From: Amycolatopsis sp. 195334CR
Lineage (GTDB): Bacteria; Actinomycetota; Actinomycetes; Mycobacteriales; Pseudonocardiaceae
NCBI RefSeq assembly: GCF_017309385.1
Contig: NZ_JAFJMJ010000001.1
Span: forward strand, 372,001-436,000
Direction of reading: 5' to 3'
Length of the DNA: 64,000 nt
The translations under genes were made by a program, and so were the position numbers. Positions 1 to 64,000 of the stretch are shown here, piece after piece (position 1 is the first letter of the stretch; each line of letters starts with the position of its first letter). Under the pieces are notes generated by a model. It saw only the letters and a list, made by a program, of their open reading frames with translations. It was not told the DNA's origin and did no database searches.

Positions 1-695
1 AGCGCCGAGGTGGTCGACTGCAGATCCATGAACCCGGTGGCGATGGTGATGCCCAGCACGCCGATGCCCACGCCGACCGCCGCGGTCAGCAGGTTCATCC
101 CGGCCGCCACCAGCGAGCCGTAGGTCAGCGCGAGGATCACCAGCGCCAGCACCACACCGACGGCCTCGGTGGCGCCGCCGATGTGCGGCGCGGCCATGGT
201 GGCCTCACCCTTCACCTCGGCGGTGAAACCACCGGCGCGCGCCTGGTCGACCGCAGCGAACAAGGCGTCCTGGTCGGCGGTGCTGACCCCGCCCGGCGGG
301 GCGGAGTAGCTCACCGTGCTGTAGGCGGTGTCCTGGCCGGGATTGACCGCGGGAGCGGCCGGGTCCAGCGGGTTGCTCGCGCCGACCGCGCCCGGCAGCT
401 CGTTCAGCTTCGCCACCAGGCCACCGATCACCTGCGCGTTCTCCGGTGAGGTCAGCTTCTGCCCCTCGGGGGCCTTGATCACCACCTGGGCGGTGGCGCC
501 GCCACCGCCGGCGCTCTTGATCTTCTCCAGCGCCGTGGTGGATTCCTGGCCGGGGATGGAGAAGTTGTTCGCGGTGGTGCCGGACAGGGTCAAGGCGCCG
601 ATACCGGCGCCGACCAGTACGACGAGCCACACCAGAACCACGGCCAACCGGCGCCGCTGGGCGGCCAAACCGAGCCGGTACAACAGACGTGCCAT
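1..695 (-). CDS. MMPL-family transporter, N-terminal part (runs off the window)
   Basis: Partial gene read leftward from the ATG at 695; the C-terminal part lies outside the window. The protein starts MARLLYRLGLAAQRRRLAVV and has one strong N-terminal membrane segment (about residues 17-36). An extracytoplasmic region with the MMPL-typical stretch TTANNFSIPGQES follows, and hydrophobic helices begin near residue 180 (AVGVVLALVILALTYGSL). This is the layout of RND/MMPL exporters of lipids or drugs in actinobacteria. It lies 6 bases downstream of a TetR gene on the same strand and probably shares its transcript, so the TetR is its likely repressor. The substrate cannot be read from the sequence. 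Confidence 0.85.
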   Translation of the reverse strand, partial: MARLLYRLGLAAQRRRLAVVLVWLVVLVGAGIGALTLSGTTANNFSIPGQESTTALEKIKSAGGGGATAQVVIKAPEGQKLTSPENAQVIGGLVAKLNELPGAVGASNPLDPAAPAVNPGQDTAYSTVSYSAPPGGVSTADQDALFAAVDQARAGGFTAEVKGEATMAAPHIGGATEAVGVVLALVILALTYGSLVAAGMNLLTAAVGVGIGVLGITIATGFMDLQSTTSA

Positions 696-701
696 CGGGA
701 A

Positions 702-1307
702 TCAGGCCTCCACCTGGTCGTGACGGGAAGTGGCGGGCGACGGGCTTCGGTGGCCGAGCGCGTCCGCGCAGGTCGCGATGATCAGCGGCCGCCAGGCGGT
801 TTTCTCGCCGTGCTCGTTGGCGGCCAGGGTGAGCACAGCCAGCGCGCTGAGCGCGCCGATGACCCGCACGACCCGCTCCGGCGGATCGGCGGCCACCGCG
901 TCGACGGCGGTGTCGACGGCGAAGATCTTCGAAACGAACATGTCCTCCGCGTCGAGCGCGGGTTCCGCGTCCGGCGTGGTCACCGTGCGGAAGGCCAGGG
1001 CCACCAGCCCCGGCCGGTCCAGCGCGATGTCGGTCAGCAGTTCGAGCGCGCGCAGGTCGCGCTCGCGCCCCGGCGGCAGCGCCGCCAGCCGGTCGAGCAC
1101 GCGCCTGCCCTGCTCGCGGGCGACCTCGAGCGCGGCGGTGTAGAGCGCTTCCTTGGTCGGGAAGTGGTGCAGCAGTCCGGCTTTGGACAGGCCGACCGCG
1201 TCCGCCACGGCCTTCAGCGAGGTCTGGGCGAACCCGTGCTGGGCGAACAGGGTGGAGGCGTGATCGAGGATCTCCGCGTCCGCCTGCTGCCGGAATGGTC
1301 GGGCCAT
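702..1307 (-). CDS. TetR/AcrR-family transcriptional regulator
   Basis: About 201 residues. An N-terminal TetR helix-turn-helix (residues about 8-55) is followed by the usual helical ligand-binding domain. I start at the ATG at 1307 (MARPFRQQADAE); an in-frame GTG at 1316 would add three residues. It is transcribed away from the P450 gene and just ahead of the MMPL transporter. A perfect 9-5-9 dyad lies in the divergent interval, so it probably represses itself, the transporter and perhaps the P450. The inducer is unknown. Confidence 0.9.
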   Translation of the reverse strand: MARPFRQQADAEILDHASTLFAQHGFAQTSLKAVADAVGLSKAGLLHHFPTKEALYTAALEVAREQGRRVLDRLAALPPGRERDLRALELLTDIALDRPGLVALAFRTVTTPDAEPALDAEDMFVSKIFAVDTAVDAVAADPPERVVRVIGALSALAVLTLAANEHGEKTAWRPLIIATCADALGHRSPSPATSRHDQVEA

Positions 1308-1325
1308 GGTGATCACCGTACCGAG

Positions 1326-1348
1326 TTACCGACCGAACTGGTCGGTAA
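1326..1348. promoter_or_regulatory. TetR operator: perfect inverted repeat
   Basis: TTACCGACC, 5-base spacer GAACT, then GGTCGGTAA: a perfect 9-bp dyad between the divergent TetR and P450 genes. A further ACCGACCG half-like stretch follows at 1349. Size, symmetry and place fit a TetR-family operator. Confidence 0.7.
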
Positions 1349-1424
1349 ACCGACCGACGTCACATCTCAAGCAAGCGACTGACTTAATGGTTAGAGTGTG
1401 ACCGGTACGGAGAGGAGCCGGGTG

Positions 1425-2630
1425 ATGACCACCAGAGAAGTTTCCGAAGCACGGTCCTACCCCTTCAGCGAGCCGGAGCGGCTCGAAACCGAACCACTGT
1501 TCCGCACCCTGCGGCAGGAAGAACCGCTGAGCCGGGTCCGGCTCCCCTACGGCGAACCGGCGTGGCTGGCGACGCGGTACGAAGACGTCAAGGTGGTGCT
1601 CGGTGATCCGCGGTTCAGCCGCGCGGCCAGCGTCGGCCGCGACGAACCGCGCATGCGCGCCCACCTGCCGCCGCCGGGCAACATCCTGAGCATGGACCCG
1701 CCGGACCACAGCAGGCTGCGGCGGCTGGTCACCAAGGCGTTCACCGTGCGCAGCGTGGAACGCCTGCGCTCGCGGGCGCAGGAGATCGCCGACGGGCTCG
1801 TCGACGACATGCTGGCCAAGGGCCCGCCCGCCGATCTGGTCGCCGACTTCGCGCTGCCGCTGCCGATCACCGTCATCTGCGAACTGCTCGGCGTGCCGTA
1901 CGAGGACCGGTCCGACTTCCGCCTGTGGTCCGACGCCTTCCTCTCCACCACGAAGTTCCCGCCGGAGCAGGTGGCCGAATACGTGGAGCGGATGCGGGAG
2001 TACATGGCCGGGCTGATCGCGCAGCGGCGGGAGCAGCCGACCGACGACCTGCTCGGTGCGATGACCCTGGCGCGGGACAACGAAGATCGACTGTCCGAAG
2101 AGGAACTGCTGTCGCTGGCGCAGGCCCTGCTGGTGGCCGGGCACGAGACCACGGCGTCGCAGATCCCCAACTTCGTCTACGTGCTGCTGACCCACCCCGG
2201 GGAACTGGCGCGGCTGCGGGCCGATCTCGGGCAGGTGCCGCGGGCGGTCGAGGAGCTGATGCGGTACGTGCCGCTCGGCATCGGCGCGGGCATCGCGCGG
2301 TACGCGCTGGAGGACATCGAACTCGGCGGGGTGCTGGTGCGTGCCGGGGAGCCGGTGCTGCCCGCGCTGGCGTCGGCCAACCGCGACGAGGCGAAGTTCA
2401 CCGAACCGGACCGGCTCGACCTGACCCGCGACGAGACCTCGCACGTCGGCTTCGGGCACGGTGCCCACCACTGCCTCGGCGCACCGCTGGCGCGGATGGA
2501 GCTCCAGGTGGCGCTGGAAACCCTGCTGCGGCGGCTGCCGGGACTGCGGTTCGCCGACTCCGATGTGGAGTGGAAGGACGGGCTGGCTACCCGCGGTCCG
2601 ATCGTGCTGCCGGTCGACTGGGATCGCTGA
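1425..2630 (+). CDS. Cytochrome P450, bacterial class I (CYP105/107-like)
   Basis: 401 residues from the ATG at 1425, chosen because GGAGAGGAG at 1409-1417 sits 7 bases upstream; a GTG at 1398 would add nine residues. P450 landmarks are the I-helix AGHETTA (about 237-243), the K-helix ELMR (ExxR), and the heme loop FGHGAHHCLG with the proximal Cys at residue 350. It is a soluble monooxygenase that needs a separate ferredoxin and reductase; neither is adjacent. It faces the TetR gene across the operator and may be part of the same regulon. No biosynthetic neighbours indicate a substrate, so a detoxifying or tailoring role is equally possible. Confidence 0.95.
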   Translation: MTTREVSEARSYPFSEPERLETEPLFRTLRQEEPLSRVRLPYGEPAWLATRYEDVKVVLGDPRFSRAASVGRDEPRMRAHLPPPGNILSMDPPDHSRLRRLVTKAFTVRSVERLRSRAQEIADGLVDDMLAKGPPADLVADFALPLPITVICELLGVPYEDRSDFRLWSDAFLSTTKFPPEQVAEYVERMREYMAGLIAQRREQPTDDLLGAMTLARDNEDRLSEEELLSLAQALLVAGHETTASQIPNFVYVLLTHPGELARLRADLGQVPRAVEELMRYVPLGIGAGIARYALEDIELGGVLVRAGEPVLPALASANRDEAKFTEPDRLDLTRDETSHVGFGHGAHHCLGAPLARMELQVALETLLRRLPGLRFADSDVEWKDGLATRGPIVLPVDWDR

Positions 2631-3036
2631 CCGGCCAGCGGCGGGCCGCGAGGCGCCAGAGGAAGTAGGCACCGGCGAGCAGCCAGAGCAAGCCGGCGGT
2701 GCCGTCCTCCAGGTTGCCGCGCGGTCCGCCGCGGTCGGCGGTGAGCGACACCACGTACGAGATCAGCAGGGTGGCGAAGAAGGCGGCGAACATCAGGCCG
2801 ATGGCGGCGCTGACGCGGATGGCGGGCGGCGCGTCGAGTGCGCCGGCCGTGTAGACCGCGAGCGCGAGCGGGCCGGCGATGATGGCCCAGCCACCGAACT
2901 CGGTCAGCTCGGGCCGGTACTCGCTCGCCCCGAAGAGTCCGAAGTAGACGATCACCATCACGACCAGCGCCCCGCCGCCGAGCACCGCGATCGCCGACAG
3001 CACACCGAGCACGACGCGGCCCAGTTTGGTCACCAT
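2587..3036 (-). CDS. Small integral membrane protein, unknown function
   Basis: 149 residues with four predicted membrane helices (about 9-33, 48-66, 73-97 and 114-131) and a basic, Arg-rich C-terminus. The last 44 bases overlap the 3' end of the convergent P450 gene, so the two messages are partly antisense. No family was recognised. It is transcribed away from the lipoprotein gene that starts at 3135. Confidence 0.65.
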   Translation of the reverse strand: MVTKLGRVVLGVLSAIAVLGGGALVVMVIVYFGLFGASEYRPELTEFGGWAIIAGPLALAVYTAGALDAPPAIRVSAAIGLMFAAFFATLLISYVVSLTADRGGPRGNLEDGTAGLLWLLAGAYFLWRLAARRWPVSDPSRPAARSDRG

Positions 3037-3134
3037 GCCCCGGAGCGTAGGAACGGTGCCGGTGGTGGGTGCGGGATTGACCGCAAGCTGCCGTTCGGGC
3101 CGGTGTGGGCGCCGGATTCCCTAGGCTCGGTCAC

Positions 3135-3641
3135 ATGCGAAGGTTCTGGCCGCTGGGCCTGTTGCTCCTTGCCGGATGCGCTGCGGACCCGGCGCCCATT
3201 CCCGAGTCTGTTGTGCCAGTTGTGCCTGCTGTGCCCGTGGCCGCCGACGGCAGCGACTACGCGGCGTGCGCGGACGGCACGTGCGAGGTGCTGGTCTCCG
3301 GGCCCGCCGAGATCGCGTTGAGCGGCACGGCCGGGATCAGCAAGCTCGTGGTGCGGGCGGTGGAGGGCAACGGCATCCGGTTCGAAGCCGGTGGGAGTTC
3401 CGGGAGCCTGTCGGCGAACTGCATCTCGACCTTCTACGAAAACGGCGGCGGCTCGTCGTGCAGCACGGCCCCGCGCGAGGCCCCGGCACCGGTGGACGGG
3501 ATCGTCGCCATGCAAATCGCTTCGGTGCAGGACGGTACGGCTGTGCTGCGCGTGGTCTCGGGCAAGCCGGGCCCGCCGCCCGCTTCGCTCGTCCCGAACA
3601 TCCCCACCTTCGAAATCCCGAAGCCGCCCTTCGGTTACTGA
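3135..3641 (+). CDS. Putative exported lipoprotein
   Basis: 168 residues from the ATG at 3135 (MRRFWPLGLLLLAGCAADPA). The basic n-region, Leu-rich h-region and LLAG-C lipobox predict cleavage and lipidation at Cys15. A Pro/Val-rich spacer follows, then a short domain with Cys at ...YAACADGTCEVL and later SANC / SSCST, so up to two disulfides are possible. This may be a small beta-rich extracellular domain, but no family was recognised. An upstream GTG at 3105 would add ten residues that spoil the signal peptide. Confidence 0.75.
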   Translation: MRRFWPLGLLLLAGCAADPAPIPESVVPVVPAVPVAADGSDYAACADGTCEVLVSGPAEIALSGTAGISKLVVRAVEGNGIRFEAGGSSGSLSANCISTFYENGGGSSCSTAPREAPAPVDGIVAMQIASVQDGTAVLRVVSGKPGPPPASLVPNIPTFEIPKPPFGY

Positions 3642-3677
3642 GCCCCCAGAACCGATCACGATTCAGGCGCGGAGTAG

Positions 3678-3700
3678 GCGGTGAAGGTGGCTTTTCCGGC
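3678..3700. repeat. Degenerate single copy of the 23-bp repeat arm found at 21182
   Basis: GCGGTGAAGGTGGCTTTTCC and the next three bases match the 23-bp arm at 21182-21204 at 18 of 23 positions. It lies just past the 3' end of the TetR gene at 3706. It has no partner arm, so it may be a decayed copy or chance. Confidence 0.35.
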
Positions 3701-3705
3701 CTCGG

Positions 3706-4281
3706 TCAGCGGTTCAGGAGGAGGTCGGCGGCTCGCGCGAGGACTTCGGCTCGGGTGCGGCCCTGGTGGTCGGCGACCAGGAAGTGTTCGCCGATCGCCA
3801 CGCAGAAGGCCAGCGTGCTCCGCGCCTCCACCTCGTCCGGGTCGTCGCAGAAGGTGCCGATCATTTCCCGCAGCAGGTCCATGCGGCGGTTGTCCACGCG
3901 CCGCAGGCGCTCGGCGACCGCCGGGGCCCGGCGCGCCCAGGCTCGGACGGCGAGATCGATGGGCAGCAACCGATCGCTGGAGAAGGTGAGTACCCCGGCC
4001 AGGTGGATCTTCTCCTTCGGATCCCCGCCCTCGCGCTCGATCCGGTCGAGCACCTCGTCCGTGCTCTCGCGTTCCCAGGTGTCCAGCATCGCTTCGAGCA
4101 GGGCGTCGCGGTCGGCGAAGTAGCCGTAGAAACCGCCCTTGGTGACGCCGAGCCGTTTGGCCAGCGCCTCGACACGGACGGCGTCCACGCCGTCGGCCGC
4201 CAGGACCATCAAGCCCTCTTCGATCCACCGGTCCCGCGGTGTGCGCGCAGCGCCCACGACGTGTGCCACCTCACTTCTCAT
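3706..4281 (-). CDS. TetR/AcrR-family transcriptional regulator
   Basis: 191 residues. The TetR HTH (about residues 18-63) contains LAKRLGVTKGGFYGYFADRD, the typical recognition-helix block, and a helical effector domain follows. It is divergent from the DUF2867 gene at 4352, with two copies of a TATACG-N4-CGTATA type dyad between the start codons, so it very likely represses both genes. The ligand is unknown. Confidence 0.9.
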   Translation of the reverse strand: MRSEVAHVVGAARTPRDRWIEEGLMVLAADGVDAVRVEALAKRLGVTKGGFYGYFADRDALLEAMLDTWERESTDEVLDRIEREGGDPKEKIHLAGVLTFSSDRLLPIDLAVRAWARRAPAVAERLRRVDNRRMDLLREMIGTFCDDPDEVEARSTLAFCVAIGEHFLVADHQGRTRAEVLARAADLLLNR

Positions 4282-4285
4282 TGGA

Positions 4286-4301
4286 TATACGCACCCGTAT
4301 A
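4286..4301. promoter_or_regulatory. TetR operator copy 1
   Basis: TATACG-CACC-CGTATA: a perfect 6-4-6 dyad starting 4 bases upstream of the TetR ATG at 4281. A second near-copy lies 36 bases further on. Confidence 0.65.
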
Positions 4302-4321
4302 AACCGGGCTAACCTGCGTCT

Positions 4322-4337
4322 TGTACGCCATCGTATA
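4322..4337. promoter_or_regulatory. TetR operator copy 2
   Basis: TGTACG-CCAT-CGTATA: the same 6-4-6 layout as copy 1 with one base changed in the left half. It lies just upstream of the DUF2867 start at 4352. The centres of the two copies are 36 bp apart, which suggests cooperative binding or separate control of each promoter. Confidence 0.6.
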
Positions 4338-4351
4338 GAACGGAGCAGCCC

Positions 4352-4753
4352 ATGGAGACCGTGCTACCCGGCGCCCACTACACCGACGTGTTCAGCCGCC
4401 CCATCACCGAGACCGCCACCCCGGAGCAGTGGGCCAGAGCCCTGTTCGGCGACGTCCCCAGTCCCGGCGCGCGGTTGATCTGGCGGGGGTTCCTCGGCCT
4501 CCGGCTCAGCCGGGGCCCGTCGGCGGGCACCGTGGCGGGCTGGCGGATCGCCGACCGCGGTGCCGACTGGATCCGGCTGGAGACCACGTCGTGGTTCCTC
4601 ACGGCGAACCTGCTGGTCACCGCGGCCGACGGGCAGCTCACCCTGACCACCTCCCTGCGGTACGACCGCCGGATGGGGTACCTCGTCTGGCCGCCGCTTT
4701 CGGCCGTGCACCGCCGGCTGGCGCCCGGGCTCCTCCGCGGCGCGAAGCCCTAG
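4352..4753 (+). CDS. DUF2867-like small protein
   Basis: 133 residues starting METVLPGAHYTDVFSRPI, with a GWRIADRGADWIRLET strand-rich core and LTTSLRYDRRMGYLVWPPLSAVHRRLAP near the end. The pattern resembles DUF2867/START-like proteins found beside TetR genes in actinobacteria. It starts right after operator copy 2 and is presumably repressed by the divergent TetR. No catalytic motif is visible and there is no signal peptide, so it should be cytoplasmic. Confidence 0.65.
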   Translation: METVLPGAHYTDVFSRPITETATPEQWARALFGDVPSPGARLIWRGFLGLRLSRGPSAGTVAGWRIADRGADWIRLETTSWFLTANLLVTAADGQLTLTTSLRYDRRMGYLVWPPLSAVHRRLAPGLLRGAKP

Positions 4754-4880
4754 TCGCTGTCCTCCAAGTCTGCTCGATGGGCTTCGTGATCCGCGCGGCC
4801 TCGTACTGGCCCTCGGTCGAGCCACCGTGCCAGGGGTTGCCTGGGCGCGAAGACCGCGAGCGTGACTTGCCGGACAGCAC
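4754..4880 (-). other. Intergenic stretch with a possible coding remnant
   Basis: Read leftward, the interval contains the protein-like phrase NPWHGGSTEGQYEAARITKP. It has no start, no RBS and no closing domain, and it runs antisense into the DUF2867 gene. It may be a decayed gene end, but it is too short to name. Confidence 0.2.
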
Positions 4881-5702
4881 CTAGGCGAGCGCTTCCTCGA
4901 TCATGCGGTGGCCTTGGCGTTCGAAGTCCGACAGGCCCATTTGGTAGGCCCATACCGCGGTGGCGATCGCCTCGCGGAAGCGTTCGCGACGCCAGGCCCC
5001 TGGTTCACGGGGATCGTGGCCGTAACCGTCGAGGAAGGCGGCTTCCAGTTCCGGGGCGCCCCGGAACTGTTGTGCGGCAAGGCGGGTGAAGTCGGTGAAG
5101 GCCGGGCGCAGGTCCGCGCGGCCGAAGTCGATCACCCGGAGCACGCCCTCGTGCACCAGCCAGTTGCGTGGTTGCCAGTCGCCGTGGGTCGGGACCAGGG
5201 CGGCGGGCGGGGTCGGCCAGGACCCCACTTCGGCACGCAGCCGGTCGACGATCTCCGGCGCGATGCGGTGCTCACCGTCCAATCGCGACAGTGTCTTCCT
5301 CTTCAGCTGAGCCTCGAAATCGGCGTCCTCGACGGTGAGCTGTCCGTGCAGCGAGGCCAGCAACCGCCCGGCTTGGCGGTAGGTGTCCGGGCGGCGCTCG
5401 GCGTCGTGGCCCTGCACCAGCTCTCCCGGCAGGAAGCGCGTCACGAGCAGCCGCGCGTCGGCGTCGGCGTGCACGAGCTCCGGGCCACGCGCGCCCAGCG
5501 GCCCCAGCCAGTTCTGGTGCGCCCGCAACTCGCGCAGCAGGTGGTGGTCGCCTTCCGCGGCTGCCTTGGCGATGTACCGGTCGTCGCCGAGGCGCAGTTC
5601 GAGCACGGTCGTGCCGTCCGGGCCCCAGCTGTGGTCGCGCACCACTTCGGCGCCCGGCAGCCACCGGCGCAGGAGCTCCCGCTGACGTCGCCCGAGCCGC
5701 AT
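4881..5702 (-). CDS. APH-family phosphotransferase (aminoglycoside/choline kinase fold)
   Basis: 273 residues. The kinase-like features are a nucleotide-loop region with the Lys of YIAKAAAEGD, the Brenner motif HGDWQPRNWL (catalytic Asp and metal-binding Asn), and DFGRAD for the second metal-binding Asp. The family phosphorylates aminoglycosides, macrolides, homoserine, choline or sugar hydroxyls; which one is not clear here. It is alone on its strand with no adjacent resistance genes. The start is the ATG at 5702. Confidence 0.85.
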   Translation of the reverse strand: MRLGRRQRELLRRWLPGAEVVRDHSWGPDGTTVLELRLGDDRYIAKAAAEGDHHLLRELRAHQNWLGPLGARGPELVHADADARLLVTRFLPGELVQGHDAERRPDTYRQAGRLLASLHGQLTVEDADFEAQLKRKTLSRLDGEHRIAPEIVDRLRAEVGSWPTPPAALVPTHGDWQPRNWLVHEGVLRVIDFGRADLRPAFTDFTRLAAQQFRGAPELEAAFLDGYGHDPREPGAWRRERFREAIATAVWAYQMGLSDFERQGHRMIEEALA

Positions 5703-5729
5703 GCCCGGATCCTAGGCGTACCAGTCTGT

Positions 5730-6311
5730 TCAGCCAGTGGACCTCCCCAAGAAAGCGGCCAGCCGGGTGTAGGCGCCGGCGTCTTCGGGCGCCTCCACGA
5801 TCGGCCCGAACGGACCCCGCTCGCTGCGTTCCTCCGGCGGCGCGAACTCCGTGAACGCGGCGAGCGCCCGGACGGCGAGGTCCTCGTCGAGATCGGCGGT
5901 CCGGCCGGTGGCGTGCGCGAGATCCCAGGAATGCGCGGTGAGCTCGTGGGTGTAGGCGTCCAACGCCACTCGGCCGGGCATGGTCGCCCACGGCAGGGTG
6001 ACCGTGCGGTCGAGCATCGCGTCGTCGGCCCACGCGCGTTCCACTTCGCCACGCGCCTGGGCGAACGCGCTGGCCCAGCCGTCATCGGCGATGCCGTCGA
6101 TCACGTCGGGGACCTCGCGCGCGTCCTCGCCAACACTGACGCGGACCAGCTTGCGCAGCACCGAAAGCACGTGCCCGAGCAACGCGCGGACGTCGTAGTC
6201 GGCGCAGGGTGTGCGGTGGTCCAGCTCGCCGGGACGCACCGCCGCGATCTGGCGGGCGGTCTGGTCCAGCGCCTTGCCGAAGAGCGGACGCGGGTCGGGA
6301 GAAGTGGTCAT
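5730..6311 (-). CDS. TIGR03086-type DinB-fold protein (mycothiol-dependent enzyme family)
   Basis: 193 residues from the ATG at 6311 (MTTSPDPRPLFGKALDQTAR); a start at 6341 adds ten unlikely residues. The N-terminal helix with RPGELDHRTPCADYDVRALLGHVL and the later YTHELTAHSWDLAHATGR supply the His ligands of the metal site in the DinB/maleylpyruvate isomerase-like family. Actinobacterial members use or are predicted to use mycothiol. The substrate is unknown. It is 28 bases downstream of the phosphotransferase start on the same strand, in a separate reading unit. Confidence 0.8.
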   Translation of the reverse strand: MTTSPDPRPLFGKALDQTARQIAAVRPGELDHRTPCADYDVRALLGHVLSVLRKLVRVSVGEDAREVPDVIDGIADDGWASAFAQARGEVERAWADDAMLDRTVTLPWATMPGRVALDAYTHELTAHSWDLAHATGRTADLDEDLAVRALAAFTEFAPPEERSERGPFGPIVEAPEDAGAYTRLAAFLGRSTG

Positions 6312-6360
6312 GGCGGCGAGCCTAGGAAGGACCACCGACATTTTCGGTCCGCGGAGTGCC

Positions 6361-7191
6361 TCACCGCGCGAACAACTTCCGCATCTTCGCGGCGATCCAC
6401 TCCCCCGCCACCACCGAATCGACCACCGCGTCGGGGTTGGGCTGGTAGAAGAACGGCACGGACAGCCGTGACGAGGTGTCCCCCGGCGCCGGGTTGACCA
6501 CCCGGTGCAGGGTCGACACCCACCGCCCGCCGGTCCACCGCGCCAGCAGATCGCCGATGTTCACCACAAAACTGCCCGGAATGGCGCGGACCTCCCGCCA
6601 TTCGCCCTGCCACACCTGAAGGCCGCTCAGATCGTCCTCCTGGTACAGCACGGTCAACCCGCCGAAGTCGGTGTGCGCACCACGGCGCAGCTGACCCGGC
6701 AGCGGCGCATCGTGTTGCGGGTAGTAGAAGTTCGCCACCAACGAGGACGTGTGGCGGTCGAACTTGTCATCGTAGAAGTCCTCCGCCGAACCGAGCGCCC
6801 GCGCGGACAACCGCAACAGGTCGTGGGCGAGCGATTCGACCGCGGCCAGATATTCGAGCCAGGTTTCCCGGAACGCGGCGGGTGCGTCCGGCCAGCCGTC
6901 GGCCAATGCGGTGACGTGGGCCCCGAAGGACTCGCACAGGTCCGGTGGGGACTGCTGGTCCAGGCTCCGCGCGGTGGTCCCGCCGGACCGCCGGAACCCG
7001 CCCGCCCGGTCCTTCTCGCCGACCGGCCGGGTGAAGAACTCCATGGTCACCGCGTACATCCGCGCGACCAGCTCGCGCGGCACACCGTGCCCGACGACGA
7101 CGTAGAAGCCCGAGGTGGTGCAAGCGTGGCCGATCGCGGCGGCCAGTTCCTCGCGGGTGCCCGACGACAGGTCGATGATCGGGATGCTCAT
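6361..7191 (-). CDS. 2-oxoglutarate/Fe(II) oxygenase, isopenicillin N synthase-like
   Basis: 276 residues. The N-terminal DIOX_N-like part (MSIPIIDLSS, SGFYVVVGHGVP) precedes the double-stranded beta-helix core. Iron ligands are H173 and D175 (HTDFGG) and H229 (LHRVVNP). R242-x-S244 (RLSVPF) binds the co-substrate carboxylate. All key residues are present, so an active oxygenase is expected. The ATG overlaps the stop of the MFS gene by ATGA (7188-7191), so translation is coupled and the two probably act on the same compound, oxidation plus export. The substrate is unknown; it is shorter than plant-type family members. Confidence 0.9.
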   Translation of the reverse strand: MSIPIIDLSSGTREELAAAIGHACTTSGFYVVVGHGVPRELVARMYAVTMEFFTRPVGEKDRAGGFRRSGGTTARSLDQQSPPDLCESFGAHVTALADGWPDAPAAFRETWLEYLAAVESLAHDLLRLSARALGSAEDFYDDKFDRHTSSLVANFYYPQHDAPLPGQLRRGAHTDFGGLTVLYQEDDLSGLQVWQGEWREVRAIPGSFVVNIGDLLARWTGGRWVSTLHRVVNPAPGDTSSRLSVPFFYQPNPDAVVDSVVAGEWIAAKMRKLFAR

Positions 7192-8582
7192 GCCGTTCCT
7201 TCCGTGGACCGGGACCGTCGCGTGTGGACGGTGATCAGCGGGCTGGCGACGCACGCGGCCACCAGCAGGATGCCCAGCGCCACGGTCAGCGCGGTGGTGT
7301 AGCCGTGCACCAGCGCTTCCGGGGACCGCGACGTGGTGGCGCTGCTGGCGATGGTGTTGAGCAGCGCCACGCCGAGGGCCGCGCCGAGTTGCTGCGCGGC
7401 GTTGTAGGCGGCCGACGCCGCACCGATGTCGTGCCCGCGCATCCCCGCGGTGGCCAGGCTCGCCGTCGGTGGCAGCACGCAGCCGAGACCGAGTCCGGTG
7501 AGCAGCAACGCGGGCACCAGGCCGGTGCTGGGATCCCAGACCAGCAAGAACATCCCGGCGGCTGCTGCGAGCAACCCCGGCACGACGAGCGCCGCGGGCC
7601 CGACCCGGCCGTGCAGCCGTCCGGCGATCAGGGTCGATCCGGCCAGCGCCGCGACCGCGTTGATGATCAGCGCGAGCCCGGCCCGCACCGGCGAATACCC
7701 GAGCACCAGCTGCGTGTAGTAGCTCATGAACAGGTAGAAGCCGAACATCGCGACGAACATCAGGGTGATCGCGAGGAAGGCGCCCGCACGGGCGTGGTGC
7801 GCCAGCACGCGCAACGGCAGAAGTGGTTGCGGCGACCGGTGTTCGACCACCGCGAACGCGGCGAGCAGCAGCACTCCGACGGCCAGCAGCGCCACCACCA
7901 CCGGTGAGCCCCAGCCCCGCGGTTCGGCCTCGGTGAACGCGTACACCAGCGCGGCGAAACCGGCGACGCTGAGCACCGCACCCGGCACGTCCAGCCGTCC
8001 CCGTGCGGGCGCGTCCCGCGGCACGAATCGCACGGCGAGCGCGGCGGCGAGCGCCACCGGCACGTTGATGTAGAGGCACCACCGCCAGCTCGTGTACTCC
8101 GTCAGCACCCCACCGGCGATCAAGCCGATCGCCGAGCCGGCGGCCCCCACCGCGGCGAACACCCCGAACGCGCGGCCCCGTTCCCGCGTTTCGGTGAACG
8201 TGGTGGTGAGCAGGGACAATCCGGCAGGTGCGAGCAACGCGGCGAACGCGCCCTGCAAGGCCCGCGCGCCGAACAACATCAGCGGGTCCCTCGCCGCCCC
8301 GCCCAGCGCGGAGGCGGCGGCGAAGCCGAGCAGTCCGATCATGAACGCGCGCCGGTGGCCGAGCGCGCCGCTGATCCGGCCGCCGATCAGCAGCAACCCG
8401 CCGAATGCCAGCGCGTAGGCGGTGATCGCCCACTGCCGGTTGGCGTCGGTCAGGCCCAGCGCTTCCTGGGCCGAGGGCAACGCGATGTTCACGATGGTGC
8501 CGTCGAGCACGACCAGCAGCTGCGCCGCGCTGACCACCAGCAGCGTCCACCACCGGCCCGGTGATCCGTTTCCGTTTTCCAT
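7188..8582 (-). CDS. DHA2-type MFS drug:H+ antiporter, 14 membrane helices
   Basis: 464 residues. The hallmark LDGTIVNIALP in helix 1 (motif D1 of the 14-helix family) and GGRISGALGHRRAF (motif A) are clear, as is the helix 5 stretch GSAIGLIAGG (motif C, antiporters). It should export an amphipathic drug or metabolite at the expense of the proton gradient. It is the first gene of a two-gene unit with the 2OG oxygenase, which starts on its stop codon. No regulator gene is adjacent. Confidence 0.92.
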   Translation of the reverse strand: MENGNGSPGRWWTLLVVSAAQLLVVLDGTIVNIALPSAQEALGLTDANRQWAITAYALAFGGLLLIGGRISGALGHRRAFMIGLLGFAAASALGGAARDPLMLFGARALQGAFAALLAPAGLSLLTTTFTETRERGRAFGVFAAVGAAGSAIGLIAGGVLTEYTSWRWCLYINVPVALAAALAVRFVPRDAPARGRLDVPGAVLSVAGFAALVYAFTEAEPRGWGSPVVVALLAVGVLLLAAFAVVEHRSPQPLLPLRVLAHHARAGAFLAITLMFVAMFGFYLFMSYYTQLVLGYSPVRAGLALIINAVAALAGSTLIAGRLHGRVGPAALVVPGLLAAAAGMFLLVWDPSTGLVPALLLTGLGLGCVLPPTASLATAGMRGHDIGAASAAYNAAQQLGAALGVALLNTIASSATTSRSPEALVHGYTTALTVALGILLVAACVASPLITVHTRRSRSTEGTA

Positions 8583-8654
8583 GGTTCAAGTGTTTCGGTG
8601 AACCAGCCCCGGAAACTTTTCCTCGGTGGTGCTGGGGTTTACCGCGGTGAACCC

Positions 8655-9065
8655 TCAACCCGCGCTGGAACCCCCGAGCGGGTCGTCGAAGTACTCGTCG
8701 TCGTCGGCGCGGGTCGCCCGGGCCTCGCCCTCGTCCAGGCCGCCGCGGTCGATCGCGCTCTTGAGCGGGCCCAGCATCCGCCGGACCGCGTTGGTCATCC
8801 ACTCCTCGCCGCGGCCGAGCAGGACGTCGTCCCAGCCGAGCCGGCCGCGGTCCACCAGTTCCTGGATGCGCTGCAGGTCGCGGCCGCCCTGACCGGACCG
8901 CGCCCGTTCGGCGAACCGGTCGTCCGCCTTGCCTTCCGCCTTCTCGCGGTCGAGCTCGGCCTTCGCCCGTTCGAGGTCCCGCTTGGTTTCCGCCAGCGTG
9001 GTGGCGAGCCGCGCATTCGCTTCGCGGACGCGCGCCGCCGCGAGTTCCAGCTTTTCCCTGTTCAT
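8655..9065 (-). CDS. Coiled-coil protein, third gene of a WXG100-type cassette
   Basis: 136 residues from the ATG at 9065, chosen because ATGA overlaps the stop of the preceding gene (9062-9065). The N-terminal half is a charged heptad-rich coiled coil (MNREKLELAAARVREANARL, then KRDLERAKAELDREKAEG). The C-terminal half has DRGRLGWDDVLLGRGEEWMT and an acidic tail. No family was recognised. Its position after two WXG100/ESX-like genes suggests a partner, chaperone or regulator of their products. Confidence 0.7.
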   Translation of the reverse strand: MNREKLELAAARVREANARLATTLAETKRDLERAKAELDREKAEGKADDRFAERARSGQGGRDLQRIQELVDRGRLGWDDVLLGRGEEWMTNAVRRMLGPLKSAIDRGGLDEGEARATRADDDEYFDDPLGGSSAG

Positions 9066-9766
9066 TTCCCGGCTCCGAACCCGTCGCCTGGCGCGGCCGG
9101 GGTCGCCACGTGCCCGCTCGGCGCGGACTGGTTGTCGTTGGCCTCGTCGATGCCGTTGGCGATCGCCTCGATGTAGGCGATCACCGTCTCGATCATCGAT
9201 TCGAGTTCCTTGAGCACCTTCATCGCGTGCTTGGCCTTCAGCAGCGCCTCGCCCGCCTTCTTCAGCGCCTTGAGCAGGTTCGCGATCTTCAGCGCCATCA
9301 GGAGGATGTCGATGCACAGGTTGATCGTGGACAGGATGATGTCGAACACGGCTTCCGCGTTGTCCGCGAGATCACCGATGTAGGAGGACATGTTGCCGCA
9401 CATGTCCTTCTCGCTCGCCAGCGAGTTGTGCCACTGTCCCATGTAGTCGGTGAAGACGTCGGCGGCCTCGCCCTGCCAACTCTCGCGGAGTTCGGTGGTG
9501 ATCCCGCTGAGGTTCGTCGAGACGCCCTCCGCCGCGTCCCCGAGGGCCGCCCAGCCCTCGGAGTACGACCGGAGCTGGCCCCAGTTCCCGCTCAACGGCA
9601 CGAAGAGCGATTCGAGCAGGCTCCAGCCGAAGAACCACTGCCACACGTCGTCGATCGGGCCGAGCAGGCCGCCGATCTGGTCGACCTTCGCGGTCATCTC
9701 CTCGCCGTGGTCCTGCGGCTCCACCAGCAGCGCCGGCACGTCCACGGTGTCCTGGAAGCCGGTCAT
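9062..9766 (-). CDS. WXG100/PPE-like secretion substrate with long helical C-terminal region
   Basis: 234 residues. The central helical hairpin has SWQGEAADVF (the W-x-G turn) near residues 95-105, followed by a second helix. The C-terminal part is hydrophobic and helical (VFDIILSTINLCIDILLMALKIANLL) and then Lys-rich, like PPE/LXG-type proteins. These are exported by type VII (ESX) systems; no ESX motor gene lies in this window. It overlaps both neighbours by 4 bases. Confidence 0.75.
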   Translation of the reverse strand: MTGFQDTVDVPALLVEPQDHGEEMTAKVDQIGGLLGPIDDVWQWFFGWSLLESLFVPLSGNWGQLRSYSEGWAALGDAAEGVSTNLSGITTELRESWQGEAADVFTDYMGQWHNSLASEKDMCGNMSSYIGDLADNAEAVFDIILSTINLCIDILLMALKIANLLKALKKAGEALLKAKHAMKVLKELESMIETVIAYIEAIANGIDEANDNQSAPSGHVATPAAPGDGFGAGK

Positions 9767-10110
9767 CGCACGACCTCGTCGCCGACCGGGCTGTCGAGTT
9801 CCCCGAGGAAGTCACCGATGCCGGTGCCGAAGGTGCGGTCGGTGGTCTCGTACGCCGCCTTGGTGGTTTCGAGCGCGTCCCTGGTCAGGCCGAGCTTGGC
9901 CTGCATGTCCTTGAGCACGGTGACCTGGGTTTCGGCGGCGGCGTCGTACCCACCGCGGAACTTCGCCAGTATCTCCCCGAACTCGGCCCCGTCCGCCGAC
10001 GAACTCAGCGAGGCGCAGTACTCGGCCATCGCGCCGAGGTGCCCCGAACCGCGCCCGATCGCGTCGGCCGCCCCCTGCATCTTCTCCGGATCTACCTGGT
10101 ACCCGTTCAT
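9763..10110 (-). CDS. ESX/type VII secretion target (ESX-1 EspC/DUF2580-like)
   Basis: 115 residues beginning MNGYQVDPEKMQGAADAIGR, the usual opening of actinobacterial T7SS target proteins. Two helices follow, with the W-x-G position filled by KFRGGYDAAAE and a helical C-terminal tail. It is the first gene of the three-gene cassette and overlaps the next by ATGA (9763-9766). It is expected to form a helical-bundle partner for the 234-residue WXG-like protein. Confidence 0.75.
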   Translation of the reverse strand: MNGYQVDPEKMQGAADAIGRGSGHLGAMAEYCASLSSSADGAEFGEILAKFRGGYDAAAETQVTVLKDMQAKLGLTRDALETTKAAYETTDRTFGTGIGDFLGELDSPVGDEVVR

Positions 10111-10165
10111 CCGGCGATGGTGCCGACGCGGACTTGCACCGCACTTTCATCCGGCCTTCGAGCCC

Positions 10166-10211
10166 GGAAAACGGACCAGGCCGGGCGCCCGAGCGCCCGG
10201 CCTGGTCCGTT
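10166..10211 (-). terminator. Strong intrinsic terminator after katG
   Basis: Perfect 19-bp stem (arms 10170-10188 and 10193-10211) with a CCGA-type 4-base loop. On the minus strand the stem is followed directly by TTTT. It lies 10 bases past the katG stop. Confidence 0.85.
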
Positions 10212-10221
10212 CAGCCGTGGA

Positions 10222-12939
<2,718 letters not shown>

Positions 12940-12946
<7 letters not shown>

Positions 12947-13416
12947 GAGCTGACGGCGGGTCGCTCGATCGTGAGCACGTCGGTGGCCGCGTCCGAGACG
13001 TGCCCGGCCCACGAACTGTGCCCGGCGGCCCCGATTTCCACGATGCGCACGGAGAACAGCCGGGTCCGCTCGACTTCGGACAGTTCCTCGTAGACCCCGG
13101 CGCCCTGCTCGTAGAGGAAGCGCTCACCGAGGAGCCGGGTCTGGATCTCGCGGGCGAGCGGCCACTGCGCGTAGGAGCGCGTGGCCGCCATCAGCCCGGC
13201 GGCCAGCGCCGCCCCCGCGCTCGCCACCACGATCCACCAGCGCGGCACCTCGGGCACCCCGGCCAGCGCGGTGGTGCCGATGGGCAGGATCACACAGCTG
13301 TACATCAGCGACTTCGACATGCGGCGGTTGCGCTTGGCGCGCCGGTGCCAGTTCGTCATCAGGCTCTGCCAGTGGGTGAAGGCGCGGGCCCGCGCCTCGT
13401 CCTGCTCACCGTCCAT
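12940..13416 (-). CDS. DUF4231-like two-helix membrane protein
   Basis: 158 residues. An N-terminal [21 protein letters not shown] helix is followed by two membrane helices (about 38-55 and 64-82) and a long cytoplasmic helix with [21 protein letters not shown]. This is the layout of DUF4231/SLATT-type proteins. Some SLATT proteins are effectors of nucleotide-signal conflict systems, but no partner is present here. It ends 13 bases upstream of the furA start, so furA may also be read through from it. Confidence 0.6.
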
Positions 13417-13448
13417 CGGCCCATGATGTCAAGCCTTAAGCTGGTCCG

Positions 13449-14219
13449 GTGGCGGATTCGGGCGCACGCCGGTTCTACGACCAGCTCGCCGAGGACTACG
13501 ACCTGATCTTCCCGGACTGGGACGGCAGCATGGCCCGCCAGGCGGCCGCCCTGGACGGGCTGATCACCGCGGCCGGTGGCGGGCGGGCGGTGCTGGACTG
13601 CGCCTGCGGCATCGGCACCCAGGCGATCGGCTTGGCGGGGCTCGGCTACCGCGTGGTGGGCAGCGACCTCAGCCCGGTCGCCGCCGCGCGGGCGGTGCGC
13701 GAGGCCACCGCGCGGGGGCGGCGGCTTCCCGCGCTGGCGGCGGACATGGCCCGGCTGCCGTTCCGCGACGAGGCCTTCGATGTCGTGGTGTGCGCGGACA
13801 ACTCCATCGCGCACCTGCTCACCGAACCGGCGCTGGCGACCGCGCTGGCCTCGATGCGGCGGGTGCTGCGCCCGGGCGGGACGCTGGTGCTGACCGTCCG
13901 CGCCGAGCGTCGGGACCGGCCGAGGGTGAGTCCGGTGCAACTCCACGAGACCGCGGCCGGGCCGGTGGTCACCTTCCAGCTCTGGGACTGGCACGACGAC
14001 GAGCACTACGACCTGCGGCACATCCAGCTGCACCCCCGCGGTGACACCTACGAACCGCGGGTTCGCCGGGTGACCTCGTGGGCGATCGGGCACCAGCACC
14101 TCGCCGAGCTCGTGGTGGCCGCGGGCTTCACCGAGGCCGCCTGGCATTCGCCGGAGCGAAGCGGGTTCTTCCAGCCCGTGCTCACCGGTCGCCGGCCGGC
14201 GGCGCCCACGTGGTGCTGA
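13449..14219 (+). CDS. SAM-dependent class I methyltransferase
   Basis: 256 residues from a GTG start. The Rossmann motif I is VLDCACGIGTQAIGLA (about residues 49-64), motif II ends in an acidic GSDLS, and DMARLPFRDEAFDVVVCAD and LRPGGTLVLTV are typical of Methyltransf_11/25 proteins. The acceptor is unknown. It overlaps the 3' end of the convergent CHAT gene by 38 bases and faces away from the DUF4231 gene. Confidence 0.88.
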   Translation: MADSGARRFYDQLAEDYDLIFPDWDGSMARQAAALDGLITAAGGGRAVLDCACGIGTQAIGLAGLGYRVVGSDLSPVAAARAVREATARGRRLPALAADMARLPFRDEAFDVVVCADNSIAHLLTEPALATALASMRRVLRPGGTLVLTVRAERRDRPRVSPVQLHETAAGPVVTFQLWDWHDDEHYDLRHIQLHPRGDTYEPRVRRVTSWAIGHQHLAELVVAAGFTEAAWHSPERSGFFQPVLTGRRPAAPTWC

Positions 14220-15366
14220 AGGCCGCCCACACCACGGGCGAGTAAGCCGCCTCGCCCGTTGCCTCCCACTGGTTCGCGGCTTCGCGTTGCCAGGTGTTCA
14301 GTGCGCGGACCGGATCTTCCGCGCGGTGGGCGGCGTCGACGGCCAGCACCGCCGGGTTGAGCACGGGTGTCCCGGAGAAGTCCGGCACCAGCCGTCGCAG
14401 GCCTTCGTCGGTGGGGAGGACCCAGCGCGTGGCGGTCACGTGCTCGGCGCCACCGTGGACCATGGCCGTGACCAGACCGGACGGCTCGGCGAACCGGACT
14501 TCCCCACCGCTTTCGCAGGCCACCAGCGCCACCCGCGCGGGGATCCGCCACGGCCGCGCGGGCCCCGGCCGGTGTCCCAGCACGATGTCCGCGGCGGTCA
14601 GCGGACGGTGCGCGCCGATCGGCTCCGCGCGCCCGGCCGCCGCCGCGGTGCACGACAGGTGCAGCCGCGCGTCCAGGCCGTGTTCCCCGGTGGTCACGTG
14701 GCCGACGTACAGGAACCGCGCCGCGCCGGCCAGCGCTTCCTCCAGGTACTCCCGATCCACGTCGTCCCGGCGCAGCCCGCCGGTGGCCAGCGCCGCCAGT
14801 TCCTGGCTCACCTCGCCGAGCACCGAGCCCAGTGCCGAACCGTCCGCGAACCCCGGCACGCGCGGATCCAGCACACCGACGACCGTCCCTTGTGGATCGA
14901 AGGCGGGGACCCGGCGCGCCGTGCCGTTGGCCACGGTCGCGGGCGCCAGCACGGAGACGTCGGAGCAGTGCACCGTCCGCTCCCCCTCGTCGACGCGCAG
15001 CGCCTCCCACGGCACCAGCGCCGTCGACGGCGACGGCTGGATGCGCAGGTGCGACCGGATCCCCTGCTCCAGCAACGCGTTCAGCTCGGCGGCCAGCCGA
15101 TGTGGGAACAACGCCGCGGACAGCCGGGTGGCCAGCGCGACCTCACGATCGCGGTCGACCAGCGGGCCGTCGCGCAACGCTCGCCGCAGCGCCTGCCCCG
15201 CGTTCTCCCCCGGCAGCGGCGACGGCACGGCCGCCGCCCATTCGTCCAGCACGCCCTGCACGAGTTCGCGCGGCACGACGATCACGCGTGGTTCATCCGG
15301 CTGGTGCTCCCACCGCCACGAGTAGTACAGGTCGCCGGCGTCGACCAGTTTCAGCTGCACCCTCAC
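14182..15366 (-). CDS. CHAT-domain (caspase-like) protease, effector gene of a four-gene cassette
   Basis: 394 residues from the GTG at 15366, which overlaps the upstream TPR gene stop as GTGA. The N-terminal 110 residues are unrecognised. The CHAT fold then has LVPWEAL (119-123 region), FLYVGHVTTG with catalytic H223 and VALVACESGG with catalytic C284, followed by a glycine-rich block (VTAMVHGGAEHVTAT) that matches the family's usual fold order. Both dyad residues are present, so a working cysteine protease is expected. CHAT proteases act in separase-like cleavage, gasdermin activation and type III-E CRISPR defence. Here it closes a coupled operon with a TPR protein and two unknowns. No substrate gene such as a gasdermin is visible. 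Confidence 0.82.
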   Translation of the reverse strand: MRVQLKLVDAGDLYYSWRWEHQPDEPRVIVVPRELVQGVLDEWAAAVPSPLPGENAGQALRRALRDGPLVDRDREVALATRLSAALFPHRLAAELNALLEQGIRSHLRIQPSPSTALVPWEALRVDEGERTVHCSDVSVLAPATVANGTARRVPAFDPQGTVVGVLDPRVPGFADGSALGSVLGEVSQELAALATGGLRRDDVDREYLEEALAGAARFLYVGHVTTGEHGLDARLHLSCTAAAAGRAEPIGAHRPLTAADIVLGHRPGPARPWRIPARVALVACESGGEVRFAEPSGLVTAMVHGGAEHVTATRWVLPTDEGLRRLVPDFSGTPVLNPAVLAVDAAHRAEDPVRALNTWQREAANQWEATGEAAYSPVVWAAFSTTWAPPAGDR

Positions 15367-16982
15367 CAGGACCGCACCACCGAAGCCGACCGCACGCCGA
15401 AGCCGTACCGCTGCTCGGCCACGTCGATCCAGCCGTCCAGTGTGGACGGTATGGCCGGATCGGCGCGCACCCGCGGCGGCAGGTCGAAACCCCCGTCCGG
15501 CGGCAACGGCAACGACATCAGCTCCTCCCGGGACACCGCGGCGGTGGTGTGCAGGGAAACCGCGCCCGCCAGGTGGTCGATGTACTCCGCCGCCAGCGCC
15601 GGGTCCTCGACCGCGCGAATGGCCAGGAAGGCCGAGCGCGTCGCGGGCGCGGAAGCCAGCGCCACCCACCGCTCCCGCAGCGGCCCGTGCGGAAAACGCT
15701 GCCGCACGGCCTCCGCCGCCAGTGCGGCGGGCAGGCCAAGGTCCAGTGCACGCAGGCTGATCGCGCGCCGCTCGTCCCCGGTCACCGCGGCGGCCCGGCG
15801 CACGAGCGCGTCCGTGCGCCACCACGCCATGCCCAGCGACGCGTGCCACAACCCCGCCACCTCACAACCCGCGGCTGCCTCGGCGTAACAGGCTTCGGCG
15901 GCGGCGAACTCACCCAGCGCCTCGTATGCCGATCCGCGGACCTGGTGCACCGCAACGAGTTCCAGCGGGGTCGCGGTACCGAGCAAGGCAAGCGCCCGGT
16001 CCGCCAGTCCCAGCGCCTCGGGCGCCCGGCCGGTGAGCACACACAGCGCCGCCCGGCCGTGCAGGCACACCGCGAGCCGGCGCGGATCATCGGCGACCAG
16101 TGCCTCGGCTTCGTCGTACAACGCCGTCGCGCGCTCGACGTCCGAGGCCAGGTAGGCCAGCCGCGCCGAGCTGAGCAGCGCGACCGCCTCGCTTCCGGTA
16201 TCGCCGACGGCGGCGGACAGTTCCCGGGCCAGCGCCAGGTGGTCGTCGGCACCCGCCAGATCGCCGGTACCACTGGTGACCTCCGCCAGCGTCGCGTGCA
16301 CCGAGGCGAGCATGGGCGGTTCCAACTCGTGTGCCAACGCCGCCTGCGCGACTTCGGCTGCTTCCGCGTACTGCCCGCCGGTCGCCAGCACCCGGGCACG
16401 CACGGCGGCGATGGCGCCGGTCAGCGGCTCCACGCCGAGCTCGGCCGCCTGGTCGAGATCCGCCAGCGCTTCGGGCAACCGCGTCTCCGCGTGGTGGACC
16501 CACGCCCGTCCCAGCAACGCCTGCGCCAGACCGGTGTGCAGGCTTTCGAGGTACTCCGGGGTGTCCCGCTCGGCCAGGTCGATCGCCACCGCGGCCTCGT
16601 CGATCGCCTCGTCGAGCCGTCCGGCCATCATCAGCAGTCCGAGCCTGCTGTGGTGCAACGCCACGTTGTCCGGTGCTTCGGTCAGCGCCGCCTCGACGTC
16701 CTGCCAGGCCTCGTCCCACCGGTCCAGCCACGGCAGCAGATCCGCCCTGGCGGCGACGACCAGCGGCCGCAGCGCTTCGTCCGCCAGCGGCAACGCCTCG
16801 GACATCAGGGCGACCGCGCGTTCCCGGTCGCCGGTCAGGTCGACCACGTGCGCGAGGTTCAGCAGCACCTGCGCCCGTTCGGTCCCCGACGCGACCGCGA
16901 GCACCTCTTCCAGCACCGAGCGCGCCCCGGCGAAGTCGCCATCGGCGGCCAGGCGCACGCCTTCGTCGTGCCGGTCCCTCAC
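15363..16982 (-). CDS. TPR-repeat protein of the CHAT cassette
   Basis: 539 residues from the GTG at 16982 (GTGA overlap with the upstream gene). Almost the whole protein is tetratricopeptide helix pairs; recognisable units include VLLNLAHVVDLTGDRERAVA, LARELSAAVGDTGSEAVALL and HQVRGSAYEALGEFAAAEA. The C-terminal 100 residues hold a less repetitive WRTDALVRRAAAVTGDERRA region. TPR arrays are the common sensor or scaffold partner of CHAT proteases. The frame stays open upstream to 17930, but that part is antisense to nothing and in another frame of the neighbour, so the coupled start is preferred. Confidence 0.82.
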   Translation of the reverse strand: MRDRHDEGVRLAADGDFAGARSVLEEVLAVASGTERAQVLLNLAHVVDLTGDRERAVALMSEALPLADEALRPLVVAARADLLPWLDRWDEAWQDVEAALTEAPDNVALHHSRLGLLMMAGRLDEAIDEAAVAIDLAERDTPEYLESLHTGLAQALLGRAWVHHAETRLPEALADLDQAAELGVEPLTGAIAAVRARVLATGGQYAEAAEVAQAALAHELEPPMLASVHATLAEVTSGTGDLAGADDHLALARELSAAVGDTGSEAVALLSSARLAYLASDVERATALYDEAEALVADDPRRLAVCLHGRAALCVLTGRAPEALGLADRALALLGTATPLELVAVHQVRGSAYEALGEFAAAEACYAEAAAGCEVAGLWHASLGMAWWRTDALVRRAAAVTGDERRAISLRALDLGLPAALAAEAVRQRFPHGPLRERWVALASAPATRSAFLAIRAVEDPALAAEYIDHLAGAVSLHTTAAVSREELMSLPLPPDGGFDLPPRVRADPAIPSTLDGWIDVAEQRYGFGVRSASVVRSW

Positions 16983-17968
16983 CCGGCCGTCCGCTCGGTG
17001 AGCGTCGCGGCGGCGGAACCCACGCGGGACAGCGCGTACGCGATGATCTCCGCCTGCCGCACCGCGGTCCCGGGGTCGAGCACGGCGGGTGCGGCGAACC
17101 CCGGCGCGTGCACGGACACCACCCGCCGGTCCGGCGGCAGCAGGAGCACGGTGGCGGGCACCGGCGCCGAACCGGTCAGCCTGCCCAGGTCGTCGACCTC
17201 GTCCAGGACCACCTCGATGTCGCCGAACCGGGCGATCAGCCGGGCCACCGGCCGCGGCCCCGCCGGGACCGCCACCTCCAGCGCGGTCACCCCCTGCCGC
17301 CGCACCACCGCCCACTCGGCGGGCGCGCCCGCGTCCACCGCACCCGGCGGCACCAGTGTCCAGTCCACAATGGAGGTTCCGGTGTACACGGTGGTGCCAC
17401 CGGCGGCCGCGGGCCCGCCCGCGGCCAGCGCGTAGTCCGCCCGGCCCGGCGCCACCCCGGCCGGGAGCACCACGCCGTAGTTCTCGGCGAGCACGGTGAG
17501 CCGCTCGACCAGGTCCGGGTGCACTCCCGGCGGCAGCACCGCCAGCGCCCCGGTCACCGCGTCCAGGTCGTCCAGCAGGTGCTCCACAATGGACAGATTG
17601 ATCACCCGCTCGGCCCGCAGCGTGCCGAGGTCCAGCGCGGGCACCCCGGCCACCACCGACGCGGGCCACCACGCCTCCGCCCAGTTCAGCTGCGCGACCA
17701 CCCGGCAGGCCACCCGCACCCGCCAGTCGCCGTCGGCGGGCACGGTCACCTCGTCGGCGCCGGAGAGAATGCCGTCGGTGGCCCGGCCGTAGATCTCCCA
17801 CAGCCACTCCGACGCCAGGTCGGGGTCGTGCACCCGCGCCGCGGGCAGGTCCCCGTCGGCCAGCACGTTCCACGCCAGCATCGCGCCCGAAGCCTCCAGC
17901 AGCGCCACCGCCTCCACCCGCTCCGGCCACTCACCGACAACGAGGTCGCCCGCACGCGACACCCTCAT
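16979..17968 (-). CDS. Unknown protein, second gene of the CHAT cassette
   Basis: 329 residues. No family was recognised and there is no signal peptide or membrane helix. The N-terminal half is Trp-rich and helical (ASEWLWEIYGR, VVAQLNWAEAWWPASVV). A Gly/Ala-rich stretch around residue 185 (ALAAGGPAAAGGTTVYTG) leads to a beta-rich half (EWAVVRRQGVTALEVAVPAG, ARLIARFGDIEVVLDEVDD). It may be a bipartite recognition or adaptor protein. It overlaps the first gene by ATGA (17965-17968) and the TPR gene by GTGA (16979-16982), so equimolar production is likely. Confidence 0.75.
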   Translation of the reverse strand: MRVSRAGDLVVGEWPERVEAVALLEASGAMLAWNVLADGDLPAARVHDPDLASEWLWEIYGRATDGILSGADEVTVPADGDWRVRVACRVVAQLNWAEAWWPASVVAGVPALDLGTLRAERVINLSIVEHLLDDLDAVTGALAVLPPGVHPDLVERLTVLAENYGVVLPAGVAPGRADYALAAGGPAAAGGTTVYTGTSIVDWTLVPPGAVDAGAPAEWAVVRRQGVTALEVAVPAGPRPVARLIARFGDIEVVLDEVDDLGRLTGSAPVPATVLLLPPDRRVVSVHAPGFAAPAVLDPGTAVRQAEIIAYALSRVGSAAATLTERTAG

Positions 17969-19209
17969 GCCCCGGCCTCCCGCTCCAACACCGCCCGCAA
18001 CCGATCGCGCTGGTCAAGGATGACCGATCGCAGCACGCCGTCAAGCAGATCCCAGACCTGCTCCGCGCCCACCCCGTCTTCCCGCAGCTCACGGCCGTGC
18101 ACCCGAACCCAAAGCCGCCGAAGGTAGGCAGCACGGACGCCGCGCACGTCGGCGTGGAGCTCCGGCGGCGCGGCCGAGGGCAGGCGCAGCACCCGGTGCA
18201 CGTAGGCCTCGCGCTCCCACCGCGACCGCAGCCGGGCGGCCGCGCTGCCCGCCACCACGGCCGATCCGTCGGCGAGCGGCGCCGACGCCTCCCGGCCGAG
18301 CACCAGCACCACCCGGCTGACCTCGTCCGCCAGCTGCCACGGCCCGGCCGAGCGCGCGATCTCCTGGCGCACCAGTGCCGGGACGTCGGCGAGCCCCGCC
18401 CGCAGGAAGGTGTTGGTCAGCGGCGCGAACAGCCGTTCCAGGATCGACCGGTCGAACGGCTTGGGCAGGTTCGCCTTCGACGCGCTCACCCCGAGCACCG
18501 GCCGCGCCGGCCGGTCGCGGTCGGTCAGCCCGTGTGCCTGCGCGACACCCGGCTGGTCGAGTTCGGCCGCCAGCGCGCTGCCCGCGGCACCCGCGACCAG
18601 CGCCCGGAACAACGCGTCGTCGGGCGCGGTGGCGCAGGTGGCCAGGAACTCCGCGGCGGTGACCGGCACCTGCCCCGGCGGTGGCGCGGACATCGCGGCC
18701 CAGGTGACCTCGATCAGCCGGGTCAGCTCACCCGCGTTGGCCGCGTCGGTCAGGAAGCCCCGCAGCGCGCCGACGGTCGGGCCGCCCTGAGCGTGCACGT
18801 CCGCGAGCACGGACGCCGCCACCCGCTCGGCATCCGCGCCCGGTTCCCCGTGCTCGGTCGCCAGCTCGAAGCAGCGCTGGAAGTAGAGGTCCTGCGGATT
18901 GCCGTCGGTGATCCGCAGGCGGCGGCGTTCCTTCTTCAGCACCACGAACCAGCTCGCTGTCGCGGCCAGCACCGGGCCGGCGCCGGTGATCCGGGCGCGC
19001 AGGGCGTCGACGTGCGCGATGGCGATCGGGCCCGCGGCGAACTCGGGGTGCTGGACCGGGCGCAGCACCAGCGGTTCGAGGATCAGCTTCACCGTGCGGG
19101 TCAGCGGGCGGCCCGCCCCGTTGCCCAGCGGCGCGACGGCCTCCCCCAGTTCCGCCCACGCCTGCGCGACCACCAGGCCGCGGGGAAGCGTCGCCGTAGC
19201 GGTGGTCAC
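17965..19209 (-). CDS. Unknown protein, first gene of the CHAT cassette
   Basis: 414 residues, mostly helical, no membrane segment, no known domain recognised. Notable blocks are TRTVKLILEPLVLRP, ASWFVVLKKERRRLRITDGN, a central ADVPALVRQEIARSAGPWQL, and a basic helical end (VRGVRAAYLRRLWVRVHGREL, VLRSVILDQRDRLRAVLERE). It leads an operon whose other members are an unknown, a TPR protein and a CHAT protease. By position it could be the sensor or the protease target. The promoter should lie in 19210-19297, shared with the divergent gene at 19298. Confidence 0.75.
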   Translation of the reverse strand: MTTATATLPRGLVVAQAWAELGEAVAPLGNGAGRPLTRTVKLILEPLVLRPVQHPEFAAGPIAIAHVDALRARITGAGPVLAATASWFVVLKKERRRLRITDGNPQDLYFQRCFELATEHGEPGADAERVAASVLADVHAQGGPTVGALRGFLTDAANAGELTRLIEVTWAAMSAPPPGQVPVTAAEFLATCATAPDDALFRALVAGAAGSALAAELDQPGVAQAHGLTDRDRPARPVLGVSASKANLPKPFDRSILERLFAPLTNTFLRAGLADVPALVRQEIARSAGPWQLADEVSRVVLVLGREASAPLADGSAVVAGSAAARLRSRWEREAYVHRVLRLPSAAPPELHADVRGVRAAYLRRLWVRVHGRELREDGVGAEQVWDLLDGVLRSVILDQRDRLRAVLEREAGA

Positions 19210-19297
19210 CCGGCGAGCCTACGCGGCGCGTTCCTGGGACCGGTAGGCGCGATCGGGCGCCGAAGCTCTCCCCATCACGACCGAACAGGGGAAGCCG

Positions 19298-20386
19298 ATG
19301 TACCTCGACCCACCGCAGTACGCACCGGCGCCGTCGCTCCACGACACACCGCGCCGCCGCCTGACGTTCCGGATCCCGTTCCTGTTCTTCACCGGCCTGT
19401 TCGCGCTGCTGTTCTTCGGCGGTTCCTACCTCGTCTCCCCCGAACCGGACATCGAGGTGCAGCCGGGCTTCGCCTTCGCCGAGGTGAACGGGCGGGACGT
19501 GGTCCTCGTGCCGTACGAGCGGCACGGCAGCCAGGGCATGTTCCAGCTGATGACGCAGGACATGTTCCAGGTGCGGCTGGCCGCCGCCGATCCGGCGAGC
19601 GGTGAGGTGCTGTGGGACACGCAGCTGTCCGACGAACTGGTCTGGGAGGCCTCGGTGCTCACCGCCGGGCAGCGCTACGCCTACCTGGCCACCGATTCCG
19701 GGCTGTTCATCCTCGACGTGGCGGACGGATCGATTGCCGCACAAGGCGAGGAGGTGCCCGGCCTGGGCACCGCGTTCGTCGCCGCCCGGGCCGCGTACGC
19801 CTACGACCCGGACAACCAGCGGGTCCTCGCGCTGACCACGGCGGGCACGGTGAAGGCGATCGAGGTCGACCAGACCTCGGCCACCGCGGTCGACGCGGAG
19901 ACCGCTTCGGCGTGGGGTGAACGCCTTTCCGCGAAGTCGACGCCCGACCGCCCGTCCGGCGCGACCGCCACCGAGGCCGAACTGAACGGCGAGCAGGTCG
20001 TGCTCGAGGACATCGGCATCGGCAGCCTGGGCAGCGTCCTGTTCCGCGGTCCCGAAAACGGCCGCAAGCTCCAGGTCAGCCAGACCGCTTTCCCCGGGGC
20101 GCGGCTGGTCGTCACGGACGGGACGCCCGCCGGTGCCGACACCGGGCACGTGCTGGTGCAGCACCAGCGCTCGGTGAACGACCCCGAGTACACGCTCAGC
20201 CAGGTCTCGCTCGACACCGGCGAGGTGACCGGTTCGCTGCCGGTGGAATCGGCGGTCGAACGCGCGGTGGCCGGTCCGGACGGGACCACCGCCCTCGCCG
20301 CCCGCGACGAGCTCGTGCTGGCCCGCGGCGACGGCTCGCTGCTCCCCCTCGACATCGGCGAAACCGACTTCTTCGGCTCCGCCTGA
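19298..20386 (+). CDS. Membrane-anchored beta-propeller-like protein (PA2928-like)
   Basis: 362 residues. A Pro-rich cytoplasmic start precedes one membrane helix (IPFLFFTGLFALLFFGGSYL, about 27-47). The extracytoplasmic part reads like a PQQ/WD-type propeller: repeated short blocks such as ADPASGEVLWDTQLSDELVW, TDSGLFILDVADGSIAAQGE and SLDTGEVTGSLPVESAVERA. The order and length resemble the PA2928 family, of unknown function. It is followed after 30 bases by a second envelope gene with its own RBS (GGAAAGGG), probably one operon, and is divergent from the CHAT cassette. Confidence 0.65.
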   Translation: MYLDPPQYAPAPSLHDTPRRRLTFRIPFLFFTGLFALLFFGGSYLVSPEPDIEVQPGFAFAEVNGRDVVLVPYERHGSQGMFQLMTQDMFQVRLAAADPASGEVLWDTQLSDELVWEASVLTAGQRYAYLATDSGLFILDVADGSIAAQGEEVPGLGTAFVAARAAYAYDPDNQRVLALTTAGTVKAIEVDQTSATAVDAETASAWGERLSAKSTPDRPSGATATEAELNGEQVVLEDIGIGSLGSVLFRGPENGRKLQVSQTAFPGARLVVTDGTPAGADTGHVLVQHQRSVNDPEYTLSQVSLDTGEVTGSLPVESAVERAVAGPDGTTALAARDELVLARGDGSLLPLDIGETDFFGSA

Positions 20387-20416
20387 ACCACTCCTCTTGT
20401 ACGGAAAGGGAAAACC

Positions 20417-21178
20417 ATGAGAATCCTGCTGCTGCTCCCGCTCTTCATCGGCCTGGTCTGCACCGCCTTCTGGGTCGCCGGCGGGCTCTCCGGCGACGAC
20501 GAGTTCGCCTGGCTCAACGGCTGGCTGGCCGGCCCGATCCTGGTGCTGGCGTCGCTGCCGTTCGCCTTCCTGCGTGGCCTTTCCGGGGCGTTCGGCGGGG
20601 TGCCGCGCGAGTTCCGGGACGCGCCGATCGGCATCGGCACGGTCACCGGGGTGGCGCGGACCGGGCTGAGCGTGAACGACCACCCGGAGCTGGAGATCCA
20701 GCTCCGGGTGGACACGCCGGACGGCCGGTCGTTCCCCGCTTCCGCGCGGCAGATCGTCGACCTGACCGACCTCGCCGCGGTGCAGCCGAACGCCACGCTG
20801 CCGGTGCGCTACCTGCCCGACGGGCGGGTGGCGCTGGCCACCGACGCCGCCCTGCCCGAACTCCAGGCGGCGCTCAACCGGGTCCAGGTGGCGAAGGGGT
20901 GGATGACGCCGAACCAGTTGCGCATCGCCGAGCAGGGGGTGGACGCGCGGGCGGTGGTGCTGGCCATGACGCCGACCGGGCACACCGCGGACGGGCGCTC
21001 GGAGGTGACCCTGGGCCTGCGGATCACGCGCGGGGACGGCACCACCTTCGACCTGACGCAGGAGAAGAAGCTGCCGCCGAGCGCGGTCGGGCAGGTGCAG
21101 CCGGGCATGGTGGTGCGCGTCAAGTACCTCCCGCACGACGAATCCGAGGTCGCCCTGGTCACCAGCCTGGCCGGGTGA
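20417..21178 (+). CDS. Membrane protein with duplicated DUF3592-like domain
   Basis: 253 residues. Two membrane helices near the start (about 2-24 and 34-58) are followed by two similar soluble halves: TGVARTGLSVNDHPELEIQLRVDTPDGR...ATLPVRYLPDGRVAL and ARAVVLAMTPTGHTADGRSEVTLGL...MVVRVKYLPHDESEVAL. Each half ends in V-[RK]-YLP, so an internal duplication is clear. The pattern resembles SH3-like DUF3592 modules. It is the second gene of a probable two-gene envelope operon and ends at the inverted repeat at 21182. Confidence 0.65.
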   Translation: MRILLLLPLFIGLVCTAFWVAGGLSGDDEFAWLNGWLAGPILVLASLPFAFLRGLSGAFGGVPREFRDAPIGIGTVTGVARTGLSVNDHPELEIQLRVDTPDGRSFPASARQIVDLTDLAAVQPNATLPVRYLPDGRVALATDAALPELQAALNRVQVAKGWMTPNQLRIAEQGVDARAVVLAMTPTGHTADGRSEVTLGLRITRGDGTTFDLTQEKKLPPSAVGQVQPGMVVRVKYLPHDESEVALVTSLAG

Positions 21179-21181
21179 CCC

Positions 21182-21234
21182 GCAGTGAATGTGGCTTTCA
21201 CTGCGCATTCGGCAGTGAAAGCCACATTCACTGC
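21182..21234. repeat. Perfect 23-bp inverted repeat with nested dyads
   Basis: Arms 21182-21204 and 21212-21234 are exact reverse complements around a 7-base loop (GCATTCG). Each arm is itself framed by an 8-bp dyad (GCAGTGAA...TTCACTGC), so one 23-bp hairpin or two small hairpins can form. It lies 3 bases past the stop of the gene ending at 21178 and contains the stop codon of the small ORF at 21228 on the other strand. It may act as a bidirectional terminator, and its form suggests a dispersed genomic repeat. Confidence 0.85.
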
Positions 21235-21341
21235 ATCGGGCCGGTGGCCTCGGGCGGGCTGGTCTCGGTGGATTCCTCGTCGGCGAGCCATTCGAGGCCG
21301 GCTTCGGCCAGGAGGTGGTCGAGGATCGGGGTGGCCGTCAC
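21228..21341 (-). CDS. Very small acidic protein (37 residues)
   Basis: The GTG at 21341 overlaps the stop of the preceding small ORF as GTGA. The peptide starts VTATPILDHLLAEAGLEWLA and ends in a Glu/Thr/Pro-rich tail. The overlap and the sensible composition support translation, but the last codons fall within the inverted repeat, so the repeat appears to have supplied the stop codon. No family was recognised. Confidence 0.4.
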   Translation of the reverse strand: MTATPILDHLLAEAGLEWLADEESTETSPPEATGPMQ

Positions 21342-21565
21342 CGGACCGCCACCCCGATGATGTTGTCCGCCCGGACCCAGTGCGGTTCCCGGTCCGCGGC
21401 CTGTTCCCTGGCCCGCACCGGGATCCAGGTGGTCTCGGTGTAGCTGTCCACTACGGCTTTCCCCGCGATTTGCCCTTGCCGCCGCGGTTGCTCGGGTGAT
21501 CCGCCTGCGAGGTAGGTGATTTCGTCCCCGACTTCGAATGAGCCTTCTTCTGCTTCGCTCCCCAC
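21338..21565 (-). CDS. Small SH3-like protein of unknown function (75 residues)
   Basis: 75 residues: an acidic start (MGSEAEEGSFEVGDEITYLA), then GQIAGKAVVDSYTETTWIPV and WVRADNIIGVAVR, which read as short beta strands. It begins inside the 3' end of the sigma-factor gene in another frame (115 shared bases), so either it is coupled to that message or the low-complexity sigma tail is mis-extended. No family was recognised. Confidence 0.5.
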   Translation of the reverse strand: MGSEAEEGSFEVGDEITYLAGGSPEQPRRQGQIAGKAVVDSYTETTWIPVRAREQAADREPHWVRADNIIGVAVR

Positions 21566-22671
21566 GCGTTCCCTCCTCCGCTCTGCGCCGCCGAACTCTC
21601 CTTTGCATTACCGCACTTCTCCGCGGCGCACGCCGCCGAGCCCCGCGCAGACCCCTCGGCAGGGTGAAGATCAACCACCGGTCGGACCGCCTCGCCGTCC
21701 ACCGGTACCCGCGGACCGGCGATCACGCGCGTCGTCCCGGTGACCGGGAGTTCCGCCGAAGCGGACGGCGGCAGCGCCACGACCTCCGGCCGCGGCCCGG
21801 GCAGCACCGGGCCCACCTGCTGCGGCACCGGCGCACCGGTGACGGCCACCACCGCGGCGGCCACCACGGCGGCGACCTTGCCACCGCCGGTCATCCCGGC
21901 GGAGATCGGCATCACCAGCGCGCTCGCGTTCCTCCTGGCCAGCGAGGGCCGCAGTTCGAGGTTGGCTTCGAACAACCCGGCCGCGACGGCCCGGCACGCG
22001 CGGCAGCGCTCGACGTGCGCAGCAACCTTGGCCGCCCGGCGCACGGACAGCCCGTCCCGCACCCACGCCGCCATTTCCGGGCGGATCGTGCCGCAGTCGG
22101 GCTTGCTGCTGTCGGGCACCTGCACCTGGAGGTAGGCGCGGCGCAGTCCTTCCCGCGCACGCATCGCCAGCCCGGCCACCCCGTTCGCGGACACCCCGAG
22201 CATCGGCGCCAGTTCCGCGGCGGAGGCGCCTTCGACCTCGGTGTGCCACAGCACCGTCCGCCACCGGCCGGGCAGCGTGCAGAACGCGGCCCAGGCGATC
22301 CCCGCCTGCCACCGGCGCACGGTCAGCTCGTCCACCGCGGCGTCCATCGCGGCGCGCTCCGGGACCTCGCCGGGCAGGTCGACGCGGGCCTGCCGCCGTT
22401 GCCAGCTCACCGCCAGGTTCCGCATGGTGACCAGCAGGTACGGCCACATGTCCTGCTTCGGCCCCGAACCCGAGCGGACCGCGATCAGCACCCGCACGAA
22501 CGACTCGGCCACCAGGTCGTCGCGTTCGGCGGGATCGCTCGACCAGCGCACGGCGGCCCGGTGCGCGGCGGCGGCGTGCCGCCGGAACAGCACGTCGCAC
22601 GCCCCGAAGTCGCCGTCGCGGACAGCGGCGAGCAGCACCTCGTCGCGTGTGCCGTGCTCACGCTCCCACAT
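21451..22671 (-). CDS. ECF sigma factor fused to zinc-finger/transmembrane anti-sigma-like region
   Basis: 406 residues. Sigma region 2 (residues about 20-85, FGACDVLFRRHAAAAHRAAV, WPYLLVTMRNLAVSWQRRQ) and region 4 (about 120-180, WRTVLWHTEVEGASAAELAP, MRAREGLRRAYL) are followed by HVERCRACR, a zinc-finger-like H-x3-C-x2-C as in zf-HC2 anti-sigma factors. A hydrophobic helix (KVAAVVAAAVVAVTGAPV, about 250-268) and a long Ser/Lys/Gly-rich tail come next. A sigma factor carrying its own anti-sigma and anchor in cis would be held at the membrane until released. The tail overlaps the small ORF at 21338. Confidence 0.8.
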   Translation of the reverse strand: MWEREHGTRDEVLLAAVRDGDFGACDVLFRRHAAAAHRAAVRWSSDPAERDDLVAESFVRVLIAVRSGSGPKQDMWPYLLVTMRNLAVSWQRRQARVDLPGEVPERAAMDAAVDELTVRRWQAGIAWAAFCTLPGRWRTVLWHTEVEGASAAELAPMLGVSANGVAGLAMRAREGLRRAYLQVQVPDSSKPDCGTIRPEMAAWVRDGLSVRRAAKVAAHVERCRACRAVAAGLFEANLELRPSLARRNASALVMPISAGMTGGGKVAAVVAAAVVAVTGAPVPQQVGPVLPGPRPEVVALPPSASAELPVTGTTRVIAGPRVPVDGEAVRPVVDLHPAEGSARGSAACAAEKCGNAKESSAAQSGGGNAWGAKQKKAHSKSGTKSPTSQADHPSNRGGKGKSRGKP

Positions 22672-22794
22672 CGGCTCACTCCCGGGTAGGCGGTCCCTTC
22701 ACAGGTGCCGACTCCCCACCCCGGACCCCATGACGCGATATCGCGACGGAGATCCAAGTCACACTCGGCTCGCTGTCCGCGACAGCCTATTTCC

Positions 22795-23160
22795 TCAGCA
22801 GATCTTCTTGAGGTCCGCGGTGACACCGGTTGCCGAGTAGTAACCGAAGGCGAAGCTGCTGGAGGTCCCGGTGTCCTTGGACTTGACCAGGTCGTCGCCG
22901 CTCCGCGCGAAGGTGAACTTGGCCCGGACCAGGCAGCCGTCGGTCTTCAGGTCGGTGACCGTGCCGGTGACCTTCCGCTGGTTGCCGTCGTAGCAGATCG
23001 AGTAGGTCACCTTGCCCCAGCCGGCCGGCGGCTGGATCCGGTAGCCGCCGACGCAGGACGCGGCGGTGGTCACCTCGCCGGCCGCGGCGGGCACCGCGGC
23101 CAGCCCCAGCGCCATCGCGACCCCACCCGTGACCGCGGCGATACGACGCGTGAACTTCAT
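22795..23160 (-). CDS. Small secreted Cys-containing protein
   Basis: 121 residues from the ATG at 23160, with GGGGAG six bases upstream. A typical signal peptide (MKFTRRIAAVTGGVAMALGL...VPAAAGE) is cut near residue 28. The mature domain of about 93 residues has four Cys (ASCVGG, YSICYDG, TDGCLVR and the last residue), probably two disulfides, and alternating strands (KVTGTVTDLKTDG, VRAKFTFARSGD). No family was recognised; it may bind or inhibit something outside the cell. Confidence 0.7.
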   Translation of the reverse strand: MKFTRRIAAVTGGVAMALGLAAVPAAAGEVTTAASCVGGYRIQPPAGWGKVTYSICYDGNQRKVTGTVTDLKTDGCLVRAKFTFARSGDDLVKSKDTGTSSSFAFGYYSATGVTADLKKIC

Positions 23161-23219
23161 GTGCACTCCCCTTTTCCTGGTTGTGGTACCAGGATCGGGA
23201 GCGCGCTTTCGCCGCCCTT

Positions 23220-23558
23220 TCAGTCGGGGGAAACCGGACGGCGACCCCAGAAGACGCCGCTGAGCAGCACGAGGACGCCGACGCCGGTGACCGGCCAGCC
23301 CACCCACCGGCGGTCCTCGACGGCCAGTGCGCACACGGGGGCCGCCCGCAGCCGCGGGGTGTCGCCCCCGACGGCGTCGTTGAATTCGTCGGCGCCGACG
23401 AAGGTGTCCAGTTCCTCGCTGCCGGGCGCGAAGGTGCTGCCGCAGTCGACATCGACGCGGCCGAGCTGGGCGCTGACCGGCAGGGCCAGCGAGACCAGCC
23501 CGCCGAGCACCAGCAGCCCGCCGGCGACGAGCAGAGCGATTCTCACCACGGGTGCCAT
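23220..23558 (-). CDS. Two-helix membrane protein, unknown
   Basis: 112 residues. Helix 1 is about residues 6-30 and helix 2 about 92-108. Between them lies an external loop of about 60 residues with two Cys (VDVDCGSTF, APVCALAV) that could form a disulfide. No family was recognised. It is monocistronic between the secreted protein and the oxidoreductase. Confidence 0.6.
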   Translation of the reverse strand: MAPVVRIALLVAGGLLVLGGLVSLALPVSAQLGRVDVDCGSTFAPGSEELDTFVGADEFNDAVGGDTPRLRAAPVCALAVEDRRWVGWPVTGVGVLVLLSGVFWGRRPVSPD

Positions 23559-23608
23559 CCGACCACATCCCGCCGGGACCCGTCCCGGCGCTGGTACACA
23601 GTGGACGG

Positions 23609-24373
23609 CTACCCGAGGTGAATTCCCAACCCCGTTCGCCCGGGCGCCAGTTCGCCGCGGAGGTGGCGGTCGGCGTCGTACTCGCCGTCGGCCAGTGCCC
23701 GGTACGGGATCGGGCGTTCGGCTTCGAGGCCGTGGAGGCGGGTGCGCAGGCGGTCGGTTTCGTGGTCGAGCCGGTCCCAGCCGGGGCGGTCGGTGCCCGC
23801 GACGAGGTGCGGGCGCAGCGGTCGCATGCCGGTGTACCAGAAGATGCCGTGCAGGAAGGGGAAGAACAGTTCGCCCGCCTCGCCGTTGAGGCCACGCGGG
23901 TCGAAGGCCGTCTCACGATCTCCGGCGGTGATCACCGTGAGGGCGCGTTTCCCGGCCAGGCCGCCGTCGCCGTACTTGCGCGTCCGCCCGGCGTCGTCCT
24001 TGAGCCCGAAGGCGAAGCCCTTCACGAAGACCCGGTCGAACCAGCCCTTGAGGATGGCGGGCATGCCGTACCACCACAACGGGAAGTGGAACACCACGAG
24101 CGACGCGCGGCTGAGCTTCTCCTGCTCGGCCACGATGTCCCCGGACAGCGAGCCGCGGGTGTACGCCTCGGCGGACTGGTCACCGACCGGCAGGTCCGGG
24201 CGGGCGGGCGCGCCGAAGTCGTGCGCGGTCACCGCCGGGTTCCAGTTCATCGCGTAGAGGTCCGAGGTCAGCACCGCGTATCCGGCGTCGGTCAGGGTTT
24301 TGGTGGTGACCTCGGCCAGGCGGGCGTTGAGCGAGCGGGCGCTGGGATGTGCGAGGACCAGCAGGGCTTCCAT
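23609..24373 (-). CDS. NAD(P)H:quinone reductase / KefF-type flavodoxin-fold protein
   Basis: 254 residues. The start MEALLVLAHPSARSLNARLA is the FMN/FAD phosphate-binding loop of the flavodoxin_2 family, and FHFPLWWYGMPAILKGWFDR is its signature. It should reduce quinones or electrophiles with NAD(P)H in the cytoplasm. It is divergent from a HxlR regulator across a 92-base gap, a common quinone- or aldehyde-responsive pair. The start is the ATG at 24373. Confidence 0.9.
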   Translation of the reverse strand: MEALLVLAHPSARSLNARLAEVTTKTLTDAGYAVLTSDLYAMNWNPAVTAHDFGAPARPDLPVGDQSAEAYTRGSLSGDIVAEQEKLSRASLVVFHFPLWWYGMPAILKGWFDRVFVKGFAFGLKDDAGRTRKYGDGGLAGKRALTVITAGDRETAFDPRGLNGEAGELFFPFLHGIFWYTGMRPLRPHLVAGTDRPGWDRLDHETDRLRTRLHGLEAERPIPYRALADGEYDADRHLRGELAPGRTGLGIHLG

Positions 24374-24410
24374 GGGAGGAACGCTAGGAACGAACTACGC
24401 TGGGGACAAG

Positions 24411-24435
24411 TACGCACATCGGCGGCACATACTGA
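24411..24435. promoter_or_regulatory. Possible HxlR operator
   Basis: AGTACG and CATACT halves (one mismatch as a dyad) lie 13 bases apart between the divergent reductase and HxlR starts. Only position and partial symmetry support it. Confidence 0.35.
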
Positions 24436-24465
24436 CGATCTGGATAGCTTTGGACGGGAGCAGGG

Positions 24466-24792
24466 ATGCGTGAGCAGGTGCGGGCCGCGCTGGCCGTGTG
24501 CCCGGTGGAGGTGTCGATCGCCGTGCTCGGCGGGGCGTGGAAGCTGAGCGCCGTGCGGTACCTGCTGACGCGCACGCACCGCTTCGGCGAACTCCAGCGC
24601 GCCGTCGGCGATGTCACCCCGCGGACGCTCACGCGCGTCCTGCGCGAACTCGAAGCCGATGGCATCGTCAGGCGGACCGTCTACGCCGAGGTCCCGCCCC
24701 GGGTCGAGTACTCCCTCACCGACCTGGGCGAGTCCCTGCGCCCCATCGTCACCTGGCTCGAATCCTGGGGCGAGGCCTACGCGCGGGCTTAG
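24466..24792 (+). CDS. HxlR-family transcriptional regulator
   Basis: 108 residues. The winged helix contains CPVEVSIAVLGGAWKLSAVR (the conserved Cys-Pro start of HxlR proteins), RFGELQRAVGDVTPRTLTRV and the wing VPPRVEYSLTDLGESLRPI. The single Cys near the N-terminus is the usual redox or electrophile sensor. It is divergent from the quinone reductase, which is its likely target. Confidence 0.92.
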   Translation: MREQVRAALAVCPVEVSIAVLGGAWKLSAVRYLLTRTHRFGELQRAVGDVTPRTLTRVLRELEADGIVRRTVYAEVPPRVEYSLTDLGESLRPIVTWLESWGEAYARA

Positions 24793-24824
24793 CTGATCGC
24801 GCTGCGCACGGCCACGACCCGCCC

Positions 24825-26381
24825 CTAGACCACCTCGAAGTTCGCCATCATGCCCATGTCCTCGTGTTCGGCGTTGTGGCAGTGGAACATGTACCGCCCG
24901 CGGTAGCCGTCGAACTTCGCGATGACTTCGACCGCTTCGCCGGGGCGCAGGTCGACGGTGTCCTTCCGGCCCGCGTCGTACGGGCCCGGTTCGCGACCAC
25001 CGCGGGAAAGCACGCGGAAGTCCACCAGGTGCAGGTGGATCGGGTGGTGCAGATCGGCCACGAACCGCCAGATCTCCACGTCACCCAGCCTCGGGCGGGC
25101 GTCGATGCGGGACGGCGAGTACGGCTCACCGCCGATCGTCCAGCCGTGCCTGCCGCCGACCGTGCCGCCGCGGAAGGAGAAGTCGCGCGTCACGGTGACC
25201 CGCGCACGGTCGAGCGGCTCGATTTCCACCAGCCGCTCGGGGATGTGGCTGTCCTCGGTGGCACGCCTCACCACCCGGAACCGCATCACGTGCGCGGTCG
25301 TGCCGGTGCCCAGCCGGTTCACCAGCGTGACCTCCGTGCCCACCGGGTACGCGCCGAAGTCGACCACCAGGTCGTACCGCTCGGCCGGCGCGATCGGCAC
25401 GTGCTCGTGCACCAGCGGCGCTTCGAGCAGCCCTTGGTCCGCGCCGATCTGCGTGAACGGCTGCGGCGGGTCCAGCGCGAGGTCGTAGCGCCGGGCGTTG
25501 GAGCCGTTGAGCACGCGCAGCCGGTGCTTGGTCGCGGACACCTCGGCCACCGGCCACGGCACGCCGTTCACCAGCAGCACGTCACCGAACACGCCTTCCA
25601 CGAACGCCTCTTCCACCCCCGGCACCGAGGTCAGCGACGGGTCGATGGACGGGTACCGCAGGGAACCGTCGGCGGCGAACGCGCGATCGGTGAGCACCAG
25701 CGGCAGCTCCCGTTCCCCGCGCGGCAACGGCAGCGCGTCCTCCTCGTCGTCGCGCACCAGGTGCAGTCCGGCCAGGCCGCGGTAGACGGCCGGACCGGTG
25801 AAGTCCATCCGGTGGTCGTGGTACCAGAGCATCGCCGCCCGCTGCCGCATCGGGTACACGTAGTCGCGCGTACCGTGCGAGATGAGCGCCGCGGGGTCGT
25901 GCATCAGCGCATGCCCGCCGTGCGCGTGCGGAGCGGCGCCGGCGGGCAGCACCAGATCGGTGGCGTACCCGTCGGACTCCGGTGGGGTGTGCCCGCCGTG
26001 CAGGTGGACCACGGTCGGCACCGGGAGTTCGTTGCGGTGCCGGACGATCGTCGTGCGATCACGGCGCGATTCGATGGTCGGCCCGGGGAAAGTCCCTTCG
26101 TAGCCCCAGATCGGCGTCCGCACCCCGGGCAGGATTTCGGCGACCGCCTGCCGCTGCACGATTTCGTACCGGTCGGCGTCCGCGTCCCGCGACACCGGCG
26201 ACAGCACGGCCGGGATCGGCAGCGGGACCTGAAACGGCGCGGGCAGCGGCAGCTCGCTGGTGAGCAGTTCACCGGTGGCCGCCGCGGTCCGGAACACCCG
26301 CGGCCCCAGCAGCCCGGCCGCGACCAGCACCCCGGCACCCCCGGTCAGGCCGAGGAACCGGCGGCGCGACAACCCGCTCAT
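24825..26381 (-). CDS. Tat-exported multicopper oxidase (CotA/phenoxazinone synthase-like)
   Basis: 518 residues. A Tat signal (SRRRFLGLTGG) is followed by three cupredoxin domains. All four copper-ligand blocks are present: HLHGGH, WYHDH, HPIHLHLV and HCHNAEHEDMGM; the Met after the last His is the axial type 1 ligand. The length fits CotA/bilirubin-oxidase-like three-domain laccases. It should oxidise phenols, metals or aromatic precursors outside the cell. It is the second gene after a small membrane protein and overlaps it by 4 bases (26378-26381). A LysR gene diverges upstream. Confidence 0.94.
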   Translation of the reverse strand: MSGLSRRRFLGLTGGAGVLVAAGLLGPRVFRTAAATGELLTSELPLPAPFQVPLPIPAVLSPVSRDADADRYEIVQRQAVAEILPGVRTPIWGYEGTFPGPTIESRRDRTTIVRHRNELPVPTVVHLHGGHTPPESDGYATDLVLPAGAAPHAHGGHALMHDPAALISHGTRDYVYPMRQRAAMLWYHDHRMDFTGPAVYRGLAGLHLVRDDEEDALPLPRGERELPLVLTDRAFAADGSLRYPSIDPSLTSVPGVEEAFVEGVFGDVLLVNGVPWPVAEVSATKHRLRVLNGSNARRYDLALDPPQPFTQIGADQGLLEAPLVHEHVPIAPAERYDLVVDFGAYPVGTEVTLVNRLGTGTTAHVMRFRVVRRATEDSHIPERLVEIEPLDRARVTVTRDFSFRGGTVGGRHGWTIGGEPYSPSRIDARPRLGDVEIWRFVADLHHPIHLHLVDFRVLSRGGREPGPYDAGRKDTVDLRPGEAVEVIAKFDGYRGRYMFHCHNAEHEDMGMMANFEVV

Positions 26382-26743
26382 CGCCGCGCCCCCGTCCGCC
26401 AGATCGCGAACACCATGATCGACGCCAGGGTGACCAGCGCGACCCCCAGCGGGACGTGCAGGTCCAGCGCCCCGGCCACGCCCGCGAAGTACTGCCCGCT
26501 CTCACCGACGGCCAGCAGCAGGCTCGCCCAGAACGGCCACCGCACGCCGTCGCGCCGCCAGAGCACCGCGGTCGGCACCAGCTGCGCCACCCCGAGGTAG
26601 AAGACGACGTCGGCACCGAGCGCGTGCAGCGCCAGCATGTCGTAGTCGCCGATCAGGTAGCTGCCCGCGAACACCGGCTGCGCGAAGATCGCCACGGCGT
26701 GCCCGGTGACGAACCACCGCACCACCCCCAGCACCCTGCTCAT
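26378..26743 (-). CDS. Four-helix membrane protein coupled to the multicopper oxidase
   Basis: 121 residues with about four membrane helices. Polar or aromatic residues in or near the membrane include VTGHAVAIFAQPVFAGSYLI, LALHALGADVVF and ALDLHVPLGVALV, so three His could contribute to heme or copper handling; this is inference. Its stop overlaps the oxidase ATG as ATGA. The regular pairing suggests a helper for electron transfer or metal loading, but no known function was recognised. Confidence 0.7.
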   Translation of the reverse strand: MSRVLGVVRWFVTGHAVAIFAQPVFAGSYLIGDYDMLALHALGADVVFYLGVAQLVPTAVLWRRDGVRWPFWASLLLAVGESGQYFAGVAGALDLHVPLGVALVTLASIMVFAIWRTGARR

Positions 26744-26852
26744 CGCCCGCCCTTCCCCCGTTCCCCAGTACTTCCGAGGACGACGCTAGGCGTGGCCTCC
26801 TATGCTGTCCAAGACCAGAATCACCATGAACTCATGACGCCGAGGCTATGAA

Positions 26853-27740
26853 ATGGATCTGCTGCAGCTCCGCTACTTCCAGGCGGTCGCCCGGCGTGAG
26901 CACCTCAGCCAGGCCGCCGCCGAACTGCACGTGGCCCAGCCTTCGCTGAGCCGCGCGATCGCCAGGCTGGAGGCCGATCTCGGGGTGCCGCTGTTCGACC
27001 GGGCCGGGCGCGGGCTGCGGCTCAACCGGTTCGGCGCCGGGTTCCTCCGCCGGGTCGACCGCGTCCTGCGTGAACTGGACGACGCCCGCCAGGAACTCGC
27101 GGACGCGGCCGGGCTCGACCACGGCAGCGTCGCCGTCGCCGCGGAAACGCTGCTCACCCTCACCGGGATGCTCACCGAGTTCCGCGCCGAGCACCCCGGT
27201 GTGGCGATCCGGCTCTACCAGTCCTCCGCCGAGGCCATGGCGGAACAACTGCGCACCGGCGAGATCGACCTCTGCTTCGCCTCCCAGCCGCTGGCCGGAT
27301 CCGAGCTGCACACGCGCGAAGTGCTGCGCGAGGAGGTGCTGCTCGGGGTGCCGCCGGGCCACCGGCTCGACGGGCGCGACCGGGCGGGGATGGCCGAACT
27401 GGCGGGCGAACCCTTCGTCACCACCCGCCCCGGGTACTGGCCGCGCGCGCTGGCCGACCGCCTGTTCGCCGAGGCCGGGGTGGATCCGTTGTACACCTGC
27501 GAAAGCGACGAACCGGGTGCCACCGGCGAACTGATCAGCTCGGGCTTGGGGATCGGCCTGGTGCCCGGCATGTCACGCCGGGTCGCCACCCACATGCCCG
27601 GTTCGTTCCTGCGCCTGGACGTTCCGGACTGCCACCGCGTACTGACCGTCGCCTGGCGCGGTGACACCTACTCCTCCGCCGCGGCCCAGCGGCTGACCGA
27701 GTTCGCCGTCGGCTACTTCCACCGCGTCTTTACCGCCTAG
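26853..27740 (+). CDS. LysR-family transcriptional regulator
   Basis: 295 residues. The N-terminal winged helix has MDLLQLRYFQAVARREHLSQ and AQPSLSRAIARLEADLGVPL. The substrate-binding domain contains LTGMLTEFRAEHPGVAIRL and GLGIGLVPGMS. It diverges from the membrane-protein/multicopper-oxidase pair, its probable target, with a short dyad ATGA-AC-TCAT at 26826-26835 in the gap. Its stop codon shares CTAG with the stop of the convergent SDR gene. Confidence 0.92.
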   Translation: MDLLQLRYFQAVARREHLSQAAAELHVAQPSLSRAIARLEADLGVPLFDRAGRGLRLNRFGAGFLRRVDRVLRELDDARQELADAAGLDHGSVAVAAETLLTLTGMLTEFRAEHPGVAIRLYQSSAEAMAEQLRTGEIDLCFASQPLAGSELHTREVLREEVLLGVPPGHRLDGRDRAGMAELAGEPFVTTRPGYWPRALADRLFAEAGVDPLYTCESDEPGATGELISSGLGIGLVPGMSRRVATHMPGSFLRLDVPDCHRVLTVAWRGDTYSSAAAQRLTEFAVGYFHRVFTA

Positions 27741-28495
27741 CTCGCCTGCGCCGTGGGCATGATGGTCACCTGCTGCAGGTTGGCCCGCGCCGGCAGGCTC
27801 GCGAGGAACCCGACGGTCTCGGCCACGTCCTGCGGGGTGAGCCAGTCGATCGACTCCTTCGAGCCCGCCAGCCAGTCGATCGCGCCCTGGTCGGTCACGT
27901 GGTCCTGCAACTCCGTGCCGACGATGCCCGGTTCGATCGCCGCCACGCGCACGTTCTTCGGGCCCAGCTCGACCCGCAGGTGCCGCGACAGGTGCGTGAC
28001 GTAGGCCTTCGTGCCCGAGTACACGGCGAAGTTCGGGAAGATGTTCCGCGCCGCGATCGACGAGGTGTTGATCAGGTCGGCCACCCCGCGCGCCCCGGCC
28101 GAGGCGACCAGCTGCGGGGTGAACGCGGCGATGACGTTCATCAGGCCGGTGATGTTGAGGTCGATCTGCCGCTGCCACTGCTCGGTGCGCTGCTCCTCGA
28201 CCGGCGCGGGCAGCATCACCCCGGCGTTGTTGAACAGCAGGTCGGCCTCGCCCAGCTCGGCGGCCACCTGCTCCGCCGCCGCCCGCACCGCGTCGGCGTC
28301 GGTCACGTCGACGGCGATCGCCAGCGCCCGGCCGCCGTTCTTCTCGATGCGGGCGACCAGCTCGGCCAGCCGCTCCGCGCGCCGGGCCAGGACGGCCACC
28401 TTCGCGCCCTGCCCGGCCAGCTGCTCGGCGGTGGCTTCGCCGATCCCGCTCGACGCACCGGTGATGACCGCGACGCGTCCTTCGAGGGTCCGCAT
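27737..28495 (-). CDS. Short-chain dehydrogenase/reductase
   Basis: 252 residues from the ATG at 28495 (MRTLEGRVAVITGASSGIGE), preceded by a GGGAGG RBS; a start at 28510 would put the RBS inside the gene. The cofactor loop is TGASSGIG, NNAG is intact, and the catalytic triad is Ser in INTSSIA plus Y-x3-K in YSGTK. ARRAERL after strand 2 favours NADP(H). The substrate is unknown. It is divergent from an XRE/MmyB-type regulator, a pairing often seen in actinomycetes. Confidence 0.92.
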   Translation of the reverse strand: MRTLEGRVAVITGASSGIGEATAEQLAGQGAKVAVLARRAERLAELVARIEKNGGRALAIAVDVTDADAVRAAAEQVAAELGEADLLFNNAGVMLPAPVEEQRTEQWQRQIDLNITGLMNVIAAFTPQLVASAGARGVADLINTSSIAARNIFPNFAVYSGTKAYVTHLSRHLRVELGPKNVRVAAIEPGIVGTELQDHVTDQGAIDWLAGSKESIDWLTPQDVAETVGFLASLPARANLQQVTIMPTAQAS

Positions 28496-28648
28496 GTTCT
28501 TGCCTCCCAAGTAGAAGTTCTTTCCGCCACCTCAGAACACCAGCTCGGCGGGCGGTCCGGGGCGCTCGAACAGGCCCTGCCCAGGCAGGTACTGGCAGGG
28601 CCACCCAGCGCGGCGCGGCCGACCGCCGCGTCGGTCACACTGGAACGC

Positions 28649-29494
28649 ATGGAAGACCGTGGCCGCGAACTCGCCGGTTTCCTGCGCTCACGCCGGGCCA
28701 GGATCACGCCGGACCAGGCCGGGCTGCCGCCGGACGGGCGCGTGCGCCGCGTTCCCGGCCTGCGCCGCGACGAGGCCGCGCGCCTCGCCGGGGTCAGCAC
28801 CGAGTACTACACGCGGCTCGAACAGGGCCGCGCCGGGAACCCGTCCCCCGAGGTGCTCGAAGCGCTGGCCACCGCGCTGCGGCTGGACCCGTCCGAACGC
28901 GAGCACCTGACGGATCTGCTGGGGCGCCCCAAAACCAGCCGGCGCGCGGCGGGCAGCGTGCAGCGGGTGCGACCGGGGCTGCGCCTGATGCTGCACACCC
29001 TCGACCACGTGCCCGCGTTCGTCATCGGGCGCCGCACCGACGTGCTGGCCAGCAACCGCCTCGCCCGCGAGGTGCTCACCGACTTCGAGGCGCTGCCGGG
29101 ACCGCAGCGCAACCTCGCCCGCTACTACCTGCTGAACCCCGAAGCCCGCGAACGCGTCATCGGCTGGGAGACCATCGCCGCCGAGACCGTCGCCATGCTC
29201 CGGCTCGAAGCCGGGCGCTTCCCGAACGACCGCAGGCTCGCCGACCTCATCGGCGAGCTCACCGTGCGGTCGCCGGAGTTCTCCACCTGGTGGAACGACC
29301 ACCGCGTGCTGCGCCGGACCCACGGCAGCAAGAGCTACCACCACCCGATCGCCGGCGAACTCCACTTCTCCTACGAGTCCTTCGCCGCCCCCGGCGACGC
29401 CGACCAGACCCTGTGCGTCTACAACGTCGAACCGGGCTCCCCCACCGCCGAAGCACTGCGGTTGCTCACCAGCTGGACGGCGGGTGTTACCTGA
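28649..29494 (+). CDS. XRE-family regulator with MmyB-type ligand domain
   Basis: 281 residues from the ATG at 28649. The N-terminal HTH includes LRRDEAARLAGVSTEYYTRL and EQGRAGNPSPEVLEALA. The C-terminal MmyB-like domain has FVIGRRTDVLASNRLAREVL and the WWNDHRV and HHPIAGELHFSYESF blocks typical of the family. It likely regulates the divergent SDR gene in response to a small hydrophobic ligand. Its 3' end carries the start of the next gene's ECF41-type promoter. Confidence 0.92.
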   Translation: MEDRGRELAGFLRSRRARITPDQAGLPPDGRVRRVPGLRRDEAARLAGVSTEYYTRLEQGRAGNPSPEVLEALATALRLDPSEREHLTDLLGRPKTSRRAAGSVQRVRPGLRLMLHTLDHVPAFVIGRRTDVLASNRLAREVLTDFEALPGPQRNLARYYLLNPEARERVIGWETIAAETVAMLRLEAGRFPNDRRLADLIGELTVRSPEFSTWWNDHRVLRRTHGSKSYHHPIAGELHFSYESFAAPGDADQTLCVYNVEPGSPTAEALRLLTSWTAGVT

Positions 29495-29511
29495 CCGGCG
29501 CCTGGCCCGTC
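29485..29511 (+). promoter_or_regulatory. ECF41-type promoter of the sigma gene
   Basis: TGTTACC at 29485-29491, exactly 16 bases, then CGTC at 29508-29511. The known ECF41 promoter is TGTCACA-N16-CGTC. It lies 36 bases upstream of the sigma start, which implies autoregulation. Confidence 0.7.
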
Positions 29512-29547
29512 ACCACCGTGACGGAACGGGTGGAGGAAGGTGACGGC

Positions 29548-30399
29548 ATGAGCGAACCGCTGGCGGAGGCCTTCGAGGAGCAGCGCGGGCGCCTGGTGGC
29601 GATGGCCCACCGGATGCTCGGTTCTCGGGCGGACGCCGAGGACGCGGTGCAGGAGGCGTGGTTGCGGCTCGCCCGCCAGGACGGCGGCGCGATCGACAAC
29701 CTCGGCGGCTGGCTGACCACCGTGGTCGGCCGGGTCTGCATCGACGTGCTGCGCTCGCGCAAGGTCCACCCCGAGGCGGCCTACGACGAGCTGGTGGTGC
29801 TCGAAGACGACGACCCGGCGCCGGAGGACGACGTGGTGCTGGCCGAGTCGGTCGGGCTGGCGCTGCTGGTGGTGCTCGACGCGCTGCGCCCGGCCGAGCG
29901 GCTGGCGTTCGTGCTGCACGACATGTTCGCGGTGTCCTTCGCGGAGATCGGCGAGATCCTCGGCAAGTCCGCCGACGCCGCCAAGATGCTCGCCAGCCGC
30001 GCCCGCCGGAAGGTGCGGGACCGCCGCCGCCCGGCCGCCGAACCGGGCGGGCGCGCGGTGGTCGACGCCTTCCTCGCGGCGGCGCGGCGGGGCGATTTCG
30101 AGGAGCTGCTGCGGTTGCTCGACCCGGAGGTCACCTGGCGCTCCGGCACCACGCGGGGCATGGTCGTCAAGCAGGGCGCCGCCGAAGTGGCCGCGCGTGC
30201 CCAGCGCGGCGCCCGCGCCGCGGCGATCACCGTGGCGGCGCTGATCAACGGCGAACCCGGGGTGGTCGCGTGGGGCCCGACCGGCAGGCTGCTGGGCGTC
30301 GTCTCGTACACCCTGGTCGACGGCCGGATCGTGGAAATCCACTCGGTGAGCGACCCGGACCGCCTCGCCGCCATGGGTTTGCCGACGCGCCTCGGCTAG
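29548..30399 (+). CDS. ECF41/SigJ-type sigma factor with C-terminal SnoaL-like domain
   Basis: 283 residues from the ATG at 29548, with GGAGGAAGG 7 bases upstream. Region 2 (about 8-75, MAHRMLGSRADAEDAVQEAW) and region 4 (about 108-160, LRPAERLAFVLHDMFAVSFA) are followed by a SnoaL-like domain (VVDAFLAAARRGDFEELLRL). This C-terminal domain acts in cis as sensor and brake in ECF41. The family's DGGGK motif is not clear here and NPDKL appears as SDPDRL. The partner gene downstream is a carboxymuconolactone decarboxylase, the usual ECF41 partner. Confidence 0.92.
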   Translation: MSEPLAEAFEEQRGRLVAMAHRMLGSRADAEDAVQEAWLRLARQDGGAIDNLGGWLTTVVGRVCIDVLRSRKVHPEAAYDELVVLEDDDPAPEDDVVLAESVGLALLVVLDALRPAERLAFVLHDMFAVSFAEIGEILGKSADAAKMLASRARRKVRDRRRPAAEPGGRAVVDAFLAAARRGDFEELLRLLDPEVTWRSGTTRGMVVKQGAAEVAARAQRGARAAAITVAALINGEPGVVAWGPTGRLLGVVSYTLVDGRIVEIHSVSDPDRLAAMGLPTRLG

Positions 30400-30400
30400 T

Positions 30401-30427
30401 TGTTACTTTTCGCGGCGCCTCCTCGTC
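30401..30427 (+). promoter_or_regulatory. ECF41-type promoter of the decarboxylase/DoxX unit
   Basis: TGTTACT at 30401-30407, 16 bases, CGTC at 30424-30427: the same spacing as the promoter at 29485. It starts one base after the sigma gene's stop and 39 bases before the decarboxylase start. Confidence 0.7.
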
Positions 30428-30465
30428 GACCCGGTGAACAGACCGGACGACACAGGGAGATCACC

Positions 30466-30936
30466 GTGGAACCGAGGATCGACTACCTCAGCACCCAGCT
30501 CGGCCCCAAGTTCGCCAAGCACCTCGTCTCGGCGGGCAAGGTGGTGTCGGATTCGGCCCTGCCCGCCACCACGCGGGAGCTGGTGAAGATCCGCGCCAGC
30601 CAGATCAACGGCTGCGGCGGCTGTCTGGACATGCACACCAAGGAAGCCGCGCGGGCCGGGGAGTCGCAGGTCCGGCTGAACCTGGTCGCGGCGTGGCGCG
30701 AGACCACGGTGTTCACCGAGGCGGAACGGGCCGCGCTGGAGCTCACCGAACTGGGCTGCCGCCTCGCCGACTCGAGCGGGGTCGGCGACGAGGCGTGGGC
30801 CAACGCGGCCAAGCACTTCGACGACGAGCAACTGCTCGCGCTGGTGGCCCAGATCGCCCTGATCAACGCCTTCAACCGGCTGAACGTGCTGATCCGCCAG
30901 CCCGGCGGCGGTTACCAGCCCGGCCAGTTCGCCTAG
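30466..30936 (+). CDS. Carboxymuconolactone decarboxylase/AhpD-like protein
   Basis: 156 residues from the GTG at 30466, with AGGGAGA 5 bases upstream; a longer frame from 30400 would include the promoter. The active motif is EL-VKIRASQINGCGGCLDMH: Glu, C-x2-C and His as in AhpD peroxidase-type CMD proteins. The two Cys form the redox centre for reducing peroxides. It is the expected target of the ECF41 sigma factor and is followed after 9 bases by a DoxX gene. Confidence 0.9.
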   Translation: MEPRIDYLSTQLGPKFAKHLVSAGKVVSDSALPATTRELVKIRASQINGCGGCLDMHTKEAARAGESQVRLNLVAAWRETTVFTEAERAALELTELGCRLADSSGVGDEAWANAAKHFDDEQLLALVAQIALINAFNRLNVLIRQPGGGYQPGQFA

Positions 30937-30945
30937 GAGGACGAA

Positions 30946-31320
30946 GTGGAACTCGCTCTCTGGCTGGTCACCGGCCTGCTCGCGGTGGTGTACCTGGGCT
31001 CCGGGACCGGCAAGCTGCTCGTCTCACGGGAACGGATGGCCGGGCTGACCCCGGCCGCGGGCTGGGTGCTCGACTTCAGCCCCGGTGCGTTCCGGGCCAT
31101 CGGCGCGGTCGAGGTGCTGGGCGCGGCCGGGCTCGTCCTGCCCGCGGTCACCGGGGTGGCGCCGGTGCTGGTGCCGCTGGCCGCGCTCGGCCTGGCACTG
31201 GTGATGGCCGGTGCCACCGTCGTCCGCCTCCGCCGCGGCGAACCGAAGTACGCCGTGCTGGACGTGGCGTACCTCCTGCTGGCCCTGTTCGTCGCCGTCG
31301 GCCGCTTCGCCGTGGCCTGA
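30946..31320 (+). CDS. DoxX-like membrane protein
   Basis: 124 residues from a GTG with AGGAGG six bases upstream. There are four membrane helices (about 3-22, 44-66, 69-90, 98-120) and the DoxX pattern GSGTGKLLVSRERM and AIGAVEVLGAAGLVLP. DoxX proteins work with thiol and oxidant stress systems, which fits the CMD/ECF41 unit it closes. Its stop is 3 bases from that of the convergent S9 peptidase. Confidence 0.85.
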   Translation: MELALWLVTGLLAVVYLGSGTGKLLVSRERMAGLTPAAGWVLDFSPGAFRAIGAVEVLGAAGLVLPAVTGVAPVLVPLAALGLALVMAGATVVRLRRGEPKYAVLDVAYLLLALFVAVGRFAVA

Positions 31321-31323
31321 GGT

Positions 31324-33216
31324 TCAGTCCTCGTGCACCAGGCCGCCCAGGTGCGCCCCCAGGAACCGTTCCGCGGCGCGGAACATCGTGATCAGGTTCT
31401 CCGGGTTGACGAAGAAGTGGCCCTCGTCCTCGAAGACCAGGTAGTCGACGTCCACGCCGCGAGCGCGCAGGGCGTCGACGATCTGGTCCGACTCGGCCCG
31501 GACCACCCGGGTGTCGTTGGCGCCCTGCACGACCATCAACGGGGTGCGGATGTCGTCGACGCGGCTGATCGGCGAGCGGGCCAGCAGGTCCTCCTTCTGC
31601 GCCGGGTCGTTCGGGTCGCCGGCGTACCGGAACCAGTTCATCCCCAGCGACGGCTTGGTGAACTCGGGCACGGTGTCCAGGAAGGTGACCAGGTTCGAGA
31701 TGCCGACGTACTCGACCGCGGCGGCGAAGCGGTCCGGGGTGAAGCTGACGCCGACGAGGGCCGCGTAACCGCCGTAGGAACCGCCGAAGATGCCGACCCG
31801 GTCCGGATCGGCGTACCCCTCGGCGATCGCCCAGTCCACCGCGTCGATCAGGTCGTCGTGCATCTTCCCGGCCAGTTCCCCGATCGCGGCCCGCATGTGC
31901 GCCTTGCCGAACCCGATCGAACCGCGGAAGTTCACCTGCAGCACGGCGTATCCCCGGTTGGCGAGGAACTGCGCGGTCCGGTCGCCACCCCAGGTGTCGC
32001 GGGCCCACGGTCCACCGTGGACCAGCAGCACCATCGGCAGCCCGGCCGGTTCCACCCCGACCGGCAGGGTCAGGTACGACGGCAGGGCGAGCCCGTCGCG
32101 GGCGGTGATGGTGACCGGGGTGGTCGGCGCCAGCAGGTCCGGGTCGAGGTGCGGGTGCGGCCGGAACAACCGCCGCCGCTCGCCGGTCTGGTGGTCGTAG
32201 TACCAGGTCACGCCCGGATCGCGGTCGTGGGTGAAGGACACCACCCAGCGGCGGCCGTCCCGGTCGCTGGAGATCGCCGCCAGGTCGCCGTCGGAGAGCG
32301 CCGCCAGGTTCGGCAGCACCTCGGCGAAGTGCGGGTCGAGCGCGTGGACCACCTGCCGTTCGCCGAGGTAGCGGGCGCCGAGCAGTTCGCCGGTGCGGCG
32401 GTCGCGGATCAGCGGTGGCGGCAGCTTGGTGAACACCAGCGCGCGGGTGTCCAGGTCGAAGCTCGGGTGGCTGTCCACTTCGGACTCTTCGCCGGTGGCG
32501 AGGTCGAGGTGGGCCAGCCGGGTCCGGTCGGTGCCGCGGTTGGAGCCGAACCACACCCCGGTGCCGTCCGGGGTGACCACGAACGGGAACACCGCCAGCG
32601 GGTAGTCCTCCCCGGAGAAGGTGGTGACGTGGCGCAGTTCGCCGGTTCCCGGGACGGTCTGCCGGAGTTCGATGTCGCCGTTGCCGGTCAGGCGCTCGGC
32701 GAGCAGTGAACCGTCGCCCACGTAACGCCAGCCGGTGACCGCGTCCGTCCCGCCGGCGATCAGCGTCAGCTCACCGGTGGCGACGTCGAGCTCGTGCAGT
32801 TCGAACGCGTTGCCCTCCCGGCCGATGAGCTGCACGATCGCCGTACCCGGCCGCTGCGGCGGCTGGTCGAGGTTGAGCACGCGCGCGCCGGGGAACGGGG
32901 TCAGGTCGACCGCGTCCGCGTCCGGGTCGTCGAGGTCCACCCGGAACACGTGCCAGTTCTCGTCCCCGCCGTCGTCCTGGAGGTAGAGCATCCAGCGCGG
33001 GTCCTCGGTCCAGCGGTAGTCCTGCACGGTTCGGGTCTCGTCGGCGGTCACGCACCGCGCGTCCGCGCCGGGGGTCAGGTCCTGCACCCAGACGTTGAGC
33101 CGGTTCTTCCACGGCGCGAGGAACGCGATGCGGGTGCCGTCCGGTGAGATCGAGGCGCCGGCGCGCTCCGGCGGGGCGAGGAAGTCCTCGACGGGGATGG
33201 TCGCGGGCAGTGGCAT
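31324..33216 (-). CDS. S9-family prolyl oligopeptidase (dipeptidyl aminopeptidase/acylaminoacyl peptidase-like)
   Basis: 630 residues. The N-terminal propeller of about 350 residues (SPDGTRIAFLAPWKNRLNVW is its first WD40-like blade) precedes the alpha/beta hydrolase. The nucleophile is Ser in GGSYGGYAALVG (near residue 480), the acid Asp in QGANDTRV and the His in EDEGHFF. There is no signal peptide, so it is cytoplasmic, cutting short peptides after Pro or acyl-aminoacyl residues. The start ATG at 33216 has GGAAGGAG upstream. It is divergent from the DUF3159/MerR unit across two operator-like dyads. Confidence 0.93.
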   Translation of the reverse strand: MPLPATIPVEDFLAPPERAGASISPDGTRIAFLAPWKNRLNVWVQDLTPGADARCVTADETRTVQDYRWTEDPRWMLYLQDDGGDENWHVFRVDLDDPDADAVDLTPFPGARVLNLDQPPQRPGTAIVQLIGREGNAFELHELDVATGELTLIAGGTDAVTGWRYVGDGSLLAERLTGNGDIELRQTVPGTGELRHVTTFSGEDYPLAVFPFVVTPDGTGVWFGSNRGTDRTRLAHLDLATGEESEVDSHPSFDLDTRALVFTKLPPPLIRDRRTGELLGARYLGERQVVHALDPHFAEVLPNLAALSDGDLAAISSDRDGRRWVVSFTHDRDPGVTWYYDHQTGERRRLFRPHPHLDPDLLAPTTPVTITARDGLALPSYLTLPVGVEPAGLPMVLLVHGGPWARDTWGGDRTAQFLANRGYAVLQVNFRGSIGFGKAHMRAAIGELAGKMHDDLIDAVDWAIAEGYADPDRVGIFGGSYGGYAALVGVSFTPDRFAAAVEYVGISNLVTFLDTVPEFTKPSLGMNWFRYAGDPNDPAQKEDLLARSPISRVDDIRTPLMVVQGANDTRVVRAESDQIVDALRARGVDVDYLVFEDEGHFFVNPENLITMFRAAERFLGAHLGGLVHED

Positions 33217-33257
33217 GGGTCTTCTCCTTCCGGTGTCCGTTGTGCCGCCAGCTCACG

Positions 33258-33276
33258 GTGTGCCGTCACGGCACAC
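33258..33276. promoter_or_regulatory. 19-bp operator dyad, copy 1
   Basis: GTGTGCCG-TCA-CGGCACAC: perfect 8-3-8 dyad in the divergent gap between the S9 peptidase and DUF3159/MerR. The 19-bp length fits a MerR-family site. Confidence 0.6.
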
Positions 33277-33322
33277 GCAAGCCGAGGAGCGCGTTCGGTG
33301 ACCCAGCTCACACCGGCCTTGA

Positions 33323-33341
33323 GTGTGCCGTTGCGGCACGC
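33323..33341 (+). promoter_or_regulatory. 19-bp operator dyad, copy 2, overlapping a TTGAGT -35-like element
   Basis: GTGTGCCG-TTG-CGGCACGC: 7 of 8 paired positions. It directly follows TTGAGT (33319-33324, overlapping two bases), so the dyad would fill the spacer of a promoter for the DUF3159 gene, the usual place for a MerR site. No good -10 is visible. Confidence 0.5.
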
Positions 33342-33383
33342 CTTTTGCTGGTTCCCGAACCGGACACCACCAGGGAGGACCAG

Positions 33384-34010
33384 ATGACCATGACGGAACA
33401 GCAGCGTGAGAAGCCCCGCACCCCGGCGAACCCGCTGGAGCAGCTGGGCGGGCCGATGGGGTTCGTCTACTCGACGGTGCCGGTGGTGGTTTTTGTCGCC
33501 GCCAACGCGTTCCTGCCGTTGCCGGTGACGATCGGCGTGTCCATCGCGGTCGGCCTGGCGCTGACCGTGTTCCGGATGGTGCGCGGTGAACGCTTCAGCA
33601 CCGCGGCGGGCGGTCTGCTCGGGCTCGGGGTCGCGGTGGCCATCGTCGCCTGGACCGGGTCGGCCAAGGACTTCTTCGTGGTCGGGATCTGGGCCGCGCT
33701 GGCCGGGTTCGTGGTCGCGTTCGGCTCGGTGCTGCTGCGCCGCCCGATCACCGGTGTGGTGTGGAACCTGACGCACGGCGGCAAGCACGACTGGCGCGGC
33801 AACCGCGTCGTCCGGCGCGCGCACTACGTCGCGACCCTGTTCGCCGCGGCCGTCTTCGGCGCCCGCTTCGCCGTGACGCAGTGGCTGTACCTGGAGGACT
33901 CGACCAACTGGCTGGCGGTGGCGAAGGTCGCCACGGGCACGCCGCTGACCGTGCTCGCCGCGCTGGTCGTGGTGTGGGCCTTCCGCCGGAGCACCAAGCA
34001 GCTCGGCTGA
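33384..34010 (+). CDS. DUF3159 membrane protein
   Basis: 208 residues from the ATG at 33384 (GGGAGG upstream). After a polar start come about six membrane segments, including FVYSTVPVVVFVAANAFLPL and GLALTVFRMVRGERFSTAAG, with GGKHDWRGNRVVRRAHYVAT in the second half: the DUF3159 pattern (actinobacterial membrane proteins of unknown role). It is probably co-transcribed with the MerR gene 29 bases downstream. Confidence 0.85.
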   Translation: MTMTEQQREKPRTPANPLEQLGGPMGFVYSTVPVVVFVAANAFLPLPVTIGVSIAVGLALTVFRMVRGERFSTAAGGLLGLGVAVAIVAWTGSAKDFFVVGIWAALAGFVVAFGSVLLRRPITGVVWNLTHGGKHDWRGNRVVRRAHYVATLFAAAVFGARFAVTQWLYLEDSTNWLAVAKVATGTPLTVLAALVVVWAFRRSTKQLG

Positions 34011-34039
34011 CCGTCGAAGCACTGGAGGGAGGGCGAACG

Positions 34040-34756
34040 GTGGCGTGGAGCACGAGCCAGTTGGCGGAACTCGCTGGTACGACGCTGAAGGCGGTCCGGC
34101 ACTACCACAAGGTCGGGCTGCTGGAGGAACCCGAGCGCGCGGTGAACGGTTACAAGCGCTACCGGGTCAGCCACCTGGTCCAGTTGCTGCGGATCCGCAG
34201 GCTGGTCGACCTCGGTGTGCCGCTGGCCGACATCGCCGCGATGCGCGACTCGGCCGAGACCACGGAACAGACCCTCCGGGCGCTGGACGCCGAACTCGCC
34301 GCGAGCATCGAGCGCCAGCAGCAGATGCGCGAGGAACTCGCCACCATCATGGAAAACCGCGCGCTGGCCGAGCTGCCGCCCGGTTTCGACCACGTCGCCG
34401 AGGACCTGCCGGACGCCGACCGGGCCATTCTGCTGGCCTATTCGAGCTTCCTCACCCCGTCGGCCATGGCCACGCTGCGGGAGTTGCACGCCGTGCCCCG
34501 CAGCACGCCCACGACCGAGTTCGACTCGCTGCCCGAGGACGCCTCGGACGAGACGCGGCAGCGGCTGGCCGAGCGCTTCGCGCCGGAGATCCGCAGGCAA
34601 CAGGAGGAATACCCGGCGATGACCGATCTGGAGACCGCGTCACGCCGGGGCAAGGGGGTCGCCCAGTCGGTGGTGCTCCAGATCCTGGTGGAGTACTACA
34701 ACCGAGCCCAACTGGACGTCCTGCGCCGCATCGACGCGATCCTCAACGGGGGCTAG
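34040..34756 (+). CDS. MerR-family transcriptional regulator
   Basis: 238 residues from the GTG at 34040, with GGAGGGA upstream. The HTH has WSTSQLAELAGTTLKAVRHY, HKVGLLEEPERAVNGYKRYR and LLRIRRLVDLGVPLADIAAM. A dimer coiled coil follows (LRALDAELAASIERQQQMRE), then a helical effector domain of about 120 residues like TipAL-type regulators. It is likely to act on the two 19-bp dyads upstream of DUF3159, controlling its own unit and perhaps the divergent S9 peptidase. A strong terminator follows. Confidence 0.9.
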   Translation: MAWSTSQLAELAGTTLKAVRHYHKVGLLEEPERAVNGYKRYRVSHLVQLLRIRRLVDLGVPLADIAAMRDSAETTEQTLRALDAELAASIERQQQMREELATIMENRALAELPPGFDHVAEDLPDADRAILLAYSSFLTPSAMATLRELHAVPRSTPTTEFDSLPEDASDETRQRLAERFAPEIRRQQEEYPAMTDLETASRRGKGVAQSVVLQILVEYYNRAQLDVLRRIDAILNGG

Positions 34757-34771
34757 AGATCCTGATGCCAC

Positions 34772-34806
34772 AACGGCCCGCTGACCTCGTCGGTCACCGG
34801 GCCGTT
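34772..34806 (+). terminator. Intrinsic terminator after the MerR gene
   Basis: Outer stem AACGGCCCG/CGGGCCGTT (34772-34780 and 34798-34806) with an inner TGACC/GGTCA stem (34782-34786 and 34792-34796). It is followed by TCGTTGTGT, a weak T-rich tail. Confidence 0.7.
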
Positions 34807-35082
34807 TCGTTGTGTCAGATGCAGAGGAGGTCGCACCGGCGGCCCGGTCGACCAGAACACACACGGGCGGATGCTGGCCCCCGGCTCCGGTCTCCGGATC
34901 CGGCGAGCAGCGGGTAGCACTCCCGGTCCACGGCAGTGTCAACCACGTAGGTACCGACCGACCGCAGCCGAGGCATCAGGCTCGGTCAGCCCATCGGGCT
35001 CGGTCAGCACCGGGGGCGCGAGTGCCACCGCGACCGGGGGCGCCACTACTACCGCGACCGCGGCGAAGCCAGGACAAGAAAA
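34807..35082. other. Gene-free interval
   Basis: About 275 bases between two terminators. Open frames exist but they have no RBS, no family resemblance and Arg/Pro/Thr-rich composition. Short CGGTCAG-type repeats (TCGGTCAGCCCATCGGGCT, TCGGTCAGCACCGG) occur near 34981-35010. No promoter or RNA gene was recognised. Confidence 0.4.
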
Positions 35083-35116
35083 ACCGGGTGGAGCGGCGTG
35101 TGCCGCTCCACCCGGT
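35083..35116 (-). terminator. Intrinsic terminator after the S15 peptidase
   Basis: Perfect 15-bp stem (35083-35097 and 35102-35116) with a 4-base loop. Read leftward it is followed by TTTTCTTG. It lies 15 bases past the S15 stop. Confidence 0.85.
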
Positions 35117-35131
35117 CGGGGGAAAGAGAGA

Positions 35132-36808
35132 TCAGGGCAGCGTGAACTCCGGCTTCCCCACCGGCAGCTTCGAGGTGTAGACGCTCAGGTACGTGTCCAG
35201 GTACGGCGCACGAGCGCCTTCGGTGGCCACGTCGTCGGCCGGGTCGTCGGTGGCCAGGGACAGCCGCGCGCCGGTTACCTCGATCTTCTTGCGCGACGGC
35301 GTGTCGATCCAGTCGTTGAGCGGACCGGCCTGGATCGTGCCGATCTCCACCGCCAGCGAGTGGCCGGCGGGCAGCGTCCAGTCGGTCGACTTCAGGTCGA
35401 ACGCCAGCTCGCCACCATCCACAGTGGAAACCTGCTCGTCGAACATGACCGCGGTGCCGTCCGCCGCGACGTCGTACAGCTTGACCATCACGTTGCCGTG
35501 GCCCGCGGCGTTCAGCGACAACCGCGGCGTGCCGGTCAACCGAAGATCCTTCGACAGCGGCTCGGACCACTTGAAGAAGCTGTTCTCCGGCGCGGGCCCC
35601 GGCTCGCCACCATTGTCCACATAGGTACCGTCACCCAGCTCCACCGTGGTGGTGCCGTCCGAAACCGGCCAGCTGTCCTGCGCCCGCCACTTCCCGGCAC
35701 TGTCCTGAACGGCGTAGTCCGGGTACTGAACCGACGGCTGCACACCCTTGAGGTACTGGTCGTAGAAGGACATCGTCTCGGCGAACCAGCCCTCACGCCC
35801 CATCTCCAGGCGCCCGTCCGGCGTGCGGTCGTTGCCACGCTTGTGGTCCCACGGCCCCATCCAGCCGCGCTGCGGACCCTGGTGGTTCTCCAGGTACTCC
35901 TGGATCGCCTCCGGCTCGGTGTTCCACTCCAGGAAACCCTGCGTCACGAACAACGGCGTGTCACTGCCCTTCGCCCCCGCGGCCAGGTCGCGGGTCTTCC
36001 AGTACTCCGACTCCGGATCGGCGGTCTGGTACCCGGCCGAGTTGGCCAGCAGGCACTCCGGGTGCGCCTCCTCGTACTTGGCGTTGGCCAGGTACCGGGG
36101 GTCGTCGTCCGGCAGCTGCGGCAGCGTGGCGATCTTGTTGTAGGTGTTGGCGATGTTGACGATGGTCGAGCGCGGCACCCCGTTCGACCGGAAATTGCGG
36201 TACGGGTCCCAGATCGGCTCCTGCGCGACAACCGCCTTCAGCGCGTCCTGGTTCAGGTTGTTGCCCACCAGCCCGGTGATCGCGTCGTAGGACTTGCCGT
36301 ACATGCCCACCGCACCGGTCGACCACGGCTGGCTCGCCGCCCAGTCGATCGCCGCCTTCACGTCGGCCTGCTCACCCGCCCCGACGAAGTCCAGGCACCC
36401 GGTCGAACCGCCGAAGCCGCGCACGTCGACCATCACGAAGGCGTAGCCCCGGTCGAACAGGTCGGTGCCCTCGATGAAGTCGTTGAACCGCGGCGACGGA
36501 CCGGCCTGCTCGAAACCCTCCACATCGAGCTGCCCCGAGTGCCCGAAGTACGAGCCCGCGGACAGGATCACCGGCACCTTCTCCCCCTCGGGCAGGTCCT
36601 CCGGCAGCAGCACGTCGGCGTGCAACTCCACATCGGACCCGTCCGAGGACGGGAAGAAGTGCTGTGACCACGCGGCACCCTCCGGCACCCGGTCGTTCTC
36701 CTCGTGCGTGACCGGCCCAGCGGCCGCGCTCGCCGGGGTGGCGAGCACCCCGGTCAAGGCCACTACCAGTGCTGAGGCGGCGCACACCGCCGCACGTGAG
36801 TGCTTCAC
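35132..36808 (-). CDS. Exported S15-family X-Pro dipeptidyl-peptidase (CocE/NonD-like)
   Basis: 558 residues from the GTG at 36808, chosen because GGAGGAA is 4 bases upstream and the signal peptide then starts properly (VKHSRAAVCAASALVVALTG, cut after ASAAA). The catalytic domain has the nucleophile Ser in GMYGKSYDAI (near residue 172) and His in GPWDHK. The C-terminal PepX_C jelly roll has GTPRLSLNAAG and HSLAVEIGTIQAG. It should remove X-Pro dipeptides or hydrolyse acyl compounds outside the cell. It lies 96 bases downstream of the RHS toxin, where an immunity gene would be expected, but it is not an immunity protein. Confidence 0.92.
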   Translation of the reverse strand: MKHSRAAVCAASALVVALTGVLATPASAAAGPVTHEENDRVPEGAAWSQHFFPSSDGSDVELHADVLLPEDLPEGEKVPVILSAGSYFGHSGQLDVEGFEQAGPSPRFNDFIEGTDLFDRGYAFVMVDVRGFGGSTGCLDFVGAGEQADVKAAIDWAASQPWSTGAVGMYGKSYDAITGLVGNNLNQDALKAVVAQEPIWDPYRNFRSNGVPRSTIVNIANTYNKIATLPQLPDDDPRYLANAKYEEAHPECLLANSAGYQTADPESEYWKTRDLAAGAKGSDTPLFVTQGFLEWNTEPEAIQEYLENHQGPQRGWMGPWDHKRGNDRTPDGRLEMGREGWFAETMSFYDQYLKGVQPSVQYPDYAVQDSAGKWRAQDSWPVSDGTTTVELGDGTYVDNGGEPGPAPENSFFKWSEPLSKDLRLTGTPRLSLNAAGHGNVMVKLYDVAADGTAVMFDEQVSTVDGGELAFDLKSTDWTLPAGHSLAVEIGTIQAGPLNDWIDTPSRKKIEVTGARLSLATDDPADDVATEGARAPYLDTYLSVYTSKLPVGKPEFTLP

Positions 36809-36904
36809 GTTGTTCCTCCGGCTTCCGGTGATCTCCCGATCGATCACTTCGGAACCCAGGGAACACCGTGCCGCAGGGGCACACTCAAGCCCGGATGCGG
36901 TGGA

Positions 36905-39900
36905 TCACGGTTTCCGATAGGGACGCGTGCCACCGGTTTCCGCGTTGTGCTCGGTGACCTTGATGCCCTGCTCCTCCAGCTTCGGGTACTCGATCTTGTC
37001 GAAGATGTTGTCCGGCCTGCGGTACGGGTAGATGTCCCCGTTCGGGTTCGGGATGCCGGTGCTGGTCTTGTCGCCCGGCTTGTCCGGGAACACCACGTGG
37101 GTGTCCTCTTTGGAGTTCTTCGCGAAGGTCTCCGACGCGTAGTCCCACTTCTCGCTGACCAGCTTCTTCTGGTCGAGGTTGGAACTGCCGTGGTCACCGT
37201 GCGACCAGAACCCCTGGTTCGGGTCGTTCATCTTCGACGGCGGCACCCAGTCGGGCATCTTCAGCTTGTTGTCCGCGATGAGCCCTTCCAGGGTGTTGCC
37301 GCCGTGTTCCTTGGCGATCTGGTTCGCCTTGAACTCGATCGAGCCGAGATACGGGTCGTCGCCGTTCGGGTTGTGCTGCTTGTACCCACCGGACCAGAAG
37401 AAGTGCTTGTCGGCGTTCATCATCTTGTCCAGCTCCGGCTTGAACTTCTGGAACTCCTCCGGCGTCATGCGCAGCACGTCGACCCCGAGGTCGGTCCGCT
37501 TCGGCGGTGGCGGTTTGAGGTCGGGGTGCTGGTCGAAGTCGTCCGGCCGGGGGCGCTTCGGCGTCTCCGGTCCGCCGGTCTTGCCGCAGGAAGGCACCAG
37601 CCCGAGCGGGTCGCCGACGAGCAGCGGCTCGGCGACGTACTGCACCGGGTTGGGCGCGGCGGCCAGGCCGAGCGGGTCCTGGCTGAGGTACCGCGCGGTT
37701 TCCGGGTCGTAGTAGCGGAAGACGTTGTAGCTCAGCCCGGTTTCCTCGTCGCGGTACTGGCCGGGGAAGGCCAGCGGCATCGCTTCGGACCGCGTGCCGG
37801 CGGCACCCCAGAAGCTGCCGCGGTCCTGCCACACCACCGCGCCCCGCTCGTCGAGCAGTTCGGTCGGCGCACCGGCAGGCGAGGTGATCACGCTGCGGAA
37901 GCTGCCCGGATCGTCGGAGCCGCTGCGCTCGACCTGCACGAGCGGGCGGCTGTCCCCGGGGTGGCGCTCCCAGGTCAGGATCCTGGTCGCGCCGTCGGCG
38001 TCCGTCCGCACCCGTTCCACCAGGTCGAAACCGCTCCACAGGAACCGCACGTCCTCGGCGAGTTCGGGCTGGCCGTCCTCGCCGGTGATCCAGCGCCGCT
38101 TGGCGAACCGCCTGCCGAGCGGGTCGTAGTGGTAGGTCCAGCGCGTGCCGTCGGGCGTGGTCGCGCCGCGCAGCCGGTCGAGCTGGTCCCAGGTGTAGGT
38201 CCAGGAGCGTTCGCCGTCCGGGCCGGTGCGGTGGCGCCCGGTGACCCGGCCCTGCCCGTCGCCGGTGTAGCGGGTGGAGCCCGCCGAGAGCAGCGCGTTG
38301 CCGCGGTGGGTGCGTTGTCCCGGCAGGACCGGCGAGGCGGCCGAGGTGATGCGCCCGGCGGAGTCGTGGGTGAACCGCTCCACCCCGGCCGGGCCGTGTG
38401 CCTCGCTGATGCGGCCCGCCTGGTCGAACGAGAGCCGCCACGGCCGCGCGGCGTCGTCGACCGCGGCGAGCCTGCCGTCGGGGCGGTAGCCGTAGGTGCG
38501 CTGCCCGACCCCGGAGATCTCTTCCGCGGCGAGCCGGTCCTCGGCGTCGAACCGCCGCGTGAGCACCACTTCGCCGTCTACGCTGCGGACGACCTCGCGA
38601 GCGGCGTGGTCGTAGGCGAACCCGACCTCGTGGCCGCCGATCCGCAGCGAGCGCGGCAGGCCGTGCTCGTCGAAGCTCCACTCACTGTCCACACCGGACG
38701 AAGTCAGGCGGCGGATCCCGGTGTCGTCGTAGTCCCAGCACACGCCCAGCCCGTTGATCGTCTCGGTGACGACCCGGCCGCGACCGTCCCGGATGATCTC
38801 CAGGCGCGACTCGGGGTTCTCGGCGACGACCAGGTGGCCCTGCTCGTCGTAGGAGTAGCGGGTGACCTCCTCGGTGGTGCGCCGGGCCACGACGTTGCCG
38901 AGCGGGTCGTAGTCGAACTCGGTGGGCTGGCCGAGCCCGTTGGTCATGCGCCGCATCTGCCCGGCCGCATCGTAGGCGTAGGTGAGGCGGCGGCCGTCGA
39001 AGTCGGTCTCCTCGACCAGCCTGCCCGCGGCGTCGTAGGTGTAGCGCCAGGTCAGGCCCTGCGGATTGGTCACCGAGGTCGGCCGCAGCTCACCGTCGTA
39101 GGTGTAGGTCGTGCGCGCGCCCGCGGTGTCGATGTCCTCCAGCACCAGGCCGAACGGCCCGTACACGCGGCGGCGGACCCCGCCCGCCGCGTCGCGGTAC
39201 TCGACCACCTGGCCTTCCGCGTCGTGCACCCACGCCTGCCGGTCGCCGTGCGGGCCGACCCGCCAGGCACGCCGTCCCTGCGCCGTCCAGCCCAGCCGGG
39301 TCTCGCCGCCGGAGGCGGTGTACACCAGCTGGGGCCTGCCGAACAGGTCCCGGCGGCCGGGGCGCGCCGCCGCGTCCGTCACCTGCTCGTCGGCCATCGG
39401 GTCGGGCGCGGCGGTGGGGCCGGTAGAGGTCGACGGCGTTCCTGGCCGGGGAAGGGCGACCGCGGCACCGGAGGCGAGCACCGAGCCGTCCGCCCGGACG
39501 ACCGCGACCAGTTCCCCGTGCTCGTACTCGTACCGGGTCTCGCGCCCGATCTCGTCCACTTCGGACAGGAGCAGGTCGTACCGGCTCCAGCTGTACCGGC
39601 GGGTGCCGCCCAGCGGGTCGATCCGCTCGACCAGCTGGCCCGCCTCGTTCATCCGGTAGGTCCAGGTGTGGCCGAGCGCGTCGGTGTGCCGGGTGACGCC
39701 GGGCTCGTAGGCGAAGGTCGAGTTGTAGTACCCGTTCGCGCCCGCGGTCCGGACGCACCGGCCGGACTGGTCGTAGACGTAGCGGTACCAGGTGCCGTTG
39801 CGGTCCTGCCAGCCGACGAGCCGGTGCTCGAAGTCGTAGTCCAGCGTCATCGGGCGGCCTTCGTAGTCGGCCACCGCGCTGAGCTGCCTCAGCCGGTTGT

Positions 39901-41518
39901 AGCCGAACCGCACCAGTGGTGCCGCGCCGGGCGCGCCGAGCGCCACCACCCGGCCGTCGGCGGCGCTGAACTGGATCTCGGTGCCGTCGTCGCGGCGGAG
40001 CCCGGCGGGCGCGCCGTCCGGCCCGTACCGGAATTCGGTGCGGCTGCCGTACTGCTCGATCGCGGTGAGCGGCACGACGTGACCGGTTCCGGCGAAGTGC
40101 AGTTCGCGCTCGCCCGTCGACAGCCGGTACCCCTCGGGCGTGACGTGCAGCGGGTAGCGGGGGCCTTCCAGCGGCAGCACGGAGGCACCGGCCGGGACCG
40201 GGTACACCAGCACCATGCCGTCCTCGGCGTAGAACCGGACCGCCTCGCGGCCGACCTCCAGCCGCTGGTCCACTGTGGACGCCCAGGACGGGCCGAACCA
40301 CCGGCCGAAGCGGTAACCCGACAGGTGCGTGCGCGACAGCACCAGTTCCCCGGCGTCCCCCGGCAGGACCAGGTCGACCTGCGTCATCAGCACCTCACCG
40401 CGTGCCACGTCCACCGGGTCGGTCACGCAGGTCTTGTTCTGGTCCGGGATCGACCGGTCACGCGCGCCGGGCCCGGTGTCGTTCGGGCGGGGCGGGGTGT
40501 TGTTGCCGCCACCCCTCGGCGTCGGTGTCGGGGTCGGCGTGGGGCTGGGTGTCGGGGTCGGGTTGGGTGTGGGGTCGGGCTTGGGTGCCGGTGGTGGCGG
40601 GGTGCCCGAGGAGCCGTCCGGTTTGGCGCTGCTGCTGGTGGTGTCGCCACCCCCACCGCCGCCGTTGTTGCTTTGCCCGGGTGGCGGGTTGGGGGTGGGC
40701 CCGGAGCTGCTGGGGCTGGTGTCACCACCGCCACCGCGGGTGGTTTCCGGCTTGGGCTGGTTACCGCTCTTGATGTTCTTGAGCGCCTTGGCCGCGTCCC
40801 CGAAGGAGTCGCCGAGCTTCTTGAGCAGCGGGGAGAGCTTGCTCAGCGCCTGGACCAGCTTCTTGGTGATGTCGGCGATCTTCATCGCCGTCTTGGCCAC
40901 CGCGCTGACGACCTGCGGCACCACCCACGCCAGCCCGATGCCCAGGGTGAACAGCACCTGCAACGCCCAGCTGATCATGTGCCCGACCAGCTCGGCGATG
41001 ATGTCGCGCACCAGCGACCGCACCGCCCCGACCACCTCACCCGCGGTACCGATACCGCTGGAGGCCCCCTCGGCCGCGGACTGCGCCCCGGTGATCAACG
41101 TGGCGATATCCGCCCCCCGCGTCCGATACGCATCCCCCGCGGGACCGGTCCAGGACGCGGTGTCCTCCTCGATCATCTTGGCCAGGTCCGCGCTGATCGA
41201 GGACAACTCGGTACCGACGTTCTTCCACGTCTCCGAGTGCGCCTTGATCTCATCCGGGTTCCCGGTCAGCGCGTCGAGGGCGTCCGAGAGCGGTCCACAG
41301 TGCTCGATCAGCCACCCCACCCCGGCGGCGAGGATCGACCCGAAGGGATCCATCGCCATGCCCAGGGCGTCGAGCGCGGTCCCGGCCGCGCCCATCACGC
41401 CGGCGGCCCAGTCACCACTCTCGATCGCCTTGCTGGTCTCGTTGATCGACTCCAGGATCGGGACACCGGAAATCGCCGTGGTCGAGTCCTCGACCTCCGC
41501 GACCAAGGGATTAGCCAT
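36905..41518 (-). CDS. WXG-RHS polymorphic toxin, NADase-like C-terminal domain suspected
   Basis: 1537 residues. Residues 1-170 are a WXG100-like module with the turn SWTGPAGDAYRTR (W123). A hydrophobic helical stretch runs about 170-225. A Gly/Pro/Thr-rich linker spans 251-362. DUF6531 starts near 365 (DPVDVARGEVLMTQVDLVLP). YD/RHS repeats then run to the core end RYYDPETARYLSQDPLGL. The last 230 residues (from about 1308) are the variable toxin: FFWSGGY (about 1371), GGNTLEGLI (1406), SEKWDYASETFAK (1455) and IEYPKLEEQGIKV (1509). That order resembles RHS-tip domains with an ADP-ribosyl-cyclase/NADase-like pattern; this is inference. The WXG part predicts type VII export. No immunity gene follows. 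Confidence 0.85.
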   Translation of the reverse strand: MANPLVAEVEDSTTAISGVPILESINETSKAIESGDWAAGVMGAAGTALDALGMAMDPFGSILAAGVGWLIEHCGPLSDALDALTGNPDEIKAHSETWKNVGTELSSISADLAKMIEEDTASWTGPAGDAYRTRGADIATLITGAQSAAEGASSGIGTAGEVVGAVRSLVRDIIAELVGHMISWALQVLFTLGIGLAWVVPQVVSAVAKTAMKIADITKKLVQALSKLSPLLKKLGDSFGDAAKALKNIKSGNQPKPETTRGGGGDTSPSSSGPTPNPPPGQSNNGGGGGGDTTSSSAKPDGSSGTPPPPAPKPDPTPNPTPTPSPTPTPTPTPRGGGNNTPPRPNDTGPGARDRSIPDQNKTCVTDPVDVARGEVLMTQVDLVLPGDAGELVLSRTHLSGYRFGRWFGPSWASTVDQRLEVGREAVRFYAEDGMVLVYPVPAGASVLPLEGPRYPLHVTPEGYRLSTGERELHFAGTGHVVPLTAIEQYGSRTEFRYGPDGAPAGLRRDDGTEIQFSAADGRVVALGAPGAAPLVRFGYNRLRQLSAVADYEGRPMTLDYDFEHRLVGWQDRNGTWYRYVYDQSGRCVRTAGANGYYNSTFAYEPGVTRHTDALGHTWTYRMNEAGQLVERIDPLGGTRRYSWSRYDLLLSEVDEIGRETRYEYEHGELVAVVRADGSVLASGAAVALPRPGTPSTSTGPTAAPDPMADEQVTDAAARPGRRDLFGRPQLVYTASGGETRLGWTAQGRRAWRVGPHGDRQAWVHDAEGQVVEYRDAAGGVRRRVYGPFGLVLEDIDTAGARTTYTYDGELRPTSVTNPQGLTWRYTYDAAGRLVEETDFDGRRLTYAYDAAGQMRRMTNGLGQPTEFDYDPLGNVVARRTTEEVTRYSYDEQGHLVVAENPESRLEIIRDGRGRVVTETINGLGVCWDYDDTGIRRLTSSGVDSEWSFDEHGLPRSLRIGGHEVGFAYDHAAREVVRSVDGEVVLTRRFDAEDRLAAEEISGVGQRTYGYRPDGRLAAVDDAARPWRLSFDQAGRISEAHGPAGVERFTHDSAGRITSAASPVLPGQRTHRGNALLSAGSTRYTGDGQGRVTGRHRTGPDGERSWTYTWDQLDRLRGATTPDGTRWTYHYDPLGRRFAKRRWITGEDGQPELAEDVRFLWSGFDLVERVRTDADGATRILTWERHPGDSRPLVQVERSGSDDPGSFRSVITSPAGAPTELLDERGAVVWQDRGSFWGAAGTRSEAMPLAFPGQYRDEETGLSYNVFRYYDPETARYLSQDPLGLAAAPNPVQYVAEPLLVGDPLGLVPSCGKTGGPETPKRPRPDDFDQHPDLKPPPPKRTDLGVDVLRMTPEEFQKFKPELDKMMNADKHFFWSGGYKQHNPNGDDPYLGSIEFKANQIAKEHGGNTLEGLIADNKLKMPDWVPPSKMNDPNQGFWSHGDHGSSNLDQKKLVSEKWDYASETFAKNSKEDTHVVFPDKPGDKTSTGIPNPNGDIYPYRRPDNIFDKIEYPKLEEQGIKVTEHNAETGGTRPYRKP

Positions 41519-41647
41519 GGTGGTCAGTCAAGGCAAAGCGGACAACCAGAACAACGGTTCCGCCGGAGAGCGTGCCCGTCCGGCCGCCCGAAGCTGCCCG
41601 ATCATCCAAGGGTGCCGCCGCGGCACCCCCGGCCGTTATCCGATCAG

Positions 41648-41697
41648 TGACGTGGCGTCATATTTCACCCTGAAGGATGTCATGTGGACTGATGACA
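41648..41697 (+). promoter_or_regulatory. Two dyads upstream of the ABC transporter
   Basis: TGACG-TGG-CGTCA at 41648-41660 and TGTCAT-N8-ATGACA at 41678-41697, in an unusually AT-rich patch 45-95 bases before the ATPase start. They share TGAC/GTCA halves, so one regulator may bind both. The regulator is not known; the NB-ARC protein of the cluster is one candidate. Confidence 0.45.
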
Positions 41698-41741
41698 GCG
41701 GTGCACTGGCCGCGCCCGGCCGCTGGGGCTGGAATGGTGGC

Positions 41742-42623
41742 ATGACTTCCACAGCGGTGATCGACGTCGAACGGCTGAACCTGAAGTACGGGGACTTCCA
41801 CGCGGTGAAGGACCTGACCTTCCAGGTCCACCGGGGTGAGTTCTACGCCCTGCTGGGCACCAACGGGGCGGGCAAGACCTCGACGCTGGAGGTCATCGAA
41901 GGCCACCGGACCCCGACCTCGGGCACCGTGCGGGTGCTGGGGCAGAGCCCGCGGAACCGCGCGGCGGTGCGGCCGAAGATGGGCATCATGCTGCAGGAGA
42001 GCGGGTTCACCCCGGACCTGACGGTGCGGGAATCGGTCCGGCTGATCGGTTCGCTGACCCAGCGGGAGGACAGCGTGGACCGCGTTCTGGCCATTGTGGA
42101 CCTGACGCGGAAGGCGGGCACCAAGGTGTCGCAGCTCTCCGGCGGCGAGAAGCGGCGGCTGGACTTCGCCACCGCGATCTGGGGCACGCCGGAGCTGGTC
42201 TTCCTGGACGAGCCGACCACCGGGCTGGACATCCAGTCCAGGGACGCGTTGTGGGACGCGGTGGACCGGCTCCGCGAGGACGGCTCCACCATCGTGCTGA
42301 CCACGCACTACCTGGAGGAGGCCCAGCAGCGCGCGGACCGGATCGGCCTGATGCACCAGGGCACCTTCCACCAGGAGGGCACGGTCGCGGAGCTGACCAG
42401 GACGCTGCCCGCGGTGATCCAGTTCGCGCTGCCGCCCTCGGCACCCGCGCTGCCGCTGGCCGGCCGCCGCGAGCACGGCGGGAAGTTCCTGATCGAGACC
42501 CACCAGTTGCAGAAGGACCTGCTGGTGCTGTTGCGCTGGGCCCAGGACAACGCGGTGGAGCTGCGCGAACTGGAGGCGGGCCCGACCCGGCTCGACGACG
42601 TCTTCCGCGCCATCAACCGCTGA
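41742..42623 (+). CDS. ABC transporter ATPase, probable lanthipeptide self-protection (LanF-like)
   Basis: 293 residues from the ATG at 41742. Walker A is LLGTNGAGKTSTLEV, the Q-loop LQESGF, the signature LSGGEKRRLDFA, Walker B ELVFLDEPTTGLD and the switch His TTHYLEEA. A C-terminal extension of about 80 residues (ELRELEAGPTRLDDVFRAIN) is typical of DrrA/CcmA-type exporters. With the permease 28 bases downstream it forms an ABC-2 exporter. It stands beside the regulator and precursors of the lanthipeptide cluster, so it may pump the product from the membrane. A general drug exporter is the alternative. Confidence 0.9.
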   Translation: MTSTAVIDVERLNLKYGDFHAVKDLTFQVHRGEFYALLGTNGAGKTSTLEVIEGHRTPTSGTVRVLGQSPRNRAAVRPKMGIMLQESGFTPDLTVRESVRLIGSLTQREDSVDRVLAIVDLTRKAGTKVSQLSGGEKRRLDFATAIWGTPELVFLDEPTTGLDIQSRDALWDAVDRLREDGSTIVLTTHYLEEAQQRADRIGLMHQGTFHQEGTVAELTRTLPAVIQFALPPSAPALPLAGRREHGGKFLIETHQLQKDLLVLLRWAQDNAVELRELEAGPTRLDDVFRAINR

Positions 42624-42651
42624 CTCCCCCACGAGAAGAGGAATCGTCACC

Positions 42652-43371
42652 ATGTTGTCCATCGCCCGCGGCGAGCTGATCCAGATCTTCCGCAACCGGT
42701 CGGTGCTGATCACCAGTTTCGTGATCCCGATCGCGGTCTGCGCCTTCTTCATCAACCAGCACGAGACCTTCGCCCAGCTCGCCTCGCTCGGGTACATCGC
42801 GGGGATCGTGATGTTCACCGTGTGCGCGTTCGGCCTGTACACGAGCGTCGTGACCACGCTGGCTTCGCGACGGCAGAACCTGTTCCTCAAGCGGTTGCGC
42901 TCCACGGCCGCCGCCGACCGCTCGATCCTGGTCGGCCTGGTGCTGCCCGCCACGGTGATCGCGGTGGTCCAGATCGTCGCGATCCTGACCGTGTTCGGCG
43001 TGGTCGCCGGGACGCCGGACAACGTCGGCCTGCTGGCGCTGGCGGTGGTGACCACCATCGCGATGATGATCGGCCTCGGCCTGGCCACCGCCGGGCTGAC
43101 CAACTCGCCCGAGCACGCCCAGATCACCACGCTCCCGGTCACGCTCGGCGTGATCGCGGTGGCCAGTTGGGTGGGCATCTCCGGGACCGGGGAACTGACG
43201 TTGCTCAAGCGCCTGCTCCCCGGCGGCTCGGCCACCGAACTGGTGATGAACGCGTGGAACGGCGGTGTCCCGCTCGGTGACTCGCTCCTCCTGCTCGCCC
43301 CGACCCTGGCCTGGGTGGTCGTCGCGGTGTCGCTGGCCTCGCGGCTCTTCCGCTGGGAACCGCGCCGCTGA
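42652..43371 (+). CDS. ABC-2 type permease (LanE/G-like)
   Basis: 239 residues with six predicted membrane helices. The start SIARGELIQIFRNRSVLITS is the amphipathic elbow helix of ABC-2 permeases. LLPGGSATELVMNAWNGG near the end lies in the external re-entrant region. It pairs with the ATPase gene upstream. Only one permease gene is present, so a homodimer is expected. Its stop is 22 bases from that of the convergent SARP-type regulator. Confidence 0.88.
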   Translation: MLSIARGELIQIFRNRSVLITSFVIPIAVCAFFINQHETFAQLASLGYIAGIVMFTVCAFGLYTSVVTTLASRRQNLFLKRLRSTAAADRSILVGLVLPATVIAVVQIVAILTVFGVVAGTPDNVGLLALAVVTTIAMMIGLGLATAGLTNSPEHAQITTLPVTLGVIAVASWVGISGTGELTLLKRLLPGGSATELVMNAWNGGVPLGDSLLLLAPTLAWVVVAVSLASRLFRWEPRR

Positions 43372-43393
43372 CCGCGAGCCCGCCGGACGGCCG

Positions 43394-46123
43394 TCACCGC
43401 GCGATGCGGAGGCCGTCCGGTCGCGGCACGCGCAGCAGTTCCTCGATCTCGGCCGCCGCCGGGTCCTGCCGTTGGAGCGCGAGTTCGTGTGCCCGCCGCC
43501 AGGCCTCCACCGCCGAATCGGGTTCCCCGGCGGCGACCAGCTGGTGCCCGAGCGCCACCCGCAGCACCACCGCCCGGGCAGTGGCCTGCGTGGCTTCGGT
43601 GGCCTCCACCGCGTCCCGGTAGGCCGCGACCGCCGAAGCGTGGTCCCCGCTGGCGACGTGCACCAGCGCGATCGTCTCCAACCCGGCGACCAGCCGGGAA
43701 AGTTCGCCGAGGGCGCGGAACTCGTCGGCCGCGCGCTCCGCGGCGACGAGTGCCTCGGCGTAGCGGCCGAGGCCGGTGAGGGCGTCGGCGTGGTTGTTCA
43801 GCGCCATCGCCGCGGTGATCAGGTCCTGCTGAGCGAAGCTGAGCTGCCTGGACCGGTCCGCGGTCTCGGCCGCCTCGCCGTAGCGTCCGGCGTGGTTGTA
43901 GGTCGAGCTGAGGTTGAGCAGGGAAGTCGCCTGCTGGCGCGTGTCACCCAGCTTCTCGAAGATGCGCAGGGCGCGAAGGCCCAGCGCGAGATCGTCGTCG
44001 GCGCCGCGGAAAACGCTGTACGCGATCTGCAATCCGTTGCAACACCTGGCTTCCAGGTACTCGTCGCCCAGTTCGACCGCGTAGGCGAGCGCGGCTTCGT
44101 AGGCGTCCATCAGGTGCTGGTAGCTGCCGCGCAGGTGGAAGTACTGCCAGCACAACTGCGCCAGCACGATCGCCGGCCGCCGGCCGCCGTGGCCCCCGAG
44201 CACCAGCGCCAGCAGGGTGTCGCGTTCGGTGTCGCACCACTCCACCGCCGCCCGGCGATCGGCGAACTCCAGCGGGGTGACCCCCTCGACCGGCGGGCCC
44301 ATCGGCAGGCGGTGCGGGACACCGGTGAGGTGGGCATGCGCCTGCTCCGCGGTCCGCACGTACCAGTCGACGAGCCGGGTCTCCGCCGCCTGCTCCTCAG
44401 CCGGTTCGCGGTCGAGTTCGCGGGCGAACTCCCGGAGGAGGTCGTGCAGTTCGTACCGGTCGCCGCCGCGTTGTTCGAGCATGCTGGCGGAAACCAGCTG
44501 CCGCAGCACCGAAGGCGCCGAGGCCGGCGGGACCCCGGCGAGCGCGGCGACGGCTTCGGCGGCGATGTCGGTGCCGGGGAACACCCCGAGCAGCCGGAAC
44601 ACCCGCGCGGCTTCCGGGGAGAGCGCCCGGTAGGACCAGTCGAACACCGCCCGCAGATCGGTGGACACGTCGTCGTCGAGCGACAGCGCCGCCAACCGGC
44701 TCGGGCGCGCACGCAGTTCCCCGACCAGCCGGCGCAGCGACCACTCCGGCCGCAGCACGGCCTGTTCCGCGGCGAGGCGGACGGCCAGCGGCAGCCGGGC
44801 GCACAGCTCGACCAGTTCCAGCGCCGCTTCCCGTTCCCGGCCGACGCGGCCCGCCCCGAGCACGCTGCCCAGCAGGATCAGCGCTTCCGGCGGGGAAAGC
44901 AGGTCCAGCGCCAGTAGTGCGGCGCCTTCGCGGACGGACAGGCTGCGCAACTGGCCGCGGCTGGTGATCAGCACGAGCGAGTCGCTGCCGGGCAGCAGCG
45001 GGCGGACCTGCTCGGCGTCCTTGGCGTTGTCCAGCAGCACCAGCACCCGCTGGCCGTCGAGCTGGCTCCGCAGCAGCGCCGCGCGCTCCGCGAGGTCGTG
45101 CGGGATCCGGTCGGTGGCCACGCCCAGCGCGCGGAGCAGCGATTCGAGTGCGTCGTGCGGGCTCAGCGGTGAACCGGGGCCGTACCCGCGCAGGTTCAGG
45201 TACAGCTGGCCGTCCGGGAACAGGTGCTTGACCCGGTGCGCCCAGTGCACGGCCAGCGTGGTCTTGCCGATCCCGCCCGCGCCGTCGATCGCGGAGATCA
45301 CGATGGGCCCGGCGCCGGTGACGTCGAGGTCGCCGAGCAGGGCGCTCAACGACGCCAGTGCCGCTTCACGGCCGACGAAGCCGCGGATGTCCGGTGGCAG
45401 TTGCCGCGGGGTGGTCTGCCTCGGCGCCCCGGTGACCGCGCCCGCGAGGATGTCCTGGTGGAGGCCGCGCAGCTCCGGTCCGGGGTCGGCGCCCAGCGCG
45501 TCGGCGAGCCGTCGCCGGACGGTTTCGTAGTGGTCGAGCGCCTCGGCCTGGCGGCCACCACGCGCCAGCGCGAGCAGGTACTGGCCGTGCAGCCGTTCGT
45601 TGAAGGGGTGGTCCTGGCTCAGCTCGGCGATCCCGGGCAGGACGGCGGTGTGCCCGCCGAGGTCCAGCTGGTGGTCGTGGTGGTCGAGCCGGGCCGCGAA
45701 GTGCTCGTCCACCAGCGCGCGGCGGGCGTCGTCGAGCCAGGCCGTGTGCAGCCCGGCGAACGGCTCCCCCCGCCACAGCGCGAACGCCTTCTCGTGCTGC
45801 CCGGCCGCGACCGCGGTCCGGTACCGGTGCAGGTCGACCTGCTCCGGCGCGACGACCAGCCGGTAGCCGAGCGCGCCGCGCTCGATGACGTCGGCGCCGA
45901 GCACCTGGCGCAACCTGGACAGGTAGCTCCGGAGCGTGCCCGCCGCCCCGAACGGCGGTTCGCCGCCCCAGACGCGTTCGACCAGCTGGTCCAGCGTCAC
46001 CGAGCGGTTCGCGTCGACCAGCAGCGCGGCGAGCACGCACTGGCGCCGCGCCGGGCCCAGCGCCACCACCTGGCCGTCCACCCTGGCGACGAGATCCCCG
46101 AGCACCTCGAATTCGACCGTCAT
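43394..46123 (-). CDS. SARP-type regulator with NB-ARC and TPR domains (AfsR/DnrI-like)
   Basis: 909 residues from the ATG at 46123, with GGGGAG 5 bases upstream; a start at 46168 is less likely. The winged helix (residues 1-95, TLRSYLSRLRQVLGADVIER) and BTAD (about 100-245) are followed by an NB-ARC ATPase with P-loop DGAGGIGKTTLA near residue 280 and VLVLLDNAKDAEQ. C-terminal TPR helices from about 600 include GLETIALVHVASGDHASAVA. Such proteins activate biosynthetic clusters by binding direct repeats. It is divergent from the precursor genes and convergent with the ABC pair, making it the probable cluster activator. Confidence 0.93.
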   Translation of the reverse strand: MTVEFEVLGDLVARVDGQVVALGPARRQCVLAALLVDANRSVTLDQLVERVWGGEPPFGAAGTLRSYLSRLRQVLGADVIERGALGYRLVVAPEQVDLHRYRTAVAAGQHEKAFALWRGEPFAGLHTAWLDDARRALVDEHFAARLDHHDHQLDLGGHTAVLPGIAELSQDHPFNERLHGQYLLALARGGRQAEALDHYETVRRRLADALGADPGPELRGLHQDILAGAVTGAPRQTTPRQLPPDIRGFVGREAALASLSALLGDLDVTGAGPIVISAIDGAGGIGKTTLAVHWAHRVKHLFPDGQLYLNLRGYGPGSPLSPHDALESLLRALGVATDRIPHDLAERAALLRSQLDGQRVLVLLDNAKDAEQVRPLLPGSDSLVLITSRGQLRSLSVREGAALLALDLLSPPEALILLGSVLGAGRVGREREAALELVELCARLPLAVRLAAEQAVLRPEWSLRRLVGELRARPSRLAALSLDDDVSTDLRAVFDWSYRALSPEAARVFRLLGVFPGTDIAAEAVAALAGVPPASAPSVLRQLVSASMLEQRGGDRYELHDLLREFARELDREPAEEQAAETRLVDWYVRTAEQAHAHLTGVPHRLPMGPPVEGVTPLEFADRRAAVEWCDTERDTLLALVLGGHGGRRPAIVLAQLCWQYFHLRGSYQHLMDAYEAALAYAVELGDEYLEARCCNGLQIAYSVFRGADDDLALGLRALRIFEKLGDTRQQATSLLNLSSTYNHAGRYGEAAETADRSRQLSFAQQDLITAAMALNNHADALTGLGRYAEALVAAERAADEFRALGELSRLVAGLETIALVHVASGDHASAVAAYRDAVEATEATQATARAVVLRVALGHQLVAAGEPDSAVEAWRRAHELALQRQDPAAAEIEELLRVPRPDGLRIAR

Positions 46124-46233
46124 CCGTCTCCCCGCACTCGCTGCCCTGTATAGCCGCTCGTCGCTCACTCGCTCAAGCTCGCCCGCGCCACCACGCCCTG
46201 ATCAGGCGAAACAACGAAGACGCAAGGTTCGGA

Positions 46234-46256
46234 CATGCTCGCCCGAGCATGCTCGG
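46234..46256. promoter_or_regulatory. Palindrome/direct repeat ahead of the precursor genes
   Basis: CCGAGCATGCTCGG (46243-46256) is a perfect 14-bp palindrome, and CATGCTCG occurs twice (46234 and 46248, 14 bases apart). It lies in the 265-base gap between the SARP gene and the first precursor. It may be an activator site. The rest of the gap shows no gene. Confidence 0.4.
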
Positions 46257-46388
46257 CCCGTGCTGGTCCGGCACGGTACCGACCAGGGAGCCGATGATCC
46301 TGCGCTCTCGCGCTGACTCCCGAGCATTTCCCGCACCGCCCGGACCAGGCGACCCATCACACCCGGGACGAAAAGAAAGGAGGAAAGC

Positions 46389-46607
46389 ATGCACGACCTC
46401 GTTCGCACCTGGAAGGACCCCGAGTACCGGAATTCGCTCACCGCGATTCCGGCACATCCGGCAGGCCAGGCAGAACTGACCAAAATGGAATTGGCCGACG
46501 CCACCGCCGCGGTCGGCGGCACCAGCACCGTCGGCCTGTTGTGCGCGACGCTCATCACCATGCGGCCGTGGCCATGCAGTTTCGCGGTTCCCCATCAAGA
46601 AAGGTAG
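46389..46607 (+). CDS. Class II lanthipeptide precursor 1 (mersacidin-type leader)
   Basis: 72 residues with an excellent RBS (AAAGGAGGA, 46377-46385). The leader has LVRTWKDPEYR and AHPAG, as in the mersacidin leader (RSWKDP...NPAG), and ends in a GG site at 43-44. The predicted core is residues 45-72, starting TSTVGLLCATLITMRPWPC, with Cys 52 and 63. It differs from its three neighbours in having only two Cys, no C-terminal Cys and a charged PHQER end, so it may be a degenerate member or form a different ring pattern. Modified by LanM and exported by the C39 transporter of the same operon. Confidence 0.82.
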   Translation: MHDLVRTWKDPEYRNSLTAIPAHPAGQAELTKMELADATAAVGGTSTVGLLCATLITMRPWPCSFAVPHQER

Positions 46608-46613
46608 GCGAAA

Positions 46614-46832
46614 ATGTCGAATACGTTGGTTCGCGCGTGGAAGGACCCCGAATACCGCGAGGGTCTGCCCACCGCCCCGGCACATCCGGCCGGTGTCGCG
46701 GATCCGCAACGCCTCGAGTTGCACGACCTCGGGTTCGCCGGCGGTGCGGCGTTGAGTGGCGTCACGTGCGTCACCAAGACCTCCACCTTCACGATCCCCG
46801 CGTGGTGCGTGTTCTCACTGGCCATCTGCTGA
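46614..46832 (+). CDS. Class II lanthipeptide precursor 2
   Basis: 72 residues. The leader MSNTLVRAWKDPEYREGLPT continues through AHPAG to a GG at 43-44. The core (45-72) starts AALSGVTCVTKTSTFTIPAW and ends CVFSLAIC: Cys at 52, 65 and 72, with about eight Ser/Thr for dehydration. Its C-terminal half matches precursor 4 in the pattern T-x-T-[IL]-P-x2-C-x-F-[ST]-L-x2-C, so these two should share ring topology. It starts 6 bases after the stop of precursor 1. Confidence 0.87.
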   Translation: MSNTLVRAWKDPEYREGLPTAPAHPAGVADPQRLELHDLGFAGGAALSGVTCVTKTSTFTIPAWCVFSLAIC

Positions 46833-46851
46833 CCACAGTAAAGGAAACACC

Positions 46852-47076
46852 GTGAACCAAATCAGAGCCTGGAAGGACCCGGAGTACCGGGATTCCCTGT
46901 CCACCACCGAGCGGGCGGCGCTGGCCGCGAACCCCGCTGGGCCGATCCGGCTGGAGTTCTCCGATCTGGAGGCCGTCCAGGCGGGCACGCCCACCACGGT
47001 GCCGTGCTTCACCATCACCCTCAGCGTCGCCGCCTGCGGTGGCACCAAAGCGGTCGCCAGCATCGGCTGCTGCTGA
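46852..47076 (+). CDS. Class II lanthipeptide precursor 3
   Basis: 74 residues from a GTG with AAAGGAAA upstream. The leader begins MNQIRAWKDPEYRDSLSTTE, contains NPAG exactly as in mersacidin, and ends QAG at 43-45. The core (46-74) starts TPTTVPCFTITLSVAACGGT and closes with GCC. Cys at 52, 62, 73 and 74 with at least six Ser/Thr. The paired C-terminal Cys and mid-core CGG set it apart from precursors 2 and 4. Confidence 0.87.
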   Translation: MNQIRAWKDPEYRDSLSTTERAALAANPAGPIRLEFSDLEAVQAGTPTTVPCFTITLSVAACGGTKAVASIGCC

Positions 47077-47119
47077 ATCAGCGGAAATCCCCGAGTCAAC
47101 TCTGTTCTGAGGAGGAACA

Positions 47120-47347
47120 ATGAACATCGTCCGCGCTTGGAAGGACCCGGAATACCGGGCTCAGCTGGCCGAAGTCCCGACGCATCCGGCGGGGCTCCCG
47201 GAAATGGTCCGGGTCGAGCTGACCGAACTGGACGGAATCGCGGGCGCCGGTACCGAGACGGGTCTTTCGCTCGGGTGCTGCAACTCGTTCAAGACGTTCA
47301 CCACCACCCTGCCGATCATCTGCACCTTCACGCTGTCGGTCTGTTGA
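47120..47347 (+). CDS. Class II lanthipeptide precursor 4
   Basis: 75 residues from the ATG at 47120, behind GAGGAGG (47109-47115), the strongest RBS of the set together with that of precursor 1. The leader (MNIVRAWKDPEYRAQLAEVP, THPAG) ends AGAG at 41-44. The core (45-75) starts TETGLSLGCCNSFKTFTTTL and ends PIICTFTLSVC: Cys at 53, 54, 68 and 75 with about ten Ser/Thr. The C-terminal half matches precursor 2. A hairpin follows before lanM. Confidence 0.88.
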   Translation: MNIVRAWKDPEYRAQLAEVPTHPAGLPEMVRVELTELDGIAGAGTETGLSLGCCNSFKTFTTTLPIICTFTLSVC

Positions 47348-47360
47348 TGCTCGGTTGACG

Positions 47361-47403
47361 GACGGGCCTTCGGTGCGCAGCCGACGCGCGCCGAGGGCCC
47401 GTC
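47361..47403 (+). terminator. Hairpin between the precursors and lanM (attenuator)
   Basis: Arms GACGGGCCTTCGG (47361-47373) and CCGAGGGCCCGTC (47391-47403) pair over 13 positions with one G-U. There is no T-tract, so read-through is expected. It would make the precursors more abundant than the synthetase, or protect the precursor RNA. Confidence 0.65.
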
Positions 47404-47428
47404 CCCCGACGATTCTAGGAGAAACACC

Positions 47429-50400
47429 ATGTTGCTCAGCCCCGAGACGCCGTCGACCGGCGCCGATGACCTGCTCGCGTCCTGGCGGGCCGCACTGGAC
47501 CCCGGTGAGCGCGCGACCGCCGGAGCCGACCACGACCCGGCCGGGCTTCGCCGGCAGACCCGCTGGGCGGAATTGCTCGGCCCGGACGCCGGTGCGGTCG
47601 AAGCGGCGCTGGGCGCTTTGGGCCTGTCCCCGGCCGGACTGGCCGCTCTGCTCGGCACCGTTCCCCAGCCGGTCGAGGCCGGACTGCCCGATTGGGCGGT
47701 GACCACCGACACGGCGCTGTCGCGGTCGCGGACGAGCGAGGGTCCCCACCTCGCCGATCCCGCCAAGCTCGGCCTGCTCCGTCCCGTGGCGGAGGTGATC
47801 CGAGGGTTCCAGGCCGAACTGCACACGCGGCTCGGCGCACTGGTCGCCGACGGACCGGGCGCGCTGGCGAGCCTGCCGGAGTTGCTGGTCCGCGACTGGC
47901 CGCGTGAGGAACTGACGACTCTCGTGGTCCGCACCATGGTGCTGGAACTGAACGTCGCGCGGGTGGAGGAGCGGCTGCGCGGGGAAACCGCCGAGGACCG
48001 CTTCGCGCATTTCATCGGGATGATGGGCAGACCGGAGACACAAGCCGCGCTGTGGCAGGAGTACCCGGTGCTGCTGCGCATGGTGCACGACGAACTGACG
48101 GCGTGGTCGACCTCCCGGCACGAGTTCGTCCAGCGGCTGGTGGCCGATTTCGAGGAGCTCCCGGCACTGCTCCCCGGCCACCCCGAGCCCGGTGCCGTCC
48201 TGGAAGTGGGGTTCGGCGCCGGTGACCGGCACCGTGGGGGCCGCACGGTGGCCATCGTGCGCTTCGACCACGGCCGGGTGGTTTACAAACCGCGTTCGCT
48301 GGCGGTGGACCGCGAGTGGGCGAGCGTGCTGACCTGGTTCGCCGGGCAACGCCCACCGCACGACCTGCGCACCCCCGCCGTGCTGCTCGGCGACGGCTAC
48401 GGGTGGTCCGAGTTCGTCGAGCACGACGGCTGTGCCACCCCGGCCGAGGCGAGCGCGTTCTACTGGCGCACCGGGGCACTGCTCGCCCTGCTCCACGCCT
48501 TCTGCGCGAATGACGTGCACCTGGAGAACTTGATCGCGAACGGCGCGTACCCGGTGCTGATCGACCTGGAGTCCCTCTTCCACGGCGCCTTGCCGGCGCA
48601 CGAAGAGCAGGTGTGGGCCGATCCCGCGGCCGATCTGCTCACCAACGGCGTGCTGAGCATCGGCCTGCTGCCGAACAAGCTGATGGTCCGCGGCATGGAC
48701 GGCCCCCGCGTGCTCGAAACCAGCGCGGTGGCCGCCGACGGCGACGAGCAACCCTCGCTGCTGCCGGTCCCGGTGCCCGAGGCGGTCGGCACCGACGAGA
48801 TGCACTTCGTCGAGCGACACGTCTCCAGCGCGATGACCGCGGGCAACCGGCCCCACCTCGACGGGCGGCAACTCGATCCCTGCGACTACCGCGACGAGGT
48901 CGTCGCCGGGTTTTCCTGGGCGTACCGGGCCATCGTCGCCGACCGGGACAGCTGGTCCGCGGCGGACGGCCTCATCCGCCGGTTCCGGTCCGTCCCGCTC
49001 CGGCACATCGCCCGCGCCACCATGATCTACGTCCGGACGCTGCAAACCGCGCAGCACCCCGACTTCCTGCGCGACGCCATGGACCGCGAACTCGTCTACG
49101 CGAGGCTGGCCGTCGGTGCCGACGGGACCGGCCCGTGGGAACGACTCGTGCCCAGCGAGCTGGCCGACCTGCGGCGCGGTGACGTCCCGTTCTTCGAGGT
49201 CCGCTCCGGCACCCGGCACCTGTGGGACAGCACCGGGACGCTGATCGAGGACTACCTGCCGCAGGCGCCGGAAGAGCACGTGCTGCACCGCATCGCGGGC
49301 CTGGACGAGGACGACCTGGAGCGGCAGCTCAAGCTGATCCACCGCTCGTTCGATTCCCTGCAGGTCCAGCCCGTGCTCGGTGCGCTGAGCGGGATCCTGC
49401 CGCTGGACCGGGAACCGGTGACCGCGGAACAGGCCACCGACGAGGCGGTTCGCCTCGCCGAGGAGCTGTGCGCCGAAGCGATCGGGGCTCCCGGTGAAGC
49501 GGGCTGGGTCGTGCTGAACTTCATCGACGAGCGGGTCTGGCAGGTCGGCAGCGCGCCGATGGACCTGTACTCCGGTGTGCCCGGCATCGGCCTGTTCCTC
49601 TCCGCGGCCGCCGCCGTGACCGGCGCGGGCCACCTCGTCGACTACGCCGAGCGGACCGCCGACCGCGTGGCCGACTACACCCGGCGCACCACCGACCACA
49701 TCCTGCGCGAGGTCGCCAAGAACTCGGCCCTCCGCGACGGGCTGACCCGGCATGCCGACCCCGGCGTGTTCGGCCCGGCCGGCTCGTTGATCTACTACCT
49801 CAGCCACGCCGGGGCCTGGCTGGAACGGGCGGATCTGCTCGACGCCGCCGAGCACGGGCTCGACCTGCTTCACCGGCACCTGGCCCACGACCAGAAGCTC
49901 GACGTGATCGGTGGTGGCGCCGGGGCGATACTGGCCGCGCTGGCTCTGCACCGGGTGCGCCCGGCCGGCGGTGCGCTGGCGGTGGCCGAAGCGGCCGCCG
50001 AAAGCCTGCTCGCCCGGCAGACCACCGACGGCGGCTGGCCGTCCCCGCTGGGCCCGCGACCGCTGCTGGGGATGTCCCACGGCGCGAGCGGCATCCTGAG
50101 CGCGCTGACCGCACTACACGCGGCCGCTCCTCGCCCGGAGTACGCCACCGCCATCGCGAATGCCCTGCGCTACGAGCACGGCCTGTTCGACGCGTCCGCG
50201 AGCAACTGGCCTGATCTGCGACCGCTGGACATGGGCGGCAGTGGTGGGTGCATGGTCGCGTGGTGCCACGGTGCACCGGGGGTCGGGTTCAGCAGGCTGG
50301 CGCTGCTCCGTCAGCGTGCCTCCTTCGCCGGGACCGCCGTGGCTCCGCTGCTGGACCAGGCGGCCGCCGATCTCGAGGCCGCCGTCGTGTCCACCGAGGC

Positions 50401-50734
50401 CGCGCACTACCTGCCGGGCGGCGGATTCGGCAGTTCGGGCAACAACTGCCTGTGCCACGGCGATCTCGGGAATCTCGAGTTCCTGTTGGCGGCCGCCCGG
50501 CACGTCGGTGACGTGGACGCCGAGCAGCGGCACCTCCGTGCGGTCCGTGCCCTGTGCGAACGCGCGACCCACTCCGGCTGGGCCACCGGCCAGCTGCCGG
50601 CCGAGGCACTGCCCGGGTTGATGTACGGCCGGGCGGGGATCGGCTACGCCCTGCTTCGCGTCGCCGCACCCGGCCGGGTCCCCTCGCTGCTCGAACTCGA
50701 AGCGCCCCGGTCGGAGCACGTCGATGAACGCTGA
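47429..50734 (+). CDS. lanM: Class II lanthipeptide synthetase LanM
   Basis: 1101 residues; ATG at 47429 with AGGAG 7 bases upstream. The N-terminal dehydratase (DUF4135) has VVYKPRSLAVD and HAFCANDVHLENLIANGAYP...IDLES (around 355-385), which phosphorylates and eliminates Ser/Thr. The C-terminal LanC-like cyclase starts near 720 (LYSGVPGIGLFLSAAA) and keeps its zinc ligands C946 (AWCHGAPG), C1009 and H1010 (NNCLCHGDLGN). All catalytic parts are present, so it should make lanthionine or methyllanthionine rings in all four precursors. It is the only synthetase gene here. Its last 11 bases overlap the next small gene. Confidence 0.96.
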   Translation: MLLSPETPSTGADDLLASWRAALDPGERATAGADHDPAGLRRQTRWAELLGPDAGAVEAALGALGLSPAGLAALLGTVPQPVEAGLPDWAVTTDTALSRSRTSEGPHLADPAKLGLLRPVAEVIRGFQAELHTRLGALVADGPGALASLPELLVRDWPREELTTLVVRTMVLELNVARVEERLRGETAEDRFAHFIGMMGRPETQAALWQEYPVLLRMVHDELTAWSTSRHEFVQRLVADFEELPALLPGHPEPGAVLEVGFGAGDRHRGGRTVAIVRFDHGRVVYKPRSLAVDREWASVLTWFAGQRPPHDLRTPAVLLGDGYGWSEFVEHDGCATPAEASAFYWRTGALLALLHAFCANDVHLENLIANGAYPVLIDLESLFHGALPAHEEQVWADPAADLLTNGVLSIGLLPNKLMVRGMDGPRVLETSAVAADGDEQPSLLPVPVPEAVGTDEMHFVERHVSSAMTAGNRPHLDGRQLDPCDYRDEVVAGFSWAYRAIVADRDSWSAADGLIRRFRSVPLRHIARATMIYVRTLQTAQHPDFLRDAMDRELVYARLAVGADGTGPWERLVPSELADLRRGDVPFFEVRSGTRHLWDSTGTLIEDYLPQAPEEHVLHRIAGLDEDDLERQLKLIHRSFDSLQVQPVLGALSGILPLDREPVTAEQATDEAVRLAEELCAEAIGAPGEAGWVVLNFIDERVWQVGSAPMDLYSGVPGIGLFLSAAAAVTGAGHLVDYAERTADRVADYTRRTTDHILREVAKNSALRDGLTRHADPGVFGPAGSLIYYLSHAGAWLERADLLDAAEHGLDLLHRHLAHDQKLDVIGGGAGAILAALALHRVRPAGGALAVAEAAAESLLARQTTDGGWPSPLGPRPLLGMSHGASGILSALTALHAAAPRPEYATAIANALRYEHGLFDASASNWPDLRPLDMGGSGGCMVAWCHGAPGVGFSRLALLRQRASFAGTAVAPLLDQAAADLEAAVVSTEAAHYLPGGGFGSSGNNCLCHGDLGNLEFLLAAARHVGDVDAEQRHLRAVRALCERATHSGWATGQLPAEALPGLMYGRAGIGYALLRVAAPGRVPSLLELEAPRSEHVDER

Positions 50735-50954
50735 CGAAGGCGCGGCGGCGCTGTTCCGGGCGGAGGCGCTCGAGGCCATGAACCCCCCGCACGAACCGGA
50801 TCGCGTGGAGGACCGGCTGCGGCTGCCCCGGTGGCCGGTCCTCGTTTCGCTGCTCTCGCTGGGGTTGCTGATCACCGGCAGCCTGCTGACGCGCGTTCCC
50901 GTGTCCGGTGTGGACGAACCGCTGCTGTTCGCGATGCTCGGGTGGGGGTCATGA
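50724..50954 (+). CDS. 76-residue membrane protein resembling the anchor of an NHLM/HlyD adaptor
   Basis: The sequence LFRAEALEAMNPPHEPDRVEDR and WPVLVSLLSLGLLITGSLL resembles the first 60 residues of NHLM-type HlyD export adaptors (LFR-x-EALE, a short Pro-rich segment, then one membrane helix). Only the cytoplasmic start and the helix remain; the coiled coil and barrel are missing. It overlaps lanM by 11 bases and the exporter start as ATGA (50951-50954), so translation is coupled. It is either a worn-down adaptor or a small stand-alone subunit of the exporter. Confidence 0.75.
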   Translation: MNADEGAAALFRAEALEAMNPPHEPDRVEDRLRLPRWPVLVSLLSLGLLITGSLLTRVPVSGVDEPLLFAMLGWGS

Positions 50955-53134
50955 GCAGAGCTCCGAAGGTGCCGGTCCTGTTGCAGGACAGCATTGCCGA
51001 ATGCGGACTCGCCTGCCTGGCCATGGTGCTGACCCACCACGGGCAGGCGGTCACCGTGCAGGAACTGCGCGCCGAGGTCGAAGTCGGTCGCGACGGGTTG
51101 TCCGCGGCCACCCTCGGTTCCGCCGCGCAGCACCGCGGCCTGCTGGTCGAGGCCTACCGCGCCGAACCGGACGCGCTCGCCGGACTCGCCGCACCGCTGA
51201 TCCTGCACTGGAAGTTCAGCCACTTCGTGGTGCTCGAACACCTCGACCGCGAGACCGCCGTCATCGTCGACCCCGCCGACGGGCGCCGCAAGCTCGACCG
51301 CGCCGAGTTCGACCGCGCCTTCACCGGCGTCGCACTCGAACTTCGGCCGGGGCCGGACTTCCGGAAGCAGCGGCGGCCACGCCGCGAATCCCTCCGGTTC
51401 CTGCTCGGCTTCCTGCCGAAGACGCCGTCGGTGATCGGTGTGGTCCTGGTCGCCTCGGTGCTGATCAGTCTGCTGGGCCTGGCCCCGGCGCTGGTCACGC
51501 GCTACCTGATCGACGAGGTGGCGGGCAGCGGCTCCGGCAACGCCATGGTGGTCGTCGGCAGCGCGGTATTGGCACTCGTGGCGAGTACCGCGCTGCTCGG
51601 TTATCTGCGCCGGGAGGCACTGCTGCGCCTGCGCAGCCGCATCGACCTTCGCCTGATGACGCGCTTCCTGGACCATCTGTTCCGGTTGCCCTACCCCTAC
51701 TTCCAACTCCGGACCAGCGGCGACATCCTGACCAGGGTGTCCAGCAGCATGATGCTGCGCGAGGCGCTCACCTCCCACACCCTCAGCCTGCTGCTCGACA
51801 GCTGCACGGGACTGCTCTACGTGGCGCTGCTCTGGACGGTGTCCCCGCTCATCGCCGGGATCGTGGCCGGCGCCGGTTTCCTGCACATCCTCGTCGCCGT
51901 CGGGTACGCCCGGCGTGCCCGCGAGGCGAGCAGGCAGGAGATCGCGGCGATGACCATCGCGCAAAGCCAGCTGGTCGAGTCGCTGACCGGGATCGAGTCG
52001 CTCAAGGCCACCGGGAGCGAGCGAACGGCGCTCGACCGCTGGGAAGGGTCCTACCGCACCCACCTCCTGGCCACCCTGCGGCAGGGTTCGCTGACCAACG
52101 CGATGGAGGGCTGCTACGAGGTCATCCGCATCGGCACACCACTGGTCCTGCTCTGGGCCGGGACCTGGCAGGTGCTCGACGGCGACCTCAGCCTCGGCAC
52201 CCTGATCGCGGCGAACTCGCTCGCCGGGATGGCCCTGCTGCCGCTGGGCTCGCTCTCCCAGGTCTACCAGGCGCTGCAGACCCTCGGCGTGCACATCGGC
52301 CGGCTTCGTGACGTGCTCGCCGAGGAACCGGAGCCCAACACCGGTGTCGAACTGACCTCGTTCAGCGGACGCGTCCAGCTCCGGGACGTGTCCTTCCGGC
52401 ACGCGAGGGACGCACCGCCGATCCTCACCGGGATCGACCTGGACATCGAACCAGGGTCCACGGTGGCGATCGTGGGTGCGACCGGCTCCGGCAAGAGCAC
52501 CCTGGCCCGGCTGATCCTCGGCCTCTACCAGCCGACCACCGGCCAGATCCGTGCGGACGGCGTGCCGTTGCCCGAGCTCAACCCGCGATCCCTGCGTTCG
52601 CGGTGCGGTGTCGTGGTGCAGGATCCGGCCTGCTTCAGCGGTGACCTGCTCGACAACATCCGCATCCACCAGCCCGAGGCCGCACTGCCCGACGTCGTGC
52701 GGGCGGCGCAGACCGCTTGCCTGCACGAGGAAATCCAGCACATGCCACTGGGCTACCGGACGACACTGGGCGAACGCGGGCACGGGCTGTCCGGTGGTCA
52801 GCGCCAGCGGCTGGCGATCGCCCGTGCTCTGCTGCCTCGGCCCGCCCTGCTCGTGCTCGACGAAGCCACCAGCCACCTCGACGTGCGCACCGAGGCCAAG
52901 CTCCACGAGAACCTGCGCGAGCTGCGCTGCACCAGTGTCATCGTCGCGCACCGGCTCAGCACCGTTCGCGACGCCGACGTCATCCTGGTGCTGGACAACG
53001 GCCGGATCGCCGAGCGCGGCCGTCACGACGAGTTGCTCGCACTCGGCGGCACCTACACCGACCTGGTCAGGAGGCAACTGCGCGAACCGACCGCATTCGA
53101 CGAAAACCACTCCGCAGAACAGGGAATTCCTTGA
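50951..53134 (+). CDS. lanT: Bifunctional C39 peptidase-ABC exporter LanT
   Basis: 727 residues. The C39 domain has the nucleophile C18 (QDSIAECGLACLAM), H91 (HFVVLEHL) and D107, and cuts after GG/GA/AG leaders. The membrane domain runs about 140-440. The nucleotide domain has Walker A GATGSGKSTLA (about 509), signature LSGGQRQRLAIARAL and Walker B LLVLDEAT. It should remove the four leaders and export the products. It starts on the stop of the 76-residue protein (ATGA). The stop is followed by an 11-codon frame that looks meaningless. Confidence 0.95.
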   Translation: MSRAPKVPVLLQDSIAECGLACLAMVLTHHGQAVTVQELRAEVEVGRDGLSAATLGSAAQHRGLLVEAYRAEPDALAGLAAPLILHWKFSHFVVLEHLDRETAVIVDPADGRRKLDRAEFDRAFTGVALELRPGPDFRKQRRPRRESLRFLLGFLPKTPSVIGVVLVASVLISLLGLAPALVTRYLIDEVAGSGSGNAMVVVGSAVLALVASTALLGYLRREALLRLRSRIDLRLMTRFLDHLFRLPYPYFQLRTSGDILTRVSSSMMLREALTSHTLSLLLDSCTGLLYVALLWTVSPLIAGIVAGAGFLHILVAVGYARRAREASRQEIAAMTIAQSQLVESLTGIESLKATGSERTALDRWEGSYRTHLLATLRQGSLTNAMEGCYEVIRIGTPLVLLWAGTWQVLDGDLSLGTLIAANSLAGMALLPLGSLSQVYQALQTLGVHIGRLRDVLAEEPEPNTGVELTSFSGRVQLRDVSFRHARDAPPILTGIDLDIEPGSTVAIVGATGSGKSTLARLILGLYQPTTGQIRADGVPLPELNPRSLRSRCGVVVQDPACFSGDLLDNIRIHQPEAALPDVVRAAQTACLHEEIQHMPLGYRTTLGERGHGLSGGQRQRLAIARALLPRPALLVLDEATSHLDVRTEAKLHENLRELRCTSVIVAHRLSTVRDADVILVLDNGRIAERGRHDELLALGGTYTDLVRRQLREPTAFDENHSAEQGIP

Positions 53135-53205
53135 TGAACCGCCATTCCGCGCGGTCACCGCACCAATAATCGGCGCGACGGTGGGATCGGTGGAAAGGGA
53201 AGACG

Positions 53206-54600
53206 ATGCGCCAGGTACGACGGGCAACAGCCTTGATCGCCGCGGTCGCGGCGCTGTCCGCGTCGTGCCTCGTGCCCGCGGCCCAGGCGGGCCAGCCGGT
53301 CAGATTCGGCAGTGCCGAGGTCTCGTTCACCAGCGCGAGCAAGACCATGCACGGCTCGGTGGTCGCGCCGGCGCCCGAAGGCGGGCGGCGGCCGGGCATG
53401 GTGCTCGTGCACGGGTCCGGTGAGGGTAACCGCGAGGAGCTGCGCAAGCAGGCGGAGGCCTTCGCCGCTCAGGGGGTCGTGTCGCTGATCTACGACAAGG
53501 ACACCACGAACTATTCACTGCTGGAGCGCGATTTCTCCGGTCTGGCCGACGATGCCGTCGCCGCGCTCGACTACCTGCGCACCCGGCCCGAAGTGGACCC
53601 CGAGCGCGTCGGGTTGTGGGGGTTCAGCGAGGGCGGCTGGGTCAGCCCGCTCGCCGCGACCCGGACCGAGCACGCCGCCTTCCTGGTGGTGGTCGGCGCG
53701 AACGGGGTCAGCCCGGCGGAAGCGCAGGCGTGGAGCTACCGGCAGTGGATGCGCAAGCAGGGCGTGACCGCCGAGTCGGTGCTCGACCTCGCTTCGAGCA
53801 CCGCCACCCGGGTCGCCGCGGAGGCCGGTCTGTTCCCGGAGGCGACCTTCGATCCCGCGCCGGCGCTGGAAAAGCTCCGCGTACCGGTGCTCGCGATCTG
53901 GGGCGCGCAGGACCGGCAGAGCCCACCGCGGGACGCCGCCACCCTGTTCGCGGACACCCAGGCGGACAACCCCGCGTTCACCATGCGCACGTTCCCCGCC
54001 GCGCACCACGGCCTCGGGCACACGACCGACGGCTTCGACCGCCTCGAAGGCTTTGTCCCCGGTTACCCCGAACTCGTCGGTTCCTGGGTGAACGGCATCA
54101 CCGGCGGGGCCGCCGCCTCCGCCTCGGATCCCCTGCCCGCGCAGGACGAAACGGCAGCCGAACTCACCCCGCTCGCCTGGTACGAATCGCTTTGGGTGCA
54201 GGGATTCGCCCTGCTGGCGTTGCTGGTGGCCTTCGCCGCCTACCCGATCGCCGCCCTCGTCGGCTCGCTCCGCCGTCGCCGGGAGGACCCGGTGGCCGCG
54301 GCACCGGCGCACGGGGCCGCGATCACCGGCCTGCTGGCCGTCATCGGCGCGCTGACGTTCGTGATGCTGATCCTGACCGGTGGGGGTGAGGCGGTCGGGC
54401 CGGTGCTCTGGGGCCGGCCGGTGATCTGGCTGGCGGCCCAGCTGCTGGCGGTCGGCACCCTCGTCCTCGCGGGCATCGCGGCCGTGCGGTGGCGGCGGGC
54501 GGGCCCCGGGCGGGACGGCCGGAGATCGCTCGGCCTGCTGCTCGGCGGCGCGGTCCTGCTGGTCCCGTGGGGGTTGTACTGGGGGTTGTTCCTGCCGTGA
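53206..54600 (+). CDS. Exported alpha/beta hydrolase with C-terminal membrane domain
   Basis: 464 residues. A signal peptide (cut near AAQAG, residue 29) precedes an S9/dienelactone-like hydrolase: GxSxG nucleophile in LWGFSEGGW, Asp in IWGAQDRQSP, His in AAHHGLGH. A C-terminal region from about 325 has four to five membrane helices (LLALLVAFAAYPIAALVGSL, LLAVIGALTFVMLILTG). The catalytic part faces outside. It starts 71 bases after lanT on the same strand, so it may trim or hydrolyse the lanthipeptides, or belong to the next unit. Its stop overlaps the sensor-protein GTG. Confidence 0.85.
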   Translation: MRQVRRATALIAAVAALSASCLVPAAQAGQPVRFGSAEVSFTSASKTMHGSVVAPAPEGGRRPGMVLVHGSGEGNREELRKQAEAFAAQGVVSLIYDKDTTNYSLLERDFSGLADDAVAALDYLRTRPEVDPERVGLWGFSEGGWVSPLAATRTEHAAFLVVVGANGVSPAEAQAWSYRQWMRKQGVTAESVLDLASSTATRVAAEAGLFPEATFDPAPALEKLRVPVLAIWGAQDRQSPPRDAATLFADTQADNPAFTMRTFPAAHHGLGHTTDGFDRLEGFVPGYPELVGSWVNGITGGAAASASDPLPAQDETAAELTPLAWYESLWVQGFALLALLVAFAAYPIAALVGSLRRRREDPVAAAPAHGAAITGLLAVIGALTFVMLILTGGGEAVGPVLWGRPVIWLAAQLLAVGTLVLAGIAAVRWRRAGPGRDGRRSLGLLLGGAVLLVPWGLYWGLFLP

Positions 54601-55241
54601 ACGTGAACGAGCGGACGAAGGAACGCGCGACGGCCGCGACCGAACCGGGCGCCCGCCGCCCGCGGCTGGTCCCGGCGCTGGTCTTCCTGCTGATGAACCT
54701 GCCCATCGGGATCATGGCGATGACCGTCCTGATCGCCATGGCCTCACTGGGTTTTTCGATGATTGTCCTTTTTGTCGGGATACCCCTGCTGGCCGGGACC
54801 GTGCTCGCGGCCAGGGCGGCGGCGCGACTGGAGCGCGCCCGGATCCACGCGATGCTCGGCACCCCCATCCCGGAGCCCTACACCGTCCCGGTCGGCGGCA
54901 GCGGGCTCCAGCGGTGGATCGCCCCGTTCAAGGACCGCGCGACCTGGCGCGACCTGCTCTACTTCGTGGTGCTGTGCCCGGTCGGCATCATCCAGTTCTC
55001 GCTGGTGATCGCGTTCTGGTCGCTCAGCCTGGCGATGCTCAGCCTGCCGATCACCTACCGCTGGTTCGACGACGGGGTGTACCACTTCCCCACCACCGAC
55101 CTGCGCTGGATCACCGTGGATTCCACTGTGGACGCGCTGCCGTGGTCGGCGGCCGGGCTGGTGTTCGTCCTGCTTTCGGTGCTGCTGACCCGCGTTCTGG
55201 CCGCCGCGCACGCCCGGTTCGCCAAAGCCCTGCTGGGATAG
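54597..55241 (+). CDS. Membrane protein, histidine-kinase-type sensor domain without kinase
   Basis: 214 residues from the GTG at 54597 (GTGA overlap with the hydrolase). Four membrane helices occur in two pairs (LVPALVFLLMNLPIGIMAMT, MIVLFVGIPLLAGTVLAARA; then FVVLCPVGIIQFSLVIAFWS and one near the end). GLQRWIAPFKDRATWRDLLY and ITYRWFDDGVYHF match the putative sensor domain (PF13796-like) that normally precedes a histidine kinase in Streptomyces. No kinase follows, so it acts alone or with the hydrolase as a membrane complex. Confidence 0.7.
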   Translation: MNVNERTKERATAATEPGARRPRLVPALVFLLMNLPIGIMAMTVLIAMASLGFSMIVLFVGIPLLAGTVLAARAAARLERARIHAMLGTPIPEPYTVPVGGSGLQRWIAPFKDRATWRDLLYFVVLCPVGIIQFSLVIAFWSLSLAMLSLPITYRWFDDGVYHFPTTDLRWITVDSTVDALPWSAAGLVFVLLSVLLTRVLAAAHARFAKALLG

Positions 55242-55245
55242 GGGT

Positions 55246-55260
55246 TATAGGCGCGCTATA
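55246..55260. promoter_or_regulatory. Palindrome upstream of the asparaginase-like gene
   Basis: TATAG-GCGCG-CTATA (5-5-5 dyad), with TATAGG also repeated at 55257. It lies 16 bases before the ATG at 55276. It is a possible operator, or the promoter -10. Confidence 0.45.
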
Positions 55261-55275
55261 GGCGGCTGCTGATCA

Positions 55276-56259
55276 ATGGAAACCATGATCAGGTCTGCGG
55301 TCGCGGTTGTCGGTACGGGTGGAACCATCGCCGGGCTCGCCGGCGATCGGGTCTCATTCCACCGATATCGGGGCGGAGCGCTCAAAGTGGACGAACTGGT
55401 CGCCGAACTGCGACCGGAACTGGCCGCACTGGCCGAGGTGACCACCGAGGAGTTCCACGGCGCCAGCCCGCCCGGCCTGGTGCCCACCGACTACCCCGGG
55501 CTGACCGCCCGGGTGGAGGAGCTGCTGGCCGAGGTCGACGCGGTGGTGGTGTGCTCGGGTTCGCAGCTGCTCGAAGAACTGGCGTACTGGCTGGACCTGA
55601 CCGTCCACAGCGGAAAACCGGTGGTGGTCACCGGCTCCATCCGGCCGTGGAACGTGCTCGGCAGCGACGGGCCGGCCAACCTGTACAACGCGGTGGCGCT
55701 CGCGGCGTCGGGCCGCACCACCGGGTTCGGCACGGTGGTGCTGTTCAACGACGAGGTATTCGCCGCCCGCGACGTCACCAAGACCAGTTCGTTCCGGGTG
55801 CACGCGTTCGAGTCCCGTCCGGTCGGGGTGCTCGGCGCGGTCGACGGCGAGCACATCCGCCTGCCGAGGACGCCGGCCCCCACCGCCGCCTTCGACCTGG
55901 CCGCGGTCACCGCCCGCGGCCTGCCGGAGGTGGAGATCGCCGCCACCTACGCCGGCGCGGGGCGGTCGACCATCGACGGACCGGTCGCCGGTGGTGCGGC
56001 CGGGGTGGTGGTGGCCGGGGACCCGTCGGCCGACCAGCTCAAGGCCGTGCGCGACGCGCTCGACCGCGGTGTCGTGTTCGTCGCGGCCGGCCGCCCCGGC
56101 ATCAGCGCCGCCTACGACACCAGGATGCCGGGCGTGCCGTCGGCCGAGGGCCTGCTGCCGCACAAGGCGAGGCTGCTGCTGATGTTGTCGCTGGCCGCCG
56201 CCGGGGACCGGGAAGAGGCCTGTGCGCTGTTCAGCGCGCGCGTGACCCCGCAGTTCTGA
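55276..56259 (+). CDS. Asparaginase-family protein with altered catalytic motif
   Basis: 327 residues. The start VAVVGTGGTIAG keeps the first catalytic Thr of type I/II asparaginases. The second motif, normally HGTDT-x-EE, reads CSGSQLLEELAYWL: Thr to Ser and Asp to Gln at the catalytic pair. The lower Lys block is present (RDVTKTSSFRVHAFESR), as is RPWNVLGSDGPANLYNAVAL. Such a change should lower or alter asparaginase activity. No signal peptide is present. It may be a divergent amidase with another substrate. Confidence 0.85.
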   Translation: METMIRSAVAVVGTGGTIAGLAGDRVSFHRYRGGALKVDELVAELRPELAALAEVTTEEFHGASPPGLVPTDYPGLTARVEELLAEVDAVVVCSGSQLLEELAYWLDLTVHSGKPVVVTGSIRPWNVLGSDGPANLYNAVALAASGRTTGFGTVVLFNDEVFAARDVTKTSSFRVHAFESRPVGVLGAVDGEHIRLPRTPAPTAAFDLAAVTARGLPEVEIAATYAGAGRSTIDGPVAGGAAGVVVAGDPSADQLKAVRDALDRGVVFVAAGRPGISAAYDTRMPGVPSAEGLLPHKARLLLMLSLAAAGDREEACALFSARVTPQF

Positions 56260-56352
56260 CCGGCACCCGGTTTCCGCTGGCCACCGCGACCGGCCAGCAA
56301 TGGCCGCCCCGCGCCCTTCCCCGTGCACGCCGGCCCCAGCACGGTGACCGGC

Positions 56353-57465
56353 ATGACTACGACAACCCACCGCCGCCGCCTGACCGGACTCGCGGGCGGC
56401 GCCGCACTGGCCGTCACGGCCACGATCGTGCCGTCGGCGGCGGCACAGGAGGACGACCACGCGGCCACCCAGGCGGCGCTGAACCAGTTCCAGTCGATCG
56501 CCGGACCGGGCGCGGCGGTGTACGCCGGTGACGCCGACGAGGTGTGGACGCTCTCCGCGGGCACCGCGAAGTTCGGCGAGAACCGGCCGATCACCGAGGC
56601 GGACCACTTCCGGATCGGCAGCCAGACGAAGACGTTCACCGCGGCCGTGGTGCTCCAGCTCGTCGAGGAGGGCAGCGTCGAGCTGGACGCGCCGATCGAA
56701 ACGTACCTGCCCCGCGTGGTGACCGGCAACTACGACGGCAACGCCATCACCGTGCGGCAGCTGCTGCAGCACACCAGCGGGCTGGCCCGCACCGGCAACG
56801 GCGCGAAGGCCGGGCCGGACGGCACCTACGCGCTGGCCGAGCTGGTCCGCGCGGTGATGGACGAGCCGCCCGTGGGCGCGCCCGGGGAGAAGAGCGTCTA
56901 CTCCAACGCGGGTTACCTGGTGCTCGGCATGCTCATCGAGCAGATCACCGGCCAGTACGCCGGCGACGCGATCACCCAGCGGATCATCCAGCCGCTCGGC
57001 CTGCCGGGCACCTCGTTCCCGCGGCCCGGTGAGCGGGCGCTCGCGCAGCCCTTCGTGCACGGCTACACCGGGGGCCGGATCCCGCCGTTCTACCTCTGGA
57101 TCGACCGGACCACCGCGGTGGAGCTGTCGATGTACTCCACCACCGGGGCCATGGCATCGACCCTGGCGGACTCGGCGGCCTTCTTCCGCGCGCTCGCCGA
57201 CGGCGAGGTCGTGTCGGAGGCTTCACTGGCGGAGATGCGGAAGACCGTGCCCGGCGGCATCGGCGGGGTGGGGCTCGGGATCAACGAGATCCCGTTGTCC
57301 TGCGGTGGCACGTTTCTGGCCAAGAACGGCGCTGTCGAAACGGGGCACGTCTCGACGACCGGCGTCACCGACGACGGGCGCTTCGCCTCGGTCGTCACGA
57401 ACACCTTCAGCACGGTCGCGGCCGAGCAGTCGTTCGAGGTCCTCGACGCGGCCCTCTGCGAGTGA
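56353..57465 (+). CDS. Exported serine hydrolase, beta-lactamase/DD-peptidase-like
   Basis: 370 residues from the ATG at 56353 (MTTTTHRRRLTGLAGGAALA), with a signal peptide cut after SAAAQ. The catalytic S-x2-K is GSQTKTF (Ser near residue 90) and the Y-x-N is VYSNAGY. HTSGL and NGAVETGH lie in the expected order of class C/esterase EstB-like proteins. It acts outside the cell on D-amino peptides or esters. A start at 56323 would add an unlikely ten residues. No regulator is linked. Confidence 0.9.
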   Translation: MTTTTHRRRLTGLAGGAALAVTATIVPSAAAQEDDHAATQAALNQFQSIAGPGAAVYAGDADEVWTLSAGTAKFGENRPITEADHFRIGSQTKTFTAAVVLQLVEEGSVELDAPIETYLPRVVTGNYDGNAITVRQLLQHTSGLARTGNGAKAGPDGTYALAELVRAVMDEPPVGAPGEKSVYSNAGYLVLGMLIEQITGQYAGDAITQRIIQPLGLPGTSFPRPGERALAQPFVHGYTGGRIPPFYLWIDRTTAVELSMYSTTGAMASTLADSAAFFRALADGEVVSEASLAEMRKTVPGGIGGVGLGINEIPLSCGGTFLAKNGAVETGHVSTTGVTDDGRFASVVTNTFSTVAAEQSFEVLDAALCE

Positions 57466-57477
57466 CCTGGCCAGTGC

Positions 57478-57507
57478 TTGACATGAAACCAAAAGGTTTC
57501 CTATCCT
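57478..57507 (+). promoter_or_regulatory. Promoter with operator in its spacer, leaderless start
   Basis: TTGACA (57478-57483), 18-base spacer, TATCCT (57502-57507). The spacer contains the perfect dyad GAAACC-AAAA-GGTTTC (57485-57500). The GTG start at 57514 is only 7 bases past the -10, so the transcript should begin at or near the start codon. Confidence 0.75.
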
Positions 57508-57513
57508 GGTGAC

Positions 57514-58275
57514 GTGGAACAGGTGTTCAAGGCGCTGGCGGACCCGACCCGCCGGGAGCTGCTCGACGAGCTGTTCCAGCGGGACGGGCAGTCGCTGAAC
57601 GCGCTGGCCGGCCGGTTCACCATGACCAGGGTGGCGGTGGCCAAGCACCTCCGGCTGCTCGAAGAGGCGGGCCTGGTGCTGTCGGACCGGCGGGGGCGGG
57701 AGAAGCTGCACTTCCTGAACCCGGTGCCGATCCGGCTGGTCCACGACCGCTGGGTCAGCAAGTACACCGAGACGTGGGCTGCCGGCCTCGTCGACCTGAA
57801 ACGGGAACTGGAGGCACGCGTGGAGAAGGTGTTCGAGATCTTCATCCGCACCACGCCGGAACGGCTGTGGGCGGCGATCACCGATCCGGAGACGCGGGCG
57901 CGGTTCCAGTTCGGCGCGCGGGTGGAGTCGGCCTGGACGGCGGGCTCCGCCTACCGCGTCAGCCACGGCGGGGCGGGCGGCCTGATCGAGGGCGAGAACC
58001 TCGAGGTCGATCCGCCCCGGAAGCTCGTGCAGAGCTACCACGCGATCTGGGACGACGAGATCGCCGCCCAGGGCACCAGCCGGGTGACCTGGCAGATCGA
58101 ACCGGTCGGCGACAGCTGCCGGCTCGTCGTCCGGCACGACGAACTCGCCCCCGACGCCGACGACCACCTCTACGGCGGCTGGCCGATGATCCTGTCCGGG
58201 CTCAAGACCTGGCTGGAGACCGGCACGGAACTCACCACACCAGGCTCACTCATGTATCGAGGGGAATCATCATGA
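57514..58275 (+). CDS. ArsR-type HTH fused to SRPBCC (AHSA1) domain
   Basis: 253 residues from a GTG. Residues 1-90 are an ArsR winged helix ([40 protein letters not shown]). Residues about 105-250 are an AHSA1-like START domain ([40 protein letters not shown]) that can hold a small hydrophobic ligand. The fusion combines sensor and DNA binding in one chain. Its own promoter holds a dyad, so autorepression is very likely. It overlaps the DUF1905 gene by ATGA (58272-58275). Confidence 0.9.
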
Positions 58276-58562
58276 CCGCGCAGAGCACCAGACTCGACAA
58301 GACCTTCACCACGACGCTGCTCAAGAGCCCGAACAAGGGCGGCTGGACCTACGTGGTGATGCCCGGCTCGGCCGAGTTCTTCGGCACGCGGGGCCTGGTG
58401 AAGGTCCGCGGCCACGTCGACGGGGAACCGTTCCAGGGCTCGTTCATGGCCCTCGGCGACGGCACGCACAAACTCGCCTTCAACGCCGAAACCCGGGCGC
58501 GCATCGGGAAACAAGCCGGTGACACGGTCACCGTGACCCTCGACGAACGCCTCCCCCGGTAG
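58272..58562 (+). CDS. DUF1905 protein
   Basis: 96 residues: [20 protein letters not shown] at the start, then [19 protein letters not shown] and [20 protein letters not shown] with [12 protein letters not shown], the DUF1905 beta-barrel pattern. Its role is unknown. It is coupled to the ArsR-SRPBCC gene by ATGA and so shares its leaderless message. Confidence 0.85.
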
Positions 58563-58575
58563 CGAGAATGGAGCG

Positions 58576-59016
58576 GTGACTGGCTGGCGGCGCGTACATC
58601 CCCCGACGCGGGGGCGGGTGATCGGCTGGCTCCTTTTCGGCGCTGCCATCGGTGCGTTGGCCTTCGCCGGAGGCGGATTCCTGCCGGAGCAACTCGGCTT
58701 CTGGGCCGCCGCGGTGGTCCTGGTGGCCGCCGCGGCCTGGTTCCAGCGCCCCGGCCTGTTCATCGGACCGCGGGGCGTGCGCCTGCGCAGCCTGAGCGAC
58801 ACCCGCGTCTTCGCGTGGGCGGACATCGCCCGGTTCGACCTCCGGCCGGTGGCCGAGGTGTCGCGCTGGACCGCCGCGAAGGCCATCCACCTGGTGCTCA
58901 CCACCGGACAGGCGATCCAGACCGACGTCTACTACCTCGACATCCAGCCCAACCGCAACGAGCGGAAGGTGCGCCGCCTCCTGGCGGAACTGCGGGCAGC
59001 CCAGCCGGGCGCCTGA
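58576..59016 (+). CDS. Small membrane protein with PH-like domain
   Basis: 146 residues from a GTG. Two membrane helices (about 15-32 and 40-57) are followed by a beta-rich domain (LFIGPRGVRLRSLSDTRVFA, WADIARFDLRPVAE, and a closing helix ERKVRRLLAELRAAQ), the layout of bacterial PH domains. Its role is unknown. It starts 13 bases after the DUF1905 gene, so it may be in the same operon. Confidence 0.65.
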   Translation: MTGWRRVHPPTRGRVIGWLLFGAAIGALAFAGGGFLPEQLGFWAAAVVLVAAAAWFQRPGLFIGPRGVRLRSLSDTRVFAWADIARFDLRPVAEVSRWTAAKAIHLVLTTGQAIQTDVYYLDIQPNRNERKVRRLLAELRAAQPGA

Positions 59017-59113
59017 CTGGGCTCTTCGGGTGGCAGGCCACCGACAGCGGCAACTCCCATTGGGCCCGGCGCGTTCCACGGAGAGCGGAGCACGCACGGA
59101 AACCAGGGGCGCT

Positions 59114-61210
59114 ATGGGACTTCTCAGTGGCCGCGAACCACTTCCGATCGTGGAAGCCGAGCCGTCGGCGGGGTGGGTGCCGACCGCCGCGGCCGGCACC
59201 TTCGACCCGCACCAGCGCTGGACCCGGCTGGTCGGCGGCGGCGACGGGATCATCTACGCCGTGCAGGCCGACGGGTCGCTGTTCTGGTTCCGGCACCGCG
59301 GCTGGGCCACCGCGACCGCCGACTGGGCCAACCAGGGCGCCGGTGTGCCGATCGGTGCCGGGTGGGAGGACTTCGTCACCGTGCTCGGCGACGTCGACGG
59401 TGTCCTCTACGGCATCCGCGGCGACGGCACCGTGCTCACCTACCAGCGCGTCGTCACCGACCTCGAGACCGGCGCCGGCTACTGGACCGACAACGGCGTC
59501 GTCGTCGGGAGCGGGTTCGACGCCTTCCCGCGGATCTTCGGCGGGCCCGGCGGCGTCATCTGGTGCGTGGACGCGGACGGCGTTCTCCACCGCTCGCGGC
59601 GGCCGAGCGGCAGGAACTTCGAACCGCCGGTACCGCTCGCGGAGGGGTTCAACGTGCCCCGCTACCTGTTCTCGGACAACGGGAACGTCATCTACTCGGT
59701 CAGCGGCACCGGCGGGCTCACCTGGTTCCGCTACCGCGACGGCGTCGGCTGGTCGAACGGCGGCCAGCCGGTCCAGATCGGCGACAACGACTGGTTCGAG
59801 CTGTTCCGCCGGGACCTGTTCGCCGGCTGCGGGAACGGCGGCATCTACTTCGTCCGGATCGACCTCGCGACGGTGCCCGGCTACGACGAGACGCTCGTCG
59901 AACTGCGGCTCACCAACCACCAGACCGTCGACACCGACGGCGGCCCGCACTGGATCAACAACGCGACCGGGCACGTCGTCGGGCACGGGTTCACCGTCGA
60001 GCGCAGCGCCGGGTTGCAGGGATACCCGCACCGGCAGAGCGTCGCGGCCGGGAAGCGGGTCTCCATCGCGCTGTCCACCGCGTTCGGTTCCGTCGACGCG
60101 CAGCTCGTGCGCGTGGTGCCCGGCGGCGGCACCCCCGAACCGGTCACCGCGACGACCAGCGTGACCGGCGGGCTCCAGCTGCTCCCCGAGGACTACCGGT
60201 CGGCCGGGTGCGGCTGGGACGAGCGCTACGGCGTGAAGATCCCGGCGGACTGGCCGTCCGGCCTCTACGCCGCGCGCTTCACCGGGAACTTCGGCCGCGT
60301 GCAGCACGTGCCGTTCGTGGTCCGCCCGGCCGTGCCCGCGCAGCGGATCGCCGTGGTGCTGCCGTCCAACACCTACCACGCCTACAACGGCTGGGGCGGG
60401 CACGACCAGTACTCCATCGGCCAGCACGGCGTGCGGCGCGTGCTCACCTTCCTCCGGCCCACCTACAACTGGATGCTCGCGTCGAAGGGGCAGTACGACG
60501 TCGACCTGTTCAGCGATCTGGAGCTGTTGCGGTGGCTCAGCGGCGAGCGAATCGGGTTCGACTGCTACACCGACCACGACCTGCACACCGGCGGGTGGCT
60601 CACCGCGTACCACGCGGTCGTGCTGGGCGGGCACCCGGAATACTGGTCGATGGCCATGCGCGCCAACCTCGCCGGCTACCTCGAAGCCGGCGGCAGTGTG
60701 ATCGCCACCGGCGGGAACCAGATCTACGAACGCGCGGAGTTCAACGCCGACGGCACGACGCTGACCTTCCGCGCCGCGGACGGAAGCCGCGACCTGTTCC
60801 TCGACCACTACGACCTGCCTGCGTCGCAACTGCTCGGCGTGAACTACGAGCACCAGGGCTGGATGACGTTCGCGCCGTACCGCGTGCTGCGCGACCACCC
60901 CTTCCTCGCCGGGACGGGCCTCGCCGTCGGGGACACGTTCGGCGCGACCGGCCGCAACGGCGCGGCGAGCGCCTGGGAGTTCGACACGTTGCAGGGCTTC
61001 GAAGGCGAGGCGTCACCGGAGGAGGTCTTCGCGCAGGGCACGAACCCCACCGACAGCAAGGGCGCGGCGATGGTGTGCAAGGAGCAGCCGGGCGGTGGGT
61101 TCGTGTTCAGCGCTTCGTCACTGACCTTCAACGCCGCCATCCGGGTGGACCCGGTGATCCAGCGCTTGCTCCGCAACGTCTTCGACCGGGTACTGGCCGC
61201 CGAGGTTTGA
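59114..61210 (+). CDS. Tachylectin-like propeller fused to N,N-dimethylformamidase-like domain
   Basis: 698 residues from the ATG at 59114. Residues about 30-235 form four or five repeats of about 47 residues, e.g. GIIYAVQADGSLFWFRHRGW, GVLYGIRGDGTVLTYQRV and NVIYSVSGTGGLTWFRYRDG, the tachylectin-2 blade pattern (GlcNAc-binding propeller). A beta-sandwich follows (about 240-395). The C-terminal part resembles the DMFase large-subunit fold (VVLPSNTYHAYNGWGGHDQY, FDCYTDHDLHTGGWL, VLGGHPEYWSMAMRANLAGY, GGNQIYER). There is no signal peptide. An amidase with sugar-binding front end is inferred. Confidence 0.8.
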   Translation: MGLLSGREPLPIVEAEPSAGWVPTAAAGTFDPHQRWTRLVGGGDGIIYAVQADGSLFWFRHRGWATATADWANQGAGVPIGAGWEDFVTVLGDVDGVLYGIRGDGTVLTYQRVVTDLETGAGYWTDNGVVVGSGFDAFPRIFGGPGGVIWCVDADGVLHRSRRPSGRNFEPPVPLAEGFNVPRYLFSDNGNVIYSVSGTGGLTWFRYRDGVGWSNGGQPVQIGDNDWFELFRRDLFAGCGNGGIYFVRIDLATVPGYDETLVELRLTNHQTVDTDGGPHWINNATGHVVGHGFTVERSAGLQGYPHRQSVAAGKRVSIALSTAFGSVDAQLVRVVPGGGTPEPVTATTSVTGGLQLLPEDYRSAGCGWDERYGVKIPADWPSGLYAARFTGNFGRVQHVPFVVRPAVPAQRIAVVLPSNTYHAYNGWGGHDQYSIGQHGVRRVLTFLRPTYNWMLASKGQYDVDLFSDLELLRWLSGERIGFDCYTDHDLHTGGWLTAYHAVVLGGHPEYWSMAMRANLAGYLEAGGSVIATGGNQIYERAEFNADGTTLTFRAADGSRDLFLDHYDLPASQLLGVNYEHQGWMTFAPYRVLRDHPFLAGTGLAVGDTFGATGRNGAASAWEFDTLQGFEGEASPEEVFAQGTNPTDSKGAAMVCKEQPGGGFVFSASSLTFNAAIRVDPVIQRLLRNVFDRVLAAEV

Positions 61211-61340
61211 AAAATCGCGGCATGGGGTTCCCCCTGGTGGGACCGGTTCAGCCAGCAGCCGAGCACCCGGCAACGTACTGCCGAGCTGCGAGGCCCCAGG
61301 ACCTGACGTAGTCGCCTCGCAGCAGTTCGAGGAGGCTACT

Positions 61341-61703
61341 GTGACCAGTGAAGTACCCGCTGGAACGCGAGTAACTCTCCTGGTGACCACCACCGCGCAG
61401 GCGACCGAGATCGTCGTGGCCGGAGAGGTGGACCACAGCACGGTCGCGCGCCTGCGGGCGTGCCTGAACGGCGAACTGCGACTCGCCCCCCGAGCGATCC
61501 TGCTCGACCTGGCGGCAGTCACCTTCTGCTCGGTCGACGGCGTCCGCGCCCTGATCGACACGGCGCTCTCCGCACGTCAGGCCGGCATCCGGCTGGCGAT
61601 CACGAACCGCTCGCACCCCGTCGACCGGGTGATCTCCCTGCTCGACTTGGAGCAGATGCTGCCGGTGCAGCGCACCCCGGAACGGCTCACCGTGCCCGAA
61701 TGA
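61341..61703 (+). CDS. STAS-domain anti-sigma-factor antagonist-like protein
   Basis: 120 residues from a GTG behind GAGGAGG. The STAS fold has TEIVVAGEVDHSTVARLRAC and AILLDLAAVTFCSVDGVRALID. The segment that normally reads D-S-S-G (phosphorylated Ser) is S-V-D-G here, so the phospho-Ser is missing and an Asp takes the next place. It could be permanently active, or controlled another way. A 28-codon ORF overlaps its stop by ATGA. Confidence 0.8.
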   Translation: MTSEVPAGTRVTLLVTTTAQATEIVVAGEVDHSTVARLRACLNGELRLAPRAILLDLAAVTFCSVDGVRALIDTALSARQAGIRLAITNRSHPVDRVISLLDLEQMLPVQRTPERLTVPE

Positions 61704-61786
61704 CAGCCGGCAGGGACGAAGCGGCCCGCATCTCCGCCCAGATCCAGCATCAAGCCAGGCTCGGCACGGCCCCCGAACTGCCGTAA
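61700..61786 (+). CDS. 28-residue ORF coupled to the STAS gene
   Basis: The ATG overlaps the STAS stop (ATGA). The peptide starts MTAGRDEAARISAQIQHQAR and ends after PELP. It may be the cut-off start of a longer regulatory gene lost here, next to the GAF remnant, or a short leader-type ORF. No family was recognised. Confidence 0.3.
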   Translation: MTAGRDEAARISAQIQHQARLGTAPELP

Positions 61787-61849
61787 CGCACCCGTTGTTG
61801 CGGAGCGCCTCAACGCCGCCCGATCGTTCAACGCCCCCAGGGTGCGTTC

Positions 61850-62115
61850 GACGAGGCGGTCCGCACCAACCGAGTTCGAGCGCGGCAGGCACGAACTCCG
61901 CCCAGCGCCGCTCCTCGGCCGCGAGATCGGCGACGAGCACGGGTTCGCCGGTGGTCACGCACTCCACGCACGGCCCTTCGTCGAGCATCTGCCGGGTTTC
62001 CACCAGCCGGGCCTGCTGGTCCGAGGCCGCCATCGTGCCGGTGTCGGGGCTGTCCACCAGGCTGGCGGTGATCGCCGCCAGCGTCACCAGCGCCGAGTCG
62101 TCCGCGCGGATCCGA
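61850..62115 (-). pseudogene. GAF-domain remnant
   Basis: One frame read leftward gives ALVTLAAITASLVDSPDTGT, QQARLVETRQMLDEGPCVEC and VTTGEPVLVADLAAEERRWA with FVPAALELG, a typical GAF block from GAF-ANTAR proteins. It has no proper start, and after about 85 codons the frame continues as unrelated sequence without the second half or an ANTAR domain. The full GAF-ANTAR gene lies directly upstream on the same strand. Confidence 0.6.
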
Positions 62116-62142
62116 GTTGAGTTCAGGCATGCTTCGCCCGTC

Positions 62143-62931
62143 TCACTCGGCCAAATCGTCGAGCGCGATGCGGTGTTCTATGACGTCACGGGCGACCGCC
62201 AGCACGGACCGCTGTCGGCCGAACGCGTGCCCGCGGAGTCGGGCCAGTGCCTCGTCGAGACCGATCCGCAGCCGCGCGGCCAGCATCCCGGTGGCGATGT
62301 TGACGTCGTCGAACGAAGTCAACAGGCGCGGTTCGAAGTCCTCCCCGGCGCGTTCCGCCCGGTCGGCCTGCCGCAGCAGCACCGCCGCGATCAGGTCGGC
62401 CGCCAGCACCGCGTCGGTCAGCTCCTCGTGCGCGAGCGCCCCCGCCCGGCGGCGCAGCAACTCGAAGGTCCCCATCTTGATCGCGCCGATCTGCAGCGGG
62501 AAGGCGAACATCGCCCGCACCCCCGCGCTGAGCGCCTCCTCCGCGAAACCCGGCCACCGCACCTGCTCCACCCGCAGGTCCGGGACCAGGACCGGATCAC
62601 CCCCGCGCAGGGACTCCACCCCGGGCCCCTCCCCCACGGTGTACTGCGTCTCCACCACGCCCGCCGCCCAGTCGTCGCTGGCGCCCAGGATCTCCTGCGC
62701 CCGTTCCCCACGGGCCCACAGCGTCACCATCGCCGCGTCGACGCCGGCGAACTCCGCCACCACGCTCAAGCACAGCTCCTGCGCGCGGCCCCGGTCCTCG
62801 GCCGACGGTGCGGCCCACGCGGCGATGGTGCGCCAGAGCCTCTCGCGCCTGCCCTCCACCCGCGTGATCCCTTCGCCGGCTGAGTGCGTCCCAGCTGGAA
62901 CCTTCCGAGACGTCTGTCCCCACAAGGTCAT
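62143..62931 (-). CDS. GAF-ANTAR RNA-binding antiterminator-type regulator
   Basis: 262 residues from the ATG at 62931. The GAF domain runs about 35-180 (YTVGEGPGVESLRGGDPVLV, AMFAFPLQIGAIKMGTFELL). The ANTAR helices run about 200-255 (DDVNIATGMLAARLRIGLDE, ALARLRGHAFGRQRSVLAVA). ANTAR proteins bind paired RNA hairpins and prevent termination when the sensor domain is stimulated. The RNA target is not visible in this window. The STAS gene and a GAF remnant next to it suggest a decayed stress-signalling locus. Confidence 0.85.
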   Translation of the reverse strand: MTLWGQTSRKVPAGTHSAGEGITRVEGRRERLWRTIAAWAAPSAEDRGRAQELCLSVVAEFAGVDAAMVTLWARGERAQEILGASDDWAAGVVETQYTVGEGPGVESLRGGDPVLVPDLRVEQVRWPGFAEEALSAGVRAMFAFPLQIGAIKMGTFELLRRRAGALAHEELTDAVLAADLIAAVLLRQADRAERAGEDFEPRLLTSFDDVNIATGMLAARLRIGLDEALARLRGHAFGRQRSVLAVARDVIEHRIALDDLAE

Positions 62932-63044
62932 ACCCACACCGGCCGATCGGAACCACGGACGAGTGGTCGGCTGGCGAACGGGTTTCCCGGCCTGGGCGGC
63001 GGTTACCCCTCGATCGTCGCGACGGCCGATTTCCGGGGGAGTCG

Positions 63045-64000
63045 ATGAGAACTGCTCAGCGCACCCGCGCCGCGGTGGTGGCGGTGGTGCTGGCGCTGGT
63101 GTGCGGCCATCCGCAGGCGGTCGCGGCGGGAACGACCCCGCAACGCCTGATCGACGCCGATTTCGCCGATCCCGACCTGCTGCGGACCGAGGAGGGCTAC
63201 TTCGCCTTCTCCACCAGCAGCACCACCGGAAAGGTCCCCTGGGCGAGCGCGCCCGCACCGGGCGGACCGTGGCAGGTGCGGGGTGACGCGCTCGCCCATC
63301 CGCCGGCCTGGGGCGCGGAAGGCAGCGGGTTCTGGGCACCGGACGTGACGCGCCGCGACGACGGCCGGTTCCTGCTGTACTTCTCCACCTCGACGAAGAA
63401 CGGCGGTCCGATGTGCATCGGCGTCGCGCTCGGGCCCGCGCCGAGCGGCCCGTTCACCCCGGTGGGCGAGCAACCGTTGATCTGCGTGGCCGAGGACAGC
63501 GGGGACATCGATCCGCAGACCTTTGTGGACAACGGCAAGCGGTACCTGCTGTACAAGAGCAACGGCGCGCCGGTGGGCGATCCCGCCGCGATCTGGGTGC
63601 AGGAGCTGACCCCGGACGGCCTCGCACCGACCGGGCCCCGCCGCGAGCTGCTGCGCGCGGATCTCCACCAGGAGAAGGGTGTGGTCGAAGCCCCGGTGGT
63701 GGTGCGGCGGCCGTCGAAGTACCTGCTCTTCTACGCCGCCGACACCTTCCAGAGCTCGGGCTACCACACGGCGCACGCCGCCGCCCCCGCACTGGCCGGC
63801 CCCTTCGTCAAGGCACCGACGCGGTTGCTGTCCACCGACGGACTCGGCGGGCAGGTGGACGGACCCGGCGGCGCGGACGTGCTGGAGGACCGGATCTACT
63901 TCCACGGCTGGCTCACCCCCGAGCACCGGACGCGCGGCCTGTTCTCCCTACCGCTGCGCTACCGGGACGACCTACCGGAACTCGGCACGGGAAGGGCGGA
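63045..64000 (+). CDS. Exported glycoside hydrolase family 43-like enzyme, partial
   Basis: At least 318 residues; the gene runs off the right end. The ATG at 63045 follows GGGGGAG. A signal peptide (MRTAQRTRAAVVAVVLALVC...AVAAG) is cut near residue 28. The five-bladed GH43 propeller shows the base Asp in DADFADPDLL, the pKa-tuning Asp in DIDPQTF or WAPDV, and the acid Glu in VVEAPVV. The family cuts arabinan, xylan or related side chains outside the cell. No polysaccharide operon is visible within the window. Confidence 0.85.
   Translation, partial: MRTAQRTRAAVVAVVLALVCGHPQAVAAGTTPQRLIDADFADPDLLRTEEGYFAFSTSSTTGKVPWASAPAPGGPWQVRGDALAHPPAWGAEGSGFWAPDVTRRDDGRFLLYFSTSTKNGGPMCIGVALGPAPSGPFTPVGEQPLICVAEDSGDIDPQTFVDNGKRYLLYKSNGAPVGDPAAIWVQELTPDGLAPTGPRRELLRADLHQEKGVVEAPVVVRRPSKYLLFYAADTFQSSGYHTAHAAAPALAGPFVKAPTRLLSTDGLGGQVDGPGGADVLEDRIYFHGWLTPEHRTRGLFSLPLRYRDDLPELGTGRA

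Follow-up and report, generated by a model that had tools for sequence, protein, structure and literature searches.

Roseocin of Streptomyces roseosporus is a two-peptide lantibiotic whose peptides, Ros-alpha and Ros-beta, are made by one LanM synthetase, RosM (PMC10027976). A single LanM with two or three precursors has already been published for the roseocin family (PMC10027976). Specifically, type 1 clusters, as in Streptomyces rhizosphaericus, have one LanM and three precursors; the third, LanA2A, is reported to have no core similarity to the other two and is placed near alpha in a tree. The paper does not decide between a second alpha and a member of a three-component system as the role of that third precursor (PMC10027976). 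Two-peptide lantibiotics of the lacticin 3147 type follow the same alpha plus beta principle but use two dedicated LanMs (PMC10027976), whereas the cluster described here has one. The core of mersacidin-type lipid II binders is marked by the motif TxTxEC (PMC7268733).

We analysed a 64,000-nucleotide stretch of Amycolatopsis sp. 195334CR, hereinafter designated the window. Its forward strand carries, at 46389–53134, four precursor genes followed by lanM, a small ORF, and lanT. The precursor genes are P1 (46389–46607, 72 aa, with a GGAGG-like site upstream), P2 (46614–46832, 72 aa), P3 (46852–47076, 74 aa, with a GTG start), and P4 (47120–47347, 75 aa), in agreement with the four consecutive ORFs of 72–75 residues listed in the first-pass annotation. 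By coordinates, the intergenic gaps along P1-P2-P3-P4-lanM are 6, 19, 43, and 81 bases, and the small ORF overlaps lanM by 11 bases and lanT by 4 bases; the genes therefore likely form one operon. Scans for sigma-70 promoters and terminators stayed at chance level, and Rfam at gathering thresholds gave no match in 40–54 kb of the window. The locus is likely to be a roseocin-family class II lantibiotic operon with the type 1 layout (one LanM, three precursors) plus a fourth precursor.

The leaders of all four precursors match the NCBIfam model TIGR03898 (mersacidin/lichenicidin family) at 39.7–50.9 bits (P1, 43.8 bits) against a cut-off of 23.5, and the matched part is the leader, which bears out the common leader blocks seen in the first-pass annotation. 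Its assignment of the precursors to the mersacidin type holds for this leader block, but not for the cores, which belong with roseocin. Mersacidin membership by core was rejected, since TxTxEC left no trace in any of the four translated cores. In Pfam, none of the four precursors has a match at E ≤ 0.1. A whole-genome search with P4 (E ≤ 10) gave ten matches, namely the four cluster precursors and six others, the best of which has E = 0.01 and a stop inside.

Besides the window's own, five genomes have a P2-P3-P4-type set with LanM and LanT, namely those of Amycolatopsis oliviviridis, of three Streptomyces, and of a probable Actinoalloteichus (loci L046, L047 (= L062), L061, L063, and L064). 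The gene order in each is P2-type, beta, alpha, LanM, LanT. The type 1 layout is thus found in all six clusters, each with P2, P3, and P4 types, the third peptide being alpha-related, and one LanM; the window adds a fourth precursor. The beta precursor of the probable Actinoalloteichus genome (G001) is identical to a database peptide, P0012, that is named Actinoalloteichus. LanM was searched for in the family (390 genomes, 145 matched at E ≤ 1e-60; 15 regions examined, ~130 genomes with weaker matches left out), in the class (394 genomes, 8 matched at 1e-120 including the window's own; 8 regions), in the genus of G728 (392 genomes, 11 matched; 9 further regions), and in the family of G426, probably Nocardiopsis (341 genomes, 3 matched at 1e-150; 3 regions). 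A scan of genome contigs gave 13 loci, and 296 genomes searched with a violaceusniger-group beta gave only 3 other loci. Precursors in the relatives' loci were sought by leader patterns, by which divergent leaders can be missed. The putative precursors at the LanM loci L095, L102, L105, L106, and L107 are very short and end in TISYWHCC or TQPFF[ND]CCG; most of them lack the full WKDP leader block.

The only lanM gene of the cluster (47429–50734, +) encodes a class II lanthipeptide synthetase of the CHG type (TIGR03897, 746 bits, cut-off 304; PF13575, PF05147), and the zinc ligands C946, C1009, and H1010 of the full LanM claimed in the first-pass annotation are the residues found. The single C39 exporter placed after it is likewise present: lanT (50951–53134, +) encodes C39 peptidase, ABC_membrane, and ABC_tran domains (PF03412, PF00664, PF00005), with the peptidase motif QDSIAECG. 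A start at 50951 is likelier than one at 50831. In the LanM tree, the six three-precursor clusters group together with an SH-aLRT of 100 (eight rows, L112 and L113 included). The grouping of LanM with RosM varies with the rows, with an SH-aLRT of 99 in a 17-row set and no support (20) in another. At L112 (6780–7314) and L113 (10432–10966), the same-clade LanMs are accompanied by two precursors whose cores have two Cys and do not resemble alpha, beta, or P2. Another LanM-like protein, 33% identical, is encoded outside the window in the same genome near 4.73 Mb (G000:C1:4733432-4735735), so the pairing of the precursors with the cluster LanM rests on linkage. The small ORF (50724–50954, +) encodes 76 aa with a hydrophobic stretch, has no Pfam match, and among nine loci searched is matched in L046 only (44% over 61 aa); it is perhaps a candidate immunity or export helper.

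Neither this ORF nor the stem-loop in the P4-lanM interval (47360–47404, +) was in the first-pass annotation. The stem of the window is 19 bp, with z of −5.5 against 200 dinucleotide shuffles. In each of the six clusters, the interval from the alpha gene to lanM contains an uninterrupted stem of 13–21 bp, G-U pairs allowed (shuffle maxima, 9–12). Stem sequences differ among lineages, although the three Streptomyces stems are alike. No such long stem occurs in the corresponding intervals tested, three from roseocin loci and one from L112, where stems reach 6–7 bp only. Lantibiotic operons are known to contain read-through stems that separate precursor genes from the synthetase gene. No T run follows the window stem, and a function in stabilizing mRNA is therefore no less possible than read-through.

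The cluster resembles that of roseocin in having one CHG-type LanM for unlike cores with a common leader, GCC motifs in alpha and beta, and a C39 exporter (PMC10027976), but it has two more precursors. P4 is a Ros-alpha-like peptide with 4 Cys and 11 Ser/Thr in its core, and P3 is a Ros-beta homologue with 4 Cys and 8 Ser/Thr. The alpha motif of the family is S/TxxxxTxGCC (PMC10027976); P4 has TETGLSLGCC, with Ser at one Thr place. The strict motif is present in three of the six alpha peptides and the form with S/T in all six. GTKAVASIGCC of P3 fits the Ros-beta motif, the leading Gly of which is found in five of the six beta peptides and is Pro in A. oliviviridis. The common pattern [ST]x4[ST]xGCC occurs in 6/6 alpha, 6/6 beta, and 0/6 P2-type peptides, and by chance in 74 of 20000 shuffled P4 cores and 54 of 20000 shuffled P3 cores.

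Alignments were made against the roseocin cores. The residues printed for Ros-alpha, SGVLGTLGCC at 2–11, SGWTVCGLAC at 18–27, Cys13, and Cys33 (PMC10027976), agree with the alpha cores of L092, L100, and L101. P3 aligns with the Ros-beta core with z of 4.3, a score that none of 500 shuffles reaches. P4 aligns with Ros-alpha over the motif only (z 1.6, p 0.076), its tail being unlike that of Ros-alpha, and P2 does not align with it (p 0.69). The likeness between alpha and beta cores, too, exceeds that of shuffles (mean score 31.0, z 6.7, reached by 0/200), and the alpha/beta assignment therefore rests partly on the position of the motif.

P2 is the third, LanA2A-like peptide and, like P4, has counterparts in the five other genomes. 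Its core contains 3 Cys and 8 Ser/Thr and combines an alpha-like tail with no GCC motif. Across genomes, P2-type cores score a mean of 51.0 against alpha cores, compared with 21.6 (sd 1.4) for shuffles (z = 21, reached by 0/200), and a mean of 24.7 against beta cores, which 3 of 200 shuffles reach. The likeness to alpha lies in the C-terminal half, e.g. TFTIPAWCVFSLAIC and TTTLPIICTFTLSVC. The motif T-x-T-[IL]-P-x2-C-x-F-[ST]-L-x2-C, which the first-pass annotation had pointed out in P2 and P4, occurs in its exact form in these two peptides of the window only; a looser form is present in 6/6 alpha, 6/6 P2-type, and 0/6 beta peptides. P2 agrees with the description of the third precursor in type 1 clusters. 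LanA2A, compared here by its description, is reported without core similarity, whereas the P2-type core has alpha's tail; either the third peptide of that paper is more divergent, or the tail went unnoticed (PMC10027976). Neither this kinship of the P2 and alpha tails nor the stem-loop before lanM was found in the available parts of that paper. Among the database matches listed, P0021 combines the GCC motif with a tail like that of P2, and a resemblance to P2 is also seen in P0005 (Streptosporangium roseum), P0009, and P0015. Database precursors comprised 53 sequences from the ~120 of 527 alignment-search matches listed, one coming from a protein search. When P4 and P2 were each used as the query of a protein search, a single match other than the query itself was obtained.

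P1 is the fourth precursor, by which the cluster differs from the type 1 cluster of S. rhizosphaericus as described (PMC10027976). Its core, TSTVGLLCATLITMRPWPCSFAVPHQER, has 2 Cys, 6 Ser/Thr, and a charged tail. It matched none of the cores compared (18 plus seven comparisons), the lowest p values over the 18 being 0.03 for the beta of L046 and 0.04 for the P2-type of A. oliviviridis, both uncorrected. That P1 simply duplicates P2 or P4 is not supported (core p 0.13 against each), nor is its kinship with the two-Cys cores of L112 and L113 (p 0.09–0.41). The precursor tree places P1 weakly beside the P2-type peptides (80/79, open fork, long branch), and its leader is nearest to the alpha leader of L046. 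The leader-pattern search saw no P1-type precursor in the five other three-precursor genomes. The frame, leader, and ribosome-binding site of P1 look intact, and its core may be either new and functional or on the way to being lost.

A SARP/AfsR-like regulator (43394–46168, −; BTAD, Trans_reg_C, NB-ARC, TPR) is divergent from the operon and by position is a candidate for its regulation; it is not common to the relatives' loci, bar one weak match in L050. The ABC pair at 41742–43371 was rejected as shared immunity genes, as its ATPase is 26–30% identical to relatives, mostly to the LanT region, and its permease has no match. No immunity gene common with the relatives was found in nine loci searched. 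Also near the cluster, 36905–41518 (−) encodes a protein of 1537 aa that has RHS repeats and a weakly WXG100-like N-terminal part and that resembles polymorphic competition toxins.

The genes, their order, the motifs, the homologies, and the stem-loops are read directly from the DNA, and from them we infer how all four peptides may be modified, cut, and made to act jointly. The common leader would guide each precursor to the single LanM, which would dehydrate Ser/Thr and close thioether rings. LanT would then cleave after the GG/AG site and export the peptides. For the assumed cut sites, the unmodified cores of P1, P2, P3, and P4 have calculated masses of 3113.56, 2889.45, 2771.34, and 3300.58 Da, respectively, and each water loss would lower these by 18.01 Da. 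P4 (alpha) would use the overlapping rings at its N-terminus to bind the target, and the part of P3 (beta) would be to complete the lytic complex. P2 probably acts as a helper or an alternative arm and not as another independent binder of the target, because alpha's C-terminal ring region is present and the N-terminal motif is missing. P1 would be a lineage-specific core on the same leader. The stem-loop downstream of the alpha gene may determine how much precursor mRNA is made relative to lanM mRNA.

The shared leaders, the short distances between the genes, and the recurrence of the arrangement in five further genomes are best read as one relaxed LanM acting on a set of dissimilar cores. The first-pass annotation is thus partly supported, with the amendment that the four precursors are not equals: one is alpha, one beta, one a conserved third, and P1 is found here only. 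In its widest form, that annotation implied four independent products of one promiscuous LanM. One shared leader with four unlike cores is in keeping with this, as are the other cores of L112 and L113 under the same LanM clade; but we hold it to be improbable, because three of the four precursors form a conserved set with alpha/beta motifs, and the LanM is of the CHG type rather than the CCG type linked with the most promiscuous LanMs (PMC10027976).

It is more plausible, though still not our expectation, that P3 and P4 are the two working peptides and that P2 and P1 are spare or decaying extra copies. P1, with 2 Cys and a charged tail, occurs here only, and the P2-type core is less conserved than beta; yet the P2-type gene is kept in all six clusters, and P1 has the intact features given above. 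Somewhat doubtful, too, is a three-component lantibiotic in which P2 is an obligatory partner whose alpha-like tail extends the membrane complex, with P1 as an optional addition. The P2-type gene accompanies alpha and beta in 6/6 clusters in a fixed order, its tail is kept, and the possibility was raised in PMC10027976 itself. A literature search for three-component lantibiotics found no paper. Against the three-component reading, roseocin works with two peptides, the P2-type core of S. longispororuber is missing one of its three Cys, and among the three Streptomyces the P2-type core varies more than the beta core. Specifically, S. palmae and Streptomyces sp. S.PNR 29 differ by 0 amino-acid-changing and 4 silent differences in beta, 4 and 3 in alpha, and 4.5 and 2.5 in the P2-type core, counts from few sites that are indicative only. 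A speculative extension, which we regard as unlikely, is a three-component lantibiotic built from shared parts: alpha would be a GCC head with a hydrophobic ringed tail, in beta the head motif would lie at the C-terminus, and alpha's tail without the head would make up the third peptide, while one relaxed LanM and leader would leave a slot where new cores such as P1 arise.

Several observations count against the roseocin-family reading: P4 matches Ros-alpha at the motif only and has Ser at a Thr place of the printed motif, alpha and beta cores resemble each other, the tie between LanM and RosM varies with the rows, the third precursor as described in PMC10027976 has no core similarity, no immunity gene shared with the relatives was found, and L112 and L113, with LanMs of the same clade, have two quite different cores. 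The best reading is nevertheless a roseocin-family lantibiotic of alpha and beta in which P2 is a conserved third peptide and P1 a lineage-specific fourth. On this reading, the cluster is a new roseocin-family member with the three-precursor layout and one extra precursor. In P1, a new core is naturally combined with an old leader. With six matched sets and a third peptide that has alpha's tail without its head, the three-component question is directly testable with purified peptides.
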